The notes under the pieces are model-generated. The model was not told where the DNA came from. It saw nothing but the letters and a program-made list of their open reading frames with translations, and searched no databases. From a virus: DNA of 31,323 nt. The stretch is taken from the IMG/VR virus record IMGVR_UViG_3300044680_000105, positions 1 to 31,323 of that record; one strand, written 5' to 3'. A program made the position numbers and the translations under genes. Positions 1 to 31,323 of the stretch are shown piece after piece. Position 1 is the stretch's first letter. Each line of letters begins with the position of its first letter.

Positions 1-1976
1 CACGATGGCGAAGAAGTATTGATGCAATACTCGTTCGCAAGAAGTCCAGAAGTACCGGGCGTGCCAGCGTGAAGATAGGTCAGGTAAGAAGTTCCGTTCA
101 CTCCGCTACCAAGCACGTTTTCGACGCTCCATGTGTCCGACGCATAGGTCGGCCCGGAGGTCATCTCATACTCACCCGTAAACCATTGCGTGAGAGAATT
201 GGCGATTGCTGACGTGGTGGTGTTGATCAAATTCAGGCCATTGCCGGGCGTACTCGTATTCGTCCCGTAAGCGCCCTGGATATTTACGGTCCCGTCGGTT
301 CCGCCCCCGCTTCCGCTAGCACCACTAGACCCAAGTGTGATGGTAAGATTCCCAGCGCTTGCAGTTGTGGCGGAAGAATAAGATGCGCCGCCAGTGCCTG
401 TCGTGAAATTTATACTGCTGCCATTGCCACCCGAACCAACGCCGGTATAATTCGCGCCGTTTGGGCCGGTGACGGTCAAGATGCTGGGAGCGCTCGTTCC
501 CGCTATCGTCGGCGTAGTGCCCGCGAGTGTCAACCCGGGTGATGCCTGTGGATAGGTGAATGATCCTGCCCCGGTTGGTTGTGCAAGATGGCCCGTCTGA
601 GAATCGAATGGGATATTACCCCCGCCCCCGCCGCCCTCGGTCACTAGCCAATTGACATTGTCCGGAGAATTGAACTGTGCCCATCCCGCCGTCAGAGTGA
701 AGGTCGTCAGACCCGCCGTGGTTGTGCTCCCGGTGACAACCGTAAAAGTCGCGGTGCTGGTGTTGTTAACCGTTACCGTCCCCGCGCCGCTCCCGACGAC
801 GACCTTGAAAAAGAAATTGCCACCGCATCCGGAAGACGTCGGATCGGGAACTGTGAATGCCGTTCCGGAAACGTTCGTAAATTCGATGCTGGTTCCGCGG
901 TCGTTTGTGGTGGTCGTCGAATCGCAGAAAGCCGGCGCTGAACTCGGATAGGTCGACGCGGTAATCGTGCCCGGAGTCGAGCCTTCCGGCGTGCCGGGGA
1001 AGCCGGTAGACGCAGCGACAGGCGGACCGCCATTCACGTAAACCGGTTGCTGTCCCGTAACGTTCGAGCATACCGAGCCGCCGGAAATCGATGTGCTACT
1101 GGTCCAGTCCGTGAGGCAGTTTTGTGTCCCACTTCCAACCGAGGCCGTGACCGTCGCACAAGCCCAACCTGTCCCGCTTTCCTGCTCCACTTGACCGTTT
1201 GCGCAAGTGAGCATGGCGGGACGTCCGGTAGAGTCCTGCTGCAATCCGTCTCCCGCTCCATAATCGAGAATCAGAGGACCGGTGCCGGTGCCGAGCGGAA
1301 ATTCGAAATTTTGCGACGGCGCCGTAGAATTAGGAATCAGGCATTGGGTATTCCCGGCAGCATTCGGCAAGCACCAGCCACCGAGGGCCGTAGCCGAGCC
1401 GATAAAGGCAGCGGCAAAGGTCTGCCCTGCATTGGTGAAACTAGGATTAAAGGTCCAGGTGGTGTAACCTGTTCCGTTGTTCACGCCGCTGAAAACCGCA
1501 ACTTGTCCGGCAACGCCCGTAAAAGTGCTTTCCCCTCCTCCTCCGCCGCCGCCAGTGCCGTTCGAGATGGTATACGGGCCGTAGGTTCCGTAAAGCGTGG
1601 TCACGAAGTAGTCCACGGTGCCGCCCGCATACCAGAAGCCAATATTTGCCGTGGTGCCCGCCGATGCCGTGCAGGTGTTTCCCGGCAGTTGCACAAGCTG
1701 CGTGTTTGACGCGCAAGAGGTATTTTCCGTGACGTCCGTGTAGGTCGTAATCGGCGTACTAAGACAATTTGTCAGAGTATTTACTGCGGGAGGAGCGACG
1801 TTGGCGCAGAGGGCCACTGTGGCATTCGCTACCCAGAGCGCTTCCGGAAGGGGCTGGCCGCTCACTGGGACATTCGGCCCGCTGGTCAAGAGCGGCTGAT
1901 CGACGCGCACGGCTTGGCCGAAGGCGGATGAGTAAAGAATTGCGAGGGCGAACGAAATGACAATTGACTTTTTCAT
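1..1976 (-). CDS. Secreted/fibre-like surface protein, C-terminus beyond window
   Basis: The frame is open without a stop from the ATG at 1976 to the window edge (658 codons plus two bases), so the C-terminus is missing. The N-terminus (MKKSIVISFALAILYSSAFGQ) is a classic signal peptide: two Lys, a hydrophobic core and a small-x-small site (AFG) followed by Gln. The mature part is rich in Gly, Thr, Ser and Asn, with Gly runs near residues 145 and 450, scattered Cys, and repeated short beta-type stretches, as in tail fibres or adhesins. It is the last gene seen in the late block, after two ejection-like proteins, where fibre genes often lie. No Shine-Dalgarno is visible before the ATG. The fibre role is inferred from composition and position; a phage-encoded secreted protein is the alternative. 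Confidence 0.75.
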   Translation of the reverse strand, partial: MKKSIVISFALAILYSSAFGQAVRVDQPLLTSGPNVPVSGQPLPEALWVANATVALCANVAPPAVNTLTNCLSTPITTYTDVTENTSCASNTQLVQLPGNTCTASAGTTANIGFWYAGGTVDYFVTTLYGTYGPYTISNGTGGGGGGGESTFTGVAGQVAVFSGVNNGTGYTTWTFNPSFTNAGQTFAAAFIGSATALGGWCLPNAAGNTQCLIPNSTAPSQNFEFPLGTGTGPLILDYGAGDGLQQDSTGRPAMLTCANGQVEQESGTGWACATVTASVGSGTQNCLTDWTSSTSISGGSVCSNVTGQQPVYVNGGPPVAASTGFPGTPEGSTPGTITASTYPSSAPAFCDSTTTTNDRGTSIEFTNVSGTAFTVPDPTSSGCGGNFFFKVVVGSGAGTVTVNNTSTATFTVVTGSTTTAGLTTFTLTAGWAQFNSPDNVNWLVTEGGGGGGNIPFDSQTGHLAQPTGAGSFTYPQASPGLTLAGTTPTIAGTSAPSILTVTGPNGANYTGVGSGGNGSSINFTTGTGGASYSSATTASAGNLTITLGSSGASGSGGGTDGTVNIQGAYGTNTSTPGNGLNLINTTTSAIANSLTQWFTGEYEMTSGPTYASDTWSVENVLGSGVNGTSYLTYLHAGTPGTSGLLANEYCINTSSPS

Positions 1977-2000
1977 GGGAGGCACTATGATGTGGGAGTC

Positions 2001-2141
2001 ATGTTAGATGTGTTTTACGATCTCTGTATTCTTTGCGCACTCGTCTACGGCCTCAACGCTATGGTTGAGTGGTACGATCATCGGCAAGCCGAGAAATACC
2101 GCCGAGCGTCCCGATTGAAGCACCCATCCCTGGACGACTAA
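2001..2141 (+). CDS. Possible 46-aa membrane protein, opposite strand
   Basis: A 46-codon frame (starts MLDVFYDLCILCALVYGLNA) gives a short hydrophobic N-terminal segment, then a charged, basic tail (residues 24-41), the usual shape of a small single-pass phage membrane protein. A GGGAG motif lies only 2 nt before the ATG. A better-spaced GGAGG precedes an ATG at 1986 that opens a six-codon frame overlapping this start. The gene points against the surrounding late genes, fills the gap between two of them and overlaps the 3' end of the ejection-like gene by 83 nt in antisense. It could be chance; comparison across relatives would decide. Confidence 0.3.
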   Translation: MLDVFYDLCILCALVYGLNAMVEWYDHRQAEKYRRASRLKHPSLDD

Positions 2142-3309
2142 TAGTTTTCCCTGTTGCCTGAAGTGCAATCGCCAATCGTGATTTCACTGCCGGATTCCGC
2201 AGTGCCGCTTTCAATAAGCCTGCTCCGATGCCTAACCCGGAGCTTCCAGTTGCCATCTTTGTGACCCCATATGCGATTGGAGCGCCGAGCGTAAGCGGAT
2301 CTTTGTTCGCAGATCGCGTGACTGCCTTCTCCAGCGCATCGCTCAAGTCGATCAGCCGAGAATCTTTAGCGTTCAGGACTTTAAGTTCCGGATACTGATC
2401 GACCAACTCTTCCTTTAATCCACGCGCTAGAGCTTTTTGCGATTCAATTGAAGCGCCTTTCAACTCACCATAAGGTTTGTTGCCAAGCGTCCGGTAAGTT
2501 CCCTGCTTGAGCGCTTGAGCTTCAGGACCGGGGATTTGCCCAGGTTGATTTCTAAAAAACTCATTGCCACTTTCGCCGATGGCGTTCAAATCGGACTCAG
2601 GGTTGACCTGCGTTCCGAATTTCTTGGCCGTATCGCCGAGCCGAGAAGCAACCTTGAACTTGTTGACGGTTCGTAACGGAGCTTGCGCAATAGTGTCAGA
2701 AATCGCGGTATCTGTCGCCTCACGCGCGTTGCCGAGCTTCACCATTCCCGCTTCACTAACTGGAATCTTTTCCGTAAGTCCGGTATCAACCATTCGCGCC
2801 ACTCGGGGAGCGCCGAGCGTAGTAGATGGTTTCAGTGCGCTTTGATAGAGGCGCGGCGCCGCAGCTTTAGTCGCTGCGCCAACTCCACGCGCCAATCCTT
2901 CCGTTGCGAGCGCTACTCCTGCCTGCCCAACTCCCTGTCCTGCTGTTTCCTGTGCAACTTTTGCGTAAGCTCCAAACGGATCAGGCGATTGATTGATGTC
3001 GTTGATTGCCGCCGGGACTTGCGTGGCCTGCTTGCCGAGTGACGCAATACCACGACCGATGCGCGCAATGGGAGTTTGTGTAAGAAGGTTCTCGCCGGGT
3101 TGCCGAACAGGGTTGAATGTTTCGCCGACTGCTTTAGCTGCCCCGCGTATGCCTCGCCCAATACTCTGCACTCCGGAGAGAGTCGCGTTGCCATAGGAAG
3201 TCAGTGGAATTTCTTTGTCGAGAAAACCGGGCTGTTCTTTTGGGTTTTCTTCGACCGGCTTCCACGCGGAAATGTTCTCGTCGACAGGCTTCCATGGTGA
3301 GGCTGCCAT
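2059..3309 (-). CDS. Putative internal virion / DNA ejection protein
   Basis: The product has 416 aa from the ATG at 3309, which shares one base with the TAA of the upstream gene (TAATG) and has AGGCGG 4 nt upstream. The N-terminus carries a short tandem motif, WKPVDEN then WKPVEEN (about residues 6-22). The rest is Ala/Gly-rich and largely helical, with glycine-rich hydrophobic stretches near residues 125-150 and 345-370 that could interact with membrane. This composition and the place after the hub-like genes match internal virion proteins ejected with DNA by short-tailed phages. No catalytic motif was recognised. The function is inferred from position and composition. Confidence 0.7.
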   Translation of the reverse strand: MAASPWKPVDENISAWKPVEENPKEQPGFLDKEIPLTSYGNATLSGVQSIGRGIRGAAKAVGETFNPVRQPGENLLTQTPIARIGRGIASLGKQATQVPAAINDINQSPDPFGAYAKVAQETAGQGVGQAGVALATEGLARGVGAATKAAAPRLYQSALKPSTTLGAPRVARMVDTGLTEKIPVSEAGMVKLGNAREATDTAISDTIAQAPLRTVNKFKVASRLGDTAKKFGTQVNPESDLNAIGESGNEFFRNQPGQIPGPEAQALKQGTYRTLGNKPYGELKGASIESQKALARGLKEELVDQYPELKVLNAKDSRLIDLSDALEKAVTRSANKDPLTLGAPIAYGVTKMATGSSGLGIGAGLLKAALRNPAVKSRLAIALQATGKTISRPGMGASIGTLGGISRLADDRTTQP

Positions 3310-4904
3310 TATTCCGCCTTCCACCCAGCAGGCAACGATGTGCCCTTGGGAGCCTCGTGGAGTTTGCCTTGCGGATCGCGGGCACGAATCATTCCGCCGC
3401 CGCCTTCCATTGCTGTCTCTGCATCAATCCCGTCCAACTTTTTGCGGGCGTCGGCGACAATCTGCCGATGTTCTTTCGGGTCTTCGCTGGAGAGTAGCGA
3501 CTCTTCCGCGTCATCCATGATCTTCTGTTTAGCGACAAGTTTCGATTGCACGGTTTGGACGAGCGCGCGGATTTGTTTGTCCTGGTCGGCGGTGATGCTG
3601 CGCGCCTTGTCGGGATCGGTTGCCCAGTGCTGAATGTTGGCTTTCAGGGTTTCCCAAGCGGACCGCCCGCCAACGATACGCGAGATTTCCGCCTCGTTCA
3701 TACGCAAGCCGGAACCTGCGCCGCCAGACATAATGGAAAGCAGTTCCGGCGCGACCAGGGCATCGGCTTGCGGACTGTGCTGATCGAGGGTGTCATTCAG
3801 CCGTCCAACTCGCTGCTGAATGGCTTCGATTGGCTGACGTACTTTGTCGAGGCGACCGCTTTGCAACTGGTAACTCTTGTCGCCGCGCGCCGTGCCTTGC
3901 GTTCCCGCTCCGAGATCGATCTTCACGCCCGCCTGCGTTTTCCCGGTCGCATTGTTGAGCTGGGTTTCGAGTTCCTTCGCTTCCGCGTCGGTCATCCCAG
4001 GCTTGAAGACGCCATCGGGAAGTTTGTTTTTTGTGAGTAGCGGATCCCAGATCGCGTTGCGCTGTGTCGCTTGTTCGGCGGTGAGTGGCTGAGTTTTGTC
4101 CGGCTTCACGTCTTGCGCCGACTGTTTCACTTTTGTGTAAGCGTCGAGGTACGTGTAGGGCTGATTGGTGTCGGGATTCAGGCGCGGCTGGCCGTTCTCG
4201 CCGGCCATCAGATCGTGAATTGTGGTCTCTTCCGGAGTTGCACCTACTTTCGGATGCTTCAGTGCTTCCGTTTCCGCTTCAGTGTGCGCGATCGCGGCGG
4301 GGATCTCTCCGGTTTCGGCCTGTTCGTGCGCCGTCATTGCTTCCCGTTGCGCGTTCGCTTCATCCGCCCCGACTTGCTTCCCTGCCTGATTCAGTAGGGC
4401 CCGGTGGTGGTACTCCGTGCCCGGTGTGTTGATGGCAAGTGCCGGGGCCACCGCCGAGGCTGCAGTATCTGTAAGCCGGGCCGGAATCTCCGCACCCCAG
4501 CCCAGAACTTTGCCGAGGGTCGGGTGATTCTGGCCAAAGTCGGAGTTTTCAATCTTCGAGTGAATTTGCGAGATGCCGGAACCGGTGTCTTTCAGGTGTG
4601 CCAGCTTATTCTTGTCGTAGTCCATAGTTCCCGCCGGGGCGCTTGCCTTTAGACTGGGCGGCATAGGTTTCGAGGCTGGTAAAGTTGGCATCGGCCCCAG
4701 GGGTGCCACTTCTGACGGGTTAGGGGCTGCTGGTGACGCCCCGAGCGCAGGAATGGGCTGTTGAGGTGGCTTAATGGGAGCGAGCGCAGCAGGAATAGCC
4801 GGAGCCGCCGGAGCACCCCCTGCCATGGCCTTATGCGCCTGGGCGAGCGCGGCTTGGGCCTCAGGGGATAGACCGGCGATTTCGTCAAGAATGGGGTTGT
4901 TCAT
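3309..4904 (-). CDS. Putative internal virion protein, Pro/Ala-rich N-terminus
   Basis: The product has 531 aa. It starts at the ATG 3 nt after the stop of the preceding gene, with a weak GGTGG 7 nt upstream. Residues 25-95 form a low-complexity Pro/Ala linker; the remainder is hydrophilic and mostly helical, with coiled-coil-like stretches around residues 185-215 and 405-500 (repeated Glu/Lys/Gln heptad-like spacing). The C-terminus ends in a short Gly/Pro motif (APKGTSLPAGWKAE) often seen in phage virion proteins. It is coupled by TAATG to the next ejection-like gene. A second ejection protein or a structural chaperone is likely; no enzyme motif was seen. Confidence 0.7.
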   Translation of the reverse strand: MNNPILDEIAGLSPEAQAALAQAHKAMAGGAPAAPAIPAALAPIKPPQQPIPALGASPAAPNPSEVAPLGPMPTLPASKPMPPSLKASAPAGTMDYDKNKLAHLKDTGSGISQIHSKIENSDFGQNHPTLGKVLGWGAEIPARLTDTAASAVAPALAINTPGTEYHHRALLNQAGKQVGADEANAQREAMTAHEQAETGEIPAAIAHTEAETEALKHPKVGATPEETTIHDLMAGENGQPRLNPDTNQPYTYLDAYTKVKQSAQDVKPDKTQPLTAEQATQRNAIWDPLLTKNKLPDGVFKPGMTDAEAKELETQLNNATGKTQAGVKIDLGAGTQGTARGDKSYQLQSGRLDKVRQPIEAIQQRVGRLNDTLDQHSPQADALVAPELLSIMSGGAGSGLRMNEAEISRIVGGRSAWETLKANIQHWATDPDKARSITADQDKQIRALVQTVQSKLVAKQKIMDDAEESLLSSEDPKEHRQIVADARKKLDGIDAETAMEGGGGMIRARDPQGKLHEAPKGTSLPAGWKAE

Positions 4905-4907
4905 GGG

Positions 4908-5459
4908 CTACCCACCAGCCATGCCGGCCGTGGCGGCCTTGTTCGCGTCACCCGCTGCTGTAAGCAGATATTGCTGCCAGAAGTTCGGCGCCTGGTTCTC
5001 ATTGTTCAATGCTTGATTGCTTAGGCCGAGCGCGTTCATCCCCGCGCCCATCTCGGCGGTGTCCAACCCTTCGAGGCCAGAAATCCCAGCCTGATGCTGT
5101 TTCTGCTTGAGTTGCGCGTTCTGCGCCTCAATCCCAACCGACTCTTGGCCTAACTGCTGCCCTGCAGTCCGCGCCGAGGAAGCGATCGCATCGCCCATGC
5201 CGCCAGAATTCTTTGTCCGAGCCGCGTAGAGCCTTCCTGCGCCCGTCGCCCCGGCCTGAGTTCCGCCGGCCGATTGCATGGCCGCCGTCCGCATCGCGGC
5301 CATGTCCGAGGGGGCGTAGCCCGAAGGACTGACCGATTCCGCTTCCAGTTGCGGAGCAAGCGAGCCGTAAAGCTGCTGTGCATTGTTGCTGTATTCGTTG
5401 GAGAGGTTCTGAGCGGTTGCCGAGTTTGCAAGTTCCTGTCCCTTTGCTCCCTTGCCCGT
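4908..5459 (-). CDS. Virion-associated protein, apparent ACG start
   Basis: The longest ATG-initiated version begins at 5303 (131 aa), but the same frame continues upstream with sensible, Ala/Gln/Asn-rich sequence (GKGAKGQELANSATAQ and onward) and no ATG, GTG or TTG before a stop overlapping the acetyltransferase gene. An ACG at 5459 lies 4 nt after that gene's TAA with GAGGG about 8 nt upstream, exactly where a start is expected, giving 183 aa. Either ACG is used, or an ATG has changed to ACG by one base. The protein is Gln/Ala-rich and helical and resembles small internal virion proteins found beside ejection genes. The start assignment is inference; the frame itself is clear. Confidence 0.65.
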   Translation of the reverse strand, partial: TGKGAKGQELANSATAQNLSNEYSNNAQQLYGSLAPQLEAESVSPSGYAPSDMAAMRTAAMQSAGGTQAGATGAGRLYAARTKNSGGMGDAIASSARTAGQQLGQESVGIEAQNAQLKQKQHQAGISGLEGLDTAEMGAGMNALGLSNQALNNENQAPNFWQQYLLTAAGDANKAATAGMAGG

Positions 5460-5463
5460 ATCG

Positions 5464-5847
5464 TTACCCTCGAATCGCGAAGGATGGGTTGTTCTTCAAC
5501 CATCCAAACCTTGCGAGATGCCTTCCATAGCTGTCCGCTAGTTCAGGTGGGAGAAACGCGTTCGCTTCCGTAAACCCCTTTGCCTTCAGTTTCTTGGTCA
5601 TTTCTTGGTGTAACTCTCGAATCCGTTTGATCTTGACCAGCGGGTGACCGGCGCGCCCCATGATCAGGTAAAGCTCGAGCGTGCGCTTCGCTACTCCCGC
5701 GGCCAGCGGCTGATCGTTTTCATCGACGACCACAGTGACGTCTTCGATTTCCTTCGTCGTCAGATCGGGAAACTCGTAATCGTAGCCAGCCTCGCGGTGG
5801 AGTTCCCTCAACACTGGAACGTCTTCGAGTTTCATGGCCCGTGTCAT
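5464..5847 (-). CDS. GNAT-like acetyltransferase fold protein
   Basis: The product has 127 aa; the ATG overlaps the upstream stop as ATGA. The N-terminus (LEDVPVLRELHREAGYDY) is the helix-loop that opens GNAT domains. Next come strands around residues 35-65 (VTVVVDENDQPLAAGVAKRT, then LELYLIM), a helix with KIKRIRELHQEMTKKLKAKGF, and a C-terminal ARFGWLKNN motif corresponding to the last GNAT strands. It is slightly shorter than typical members (~145 aa) and the acetyl-CoA loop (Q/RxxGxG/A) is not clear, so activity is uncertain. Similar GNAT-fold genes occur among virion genes of some short-tailed phages. It might be structural rather than enzymatic. Confidence 0.7.
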   Translation of the reverse strand: MTRAMKLEDVPVLRELHREAGYDYEFPDLTTKEIEDVTVVVDENDQPLAAGVAKRTLELYLIMGRAGHPLVKIKRIRELHQEMTKKLKAKGFTEANAFLPPELADSYGRHLARFGWLKNNPSFAIRG

Positions 5848-6413
5848 CCGCGTCCCGGAGGAACTCCGCTTTCAGAAATAAATGGGAACTGGCCAGGCCC
5901 AGTGATTCCGTCGGTGCCCCCTGTGCCCGTTCCCTGATCGGCCAGAAAATTCGGGCCGTTCACGGTTCCCCCTCCGACGACCGGCTGTGGAGTTGAGCCA
6001 CCAAAATAAACGGGATTCGAAGGACTACTGGACGAGTAGGCGCTGTAGGCGCGAAAGTACCGCGTCACATTCCCGAGAAACAAATTATGATTCCGCGCAT
6101 CTTGCAAGCAAATGCGTTGCGGATTTGAGAACTGCGAGTTGTCGGCGTGCTCGATGTAATAGCGAATGCCCCGGTAGATGCTTCCACCGTCATGGATCGC
6201 AATTTGAAAGTGTCCGTTGCGCGCGGAAATTTGAAGCCCTTGAATCGGCGGAGGCGAGATCGGTTCACCGGAAGCGTTGGTGTTCGTCTGCGATTCGATA
6301 TTTGTGGCCGCGTTCACAATGTCCGAGAGAGCTTCATAGAGCTTGGCGCCGGCTTCGGGATGGCCCGCGATTTTCAGGCTGCGAACCCAGTCGAGATTGC
6401 GAACCGCAATCAT
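5844..6413 (-). CDS. Hypothetical tail/neck-region protein
   Basis: The product has 189 aa; the start overlaps the stop of the 1,373-aa gene (ATGA) and the stop overlaps the GNAT gene start (ATGA), so all three are translationally coupled. Residues 1-60 look helical, 60-120 look like a compact beta-rich domain (HFQIAIHDGGSIYRGIRYYIEHAD), and the last ~60 residues are a Gly/Ser/Pro-rich tail without obvious fold. No motif was recognised. Tight coupling with the hub-like gene suggests it is made with, and may bind to, the tail hub. Confidence 0.65.
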   Translation of the reverse strand: MIAVRNLDWVRSLKIAGHPEAGAKLYEALSDIVNAATNIESQTNTNASGEPISPPPIQGLQISARNGHFQIAIHDGGSIYRGIRYYIEHADNSQFSNPQRICLQDARNHNLFLGNVTRYFRAYSAYSSSSPSNPVYFGGSTPQPVVGGGTVNGPNFLADQGTGTGGTDGITGPGQFPFISESGVPPGRG

Positions 6414-9400
6414 TGCGCCGCTCCACGGACAGCAAGTTTCGCCTTCTTGAACCAGGGCGTTAGTTTTCGGAGAACAAAGGAATTATCGGTCAGCGCAGGG
6501 CTGTTGGTCAGGATGGCAGTTCCAGTGTCGGCGGTCGAACTGTACCCGGAGTGCGAGTAGGGAGCTACGAGTACATTGCCGCCAGACAGAACATTCGCCG
6601 TAAGCGTGACTCCGTTCAGCCAGGTGGCGTTGGTCAGGCCATTAAGGATGTATGTCTGGCCAGCAGCTAAGGGGTAGGGAAGTGGCGTTGCAAAAGTAAC
6701 GTAGACAACCGTACCCAGATTTGATTCCTGGGTGGCGAGGACAGAAACCACCGTAGGAGCAGATCCGGGGCTAGAGGCAATCTTGAAAAACATCCGGTGA
6801 GCGGTCGCGTTTCCTCCGCCCCATTCCATCTCGAAATTCGGGTTGGTTCCGGGAGTGCGCGTCACGGTCAACGGCCAGGGGTTTGAAAGGTTGTCGCACA
6901 GGGCCGTGACGGTGACCTTTGCGACAGCAGAAACCATGGCCGACAAGTAAGCGAGTAACTTTCTGCCGGAATCGAGTTGCAACGCCACTTCTTGCCCGGT
7001 GTCCGGCAACGCGGCGGTCACGTAGTAGGGATAGATTTGCCCATAGTCGTCGTCGGTGTACTTCGTGGGATTCAGGGTGTAGATGTTTCCATAGCCCACC
7101 GCCAAACCGTAGGCTTGCGCGTTCCCGGCAAAAAGAACAGTCGAGAGAGTTCCCGCCATCCGGTACATCAGAGCCGCCCCATTGATGGGCAAATTCCAAC
7201 GCGTCCACTTCCGGGTGTTGTCAGTCGCAATCAGGCGTCCGGCGAAAGACGGATGGAAAGGCGGGCTTGATGCAATCGCTTCGGCCGAGTCCAACTCTCG
7301 ATAGTTCAACGGATAGATGATGCTCGGCGCGGTCGCAGTAGTGAGCGGCAAGCCAAAGTAAATTGTCCGAGTGGTTGGGTCATTTAATGCCCAAGCGGTT
7401 AGCGCGGCCGCCATGTTGATTTGCGGCCAAGTCTCATTGGTTTCGTCAAACCATGCGGGCTGAATTTCCTGCCCGATTTTGTGCGCGATGCTGCCACCGA
7501 AGATTCTCGGTCCGCTCATCGACGCCCAAGCAAACCATTCCTCGCCGCCAGAAGATGAGCGGTTGTCGGACTGAGATTTCGTCAAGCAAAATGCGGAGAG
7601 CGCTCCACAAGATGAGTCCACTTCCGCTATAACCCATCCCGATGGCTCCGTGTTCCCTGAAGTTACCTGATGCAGTCTGCCTTCCGGATCTTGCGTCACA
7701 ATGTACGGCGTGTTGCGGATGATCGCAATATCCATGACTTTATGCGTGTCGTCCGGCGGTCCAAACAGGCCAGTGACGCCACTGAACGCTTCTGGGTTGT
7801 CGGGATAGGAACCGAACAGTTCCGTGTCGAGGTAGGGGCTCTCGGCATCGATAATTGACACTTCATCCCAAGTCAGAGTCGATGCCAGGCCGCCCGAATT
7901 GGCCGTTAGAGTAAGAAGCAAATCGCTCGGAATCGTGAGCGGCGTCACCGCCGAAAATGTCGCTTCGAGATAGGAACCGGTCAGACTCATCTGGGAATTC
8001 GCGATCGAAGCACTCACTGAAAAACCCGTGCTCGCACTGGTAAGCGATGCGGCAAACGATGCCCCGACAATAGACGAGCTAGTCAGGGTGGCAGTTCCAG
8101 TGTCGGACGTAACGCTGTACCCGGCGTGATGGTAGGAAGCTACAATCACGTTGCCGCCCGAGAGAACATTCGCTATAAGAGTGACCCCATTCAACCATGT
8201 AGCATGGGTCAGGCCATTTAAAAGAAATGTCTGCCCCGCAGCCAGTGGGATCGTGGGCGCGGAGGCAAGCGTAATGTAAACGACAGTCCCTAGGTTCGAC
8301 TCATTGGTGAAGGTGATAGAGGAAATCGTGTTTACCGCCGCACTGGGTTCTAGCCATAACCGTACCTTGTAAAGCGTGTTGGGCTGCAAGATCGGAGCGC
8401 CGTAGCCATCCTGGGAGGCGGATTGCGAAATCGCGCCCGACGAGCCACTGGTTCCGACAGTGACTTGCCATACACCCGGAGTTCGGCCCGCGACCACCGC
8501 TCCACCACTGCTAACTACCGTCCATCCCGGCGGAGGCGATCCGAGAGGCCCACCCTCGAAGCCCAAATTCAGAAAATTGTTGACTGTGTTCCTCTGACCG
8601 AAAGCAACCAGTCTTTGCTTGTAATCGGCGAAACCGAGCGCTCCATCGAGCACTACCTGGCTGGCAATATCGTTGGTTGGCGTCGAAGTAGCTTGCGCGC
8701 TGTAAAGCGTGGCGTCCCCAAAATCAAAGAGTGCGCTGGTCGTGGTGTTGTCATTAATGACGGTGGCTGTCGAAACCGGCTGGCCGTTCACTTGCGCCGG
8801 AACTGGAATATAGAAAAAGTACGATCCCTCAGCCCCAGTAAATTCAAATCCTCTGGCGACGATGTTCGATGGGCCGGTGAGCATCTGGGTCACGCTCACA
8901 TACTGGCCACCGTTCGCCATGAAAGTGACGGGCGGCGAAGGCCGCGTGATCTGTCCCTGCCGGGTAACAAAGAACTGGCGGCATTGATGCAGCCCGGGGG
9001 AAATCTGCCCCCACGGAATTACCGTGCCGACGGACGTAGTAATAGCGCCGGGGCCATACTGCTGATAAGTGAAAGAGGTCGTCGATGGGGTGCTGATGAC
9101 ATAGAATGTTCCATCCCACGCCAAATAGATCGCGCCCCCGCCGGTCCATGTTGCGTCTTCAAAAGCAAATGCAATCTGAAATGTGGTCGTTGTCGGACAG
9201 GAAAGAACCTCGACTAAAGAACCGTTTGGGTTTCCGGCGTAACTTGCGGGAAGCGGGAAGGGCAGTGTCAGAGTTGCATTGGTGGTACCAGTGCCCGTGG
9301 TTCCTCCGACCGTGAGGAAGGTAACGCTGGTCGTTGATGGGGTGGAGTTGACCGCCAACTCCTGCACGGTTCCGCCATTCAACGAAACATTGACGAGCAT

Positions 9401-10531
9401 TCCAACTTGCAGGCGATGAGCGGCGCTTGTCGTTATGCTGAGAATGCCCTGCCCGAGAGCGTTGACGCTCAAGCTCCACGCCGTGACCGCTGTGCCAATC
9501 GCCTGGTCGGGCACTCCGGTGATGCTCACGTAGGAATTCGGGGCGAGCCCGTGCGCAGAGCTAGTGGTAATCGTGGCAATGCCCGCCTGATTTTCATTGT
9601 TGACAACAATGCTCGCGATTCCACCACCCACGGTTGCGGCGGGGACGTTCGCGATCTGCGCTTGATAGCCAGGCTTGAGACCGTGCGCTGTGGCCGTCGT
9701 CGCGGTCACGATGTTGTTGCCGCCCCGAGTTAATGTGGCAGCAGCAAATGTGGCCGTGCCCCCGGCTCCGGAGTAGAAAGCTGCGAAGTAAGCGCTACAA
9801 CCGAATTCGGTCGAATTCGTGACGTAATTAATCGTGAAATTCGTGTTGAATCCGGTATAAGTATTTCCGGCAAGAGTCACCACTTGGCCCACAGCCAGAG
9901 AAGTGTCAGGAGCCGTCAGTTGAACGATGATGCTGTAGTAGATTCCTTTACTCAAACTCGCCGTATAGACGTCCGAAATGTTATCGATGCGCCCGGTAGA
10001 GAGCGCCATCGCGGAACTAGGGAGAGCAACGCTCGAAACGGTAGGCGGCGCGCCGGGTCCATCCTGAGTTACCCGGTCGAAGTTCGTGCCATCGTACTGC
10101 AGTGGAAAATCGGATCCATGTAGGCCGTCAGAAAAGGCGAAATACTCCCGGCCAAACGCGGTGATCGATCGACAGAAACTACCCGGAACCGTCTGGAAAA
10201 CGTCCGTATAGGTGCCGGGTGAATTGATCGGGTCTTCCAACCACAACGTTCCGGACGAGTCGAGATAGAGATTCTTAATCGCTCCCGTGGGAGTGACGAA
10301 GCTCTTTCCGTAGACGACGGTTGGCACCACATTTCCTGGCCCTCCAGCGGGCAAAGGAGTTTGGAAAACCCGCTGGAGAGCGGGCCTCGACCCGACATCG
10401 CCGGGCACGAAGATGATGTCCTGATTGTCCGGAGACACGCCAGGCGGCAGGCAGTCAGGCGCCATCTCGCACACCCAGCTACCTTTTACGTCGAGCGGTA
10501 TCGCGACCGCGCCTTTGGGATTAAAGCTCAT
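6410..10531 (-). CDS. Large tail hub/stabilisation-like virion protein
   Basis: This is the largest gene, 1,373 aa, with GAGG 2 nt before the ATG. The N-terminal ~170 residues (PDNQDIIFVPGDVGSRPALQRVF, here quoted in part) recall the start of tail-hub or DNA-stabilisation proteins of short-tailed phages, with short beta strands and aromatic/Gly turns as in propeller-like hubs. Residues about 270-380 hold three spaced motifs of the type ITT-x3-AHGL-x2-G. A ~73-residue module is duplicated at residues 744-816 and 1269-1342. Residues ~930-1230 return to hub-like sequence with Trp-rich turns. P22 gp10 is far shorter (~470 aa), so if the analogy holds, domains have been inserted. The role is inferred from position and repeat style. 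Confidence 0.7.
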   Translation of the reverse strand: MSFNPKGAVAIPLDVKGSWVCEMAPDCLPPGVSPDNQDIIFVPGDVGSRPALQRVFQTPLPAGGPGNVVPTVVYGKSFVTPTGAIKNLYLDSSGTLWLEDPINSPGTYTDVFQTVPGSFCRSITAFGREYFAFSDGLHGSDFPLQYDGTNFDRVTQDGPGAPPTVSSVALPSSAMALSTGRIDNISDVYTASLSKGIYYSIIVQLTAPDTSLAVGQVVTLAGNTYTGFNTNFTINYVTNSTEFGCSAYFAAFYSGAGGTATFAAATLTRGGNNIVTATTATAHGLKPGYQAQIANVPAATVGGGIASIVVNNENQAGIATITTSSAHGLAPNSYVSITGVPDQAIGTAVTAWSLSVNALGQGILSITTSAAHRLQVGMLVNVSLNGGTVQELAVNSTPSTTSVTFLTVGGTTGTGTTNATLTLPFPLPASYAGNPNGSLVEVLSCPTTTTFQIAFAFEDATWTGGGAIYLAWDGTFYVISTPSTTSFTYQQYGPGAITTSVGTVIPWGQISPGLHQCRQFFVTRQGQITRPSPPVTFMANGGQYVSVTQMLTGPSNIVARGFEFTGAEGSYFFYIPVPAQVNGQPVSTATVINDNTTTSALFDFGDATLYSAQATSTPTNDIASQVVLDGALGFADYKQRLVAFGQRNTVNNFLNLGFEGGPLGSPPPGWTVVSSGGAVVAGRTPGVWQVTVGTSGSSGAISQSASQDGYGAPILQPNTLYKVRLWLEPSAAVNTISSITFTNESNLGTVVYITLASAPTIPLAAGQTFLLNGLTHATWLNGVTLIANVLSGGNVIVASYHHAGYSVTSDTGTATLTSSSIVGASFAASLTSASTGFSVSASIANSQMSLTGSYLEATFSAVTPLTIPSDLLLTLTANSGGLASTLTWDEVSIIDAESPYLDTELFGSYPDNPEAFSGVTGLFGPPDDTHKVMDIAIIRNTPYIVTQDPEGRLHQVTSGNTEPSGWVIAEVDSSCGALSAFCLTKSQSDNRSSSGGEEWFAWASMSGPRIFGGSIAHKIGQEIQPAWFDETNETWPQINMAAALTAWALNDPTTRTIYFGLPLTTATAPSIIYPLNYRELDSAEAIASSPPFHPSFAGRLIATDNTRKWTRWNLPINGAALMYRMAGTLSTVLFAGNAQAYGLAVGYGNIYTLNPTKYTDDDYGQIYPYYVTAALPDTGQEVALQLDSGRKLLAYLSAMVSAVAKVTVTALCDNLSNPWPLTVTRTPGTNPNFEMEWGGGNATAHRMFFKIASSPGSAPTVVSVLATQESNLGTVVYVTFATPLPYPLAAGQTYILNGLTNATWLNGVTLTANVLSGGNVLVAPYSHSGYSSTADTGTAILTNSPALTDNSFVLRKLTPWFKKAKLAVRGAAQ
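6506..6727 (-). repeat. Duplicated intragenic module, copy 2
   Basis: This encodes residues ~1269-1342 of the 1,373-aa protein, starting ESNLGTVVYVTF and containing LNGLTNATWLNGVTLTANVL. It matches the copy at 8082-8302 at both protein and DNA level (long identical stretches around the TWLNGVTL codons). Confidence 0.85.
8082..8302 (-). repeat. Duplicated intragenic module, copy 1
   Basis: This encodes residues ~744-816 of the 1,373-aa protein, starting ESNLGTVVYITL and containing LNGLTHATWLNGVTLIANVL. It is a clear tandem-type paralogue of the copy at 6506-6727, about 450 residues apart, and probably a surface Ig-like or beta-sandwich insertion. Confidence 0.85.
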
Positions 10532-10540
10532 CGCCTCGGT

Positions 10541-10948
10541 TTAGACGAAGGCCGGAAATGTCGCGATGGCGTAAAGATAGGCTGCGAGATGGCCCGCATC
10601 ATATGCGGTTCCCTCGGTATATTCCGCGCCGCCGGGAGTCGCAGACATGTAAACCACGCCATTGTCGCGCGTAGTTCCAGGGCAGTAAGAAAGACCGTAA
10701 CCATTGGGCGCGGTTCCGGCTGGCGGTTCCTCGTAAACAAACACATTTACTGGGACAGCATCCGACGGGATTAAGGGATTGTTCACGCTTGCGAAGCTGA
10801 GTGTGTCGCCGTGCGTTGCCGCTCCGCCATAGTTTGCGCTCAGAGTCAGCAGCAACTTCACGATAATAGTTCTCTGGTCGGTTGTCGGGTTCCCCAGTGT
10901 CGTTGCGGTTGCAGCGTTGGTGATTGCAACGGTTGGTGTGATAGCCAT
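10541..10948 (-). CDS. Small virion protein (decoration or neck-like)
   Basis: The product has 135 aa, with a strong GGAGG 7 nt before the ATG. The sequence is Ala/Thr-rich at the N-terminus (AITPTVAITNAATATTLG) and then resembles a beta-sandwich with a YEEPPAGTAPNGYGLSYCPG loop. There is no signal peptide. It sits between a connector-like gene and the hub-like gene. A head-decoration, neck or minor tail role fits size and place; no family was recognised. Confidence 0.7.
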   Translation of the reverse strand: MAITPTVAITNAATATTLGNPTTDQRTIIVKLLLTLSANYGGAATHGDTLSFASVNNPLIPSDAVPVNVFVYEEPPAGTAPNGYGLSYCPGTTRDNGVVYMSATPGGAEYTEGTAYDAGHLAAYLYAIATFPAFV

Positions 10949-10968
10949 AGTGGTGCCTCCAAATTGTT

Positions 10969-11763
10969 TTAGTAGCGCGCGGAGCGCCGGAATGCCGAAG
11001 AGTGCCCCCTACGGCTGGTGGTTGTCCTTTGCTTCTGTCTTGCTTCAAGGTTGTAGATTTGCCGCGTTTCGTCCTCGGCCTGCTGTAGAAATGTGCCGGA
11101 ATCGAGATCAGCGCGCGGCGCCGCGACTTCCGCGGCAAGATAATTCGCCAAGGGCGATAGGGCGCGCATGACCGGAACGGCCTGCTGATTCCAACTTACA
11201 GTTCCGGTGGTCACCGCATCCGGAAGAAAAGCCGCATACTCAATTTTGAAATCGAGCGGTTGACTCGCTCCCGGCATCCAGATCGTGTCTTCGCGCCATT
11301 CAAAACAACCGTTGAACGGCTGAGCAACCTGGCAGGACGGAAGCCCGTCCAGTGCCTGCTCCATCGGGTGATGATGGAACGCCATTGACATGCCACTGAC
11401 TCGCTCCCAGATCTTCAACGGGAGAATCAGGTCCGGAGGCAACGCGGGGGAAATGTAATAACTCGTTCCGTCGAAACAACCGCTCCACGAAAGCGAAACT
11501 TGCATCGCAGGATCGGGGTTGGCCAGCACGGGGAATCCCAGCAAAACCACACTCTGCTTGAAACGAGAATGGCCGAGCTGAGTAAGGAAGGCTTGAAACT
11601 TTCGCCAGGCCGCGTTGTACATGACCTGGGTAAAGGGTTGCACGTCGGTGAGGATGTCTCCGCCGATCGAAGCCATGGCATCGTTGATGCGCACCCTGGC
11701 CAGGTTCAATACGGACTCCACTAAGTCATAGGGAGCCGCTGGCAGTGGAGAGGGAATCGGCAC
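10969..11763 (-). CDS. Putative head-tail connector/neck protein
   Basis: The product has 264 aa. The GTG start follows the TAA of the upstream gene directly (TAAGTG), so translation is probably coupled. The first 45 residues form a helical region (SVLNLARVRINDAMASIGGDILTD), then a beta-rich middle (residues 70-200 with several Trp and Cys), then a charged, Ser/Arg-rich tail (QKQRTTTSRRGHSSAFRRS). Position between capsid-proximal genes and the hub-like protein suggests a connector or tail-accessory factor analogous to P22 gp4, but I see no decisive motif. Confidence 0.65.
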   Translation of the reverse strand: MPIPSPLPAAPYDLVESVLNLARVRINDAMASIGGDILTDVQPFTQVMYNAAWRKFQAFLTQLGHSRFKQSVVLLGFPVLANPDPAMQVSLSWSGCFDGTSYYISPALPPDLILPLKIWERVSGMSMAFHHHPMEQALDGLPSCQVAQPFNGCFEWREDTIWMPGASQPLDFKIEYAAFLPDAVTTGTVSWNQQAVPVMRALSPLANYLAAEVAAPRADLDSGTFLQQAEDETRQIYNLEARQKQRTTTSRRGHSSAFRRSARY

Positions 11764-12531
11764 TTATTTTTCTTCTTTCTTGGCCGCCCTCGTGAGCTCT
11801 TTTTGTTCTTCCATAATCTTCGTGTAGGCGGGAATGTCGAAGATGTATCCGCAGTTGGCCGTCGGACACTTCAGCACATCGCCATCGACCAAAGTTCCGC
11901 AAAGTTTGCACTTTTGGCGGCCCTTCGGATTTCTTGCAACCATCCAGTCTTCGTCGGTGAGCTTCAAGTGCTCAGCGGCCTTAAAGTGCCATTCGGGAGC
12001 AATCGCACGGCGCAGAACGGCATCGCCAGAAGCAAAGAATTCGCGGGCTTCATTGACTAACTGGCGACATTTCTCGTCAAGCTCTCCATTCGCGGCGAGC
12101 AGTTCATCATCCGTCGGTTCTTCACCGGCGGCGACAAAACATCCGAAGTGCCGAAGTGAATAGGCGGAATTTTGGCCGCGTCCTTCGCCAAGAAACTCGT
12201 TCGCGAATCCCCAGCCGTCTTCCTCGAAGCGCCCCATCTCCGCTTCGTTTTTCATGTACAGCTCGGTCATGGGATCGGTGAATACCGGACCAGCGACGTA
12301 GTCTTCGTTTTCTGGGCAGGCAGGAACGGTGTATTCTCCGTAACTGCCCATGTGCTTCTTGTGCCCCCACGGACCGACGTTGAAGACGTGGATTTTCGCG
12401 GCCATCGCCCGTTCGACGTGACGCGACAACGGCGGAATGATCCTGTCCGTCATCTGCCGCTTATAAGTCGACACGATCTGACTGGCCTGCTGGGCCGGGA
12501 TAGTTTGTCCTGTGTTGCTCTGAAGTCCCAT
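11764..12531 (-). CDS. Structural-region protein with C-terminal zinc ribbon
   Basis: The product has 255 aa from the ATG at 12531, which has AAGGAGA about 8 nt upstream; the frame is open further upstream (to 12594) but that part lacks a ribosome site. The body is mixed helix/strand with many acidic and aromatic residues. Near residues 210-235 there is a zinc-ribbon pattern, CKLC then C-x4-C, in KCKLCGTLVDGDVLKC. The last 25 residues are a Glu/Lys helix. It lies 16 nt after the gene following the capsid gene. A structural or head-completion role is inferred from context; the ribbon suggests metal and possibly nucleic-acid binding. Confidence 0.65.
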   Translation of the reverse strand: MGLQSNTGQTIPAQQASQIVSTYKRQMTDRIIPPLSRHVERAMAAKIHVFNVGPWGHKKHMGSYGEYTVPACPENEDYVAGPVFTDPMTELYMKNEAEMGRFEEDGWGFANEFLGEGRGQNSAYSLRHFGCFVAAGEEPTDDELLAANGELDEKCRQLVNEAREFFASGDAVLRRAIAPEWHFKAAEHLKLTDEDWMVARNPKGRQKCKLCGTLVDGDVLKCPTANCGYIFDIPAYTKIMEEQKELTRAAKKEEK

Positions 12532-12547
12532 AATGTGTTCTCCTTTT

Positions 12548-13243
12548 TTATCCAACCACTGCTTTGTTTCTGCCAATCGGCATCGGCCGGCCATTCGGCT
12601 GGCGCAAGCGATTGGCTCGCTGATCGACCCGATGAGCTTTTTGGCTGTGGACGTGTCCGTGAAAACTTGTCGGCCTCAAGCCAAACGCGGGTATGGTTTC
12701 GCGGAGCCGATCAAACTGCAAAGTGTCTCCGCTTTGCTCTTGTTTCAGGTAGTGCGCTTCGATGGCGGCTTTGACTTTCACCGGATCGTTCGATTCCGCT
12801 TTGGTGACAATCCCAATCAGCCAATCGAGATTGCAGTCCGCTGGCTGCACTGTCTCGAAGGTGTGAACCTGCTGATAGACGCCGCGCTTTGGATAGGGGC
12901 CGTTGAGTAATAATCCTGTACCAGGTTCGGTGAAAGTGAAATTGTAAGACTGCTCTGTCATGCCCGAATCTTTGAGAGCGCTGATCCACTTTTCCAAAAC
13001 CCAGACGTTTCCCAATTCGCGATACTTCGGGCGCAGGCGATATTCAGCCTTGCCGTCGGGCCACATGCCGCCGACCAGTCGCATGACCGAGGGCGCAAAC
13101 ACGATGCGGTACAGGTTTTCCCGGTAAGGATTCGTCCCGTACCGCTTCATGGGAGCAGGGAACTGGCGCGGCAGTGGAGCCGAGGTAATACTGGAACCTG
13201 CCGCGCCAGCAGCAGTAACGCTAGGGGGTTGACTAAGCGTCAC
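12548..13243 (-). CDS. Hypothetical head-region protein
   Basis: The product has 231 aa from a GTG at 13243 that overlaps the capsid stop as GTGA; the upstream extension to 13327 lies inside the capsid gene and is not needed. The first ~30 residues are Ser/Pro/Ala-rich and flexible. Then comes a compact region with YRENLYRIVFAPSV, a WVLEKW helix, and a conserved-looking YNFTFTEPGTGLLLNGPYP stretch. The C-terminal 40 residues are basic (HSQKAHRVDQRANRLRQ). No family was recognised. It is probably made in a fixed ratio with the capsid protein because of the coupling. Confidence 0.65.
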   Translation of the reverse strand: MTLSQPPSVTAAGAAGSSITSAPLPRQFPAPMKRYGTNPYRENLYRIVFAPSVMRLVGGMWPDGKAEYRLRPKYRELGNVWVLEKWISALKDSGMTEQSYNFTFTEPGTGLLLNGPYPKRGVYQQVHTFETVQPADCNLDWLIGIVTKAESNDPVKVKAAIEAHYLKQEQSGDTLQFDRLRETIPAFGLRPTSFHGHVHSQKAHRVDQRANRLRQPNGRPMPIGRNKAVVG

Positions 13244-14514
13244 TTGCCAAAAATCCCCTTCGGAATGGTGATGCCTGATGCAAACGCGTTGAGACGGGTG
13301 TTTACGGCGATGACCTGCCCCATCCAAATGAGGTAAAAAACCAGAGCAGACGCGAGACCGCCGCTCGCCCCGTAAATCGGGAAAAGCGTTTGTCCGCCAA
13401 CCGAATAGAAGTCCATGGGCACGGTTTCAACGCGGCTCAAGTTTTTCAGACAGAGGTAATCGAGGTAGCCAGGGAGCGCGCGAACGTTGACGACGTTTTC
13501 GCGGCCTCCGATTTGATCCGGGGCCTTCGCCTTCAACATGTCGTGAGAGCGGTCACCCTTCGAACCTTCGAAGTCGATGCGCTGCACCAGAAGAGCGTTC
13601 TGCTCCCAGGCGTTACGAACATCGACGTTCGAGTGAGCGATCGTCTTCGCAGCGTCCGCTTCCTCGATGCCAAGAGACAACTCCCGCTGCGATTCGAGAG
13701 CGCGAACCAGAGCCGGAGTCAACGGACCGTTGACGGCCAGCGAGGGGGTATTGAATTTTCCCGGATATGAGGGACGCTGAACGTTGTACCAGTTGCCCGT
13801 GTTGCTGGAAACCTGCCAGTTGCGCAGTCCGAAGAGTCCGGAATTCGCCTGGCCGCTCGCACCGTTCATCATCAGTTTGTTGCCGATGGCAACCGATGCG
13901 GTCGCAATCGGATTGACCAGCCAAATGACGTTCGAGAGAATATCGACGCTCTGCACGGTGACGGTTTCAATGAAAGCCCCGCCTACAGCCGTCCAGATAT
14001 CAATGTCCTGGTCATCCTGAAACAGGTTGGCATTATTGACGCCGAAACCGACGGTGTTGTTACCTGACGTTTGCAGCGAAACGACGGAATCGAGCGTGTT
14101 CGAACCATCCGTCTGAAGCCAGGCATCCATGTAGCCGGCGAAGTTCTTCGTCGCCATCTGGTGCGTAAGAGTGGCGAAATTCTCAATCGCCTTCTCGTCG
14201 GAATCGGTTGCCAGTTCGGATAATTTCGAATAGCTGGCAGCGTAGATCAGGGTTACGCAAGTGCCAGTTCCCGGCACTTCTTGGGGGCCGGAACCGACGC
14301 CCATATCTTGATTGTCGAGAGATCCGAGACGGCCTTTGCCGCCACGGATCGGCATGGTGGGAATACGGAAAGGACGGTTCGAAACCGCCTTGATTTTGGT
14401 GTTTTCTTCGATGCGCTTCCAGAGGACGGAAGCGCTCAGGGACAGATCAGCCAGTTCCGGTCGAACGTATTCCTGCATCGAAGCAAGAGCTTGAGAAACA
14501 TCAGCTACAGCCAT
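13240..14514 (-). CDS. Major capsid protein
   Basis: The product has 424 aa, with GAGG 5 nt before the ATG. The order portal, scaffold-like, this gene, its size and its sequence style fit an HK97-fold coat protein. Features include an N-terminal helical arm (residues 1-40), an E-loop-like Gly/Arg region (PIRGGKGRLGSLDNQDMG), a long central helix (DEKAIENFATLTHQMATKNFAGYMD), and a C-terminal part ending in beta strands and a hydrophobic segment (LASALVFYLIWMGQVIAVNTRL). P22 coat protein is 430 aa, close in length. There is no obvious prohead protease site or protease gene nearby. Confidence comes mainly from context and length. Confidence 0.75.
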   Translation of the reverse strand: MAVADVSQALASMQEYVRPELADLSLSASVLWKRIEENTKIKAVSNRPFRIPTMPIRGGKGRLGSLDNQDMGVGSGPQEVPGTGTCVTLIYAASYSKLSELATDSDEKAIENFATLTHQMATKNFAGYMDAWLQTDGSNTLDSVVSLQTSGNNTVGFGVNNANLFQDDQDIDIWTAVGGAFIETVTVQSVDILSNVIWLVNPIATASVAIGNKLMMNGASGQANSGLFGLRNWQVSSNTGNWYNVQRPSYPGKFNTPSLAVNGPLTPALVRALESQRELSLGIEEADAAKTIAHSNVDVRNAWEQNALLVQRIDFEGSKGDRSHDMLKAKAPDQIGGRENVVNVRALPGYLDYLCLKNLSRVETVPMDFYSVGGQTLFPIYGASGGLASALVFYLIWMGQVIAVNTRLNAFASGITIPKGIFGK

Positions 14515-14698
14515 AAAGCCTCTTCAATGAATGAAATTTTCGGTTTTGCAGGACTTGCCAATTCGCCCAAAGGCCAGCAGGATGGCGGCGGCTGTTCGCC
14601 TGGATGTCCTTAAAACTATTCGCTTGTTGGAGAGGCGCGGTTTAAAGGGTTTCCGTTCCCTAGCCAAGTCCTCAAAGTTTCCGCTCGGGTGAGCGGCA
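14515..14698 (-). other. 184-bp gap upstream of the capsid gene
   Basis: This is the longest non-coding gap in the late block. It contains an 8-bp perfect inverted repeat, AGGACTTG at 14550-14557 and CAAGTCCT at 14665-14672, about 107 nt apart, and a 6-bp hairpin CCGCTC/GAGCGG at 14681-14696 just after the scaffold-like gene. No T-run follows the hairpin on the minus strand, so it is not a standard terminator. A capsid-specific promoter or RNA processing site could be here; no convincing -35/-10 pair was seen. Confidence 0.4.
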
Positions 14699-16060
14699 CT
14701 ACCAACGAACTTTTTTACCCCCTCGCAGGATCGCCGTGTGTTTCATCAGCATCCCTTGAGTGGTCGCAATCAAATCGATCGGCGCCATCCCGCTTACCGT
14801 GCGCGGATGCCCCGAAATCTTTTCAAATCCTTCCGGCACAACAGCGGCTGGCTTTTTGCCAGGAACGACAGCCGCTTTCTTTTCACCGGCTTTCGGCCCG
14901 GGCTTCTGGGTGGGCTTGATTCCAAGGTCGTCGACCGCGCGCCGAACTGCGCCGGGGATCAGTTTGTGATATTCACTGTGCAGCCGGCGACGGTAGCCTT
15001 CCTCGTTGCGATTTGCGAGGTACCCCCGCATGGCTTGACCGTAATCCCTGTTGGCAGCGAGCCGGGCGTCCAACTCTTCCGCCACTTTCGACCAAATCTG
15101 CTTTTTCTGGTCGTCTGTAAGTTTCGTGGCGCCGACAATGCGCGCGGTCTCGCTGTCTACAAGCTTCGAACCGTAGCCGGTCGAGCGCGTGTTGTATTCG
15201 CGGCGGGTGAGGTCGAGTTCGCGGGCAGCGTGCGTAGCTTCTGCATCTTTCCCGTCTTTTCCCGTTGCGGCAGCAGCTTTCGGAGTAATCGGCTTCGAGG
15301 CGAGACCCTTCAAACGGTCCAACCACTCGGTAATTTTGTTGTAAGCGGCGATGATCTCGTTTTTCTCGGGGGAGTCCGGCAATCTGGGAATGAAAGTGCG
15401 CAGCATGGTCAACTGCAGGGGGATTTCCGCCTGATTCGCATCAGCCATGATCGGCTGACTCACTAAAGCCGAATAGGCCTCGGGATTCAACTCAGAAAAC
15501 TTGTTAAGCGCAGCAGGAACAAGGGTTTGCAGAGCTTCCGGGGCCGCAGTAGCTAATTCGTCGATTACGGAAGGATCACCGGCGCTGATTTTCGCGTCAA
15601 AAGCGCGCCAGCCCTGCACCTCGGCGCGAACATCGGTCAAAACCTGCTCGACCGCACGGCCTTCACTGCCCGGGTAGGCCAGTTGCTCTAAATCCTTGAT
15701 GATATTGGAGGCTTTCTCGAAGCCGATAGGCAAGACGCGGTCCGCTTTATCTTGCCGAATGAGCGCGGTCTGGATTTGCTTGGCGAGAGCTGGGTTTTTG
15801 GCCTTGATGGCCTCCAATTCAGCCTTGGCCTGCTTGTAGAGAGGCACGTTCGAATCGAGTGCGCCCGCTTTGTCGTCTTCGGCAGCTACATCGGTATCCG
15901 CGCCGGCATCGCCAGCGTCAGCACCAGAATCGCCCGAAACATCAGTTCCGAGGTCGCCCGCGTCACCCGCATCTCCTGCGTCAACCGCGGGCAGAACCAC
16001 GGAACCAGCCGCCATGCCAATCAGCGGCAACAGCGCCAAAATCCAGTAAATAAAGTGCAT
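14699..16060 (-). CDS. Putative scaffolding protein
   Basis: The product has 453 aa, with AAAGGAGA 8 nt before the ATG. It lies between portal and capsid genes, where scaffolding proteins are found. Residues 1-27 are strongly hydrophobic (MHFIYWILALLPLIGMAAGS) like a signal or anchor, which is unusual for a scaffold. Residues 28-65 are an Asp/Ala/Gly low-complexity run with repeated DAGDAG. The rest is hydrophilic and helical with coiled-coil-like stretches (e.g. ELEAIKAKNPALAKQIQTAL), and residues 370-420 are Lys/Pro-rich. Highly helical charged composition supports scaffold; the hydrophobic N-terminus leaves a membrane-associated role possible. Confidence 0.6.
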   Translation of the reverse strand: MHFIYWILALLPLIGMAAGSVVLPAVDAGDAGDAGDLGTDVSGDSGADAGDAGADTDVAAEDDKAGALDSNVPLYKQAKAELEAIKAKNPALAKQIQTALIRQDKADRVLPIGFEKASNIIKDLEQLAYPGSEGRAVEQVLTDVRAEVQGWRAFDAKISAGDPSVIDELATAAPEALQTLVPAALNKFSELNPEAYSALVSQPIMADANQAEIPLQLTMLRTFIPRLPDSPEKNEIIAAYNKITEWLDRLKGLASKPITPKAAAATGKDGKDAEATHAARELDLTRREYNTRSTGYGSKLVDSETARIVGATKLTDDQKKQIWSKVAEELDARLAANRDYGQAMRGYLANRNEEGYRRRLHSEYHKLIPGAVRRAVDDLGIKPTQKPGPKAGEKKAAVVPGKKPAAVVPEGFEKISGHPRTVSGMAPIDLIATTQGMLMKHTAILRGGKKVRW

Positions 16061-16075
16061 TGTGAGTTCTCCTTT

Positions 16076-18391
16076 TTAGACCGTGGCCGCGCCCGGAGGC
16101 GTGGATTTCTTCTGTACCGACGTCGCAGCTTCCGGAGCATGAGTTGGCGCCGGTTTACCCGGTGCGCCCTGGGGCGGCGCCATCATCGCTTGCTGCATCA
16201 TTTCGGCCATCATTTTTTGCTGGTGCGCGGCGGCGTGCAACTCAACGTTGGCAATACCTGCAGCGTTGCCCTTGCCGTCAGATCCGCCACTCGCTAATTC
16301 TCTTCGGCAATCGTCCGAAGATAAGAATTCCTGGCACTTGGCGAATTCCCATTTGTCGTAGTCGAATTTCCCGATGGGCACGGAAGATTGTGGCTGGGGC
16401 GGCATGAACGGCGGCGCGGGAAGTCCCTGCGCAGCCGCCTGCACTCCCTGCGCAGCATGGGCAATCTGCGCTTGCTGAATTTCTTCGGGCGCGGGTGCAA
16501 CTGGATTCTCTCGCAAGAGGATCTCGATTTCCTGCGTCTGTTTTTCGTAGGCCATCGCTGGCGTGAGCGTCAGATCGCCGTGCCCGTTCAACTCCAGATA
16601 TTTCTCCCAGTTGTCCGGCGACTCGAAAATGGTGGCGCCCAGCGGCGAGGCAGCGGCGGCGGTTACAATGTTCTGCAGGTTCGCCCGGCGCGCGGCCACG
16701 CTGTCAGGGAAATTGGAATCGGTGAGGTGGAAATGGAAATTGCCCTTTGTGAGTTTTTCGATCTGGTATTTCGCGGTGCCGCCTTGTCCGGTAACGACGA
16801 TGCCTTTGGCGTGGTCTGGGTTCTTCGTCGCAAGCAGCGCGGCGTGATAGTAAATGCCGCAGAACATGGAGCCCATCGCCGAGGCGGACATGCCAAGCAT
16901 CCCCATGGCCTGCGAGCGGTCCATCGCCGCCTTGCTTGCGGTGTGATCTCCAGGAGCCACTTCGCCAGTCAATGCGGGAAGCGAACCGGTAATGAATTGC
17001 GCCAGTGGGCCGCGATCTTCCGCCATAGACTGGATGAAGGTTGCGGAGAGAACCATCTCAGGCTCGCGATAGACTGCATCTTGAACGGTTTCGCCCGGCC
17101 GCAGTTCCTTCACTTCGTGAAAAGCGTAAGGCTCGCTGCGCTGATTCAGTAGAGCATCATAATCGACAGCTTTTCCGCTGACCCAGGTGGCGGGCCAACC
17201 TTTTTCATAGGCCTCGCGCTCGGCGTTTTTCTTGTCGTTGAAGGAATCCTGGACCACAACCATGCTTTCCATCATGGCGCGGCCGGTCATTCCGTCTCCC
17301 TGACGCGGAAAGGCGATGTCGATCGCGTCATCCATCGACTCTTCCCAGCTTTCGGCGTAGTTCTCGCCGACAAACACGACATGGGCTCCAGTCGGGAATA
17401 GTTCCTTAAACTTGTCGCCCACCGTGGTGCCGGGTTCGTCTCTGAATTCCTCTTCACAGCAATTGCACTCGAAAGCCGCGGGCCGCAGAAAGCCATTCAG
17501 CCGCGTGGTCACGAATTGAAGCGACGCGCCGTTGAGGAAATAGCTTTTGCGCGCCTGCCGCACGCCGAGGCGAGCCCAGCGTTCCCAATCGCTTTCTCCA
17601 GGGGATCCTTGGCCGCCTTCGATCTTGTCTTTGATGTGCTCGTATTCTTTTTTGGCGTTCCACACGTCAGGATCGTCGAACAAAAACACAAAAGGGCAAT
17701 CCGCGAGACTTTTGGCAAAGATTGGGACTTTCGATTCCAGTGTTCCAAAGATGCGCGCCGTCTCCATTTTGCGCGGTTCGCCTTGCTCGTTCGTTCCCCA
17801 CTTCTGTTCGTCGGCCATCGTCAAGGTCCAAGCAATCGTGCGGCCCGAGAGACAGAACATGCGGGCGATCTTCTTCTGTAAATCCTTGACGTCGTTCGCC
17901 TGATCGAACTTTTTGCGGTAGCCTTCCCCGACATTCTGGGCTTCAATGTCCTCGGCCTGGCTGGGATCATCGGCATCGGCTGCGATGGCGGGAGGGGATT
18001 GCGTCAGTACCGCTTCGAGACTGCGCTGGTACGGATAGAAAATGTTGTAATCGTCCATGTAATCCGGACACTGAATGTGCTTGCTTCCTACGTCGATGTA
18101 GCCGCCCGCCATGCCGATTTGGTAGACACCGGTTCCGTAGTTCGGATAAACGTGCTGGATGCCGTCAGAGTAGAAGCGGTGTAAGCGGTCCTTCAAGACT
18201 TCAATCCGCCGGTCGTAGAGATCGCGCTTTTGACATTCACTGATGACAGCTTTCAAAACGGTTTTTAACTGCTCAGGCAAATCACGGTTTTTCTCGCCGT
18301 AACCCTGCGGAGCTTCGTCCTGGCCGGAAGTCACGTCAGGCGAGTCGGCGCCGTCTGGCAGTTGGTCGATCAGTTGAGTTGGGGATATCAC
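16076..18391 (-). CDS. Portal protein (P22-type size)
   Basis: The product has 771 aa from a GTG; no clear ribosome site precedes it. It sits upstream of the scaffold-like and capsid genes and downstream of terminase. Its length and style fit the large portal proteins of P22-like short-tailed phages (725 aa in P22). An N-terminal acidic linker leads into DRRIEVLKDRLHRFYSDGIQHV. Residues ~150-400 are mixed alpha/beta with several Trp and a CNCCEEEF cluster near 310. Residues 455-520 are Gly/Ala-rich, including GDHTASKAAMDRSQAMGMLG. The C-terminal ~120 residues are Gln/Ala/Met/Pro-rich with helices, as in the portal barrel or crown. The portal forms the dodecameric DNA entry channel. The identification rests on order, size and composition. 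Confidence 0.75.
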   Translation of the reverse strand: MISPTQLIDQLPDGADSPDVTSGQDEAPQGYGEKNRDLPEQLKTVLKAVISECQKRDLYDRRIEVLKDRLHRFYSDGIQHVYPNYGTGVYQIGMAGGYIDVGSKHIQCPDYMDDYNIFYPYQRSLEAVLTQSPPAIAADADDPSQAEDIEAQNVGEGYRKKFDQANDVKDLQKKIARMFCLSGRTIAWTLTMADEQKWGTNEQGEPRKMETARIFGTLESKVPIFAKSLADCPFVFLFDDPDVWNAKKEYEHIKDKIEGGQGSPGESDWERWARLGVRQARKSYFLNGASLQFVTTRLNGFLRPAAFECNCCEEEFRDEPGTTVGDKFKELFPTGAHVVFVGENYAESWEESMDDAIDIAFPRQGDGMTGRAMMESMVVVQDSFNDKKNAEREAYEKGWPATWVSGKAVDYDALLNQRSEPYAFHEVKELRPGETVQDAVYREPEMVLSATFIQSMAEDRGPLAQFITGSLPALTGEVAPGDHTASKAAMDRSQAMGMLGMSASAMGSMFCGIYYHAALLATKNPDHAKGIVVTGQGGTAKYQIEKLTKGNFHFHLTDSNFPDSVAARRANLQNIVTAAAASPLGATIFESPDNWEKYLELNGHGDLTLTPAMAYEKQTQEIEILLRENPVAPAPEEIQQAQIAHAAQGVQAAAQGLPAPPFMPPQPQSSVPIGKFDYDKWEFAKCQEFLSSDDCRRELASGGSDGKGNAAGIANVELHAAAHQQKMMAEMMQQAMMAPPQGAPGKPAPTHAPEAATSVQKKSTPPGAATV

Positions 18392-18425
18392 GAGGGGGAC
18401 TACACTTTAAAACAGGAGCGAGTTC

Positions 18426-18653
18426 ATGAGCGAGTTTCGTTTACCGTCGCCAGATCCGACGCACTACGCGAAACGCCTAATACTGGCCAAGTTCGGCGGG
18501 TTGTTTCCATCTTCCGTGACTGCAATGGAATTGATAGAACTCATGGTGGAGTTTTCTAAATTCGAAAGCGAGCGCGCCAACGAGTACCAGCGAATCGCCG
18601 AGGATCTGGTCGCCTTGCGACTGCCGGCGCCGATCATCACCAAACGTCTTTAA
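18426..18653 (+). CDS. Small inverted gene in the late block
   Basis: The product has 75 aa (MSEFRLPSPDPTHYAKRLIL start). AGGAG lies 7 nt before the ATG, and a TACACT hexamer with TTGGGG 16 nt further upstream could be a weak promoter. It occupies the whole space between the divergent portal start (18391) and the convergent stop at 18650; the two stops overlap by 4 nt tail-to-tail. The product is mostly helical, with the segment AMELIELMVEFSKFESERANEYQRIAEDLVAL (quoted positions 33-64 in part) typical of a short coiled coil. An independently expressed small phage gene ('moron'-like) is the simplest view. No function was recognised. Confidence 0.65.
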   Translation: MSEFRLPSPDPTHYAKRLILAKFGGLFPSSVTAMELIELMVEFSKFESERANEYQRIAEDLVALRLPAPIITKRL

Positions 18654-18886
18654 TTCACGCGTCCGCCGATCCGCTCGCAAATCTCAAGATTCCGCGCCAT
18701 CAGTTCCGCGTCGAGTAGAGCTTTGACAGCCGACATCAATAGATCACAACAAAACGTTTCGCCTTGCGCGGTTCTATGCCCGCAGTATGGACAGCCGAAA
18801 AACTTCTGCTTGCCAGAATGTATGAGATCGATCTGTTCGGCGACGCAGACGAGTTTCTTTTCGGCAGTGAGAAGGTCGGGATTCAT
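18650..18886 (-). CDS. Small zinc-binding-like phage protein
   Basis: The product has 78 aa from the ATG at 18886, which shares one base with the upstream TGA (TGATG) and has AGAGG 5 nt upstream; the longer frame to 19000 has no site. It contains a C-x2-C-x-H pattern (FFGCPYCGHRTAQGETFCCDLL) typical of a small zinc finger, with a helix at either side. It is coupled to the 66-aa gene and shares its terminal bases with the convergent plus-strand gene. Function unknown. Confidence 0.65.
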   Translation of the reverse strand: MNPDLLTAEKKLVCVAEQIDLIHSGKQKFFGCPYCGHRTAQGETFCCDLLMSAVKALLDAELMARNLEICERIGGRVN

Positions 18887-19086
18887 CAGGACCTCTTTGG
18901 GGGTAACAGAGCGTGAACAGTTTTCTTTCCCGCAATTCGGGTTTGGTGGAGCTTGCCCACTTTCCGGGGAAGCGAGCCTTTCGGCGTGGCGGCATCCCAT
19001 TCGGATACCGCCGCCTTCCCGCCGAGTGCTTTCAGACCCGCCGAGGAATGTCCCCAGCGGGCCTGCTGAATTGACTTCCAGGGCAT
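18886..19086 (-). CDS. Small basic phage protein
   Basis: The product has 66 aa (MPWKSIQQARWGHSSAGLKA start). Both ends are coupled: its ATG shares a base with the TGA of the 576-aa gene, and its TGA shares a base with the next ATG. It is rich in Lys, Gly, Ala and Trp and resembles small phage proteins that begin M-x-W-K-S and contain a W-G-x-S-x-A-G-x-K-A-L-G motif; their function is not known to me. The coupling makes it unlikely to be a chance frame. Confidence 0.65.
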   Translation of the reverse strand: MPWKSIQQARWGHSSAGLKALGGKAAVSEWDAATPKGSLPRKVGKLHQTRIAGKKTVHALLPPKRS

Positions 19087-20816
19087 CAGTTGACGATTCT
19101 TACAGTTGCACCTTGCAGCGTGCTTCCGGCTCCGTCGGTTCCGGTGGTGTGTGCCAGTTCGACCGAGAGATGTGCGGGAAGCGCCAAGTTGAGAGAGCCG
19201 ACCGCAGCAACCAGACTCGTGGAAGCAACACCGGAATTCGCGCCCGCCGTGACTTGTGCGACGGTTACAAATCCGAGGCCTGGCGTGATGGTTCCGCCCG
19301 TTGCCGAGGTAGAAACCACGGTAGTAGTGAATTGCTGACAGAACTGGAAGTTAGACGCTGCGGCCAGCGCCACTGTGTCGGTAATGTTGATGGAACTAAG
19401 TTTCACCGGGGTTCCAGCCGAAACGTTGGAACCTTCCGCGTCCCACCATACCGTAATCGTATCCACGGTGTCGGCGGTCGTGCTGGTTTTCACAATCAGC
19501 CCGCAGATTTCGATCGTGCGCCCCACCCCATAGTTCATGAAGTTGGCGGGAAGCGGGAAGCTTCCTTCCACTTCACCGATGGTGGTCTGAGCCGCGGCAG
19601 TGATCGGAAAGACGATGTGCTCTGCCTGCACTCCCGGAACGCCGACACGGTTTCCGGGAACATAAGCGTAAGTCGCGTGCGCTTCTTCGTTCGGGTTGTG
19701 CTGCAACGCCGACACCGAACCGATCATGGGAGCGAGAGTGTTCGTGACGACCGGATAGCCGGTAAATTGCATCCCGCCTTTGAATAGAGTATTTACCCCA
19801 ACGGTTGAGCCCGCCTGTCCATAAACCGAGTTGGCAATGGCGCAGGCCGGCGTAGTCGTTTCCAAAGTCGTCAGCGTGCAAACGCCTGCCGACACCGGAA
19901 CCGCAAGCAGAACCGTCGGCTGGGTCAGTAGGGGCACGGAATATGCCAAAACGTAAGAGCCGCCACTCACCGAGAGATACGGTTTCCATCCGACCACGTT
20001 ATCCGTCCGGGCCGTGGACGATACGCCCATGTCAATCGCCTTACTCACTACCGACGTGTAAGAGTTACTAGCCGAACACGGAGACTCGTTGCCGTTGATG
20101 TCGACCAGAGTGTAGCAACCGTACACCGTACCAGACCAACTGGCCGATCCCGCGACTGTGGTATCCGAGCAAAACTGGTGCGTGCTATCGCAAGCCACTT
20201 GCCCAGCTAAAACGGTGGGAGCCGCCAAAAGACTGGTGGTCGAGGGAAGGCTATTCCACATCTGGATAGCGCCTTTTCGCGAGTCCTGAACGCTGACACC
20301 AGTGAACGGAACTGCTGTATTAAGAAGAGCGTCGGTTCCACCGAGCAGAGTCCACTGCGGATCGACGTTCACAACTCCGCCACCAAAAGCGAGGGCGTAA
20401 TTAATGGCTTCCTGCAGCCCAGCGGTCCCGGACCGCACTTGATCGCCTTGGGAATGAGCATAAGAAAAGGTTGCCGTGATTGTGCAAGTCTGATAGACAG
20501 CCGGAGTTGAACAGGATACAGCGGACGGAGTCACGGTTTCCATGCTCGTACCGGATCCAACCGTGATTGGAGCTGTGACTGAAACTGGGTAGAACTGCAA
20601 CCCGGTCGGCGTCGATGCGTATCCGTAATTCAGGGTGAGCGTGTAACTTCCAGTATTGCTCGAACCGGCGGCAACCCCGAGCCCCGGCGAGGCATTGTTC
20701 CAACCATAAGCAAAATCCGAGGCGTAGAATCCGCCGCGCTGTTGAATGTTTGTGTACTGAGCAAAGGCGCTCGCCGCGAGAATCAGAACGCCCAGGATAA
20801 ACGCGATTTTCTTCAT
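19086..20816 (-). CDS. Secreted beta-rich phage protein
   Basis: The product has 576 aa, with GAGGAG 9 nt before the ATG. The first 19 residues (MKKIAFILGVLILAASAFA) are a textbook signal peptide with an AFA cleavage site followed by Gln. The mature part is rich in Thr, Ser, Val, Gly and Ala, beta-type throughout, with paired Cys (e.g. CSTPAVYQTC, CDSTHQFC) that could form disulfides after export. It lies between the His-rich gene and the portal gene group, not in the usual fibre position. A virion surface protein or an exported protein that alters the host envelope are both possible. No adhesin family was recognised. It shares signal and composition, but no obvious alignable sequence, with the gene at 1-1976. 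Confidence 0.7.
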   Translation of the reverse strand: MKKIAFILGVLILAASAFAQYTNIQQRGGFYASDFAYGWNNASPGLGVAAGSSNTGSYTLTLNYGYASTPTGLQFYPVSVTAPITVGSGTSMETVTPSAVSCSTPAVYQTCTITATFSYAHSQGDQVRSGTAGLQEAINYALAFGGGVVNVDPQWTLLGGTDALLNTAVPFTGVSVQDSRKGAIQMWNSLPSTTSLLAAPTVLAGQVACDSTHQFCSDTTVAGSASWSGTVYGCYTLVDINGNESPCSASNSYTSVVSKAIDMGVSSTARTDNVVGWKPYLSVSGGSYVLAYSVPLLTQPTVLLAVPVSAGVCTLTTLETTTPACAIANSVYGQAGSTVGVNTLFKGGMQFTGYPVVTNTLAPMIGSVSALQHNPNEEAHATYAYVPGNRVGVPGVQAEHIVFPITAAAQTTIGEVEGSFPLPANFMNYGVGRTIEICGLIVKTSTTADTVDTITVWWDAEGSNVSAGTPVKLSSINITDTVALAAASNFQFCQQFTTTVVSTSATGGTITPGLGFVTVAQVTAGANSGVASTSLVAAVGSLNLALPAHLSVELAHTTGTDGAGSTLQGATVRIVN

Positions 20817-20854
20817 TGTGATACTCTCCTCGGGCCTGCGCCCTCTTGAAATTA

Positions 20855-21325
20855 TTACCCGTTGAATCCGCCGAGCTGGCCGCCGTTCTCTTGTTCATCG
20901 TGCTCAGCGCCATTCTCGGAATTTTCTTGACCTTCTTCGTCGAGGAATTTCCCCATCGACTCCTTCAATTCCTCGATATTTTCGTGGTCGTGCGTGCCCT
21001 CGTGCTCACTGGCTTCGTTGACGCCGTGCGAGTGCATCATCATGCCGTCGTGATGGATGTGCATGTGCTTGCCCTCTGGCGCATGTTGATGCGCGACGTG
21101 CATTAAGGCGTGACCGAGGTCGGGATGCTCTTCGCGCGCGCCATCGTGGCCTTCACTGTGGAAGGTTCCGTCTCCGTGATCGTGCAGAGTAGTGATCTTC
21201 TCCGAATTCTCGGCCGGTCCACCCTCGACACCGCTCGCTGGCTTCGCGAGCCCCTTACTTAACAGCTTGCCGCCCACCGGACGCAAACCACTCATGTGAA
21301 AACCGCCTTTTTCATCCCTTGGCAT
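20855..21325 (-). CDS. Histidine-rich phage protein
   Basis: The product has 156 aa from the ATG at 21325 (AAGGAG 8 nt upstream); the extension to 21493 is antisense-like, Arg-rich and inside the neighbouring gene. An alternative ATG lies ten codons in. Residues ~45-120 hold about 18 His, many as H-x-H (HDHGDG, HMHIHHDG, HSHG, HDHEN), which suggests metal binding. The last ~40 residues are strongly acidic with a helix (EELKESMGKFLDEEGQE). It overlaps the upstream gene by 14 nt. Similar His-rich proteins occur between terminase and portal genes in some phages. The role is unknown; candidates are a capsid/packaging accessory protein or metal-dependent assembly factor. Confidence 0.7.
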   Translation of the reverse strand: MPRDEKGGFHMSGLRPVGGKLLSKGLAKPASGVEGGPAENSEKITTLHDHGDGTFHSEGHDGAREEHPDLGHALMHVAHQHAPEGKHMHIHHDGMMMHSHGVNEASEHEGTHDHENIEELKESMGKFLDEEGQENSENGAEHDEQENGGQLGGFNG

Positions 21326-21677
21326 CGCTCTTCTCCTTCTGTACTGATTCTGCCGGGGCAGATGCCTCGGTGGTTGGTGGTAAACTTCGATCCGTGGCGA
21401 AACCGTGACCTGCGGTCGTGTTGCTGAACGCTTCAGTTTTCTCCGCCTTCGTTTTTGCGACGGCATCATTGAGGGCTTGGTTGCGAGCGGCAACGACCCT
21501 AGCCATGGCGGGATTCACTGGAACCTTGGGACTCGTCACCTCTCGGGGAGTGGCCTTCTCGCCAATCTCTTCCTCGATAATTGCCTGTGCGCGCTCCATG
21601 CTGTGCTTGTCCAGGTTCATCAGCAGCCCTGCTTTCATCCGGGCTAAAATTCGGTCAACGGCGTTCAGTATTGGCAC
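21312..21677 (-). CDS. Hypothetical packaging-region protein
   Basis: The product has 121 aa from a GTG at 21677 with GAGGAG 6 nt upstream; this start is preferred over the longer frame to 21710. It overlaps the upstream membrane-protein gene by 23 nt. It is helical and charged: residues 1-40 (AVDRILARMKAGLLMNLDKHS and onward) look amphipathic, residues 60-85 continue as a helix, and the C-terminal 30 residues are Pro/Ser/Thr-rich and disordered. No motif was recognised. Terminase-to-portal position suggests a packaging or head-assembly accessory. Confidence 0.6.
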   Translation of the reverse strand: MPILNAVDRILARMKAGLLMNLDKHSMERAQAIIEEEIGEKATPREVTSPKVPVNPAMARVVAARNQALNDAVAKTKAEKTEAFSNTTAGHGFATDRSLPPTTEASAPAESVQKEKSDAKG

Positions 21678-21996
21678 GCTTTGTCTCCTCTTCGCGCTCT
21701 TGGTCTGCACGTTCGCGTTCGTTGATGGCGAGAACCTGACGCCAGTTCTTAGCCCGAATGGTGTCGCCTGCGAGTTTCGGGGCGCGCCGCTCAGCTAACG
21801 TTAGTTCGGTACGAACGGCTTGCAGTTCTTCATTTTTCGCCGCAATCACATCTTGGAGGTGCTTCTCGGACGCCAACGCCGCATCAACAAACTTCTTACG
21901 CATTTCAGCGGCTTGCCGAGACGCAAGATATGAGCCTAGAACCAAGCCTAAAACCGTAGACACCAAAATTAGAAAGACAATCAGGAACGCGCCCAA
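21655..21996 (-). CDS. Membrane-anchored coiled-coil protein
   Basis: The product has 113 aa. Residues 4-26 are one transmembrane helix (IVFLILVSTVLGLVLGSYLA), followed by a basic stop-transfer patch (SRQAAEMRKKF) and an extended Glu/Lys/Arg coiled coil to the end. The start overlaps the 3' end of the large terminase gene by 16 nt. This is the shape of inner-membrane spanin (Rz-like) proteins, but there is no endolysin or outer-membrane lipoprotein beside it, so spanin is only one option; another is an anchor for packaging at the membrane. Confidence 0.6.
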   Translation of the reverse strand: MGAFLIVFLILVSTVLGLVLGSYLASRQAAEMRKKFVDAALASEKHLQDVIAAKNEELQAVRTELTLAERRAPKLAGDTIRAKNWRQVLAINERERADQEREEETKRANTERR

Positions 21997-23708
21997 TTGC
22001 TTGCCCTCCGCTTCTGCGCCTTGTTGTCGTGCTCAAATTTCGTCATGGCCATCGCTCGCGCTTGCACCTGATCCGGCGTGTTCGCGGGCATTGAGTTCCA
22101 GAATTCTTTCGCGCGCACGGGCAATGGAGCTTCTTTTCGCGGAGAAAGCCAAGACTTGATGAAATAGCGAGCCGTGTCTCCACAATCCTGCTCGATCTTC
22201 GCCTGGCTCTGGTCCGTCTTCAAAACATCGTCGATCTTTTTCGGATCGCGCATCAGGAGCGGGATGGAATTCAGCAATTCCGAACACTCGGCGCTGATGA
22301 GCCAAACGGTATCCGTTGCCGCTTTCCCTCGCACCATGATCTCACTGAGGGGATCAGCCTTACCACGCATCTTTGCGTTATAAAGCAAGGCATACATCAG
22401 GAGATAGCCGCCAGCGCGATCATTGTCGGCAGGAATTGGACGAGGAAGTCCAAAAGGGGAGAGCTGAGCGGCAATCTCATCTGCCGTGGTGTTGGCCGAA
22501 TCGCGCTCGCCGAAGGCGTCTGGACTCAGGAAATAACTCTGGGTGTCTTTCCGCTCACCAGCCGGCGTGCGCTCGACAATGCCAGCCCCAACCTGCGGCG
22601 AGGTCATCTCGTTTATGATCCATTCCCGGTAAGTCACCAGCACGTTGACGGGCTTCGTGACTTCCCACCTAAGAATGTCCCACATCCGCTTTGGGCTCGC
22701 TAGTGTCACGCCATGCCACTGGGTAACGCAGAAGTGGGCTTTTCCCCAGTCCGTGCTCAGTCCAGTTTTATCCCACGGCTGAATCAGCGCCTCGGCTTGC
22801 GCCTGCGTAATCATCGTGGCCGAGCGGTCAAACACTCGGCCGAAGTAGGCGCCTTCGAACGCATCCCAGGAACCCAGCCAATCGCGCGCACGGTAGGATT
22901 CTTCGTCGGTATCGAGCGCCTGGGTGTACTCACCGCGGCTGGCGGCGTACTGCATCCGCTCTTCGTCCGAGAAAATGTCATAGTAGCGACGCTCGCAAAG
23001 GCGGTCTTCGGTCCACTCCGCTTTTGGGATGCCGTCCGCTTCGAGATTAGCTTCGCAGGTCCGGCGCTCTGCGGGCGTGAGCCCATCTTGGCGGAGCGCC
23101 GGCCGGACCCATTCCACGTTGTCCCATGGATTGAACTTGATGAAATCGTAATTCTCAGGGTTTTCGCGAGCGTTGTATTCGTGAGTATGGAACCACTTGC
23201 GCAAGGTCTGAATGCCGACGCCACCCATGTTATGCGAGAGAACCATCTTTGATCCGCCGGTCGGCCAGCGGCAAGCTTTGTACATCTCGCGAATTTCGAG
23301 CTCGATGAACTGCTCAGCCTGGTCGACGAAGATGTACTTGTAGTTCGCCGAACGAAAGAATTCCTCAACTGCATCGTAATTCTCGGCATAGCCGAGGTCG
23401 AGCTGGCTGCCATTCGGAAGGACTAACTTTTTGTCCGTCTTGAAATAGTGCTCGCTCAACTGCGGATAGGTTTGGAGCAGCGGATCGATGTGATATTTGC
23501 GAAGCTGCGTGTATGTTCGCATGACGATGCAGACGCGAATTCCCGGCTCCTCCATCATGACGGTAAGCGAGATGCGGTCGATGCCGCCCGACTTTGCGGA
23601 ACCGCGGCCACCACCAGCACCAACAATTCTGGCCTTGCCGTCCCGCAGTGTGTCGTAGAGCATCCACTGCTTCGGCTGGAGGCGGACTGGGATGCGGAGA
23701 GTGTCCAT
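21981..23708 (-). CDS. terL: Terminase large subunit
   Basis: This is the packaging motor ATPase/nuclease, 575 aa from the ATG at 23708, 4 nt after the upstream stop; a TTG at 23729 is a weaker alternative inside the previous gene. The Walker A is GGGRGSAKS at residues 32-40, and the Walker B strand YIFVDQAE is at ~125-132 with D129 and E132 (Q fills the usual second position of a DE pair). A central domain is followed by an RNase H-like nuclease region beginning near LSTDWGKAHFC, where the Asp is the likely metal ligand, and later acidic positions. Length fits TerL (450-600 aa). It packages concatemeric DNA through the portal encoded downstream. Confidence 0.9.
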   Translation of the reverse strand: MDTLRIPVRLQPKQWMLYDTLRDGKARIVGAGGGRGSAKSGGIDRISLTVMMEEPGIRVCIVMRTYTQLRKYHIDPLLQTYPQLSEHYFKTDKKLVLPNGSQLDLGYAENYDAVEEFFRSANYKYIFVDQAEQFIELEIREMYKACRWPTGGSKMVLSHNMGGVGIQTLRKWFHTHEYNARENPENYDFIKFNPWDNVEWVRPALRQDGLTPAERRTCEANLEADGIPKAEWTEDRLCERRYYDIFSDEERMQYAASRGEYTQALDTDEESYRARDWLGSWDAFEGAYFGRVFDRSATMITQAQAEALIQPWDKTGLSTDWGKAHFCVTQWHGVTLASPKRMWDILRWEVTKPVNVLVTYREWIINEMTSPQVGAGIVERTPAGERKDTQSYFLSPDAFGERDSANTTADEIAAQLSPFGLPRPIPADNDRAGGYLLMYALLYNAKMRGKADPLSEIMVRGKAATDTVWLISAECSELLNSIPLLMRDPKKIDDVLKTDQSQAKIEQDCGDTARYFIKSWLSPRKEAPLPVRAKEFWNSMPANTPDQVQARAMAMTKFEHDNKAQKRRASNWARS

Positions 23709-23712
23709 CAGA

Positions 23713-24063
23713 TTAGCGACTAATCGCAATCACCGTAGCGCCCGGATCGCCGGCAGTCTTGACCGCCAGGAACAGCGCGCTGGTGCGAAACGTGATCGCG
23801 ATTCCCGCAGCGCAGGTGATTGCCGTCCCGGTCGCCGCGTTGGTCAACGCCAGATAGTTCGCCGATCCGGTGTCGGCATCCGCAACGACAACTGTCAGCG
23901 TGGTCGCCGAGTGGTTGTAGATGGTCACGTCCGCCGGTTCGCCCGCGACCGGCCCGAGCGCGACCGCTTGCGAGGTGGCTACCCCGCCAAGAGACGCGTT
24001 TGAAAGCTGTAAACTCTGACCCGCGCTCAGCCCAATCGCTTGTCCTGGTCCTGGATAGATCAT
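23713..24063 (-). CDS. Small beta-rich protein between terminase genes
   Basis: The product has 116 aa, with GGGAG 6 nt before the ATG. It is mostly beta: Ala/Thr/Val-rich strands with Gly turns (GQSLQLSNASLGG, VTIYNHSATTLTVVVAD, AGIAITFRTSALFLAVK). There is no signal or membrane segment. It resembles small virion decoration or trimerising beta-sandwich proteins, yet it lies between the small- and large-terminase genes, 4 nt from terL. Role unknown; a capsid-surface protein is inferred from composition. Confidence 0.65.
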   Translation of the reverse strand: MIYPGPGQAIGLSAGQSLQLSNASLGGVATSQAVALGPVAGEPADVTIYNHSATTLTVVVADADTGSANYLALTNAATGTAITCAAGIAITFRTSALFLAVKTAGDPGATVIAISR

Positions 24064-24072
24064 GGTATCTCC

Positions 24073-24420
24073 CTATTTCTTAGTGCCGCGCGTTCCGATG
24101 CGTTCGAGCACGAACACGGCTCGGCCGCTGAGCTCCACTTTTGTATTGTGGTCAACGGGCTGCACTGGCATCCCGGCGGCGTGGTTCTGAATCTCGCGCT
24201 CGACGCGAAATCGAATCTCATAGAGCTTCTGCCCCTTGGCGTCCACCGCATTTCGTAACTCTTCCCATCGTTGTTTAGTGGAAGAATCGTTGTAGAGATC
24301 GATCGCAAGCTGCTTAGAGAGAGTGGGAAGAACAATCTTGTCTTTCGATGGCCGGCCGACCTTCTTGCCATTGGCCGCTGCCTTGGCCCGAGTGTCGCCG
24401 CCTTTGTTGGCTTTCGGCAT
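24073..24420 (-). CDS. Putative terminase small subunit
   Basis: The product has 115 aa; the ATG is 1 nt after the upstream TGA. The N-terminal 30 residues are Lys/Arg/Gly-rich (ANGKKVGRPSKDK, an AT-hook-like GRP motif that could contact DNA). The rest is helical (TLSKQLAIDLYNDSSTKQRWEELR) with a C-terminal strand. Place just before the large subunit, size and basic N-terminus fit a DNA-recognising small terminase subunit, though no clear helix-turn-helix is visible. Inference from context is stronger than from sequence. Confidence 0.55.
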   Translation of the reverse strand: MPKANKGGDTRAKAAANGKKVGRPSKDKIVLPTLSKQLAIDLYNDSSTKQRWEELRNAVDAKGQKLYEIRFRVEREIQNHAAGMPVQPVDHNTKVELSGRAVFVLERIGTRGTKK

Positions 24421-24421
24421 C

Positions 24422-24700
24422 TCATTTCAGTCGGGAAAACAGTTCAGTGGCAAACCAGCCGATGATTGCAGCTTCGGCGACTACAGCCCATCGCAAGACG
24501 CATACCCAGCTCTTCAGGCCTTGCGCTTCCACCAGCAGCCAGTCACGTTCGCGGACCAGTTCCACCACCAGGTCCGTGAGTCGATTTACGTCCGCGGTGA
24601 GTTCGGCTTCGGTGCGCTTTGTGTACTGACCTTGACGCGGCCGACCAGCCAGAAAGCGCTCGCAGCGCGAATGAAGTTCAGGATTGGGGTTTAGGCCCAC
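24422..24700 (-). CDS. Small membrane protein with coiled coil
   Basis: The product has 92 aa from a GTG at 24700 that overlaps the upstream stop region. Residues 25-60 form a helix with heptad-like spacing (TEAELTADVNRLTDLVVELV), and residues 64-86 are one transmembrane segment (WVCVLRWAVVAEAAIIGWFA). It ends LFSRLK, suggesting a tail-in membrane anchor. The next gene starts 2 nt away. Holin, packaging anchor or superinfection protein are all possible; nothing decides among them. Confidence 0.55.
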   Translation of the reverse strand: MGLNPNPELHSRCERFLAGRPRQGQYTKRTEAELTADVNRLTDLVVELVRERDWLLVEAQGLKSWVCVLRWAVVAEAAIIGWFATELFSRLK

Positions 24701-25095
24701 TGATATTCACCGAGAACTGCGATTGCGTCTGCTCTTTTCGCCGCGGCCTGGCGTCGGTAATTCGGCGGCATGAATCTGCATCCTGGGATTTCGCGAGCTG
24801 CCAGACGTAATCGATGTTGATCCACTGGGCACTCGCGTGGAGATGTCTTTGGCTTGCGATGCTCAATCTTGCAAGTGCAAACAGCGCCGAGAATGGCTGC
24901 TTGGTTTGAGGTGCTGGACTGCGGGAAATCTTGCACGGGGAAAACGGATTCAGGGGAGAGCATACGGTAAAGGCGTTGAGAGATTTTCTCAGCCTTCAGT
25001 TGGCGCGCAAGCTCCCGGCACACTTCGACCGGCACCAGAGTTTCATGGCGAGAATCGGACGATTCGTAGTGAGCAAGTAAACGGGCGAGAGACAC
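24691..25095 (-). CDS. Hypothetical protein at start of late block
   Basis: The product has 134 aa from a GTG with no visible ribosome site, so the true start may be an internal ATG. The N-terminal third is helical (VPVEVCRELARQLKAEKISQ). The middle contains VCTCKIEHRKPKTSPRECPVDQHR, with two to three Cys and a His that could bind zinc. The C-terminus is basic (PNYRRQAAAKRADAIA). It overlaps the next gene's start. It is the first gene of the continuous minus-strand block; a regulatory or packaging function is possible but not shown. Confidence 0.5.
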   Translation of the reverse strand: MSLARLLAHYESSDSRHETLVPVEVCRELARQLKAEKISQRLYRMLSPESVFPVQDFPQSSTSNQAAILGAVCTCKIEHRKPKTSPRECPVDQHRLRLAAREIPGCRFMPPNYRRQAAAKRADAIAVLGEYQWA

Positions 25096-25200
25096 GAAGG
25101 GTATGGGGGTACTGAGGGTCAGAAGCGCATGGCGCGCCGGTACCTGAGAGAGGGAGGGGTCAAAGACTGAAGGTAAGGCGCAGAAAGGAAAGGACGCAAG

Positions 25201-25527
25201 TTACGAGCGTACTAGAGCCTTCGGAGAATTCCCGCGCTGGGGGAGAGATAGACACTCAATTCGGCCTAGAATACCCCCCGCAGCATCTAGAAACTCAACC
25301 ACATTATCTGAAACTGTCGAATCAGCTCGCAGAGGAAGGCCCGCTAAAGTTAAGGGGAAAAGAGATTCAGAGTATTTAGAGGACGCGCCAAGTTTGACTC
25401 CGACGGCACTCCATGCCGCGCATTGAGCAGGAGATGCCTGAACTGAGACGGCTGTAGGTGCTTCTCTCGCCGCCACTCGCGCCAGATACGGATTCAATAG
25501 TGCAAGGCCCGCGTTAACGACAAACAT
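25201..25527 (-). CDS. Hypothetical protein, possibly leaderless
   Basis: The product has 108 aa (MFVVNAGLALLNPYLARVAA start). There is no Shine-Dalgarno, but a promoter-like TAGAAT ends 6 nt before the ATG with TTTACC 16 nt further upstream, which would put the transcript start at or near the ATG. The sequence is Ala/Leu/Ser-rich with mixed strands and helices and no signal peptidase site. It stands alone between the integrase and the late block, separated from the latter by 105 nt. No function was recognised; a lysogeny-expressed gene is one inference. Confidence 0.45.
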   Translation of the reverse strand: MFVVNAGLALLNPYLARVAAREAPTAVSVQASPAQCAAWSAVGVKLGASSKYSESLFPLTLAGLPLRADSTVSDNVVEFLDAAGGILGRIECLSLPQRGNSPKALVRS

Positions 25528-25533
25528 AGTACA

Positions 25534-25561
25534 ATTCTACCGCAATTCCCGCACTGGTAAA
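25534..25561 (-). promoter_or_regulatory. Possible promoter for the 25201-25527 gene
   Basis: On the minus strand TTTACC (25561-25556), a 16-nt spacer and TAGAAT (25539-25534) resemble a sigma70 promoter. The -10 ends 6 nt before the ATG, which implies a leaderless message. Confidence 0.4.
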
Positions 25562-25566
25562 CCTAT

Positions 25567-25583
25567 AAACCTTCGGAAACCTA
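25567..25583. repeat. Direct repeat at integrase 3' end
   Basis: AAACCTTCGGAAACCTA. It is nearly identical to the sequence at 26125-26142, which has one extra A. Another AAACCTA occurs at 25559-25565, so AAACCT units recur at ~10-bp spacing on one DNA face here. This pattern fits recombinase or directionality-factor binding sites. Confidence 0.6.
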
Positions 25584-26126
25584 CTCCCTATCGTCATTGA
25601 GCAGTCGCTCGGTTTCGGCGTCGGCTTTGATTTCCGTGGCGCGTTTCGAGTAGATCAAACTGGAGCTTTCTTCCTTATGTCCAAGACGTAACTGCACCAA
25701 CTCCAAGTCTTTTGTTTTCTCATAGATCTCAGAGCCGAGCGTGTGCTTGAGTTGGTGGCAATTCCACTTATGCGGAGGCAGGTCGACAGTGATTGCATGA
25801 CGTTTGACGATGCGGTAGAACTGCCGGCCAGTCACCGGAAAGACACGATCGCCAGCTTTGATTTCCGCGATAAACCTTAGCAGCGCCGTGCGCTCATCCA
25901 GGAGGGGATTTACATGTGAAACAAGCCTCTGGTTGCAGGGGTTCGAGTGCTTGCCGCGGGCGATTACGAGATAGTCGTCTTGGATGTTATCTCGCTTGAT
26001 GGCAACCAGTTCCGAGCGACGGAGCCCATGGCAGTAGGCGACTAAGATCATGAGATAATCGCGCTCACTATGGGCGCGGGCGGCGCCCAAAAGTGCGAGT
26101 AATTCGGCTTTGGTTAAGGCTTGCAA
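25581..26126 (-). CDS. int: Short tyrosine recombinase (phage integrase)
   Basis: This is a site-specific recombinase that would integrate or excise the phage. The product has 181 aa from a TTG at 26126; no ATG or GTG gives a longer sensible start. Only the catalytic domain is present: R36 in HGLRRSEL, a beta-hairpin Lys near K59, H124 and K127 in HQLKHT (most family members have Arg at 127), H150 in RLGHKE, and the nucleophile Y159 in SLIYSK. The N-terminal core-binding domain (~100 aa) is missing, as in FimB/FimE-size recombinases. AAACCT repeats flank it. It may be a minimal active enzyme or a 5'-truncated remnant; the intact catalytic set favours activity. Confidence 0.8.
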   Translation of the reverse strand: MQALTKAELLALLGAARAHSERDYLMILVAYCHGLRRSELVAIKRDNIQDDYLVIARGKHSNPCNQRLVSHVNPLLDERTALLRFIAEIKAGDRVFPVTGRQFYRIVKRHAITVDLPPHKWNCHQLKHTLGSEIYEKTKDLELVQLRLGHKEESSSLIYSKRATEIKADAETERLLNDDRE

Positions 26127-26142
26127 ACCTTCAGGAAACCTA
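26125..26142. repeat. Direct repeat at integrase 5' end
   Basis: AAACCTTCAGGAAACCTA overlaps the integrase start and matches 25567-25583 with a single inserted base. The two copies bracket the whole gene, about 540 bp apart. They are candidate arm sites or remains of an att-type duplication. Confidence 0.6.
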
Positions 26143-26191
26143 AAAATGTCCCAGAATCCAATTCTAGGACTTGGTTTTCGAAAGAGATAGA

Positions 26192-26350
26192 TTACGCCGG
26201 AGCGGGGAATCGTTCCTTCTTTGCCTTCGCCCAGCGGGCCTGCACAGCTTTGCGGGCGGCGTCGGAGCGCTGCTCTTCTGTGCGATTTTCGGCAGTAGCT
26301 TTTCCGCCGCGCCGTCCAAGCTCTACAGCGGCAGGGTTTTTGCGGGGCAT
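26192..26350 (-). CDS. Small basic RRGGKA-type protein
   Basis: The product has 52 aa from the ATG at 26350 (start MPRKNPAAVELGRRGGKATA); the longer frame to 26509 reads through the control region and is rejected. It is rich in Lys, Arg and Ala, and the second half (DAARKAVQARWAKAKKER) is helical and basic. Small proteins with GRRGGKA and ARWAKAK motifs are common in phages and plasmids; their role is not established and nucleic-acid binding is likely. There is no strong ribosome site. It is divergent from the plus-strand operon across a 146-bp control region. Confidence 0.65.
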   Translation of the reverse strand: MPRKNPAAVELGRRGGKATAENRTEEQRSDAARKAVQARWAKAKKERFPAPA

Positions 26351-26496
26351 CGGCTCATTTTTATCATAACATTCTTGCACCGATACACAGCGGTCTGTAA
26401 CATGATGAAAACAGGACGAATAAACTTCTTGACAATAATACGCAGCGGTGCGAATATAGGGACAGTTAAGCGGCATCCAGCCGCAGGAGAATTGAG
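26351..26496. promoter_or_regulatory. Divergent control region
   Basis: This 146-bp gap lies between the minus-strand 52-aa gene and the plus-strand operon. Besides the plus-strand promoter it contains ACAGcggtCTGT (a 4+4 inverted repeat), a second ACAG 12 nt further on, and two copies of CAGCGGT about 55 nt apart. On the minus strand a TATGAT hexamer lies shortly before the 52-aa gene without a clear -35. Operators for a repressor encoded elsewhere are plausible; no repressor gene is in the window. Confidence 0.45.
26429..26457 (+). promoter_or_regulatory. Promoter for the plus-strand operon
   Basis: TTGACA (26429-26434), a 17-nt spacer and GAATAT (26452-26457; AATATA with 18 nt is an alternative). 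The -35 is consensus. It would start transcription ~32 nt before the 76-aa gene, whose AGGAG site is at the usual distance. Confidence 0.65.
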
Positions 26497-26727
26497 ATGA
26501 AAAACACAATCACACTGACCAACGATTTCCACCGCACAAAAACTCACATGCGAGCAGTTGAGAGCCAGGAGATCAGCTATCAGACGCTGCGTCGCCACGC
26601 ACGGGAACTCTGCCGAGTGGACGGTTGCCAGTGCAGCGGATTGGACGGGACGCGGCACAGCGAGTACAGCATCGCGGACATGAGCACATATGACCGCCGC
26701 GGGCCTTATGTCGTCGTCAAAAACTAA
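26497..26727 (+). CDS. Small Cys-containing phage protein
   Basis: The product has 76 aa, with AGGAG 7 nt before the ATG. It is the first gene after the plus-strand promoter. It begins MKNTITLTNDFHRTK, a motif I recognise from small conserved proteins of unknown function in phages and mobile elements, followed by a helix (YQTLRRHARELCRVDGC) and a CRVDGCQC cluster that could bind metal. Probably an early gene. Confidence 0.65.
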   Translation: MKNTITLTNDFHRTKTHMRAVESQEISYQTLRRHARELCRVDGCQCSGLDGTRHSEYSIADMSTYDRRGPYVVVKN

Positions 26728-26737
26728 TCTCCACCAC

Positions 26738-26843
26738 AGCCCACTCCGGGCTTGAGGAGCCTCTCGGATGGTACCGAGGGCCGGTAGGTAACCCGGCAAA
26801 AAGTTCGACGGGCTAACCGAGTGCACAAACACCCGATCAGCCC
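26738..26843 (+). ncRNA. Structured intergenic RNA candidate
   Basis: Four consecutive stem-loops fill the space between two genes. H1 is AGCCC/GGGCT (26738-26752). H2 is CTCTCGG/CCGAGGG with a 6-nt loop (26761-26780, one G-U). H3 is CCGG/CCGG (26781-26796). H4 is a long stem, GGGCT and CGAGTG pairing with CACCCG and AGCCC around a 6-nt loop (26810-26843, one mismatch and a symmetric 3/3 internal loop). A strong ribosome site follows ~20 nt later. It could be a cis-regulatory leader, an mRNA stabiliser or a processed small RNA. No known riboswitch class was recognised. Pairings were made by eye. Confidence 0.5.
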
Positions 26844-26877
26844 TAACCAGAGCAAAACCTTACAAGGAGGTTTCACC

Positions 26878-27090
26878 GTGGCTCACCAAACTGTACCTTC
26901 CTTCCATCCCCACGTCCACCCGTTTTTCGCACAGCTTTTCAACAATCTCATGAGTACCCAGATCGCCCGCGTCAACCGCGTGATGGGCTCCTGCTGCTTC
27001 GACCGCTGCCAAGCCGACGCCGACGTTTCGGACCTTGAGACCGGGGCAGGGTATTGCCGCTCGCACTTTCGGGAGGTGGGTTGTGAGTAA
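26878..27090 (+). CDS. Small Cys/His phage protein, GTG start
   Basis: The product has 70 aa. The GTG at 26878 is chosen because AAGGAGG lies 7 nt upstream; the ATG at 26821 falls inside the structured region. The sequence is His/Pro-rich at first (FHPHVHPFF) and then has CCFDRC and a second Cys in GAGYCRSHFREVGC, a possible zinc-binding four-Cys/His set. The stop overlaps the next gene by 8 nt. Function unknown. Confidence 0.65.
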   Translation: MAHQTVPSFHPHVHPFFAQLFNNLMSTQIARVNRVMGSCCFDRCQADADVSDLETGAGYCRSHFREVGCE

Positions 27091-27319
27091 AACTGCAACC
27101 TGCTTGTGGTGCGGCGAAGAGATCGAAAAAATTGGGGACACGTGGAGACACACGGGTACGAGTGACACGTATCGCCACGTCTTCTGCTATTGCCACTGTG
27201 TCGAGTGTGACCCAGACCTCGGATGCACCGCTAATCGCATCTGCATCGACGGCGAAGCGGCTGTGCCCGACTTCGGCAAAGGCGAGCAAGCTGAAAGGAA
27301 AATATGTCCGACTATCTAA
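27083..27319 (+). CDS. Cys-rich zinc-finger-like protein
   Basis: The product has 78 aa from a GTG at 27083 with GGGAGGT about 6 nt upstream, overlapping the preceding gene; a longer ATG frame from 27035 lacks a site. It carries a C-x2-C knuckle (ATCLWCGEEI), an H-T pair near WRHTG, then VFCYCHCVECDPDLGC and a later Cys, a set able to hold one or two zinc ions. It is the second Cys-rich protein in a row in this early operon. The role is unknown; small zinc proteins in early phage operons often bind host transcription or repair factors, which is inference here. Confidence 0.6.
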   Translation: MSKTATCLWCGEEIEKIGDTWRHTGTSDTYRHVFCYCHCVECDPDLGCTANRICIDGEAAVPDFGKGEQAERKICPTI

Positions 27320-27450
27320 TGCTCGACCTGGCAGGCAACGTTCTTGAGGTTCGCCGCATGAGACCGAGTGAAGCGCGAGACACCAATCTCGAACTTGAAG
27401 CTCTCGACGTGCCTTACCAGTGGGTACCGCTCGCGGAGATGACCGACTAA
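27304..27450 (+). CDS. 48-aa acidic protein
   Basis: This small frame overlaps the end of the previous gene by 16 nt and has AAAGGA just upstream of the ATG. The product MSDYLMLDLAGNVLEVRRMR and onward is acidic, with a strand-turn-strand start and a final WVPLAEMTD. The good site, the overlap and the fit between neighbours support it. No function was recognised. Confidence 0.55.
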   Translation: MSDYLMLDLAGNVLEVRRMRPSEARDTNLELEALDVPYQWVPLAEMTD

Positions 27451-27487
27451 CAAAATCACCAACGATCACCGGCTCAGGAGGCCAATC

Positions 27488-28279
27488 ATGGAACCGACAA
27501 ACACCGTTGAATTCGAAACCGTCACTCTTTGCGGGTTCGATGTCCCCGTATTCCGGGGCGCTCAGCCGATCCCCGCAGATATCATCGACCAACTGAAGCA
27601 ACCGCTTCCCGCGGATGCGATCAGCACCAACAATGATCCCAAGAAAAAGGGACTCTCCTCGATCAAGAGCATTTACATCGTCGAGAGACTGAATCAGGTC
27701 TTCGGCCTGGGGCAGTGGGTTCAATTGGCGAAGTTTGTCGAGAAGGTGACAAAGCCGGAGGGATCAGGCAAAGGCGACTCGGTAGTCTTGAAGTCGATCC
27801 TCGTTGTGCCGAAGTACGGCATCTACTTCGAAGCCTACGGCGGAAACGACAATTACGATCCCGGCGATGCCTATAAGGGAGCCTGCACTGATGCCCTCAC
27901 AAAGATGGCCGGCTTCATGTACGTCGGCATGGACGTGTTTAAAGGCCATCCCGAAACCAGTAAGGCAGCTCCTAAGGCAGCCGCCCCGATCGTGGCTCCC
28001 AAAGCGGCCACGCCAGTGACCGCGAAGCCCACAGACGCAGGCAACTTCGCGACCATGCCTGCACACAGCGACCAGGCGCCAGCGAAGAGCACCGCACGCC
28101 TGATCAATGCCACCGAAAAACGCGCCTTCTGGTCCGCTGTGAAAACCAGCCAGAAAAGCGAGCAAGCTGTTCGCGATTACTTCGGCAGCGTCGGGATCAC
28201 CAGCACCGCCGAAATGAACAAGACCAACTTCGACGCGGCTATGAAGTGGGCCTGCGGCACAGAAAGAAAGGCGGCCTAA
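27488..28279 (+). CDS. Rad52-like single-strand annealing protein
   Basis: A phage recombination protein that pairs complementary single strands, probably as rings; 263 aa, with AGGAGG upstream of the ATG. The N-terminal ~150 residues carry the Rad52/22-type core: SIYIVERLNQVFGLGQWVQL, a strand pair with VVLKSILVVPKYGIYFEA, and GDAYKGACTDALTKMAG, where the K-x3-TDAL-K helix is diagnostic. Residues 155-205 are an Ala/Pro/Lys linker, and the last ~55 form a small helical domain (YFGSVGITSTAEMNKTNF) that may bind partners. It is followed after 1 nt by a Gp157-family gene, a pairing seen in many phages. A nuclease partner is not in the window. Confidence 0.85.
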   Translation: MEPTNTVEFETVTLCGFDVPVFRGAQPIPADIIDQLKQPLPADAISTNNDPKKKGLSSIKSIYIVERLNQVFGLGQWVQLAKFVEKVTKPEGSGKGDSVVLKSILVVPKYGIYFEAYGGNDNYDPGDAYKGACTDALTKMAGFMYVGMDVFKGHPETSKAAPKAAAPIVAPKAATPVTAKPTDAGNFATMPAHSDQAPAKSTARLINATEKRAFWSAVKTSQKSEQAVRDYFGSVGITSTAEMNKTNFDAAMKWACGTERKAA

Positions 28280-28280
28280 T

Positions 28281-28805
28281 TTGAAACTCTACGACATTCC
28301 AGTCGAAGCGAACGCCATCGAGGAGCAGCTCTTCGAGAACATCGGAGAGCTGACACCCGAACTAGAGCAGCGGATCAAAGACTTCCTCGCACAAGGGAAA
28401 GATAAGCTCGAAGCCGCTGCCGTCGTGATTTACTCGCTCGAAGAGGACGCCTCAATCTGCCAATCAGAGGCGAAGCGACTCATCGAACGAGCGGCACAAC
28501 TCAACCAATCAGTAGACCGACTGCGCGGCATGGTTCTCTGCGCCGTCGATCTCGGCTTCGGCGGGAAAGTGAAGACGCCGAAGTTTACGATCTGGGGCCA
28601 AACCTCGGCGCCGGTGACGCAATTCGAACTCAAGGCCGGAGCGGACATTTACCAGATCATGGCCGCGCACCCGGAGCTCATCCGAGCGCCGGATCCGGAG
28701 CTCAACAAATCCGCCCTCAAGGAAACAGTGAAAGCAGGAGGCGCAATTCCCGCAGAGATCGCCGTGGTCAAACTCGAAGGGACCCGGTTCTTGAGGATCA
28801 AATGA
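28281..28805 (+). CDS. Siphovirus Gp157-family protein
   Basis: The product has 174 aa from a TTG at 28281, 1 nt after the annealing-protein stop, with AAGG upstream inside the previous gene. The pattern is that of the Gp157 family (PF05565): an MKLYDI start, an acidic helix, a long coiled coil with SEAKRLIERAAQLNQSVDRL, a KVKTPKFTIWGQ strand motif, and a C-terminal LNKSALKETVKAGGAIP segment. Length (~160-175 aa) fits. Members occur beside recombination genes; in one Streptococcus phage a Gp157 protein was linked to phage resistance, so the biochemical role is open. Its stop overlaps the next start as ATGA. Confidence 0.85.
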   Translation: MKLYDIPVEANAIEEQLFENIGELTPELEQRIKDFLAQGKDKLEAAAVVIYSLEEDASICQSEAKRLIERAAQLNQSVDRLRGMVLCAVDLGFGGKVKTPKFTIWGQTSAPVTQFELKAGADIYQIMAAHPELIRAPDPELNKSALKETVKAGGAIPAEIAVVKLEGTRFLRIK

Positions 28806-28810
28806 ACAAG

Positions 28811-28867
28811 CCAAAAGCCCACACCTCAACCGTGCGCGGTGATGCCCAACTCACCGCGCACATCGAC
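28811..28867 (+). repeat. 57-bp imperfect direct repeat, left copy
   Basis: It matches 31037-31093 at 50 of 57 positions, with a perfect 20-base core from GTGCGCGGTGATG to CCCAACTC. It encodes the RGDAQLTAHID region of the interrupted gene. Confidence 0.8.
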
Positions 28868-28991
28868 GTAAACAGATTCATGGAGAGCACTGTGAGCGCG
28901 CAACCCCAAAAGTTCTACAGGAAGGAAGCAGATCATTTCTTCCCCGAAGGTTGCCAGTGTCACGACGACAGCGGCTCATGCGACTGGTGCG

Positions 28992-28999
28992 TAATTTAT
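28992..28999. repeat. Target-site duplication, left
   Basis: TAATTTAT sits directly outside the left inverted repeat; the same 8 bases follow the right end at 30950-30957. Eight bp is the expected duplication for IS1595-family elements. Confidence 0.9.
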
Positions 29000-29022
29000 G
29001 GGAACTATATACTTAATTCCCT
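29000..29022 (+). repeat. Left terminal inverted repeat
   Basis: It begins GGGAACTATATACTTAAT and ends TCCCT. It matches the reverse complement of 30927-30949 at 22 of 23 bases. The -35 of the internal promoter begins at its inner edge. Confidence 0.92.
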
Positions 29023-29050
29023 TGACAAGTGCGCGGGAGTCAAGTACTAT
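29022..29050 (+). promoter_or_regulatory. Element promoter
   Basis: TTGACA (29022-29027), a 17-nt spacer and TACTAT (29045-29050) form a near-consensus sigma70 promoter just inside the left end, ~25 nt before the first passenger gene. It would drive all six genes and could read out through the right end into phage DNA. Confidence 0.75.
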
Positions 29051-29074
29051 ACGGACATGATGAATGGAGGCAAT

Positions 29075-29284
29075 ATGACAATTTCTATGTACACGGTTCC
29101 CCCGTATAGCGATTCTTTTAGTCCGTTTGTGACCTTGCAGGACGCCCACTTCAAAACCTTCGACGCAGCCGAAAGCCAGACCGCCCAACGTGCTCGCGGT
29201 CAGTATCTGCGCGGCCTTCGGATTCTCGAATCGGCATTTAAATACCTCCTAGAGCAGGGGGTTGCAGCCAATGAACAGCATTGA
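29075..29284 (+). CDS. IS passenger protein 1
   Basis: The product has 69 aa from the ATG at 29075 (GGAGG 4 nt upstream), in frame with the interrupted phage gene, so without this start it would be read as a chimera. The sequence MTISMYTVPPYSDSFSPFVT leads into a helix-rich C-terminal half (FDAAESQTAQRARGQYLRGL and onward). There are no Cys residues. It overlaps the next gene by 14 nt. It could regulate transposition; nothing in the sequence proves it. Confidence 0.65.
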   Translation: MTISMYTVPPYSDSFSPFVTLQDAHFKTFDAAESQTAQRARGQYLRGLRILESAFKYLLEQGVAANEQH

Positions 29285-29495
29285 GAGTGTTGAGCGTCTT
29301 AACAAACTGGTTCGTAGACTCAATCCTGAACAGTTCGTTACGGTTGACGTGGATAGCTTGGTACATCTTCTGGCCGCATGGAAAATGCTTGAAAATTTGC
29401 CGGAGTCAGTTAGGCGCGAGTATTCCATTGCCAGCGAGTTAGACGCGGACAAGTGGGACGCCGAATTTAGGGAGAAGTTTAGGGGTAGACTATGA
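29271..29495 (+). CDS. IS passenger protein 2
   Basis: The product has 74 aa from the ATG at 29271 (AGGGGG about 9 nt upstream); a TTG at 29262 is possible but too close to that site. It is helical, acidic/basic mixed (MNSIESVERLNKLVRRLNPE, then LVHLLAAWKMLENLPESVRR). The stop overlaps the transposase ATG as ATGA, so it should be made in step with the transposase. A regulatory partner is one inference; the family is unknown to me. Confidence 0.65.
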   Translation: MNSIESVERLNKLVRRLNPEQFVTVDVDSLVHLLAAWKMLENLPESVRREYSIASELDADKWDAEFREKFRGRL

Positions 29496-30415
29496 GCAAA
29501 AGCACGATTAGTACCTTCCAGCTTTTCGAGATGTTCCCGACTGCGGAATCTGCCCGGCTCTTTCTGGAATCCCGCATCTGGTCGGACGGCGTTACCTGCC
29601 CGTCCTGCAAGGCTAAAGAGAACATCACCACACGCAAGGGCGGTTTCTACCGATGCAACCCCTGCCAACTTGATTTCACGATCCGTACCGGCACGATCTT
29701 CGAGCGCAGTCACATTCCCTTGCATAAGTGGCTCTATGCGATGTACCTGCTCGTAACCGCTCGCAAGGGCATCTCCAGCCTGCAACTGGCGAAGGAGATT
29801 GGCGTCACTCAGAAGTCGGCATGGTTCATGCTGCATCGGCTGCGAGAGGCTTGCGGTGGGCCGAAACTGACGAAGCTCAAGGGCATCGTGGAACTGGATG
29901 AGTGCTTCATCGGCGGCAAAGAAGGCAACAAGCATGAGCACAAAAAGCTCAAGGCTGGACGGGGTAGCGTCGGCAAGATCGCCGTACTCGGAATGCGGGA
30001 ACGTGGCACAGGTCGCACCTTGGCCGCTCCGATGCATGAGCGCAGCTTGCAGGAAGCTACACAGCGCATTCATGACAACATCGAACTCGGGACGCAACTG
30101 TACACAGACGAGCACCTGATCTTCACAGGATTGGACGGTCTGTTCTACAAGCACGATGCGGTCAATCATTCGGCTGGCGAGTATGCGGCTGGCCCTGCCC
30201 ACACGAACAGCATTGAGAGCGTCTGGGCCGTCCTGAAGCGCGGCTACTACGGCGTTTACCACAGCATGAGCGGCAAGCACCTTCGCCGCTATGTGGACGA
30301 GTTTACCTTCCGACTGAACGAAGGCAACGTCAAGCGGCACAGCCTTGAGCGCCTGGATTCGATGATCGAAGCGGTCAGCGGGAAGCGTCTGACCTATGCG
30401 GGGTTGACGGCATGA
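29492..30415 (+). CDS. IS1595-family transposase
   Basis: This is the DDE transposase that would cut and paste or copy the element; 307 aa, start coupled by ATGA. The N-terminal zinc ribbon has C36, C39, C55 and C58 (CPSC, CNPC). Next comes a helix-turn-helix-like region (LQLAKEIGVTQKSAWFMLHR) for end binding. The ISXO2-like catalytic domain has D136 in VELDECFIGG, D206 in YTDEHL, and E242 in HTNSIESVWAVLKRG as the likely third acidic residue, followed by the conserved Y-H pair (YGVYH). Length (~300 aa) is normal and no frameshift is present, so it looks functional. The stop overlaps the next gene as ATGA. Confidence 0.93.
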   Translation: MSKSTISTFQLFEMFPTAESARLFLESRIWSDGVTCPSCKAKENITTRKGGFYRCNPCQLDFTIRTGTIFERSHIPLHKWLYAMYLLVTARKGISSLQLAKEIGVTQKSAWFMLHRLREACGGPKLTKLKGIVELDECFIGGKEGNKHEHKKLKAGRGSVGKIAVLGMRERGTGRTLAAPMHERSLQEATQRIHDNIELGTQLYTDEHLIFTGLDGLFYKHDAVNHSAGEYAAGPAHTNSIESVWAVLKRGYYGVYHSMSGKHLRRYVDEFTFRLNEGNVKRHSLERLDSMIEAVSGKRLTYAGLTA

Positions 30416-30567
30416 AGCGCGAATATATCCCCGAATGTGCCGATTGTCGGAACGAAAAAAGCGCACGCAAAAAGCTGGAAGCTGTAACGGACGTGGTACT
30501 GGCCTATCGGCCCAACTCGAAGCGCAAGAAGCCGCGCAAACGGAAGAAAACGAAGAGACGCTCATGA
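30412..30567 (+). CDS. IS passenger protein 3, basic with one Cys pair
   Basis: The product has 51 aa; the start is in the ATGA with the transposase stop and the end is in an ATGA with the next gene. It has a C-x2-C pair (PECADCRNEK), then a helix, then a very basic tail (PNSKRKKPRKRKKTKRRS), which suggests nucleic-acid binding. The perfect coupling on both sides argues it is real despite its size. Function unknown. Confidence 0.65.
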   Translation: MKREYIPECADCRNEKSARKKLEAVTDVVLAYRPNSKRKKPRKRKKTKRRS

Positions 30568-30722
30568 TCGTTTGCCCCGAGTGCGCAGGTGGACTGCACG
30601 AAATATGTATTCGGCAGGGTTGCTATTGTCCTTGCCAACTCCCTGAGGATACGCAAGAGCGCGAATGCATCCACGGCTGCGTCCGTTCGATGTGTGAGGA
30701 GTGCGAACAGGAGGAACAATGA
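30564..30722 (+). CDS. IS passenger protein 4, ten-Cys zinc protein
   Basis: The product has 52 aa from the ATG at 30564 (ATGA overlap); a longer frame upstream overlaps passenger 3 and is rejected. Ten Cys occur at residues 4, 7, 15, 20, 22, 24, 35, 39, 44 and 47 (CPEC, GCYCPC, CIHGC, CEEC), enough for two zinc sites. The tail is acidic (CEQEEQ), opposite in charge to passenger 3. An AGGAGG near its 3' end serves the next gene. No family was recognised. Confidence 0.65.
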   Translation: MIVCPECAGGLHEICIRQGCYCPCQLPEDTQERECIHGCVRSMCEECEQEEQ

Positions 30723-30913
30723 GCGACACGTGGATTACCCTCTCTAACTTATTCGACAATTTGCGTGGCTACCTGAAGCATCACTACGGCTGTGGAACTC
30801 ATTACGGGATACCTTGTGATTGTGGCCTCTTGGGGTATCAGTGCCACATGGAAGACACGATCCATCGTTTGGCCAAAGAGAACGCGGTTTCGATTACTTA
30901 CTCTGACGAATGA
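30719..30913 (+). CDS. IS passenger protein 5, Cys/His-rich
   Basis: The product has 64 aa from the ATG at 30719, with AGGAGG 4-5 nt upstream and an ATGA overlap. It has an N-terminal helix (WITLSNLFDNLRGYLKHHYG), then a CGTHYGIPCDCG stretch and a further C-H pair (YQCHMED), likely a single zinc site, and a short acidic end. It is the last gene before the right inverted repeat, 13 nt away. Function unknown. Confidence 0.65.
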   Translation: MSDTWITLSNLFDNLRGYLKHHYGCGTHYGIPCDCGLLGYQCHMEDTIHRLAKENAVSITYSDE

Positions 30914-30926
30914 TTTCATTAGAGTT

Positions 30927-30949
30927 AGGGAGTTAAGTATATAGTTCCC
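30927..30949 (-). repeat. Right terminal inverted repeat
   Basis: Its reverse complement begins GGGAACTATATACTTAAC and ends TCCCT; the single difference from the left repeat is at position 18 (C for T). Confidence 0.92.
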
Positions 30950-30957
30950 TAATTTAT
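30950..30957. repeat. Target-site duplication, right
   Basis: TAATTTAT is identical to 28992-28999. Phage sequence of the interrupted gene resumes at 30958. Confidence 0.9.
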
Positions 30958-31036
30958 TACGAAGGGCCAACAGGGGACGAAAGTCAGCGCCGACTTCGCG
31001 AAGCTGGCCTACTCGAAACTGAGAAACCATAATGCG

Positions 31037-31093
31037 CCAGAAGCCCACACTCAAATTGTGCGCGGTGATGCCCAACTCTCCGCGCACATCGAC
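31037..31093 (+). repeat. 57-bp imperfect direct repeat, right copy
   Basis: It matches 28811-28867 at 50 of 57 positions. Read in the corresponding plus frame it gives HTQIVRGDAQLSAHID, close to HTSTVRGDAQLTAHID of the interrupted gene, but 2 nt instead of 6 separate an ATG-like start from the match, so that frame is shifted. It lies 5 nt after the interrupted gene's stop and probably marks a partial gene duplication. Confidence 0.75.
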
Positions 31094-31131
31094 CCCGCGG
31101 CCCTCAATCGCGAGCGTGATGGTATCCGGTC

Positions 31132-31317
31132 TCATTGTTTTTTGTTCTCCTTTAGGCAAAACTGTTTTGCATCCAACAACGCTTGCGTTCGCGCAAATTC
31201 AAAGGCTCGCGCACGCTCCTCGCTGGCTTCTGAGCCGTCGTCTCGAAACTCTTTGGGATTGCTTTTCCGGATTCCAATCGTGTCCCAGTCGGCTACTGAC
31301 TTATAGAAGCACCCCAT
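31132..31317 (-). CDS. Hypothetical protein, 5' end near window edge
   Basis: The product has at least 61 aa. An ATG lies at 31317 but the frame is open to the window edge, so the true start may be outside. The sequence is natural-looking and mixed: an N-terminal aromatic part (MGCFYKSVADWDTIGIRK), then a charged helix (EASEERARAFEFARTQALLD) and a Lys-rich end. It converges with the plus-strand operon. An ATG with AAGGAGA overlaps its stop (ATGA), but the frame that follows runs antisense to the interrupted gene and into the element, so I do not list it as a gene. Function unknown. Confidence 0.5.
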   Translation of the reverse strand: MGCFYKSVADWDTIGIRKSNPKEFRDDGSEASEERARAFEFARTQALLDAKQFCLKENKKQ

Positions 31318-31323
31318 GCGGAC

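Follow-up and report, generated by a model that had tools for sequence, protein, structure and literature searches.

An IS1595-family element in viral DNA with a small basic companion gene and cargo that appears to change from copy to copy

Are the small genes packed around a transposase gene in phage DNA partners of the transposase, or are they passengers? This question is raised by a six-gene operon in IMG/VR virus record IMGVR_UViG_3300044680_000105 (positions 1 to 31,323; the whole stretch of 31,323 nucleotides that we analyzed is referred to as the window). A sequence-only reading had described five small ORFs flanking the transposase gene tnp (o1 and o2 upstream, o3, o4 and o5 downstream, encoding proteins 1 to 5), and had proposed that they act together with the transposase or are its cargo.

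Results

The operon is part of a complete IS1595-family element

The operon layout described earlier was borne out. All six ORFs are present, start/stop overlaps join every pair of neighbors (14 bp between o1 and o2, and ATGA, 4 bp, at o2/tnp, tnp/o3, o3/o4 and o4/o5), and a near-consensus sigma-70-type promoter, TTGACA-17-TACTAT with a score of 10/12, is found at 29022–29050 on the plus strand. The object in the window is, however, larger than the six-ORF operon first described, namely a complete 1,950-bp IS1595-family element at 29000–30949. Its left terminal inverted repeat (GGGAACTATATACTTAATTCCCT, 23 bp, 29000–29022, plus strand) matches the right one (23 bp, 30927–30949, minus strand) at 22 of 23 positions. 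These short IS1595-type ends are bordered on both sides by an 8-bp target-site duplication, TAATTTAT, whose copies at 28992–28999 and 30950–30957 are a perfect match. The element interrupts a phage gene (28802–31032, plus strand), and a 90-aa reading frame rejoins once the element and one copy of TAATTTAT are taken out. A degenerate-pattern search of viral contigs did not find an empty insertion site, which is therefore deduced from the duplication and the rejoined frame.

The transposase gene (29492–30415, plus strand) has an open frame for a 307-aa protein, in which the ISXO2/IS1595 DDE domain (PF12762) is covered over its whole length (domain positions 1–153, E 7e-41) and an N-terminal zinc ribbon (PF12760) is matched above the curated cut-off (E 2e-6). 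Candidate catalytic residues lie in ELDE 134, YTDE 204 and NSIES 239. As tnp is open, the element does not fall among the mobile insertion cassettes (MICs), which have no transposase gene; it agrees with a transporter IS (tIS) in carrying passengers (o1, o2, o4 and o5) between its ends that are missing from close relatives with an intact transposase. Judged by its sequence, the element is autonomous and probably active.

The promoter lies within a conserved left end, and a similar left end sits immediately before the transposase gene in the five closest relatives (L002, L003, L004, L082 and L083). Part of the terminal repeat recurs in inverted orientation (GGGAGTCAAGTA, 29035–29046, minus strand) and extends into the −10 box; such a copy occurs at the equivalent place (position 36) in 12 of 79 related elements. 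The GGGAGTCAAGTA repeat is a possible transposase-binding operator.

The phage around the element is a soil phage. Its genes in the window include one with a phage integrase domain and one with a weak terminase match, and a weakly Rad52-like gene and a Siphovirus Gp157 gene lie directly upstream of the insertion. Together with the origin in a virus record, these genes make a temperate phage the most likely host. A 58-nt direct repeat (88%) flanks the element on both sides (28810–28867 and 31036–31093); each copy surrounds a GTGCGCGGTGA/TCACCGCGCAC-type stem, and the repeat is a feature of the phage rather than of the element.

Relatives share a core and differ in cargo

A search with the transposase returned 80 viral and 47 bacterial loci, in which matched ends delimit 79 distinct elements shorter than 3.3 kb. 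Their lengths range from 1,423 to 3,186 bp, and 61 of the 79 have a perfect duplication. The duplications are AT-rich (83% versus 42% in the flanks), and 91 distinct ones among the relatives indicate insertions at many sites, which bears on transposition only indirectly. Collections of cultured phages and plasmids contained no transposase relative above 60% identity, only relatives below this value. Because the bacterial copies L083, L095 and L105 adjoin ordinary chromosomal genes, the family is not confined to phages.

The transposases of the five closest relatives are 90–96% identical to that of the window. Outside tnp, the match is limited to the left 48–61 bp with the promoter, sometimes the companion gene o3, and the right end; o1, o2, o4 and o5 are missing from all five. 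Homologous elements without the small ORFs had been named in advance as evidence against a common system, and for these four ORFs such elements exist. Recurrence of the passengers as a set beside other IS1595 transposases between matched ends had also been suggested as a check, and we did not see it; only o2 was found once more, within a different set. The passenger set was accordingly rejected as a recurring module, as close relatives lack it and the viral scans showed no recurrence, and the five small ORFs do not form one system, since the cargo o1, o2, o4 and o5 is separate from the companion o3. Both earlier alternatives therefore apply, each to different genes: protein 3 is a partner of the transposase, with relatives in 73 of the 79 delimited elements and in 17 of 17 autonomous elements of a second sample (among the matches listed), and proteins 1, 2, 4 and 5 are cargo.

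Cargo turns over between elements to a large extent: among 172 predicted cargo ORFs there are 127 singletons, some of them surely spurious frames. Not one of the 79 elements is free of cargo, which is confined to the upstream side of the transposase gene in 32 and to its downstream side in 31, and flanks it in the other 16, that of the window among them. Recognized cargo in these elements includes DNA methylases (seven of C5 and two of N6/N4 type), one Mom and phosphoadenosine phosphosulfate reductases. The sequences show a constant part made up of the promoter-bearing left end, the transposase, the small basic companion and the right end, and a cargo that is exchanged between elements.

Two side observations concern insertions close to each other. 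One phage contig (IMGVR_UViG_3300048824_000144) carries two different autonomous elements with unrelated cargo, L009 and L015. In L003, an end-like sequence downstream of the element (4674–4700) is oriented as the reversed right end of another element, which suggests a nested insertion.

The cargo of the window element

Protein 1 (69 aa, 29075–29284), protein 2 (74 aa, 29271–29495), protein 4 (52 aa, 30564–30722) and protein 5 (64 aa, 30719–30913), all encoded on the plus strand, are the cargo of this copy. Searches of viral contigs and cultured phages gave no convincing relative of proteins 1, 4 and 5; a short match of protein 5 in L130 (52% over 25 aa) was set aside as doubtful. Protein 2 has one homologue (78%) in a different element, L019, where it is fused to another ORF and likewise sits directly upstream of tnp. 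The differences between the two fall 14/7/43 on the three codon positions, and protein 2 is under purifying selection.

Protein 4 is acidic (pI 4.3) with ten Cys in 52 residues, as described before, and may bind metal. Of the zinc sites proposed for proteins 3, 4 and 5, the Cys-richness of proteins 4 and 5 stands; no family match backs a zinc fold, and the CxxC of protein 3, found elsewhere only in L003, lies outside the conserved companion core. An 18-nt near-identical repeat (29273–29290 and 30205–30222) links the start of protein 2 (MNSIESV) to the NSIES region of the transposase. The L019 homologue lacks a stretch of the MNSIESV type, and the repeat may therefore be a scar of the joining of this cargo.

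A small basic protein accompanies the transposase

Protein 3 (51 aa, 30412–30567, plus strand) has the highly basic tail noted earlier, with 20 Lys/Arg in 51 residues and a pI of 10.7. Its predicted structure is one confident helix (residues 12–31) followed by a loose tail (mean pLDDT 79, pTM 0.38). Members of this family share the core L[DN]xI[AV]DxVLxYRPK, then a basic tail; 36 of them had no consistent match in Pfam, NCBIfam or PHROGs. Differences between companions are mostly at third codon positions and residues stay; relative to L003 they fall 3/3/20 on the three positions, and protein 3 is under purifying selection. Absence of such selection on the small ORFs had been proposed as an argument against the earlier reading; selection is seen for proteins 2 and 3.

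A search of viral contigs with the companion only, using a single 55-aa member as query, gave 52 cases, in 43 of which the transposase gene lies immediately upstream. Some of the others (L145–147, L150, L157 and L178) are elements with ends and companion that lack the transposase; L156 is of the same kind with an imperfect duplication. In the transposase-less L150, L157 and L178 the last tnp codons apparently remain beside the companion. Of 297 Acidobacteriota genomes, only two matched a companion HMM, one of them weakly; the genomes examined mostly carry several other, more distant IS1595 transposases. In a sample collected by end sequence (see below), the companion is present in 17 of 17 autonomous elements and in 2 of the 18 that fully lack a transposase (Fisher p 4e-8, among the matches listed). 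By this pattern of co-occurrence, the protein 3 family is a constant partner of the transposase that had not been catalogued before. In L097 (4915–6204), a C5 DNA methyltransferase carries the companion motif as an in-frame N-terminal fusion.

Cassettes without transposase often carry DNA-modification genes

Independently of the transposase, we searched viral contigs with one version of the end sequence and recovered at least 37 complete elements. Among the matches listed, 51 end matches were paired with an exact duplication, compared with none at each of ten control offsets, for which the flanks were shifted by 9–180 bp. Again among the matches listed, 17 of the at least 37 elements are autonomous, all with the companion, and 20, about half of the sample, are without a full transposase gene. 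Two of these 20 have a broken transposase, two keep the companion (one of them also a short transposase-like stretch) and sixteen contain cargo only; the transposase gene is thus entirely or nearly absent in 18 relatives (among the matches listed). A same-contig search found no transposase on the contigs, which may be fragments, that bear transposase-less elements.

The sixteen cargo-only elements among the matches listed span 285–1,155 bp and have perfect duplications despite lacking the companion. Ten of these sixteen listed elements encode a DNA methylase or Mom (six N6/N4, one Dam and one C5 methylase, and two Mom), and one encodes a PTPS/QueD-type protein. As a control, we annotated 148 ORFs taken at random from the flanks in the same viral loci, considering the first 25 families listed without the weak single matches beyond them; among the families listed, at least 2 of the 148 are C5 methylases. 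DNA modification in 10 of 16 cargo-only elements versus at least 2 of 148 flanking ORFs gives a Fisher p of 2e-10 (among the matches listed), to be read as a guide and not as an exact probability, since elements are compared with ORFs and two of the sixteen lie on one contig. Most of the small cargo of autonomous elements, that of the window included, has no family, so that DNA modification is no established rule for it.

The transposase-less element of L193 (1,155 bp, 1345–2500, reverse strand of the locus) combines the PTPS/QueD-type gene with an unclassified 215-aa gene, which suggests a mobile pathway of the 7-deazaguanine type. On contig IMGVR_UViG_3300012231_000054 (L242), two different transposase-less elements, one with Mom and one with an N6/N4 methylase, are found together.

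Discussion

We are rather confident that the window holds an autonomous, cargo-bearing IS1595-family transposon in a phage, with a constant companion and swapped cargo, and that its family carries accessory genes, notably for DNA modification. The transposase would act at the 23-bp ends and insert the element into AT-rich 8-bp sites, and the partial inverted end at the −10 box may serve it as an operator. In many elements the genes of companion and transposase are coupled, and the companion protein, with a helix and a lysine/arginine tail, could bind DNA or the transposase and assist or regulate transposition. We infer that it does so in trans, since sixteen elements without it still have perfect duplications (among the matches listed). 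Transposase-less relatives, in which the same ends enclose one or two genes, would likewise be mobilized in trans. In phages the family would carry accessory genes, which in the transposase-less sample are mainly those of DNA methyltransferases and Mom-type modifiers. DNA methylases and Mom have known anti-restriction roles in phages, and on this basis such cargo plausibly protects phage DNA from host restriction.

How do other explanations compare? That all five small ORFs belong to a single co-adapted module, working with the transposase in target choice, immunity or regulation, is hardly credible any longer and largely refuted: the tight ATGA coupling, the single promoter and the purifying selection on proteins 2 and 3 would fit it, but relatives with 90–96% identical transposases do without o1, o2, o4 and o5, and viral scans were empty for o1 and o4, gave a single homologue of o2 within another set and, for o5, the doubtful match only. 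Neutral phage DNA, caught by chance and persisting only because the ends are spared, would account for cargo that is almost never common to two elements. It accounts poorly for the lack of any cargo-free element among the 79, the strong over-representation of DNA-modification enzymes in the cassettes (among the matches listed) and the purifying selection on protein 2, and we regard it as improbable.

For the companion, the conserved entity might be its DNA, for example an internal site or a translational signal, as the retention of the companion with seemingly the last tnp codons in three transposase-less elements could suggest. We find this very unlikely, as differences concentrate at third codon positions while residues are kept, the frame varies in position up to the methyltransferase fusion of L097, and sixteen companion-less elements have perfect duplications (among the matches listed). 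A role as helper of the host phage or cell, in DNA binding or counter-defence, by a protein that travels with the element without being a transposition factor has somewhat more to recommend it, given the few transposase-less elements that keep the companion along with cargo. It is nevertheless rather unlikely in our view: the companion tracks the transposase (17 of 17 versus 2 of 18, among the matches listed) while other cargo turns over, and its HMM is nearly absent from the Acidobacteriota genomes.

The best reading of the autonomous transposon and its relatives is a mobile gene-cassette family that appears common in uncultivated phages; one end-sequence pattern alone yielded at least 37 complete elements in viral contigs. 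Going further, uncultivated phages may share a transposition network in which the IS1595 transposase and its companion move one- and two-gene cassettes, many of them DNA-modifying, so that restriction evasion would spread as a transposable trait and the companion may direct or control the movement; we are evenly divided on this wider proposal. Phage gene exchange is mostly attributed to recombination. With their clear ends and duplications, cassettes of such a family would make gene flow between phages traceable gene by gene and would help to explain how DNA-modification genes arrive in unrelated phages. The companion would represent a small uncharacterized transposase partner that is directly testable.

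The tIS of the IS1595 family were reportedly introduced by Siguier, Gagnevin and Chandler in 2009. Cargo-bearing IS1595 elements and transposase-less cassettes are already known (PMC3129680, PMC7986276, PMC3913671). In the open literature that we searched, to a limited extent, we found no description of the companion family, of near-total cargo turnover or of phage cassettes for DNA modification on such ends. IS elements are regarded as uncommon in phages (PMC9600943). A survey of IS in temperate phages, which likewise links them to gene flow and considers them rare in phages, contains in its consulted part no phage-enriched cargo lineage with a companion (PMC8136500). Integron gene cassettes, as far as the consulted part of the source describes them, resemble our elements as single accessory genes moving between phages; those cassettes use attC sites and the integron integrase, whereas the inverted ends and target duplications seen here are typical of a DDE transposase (PMC9892861). 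MICs, such as the qnrD MIC (PMC3913671) and MIC231 (cited in PMC3129680), are like our transposase-less elements in having IS ends and passenger genes; in contrast to them, the window element is autonomous, and the cassettes described here reside in phages and mostly encode DNA-modification enzymes (among the matches listed). The tIS, an IS1595-family IS with passenger genes unrelated to transposition (PMC3129680, PMC7986276), shares the DDE transposase with zinc ribbon, the short inverted ends, the 8-bp duplication and the unrelated passengers between the ends. In contrast to the tIS, the elements described here have a companion gene in their constant core, carry cargo that turns over between close copies and is absent in none of 79 elements, and are abundant in uncultivated phages.
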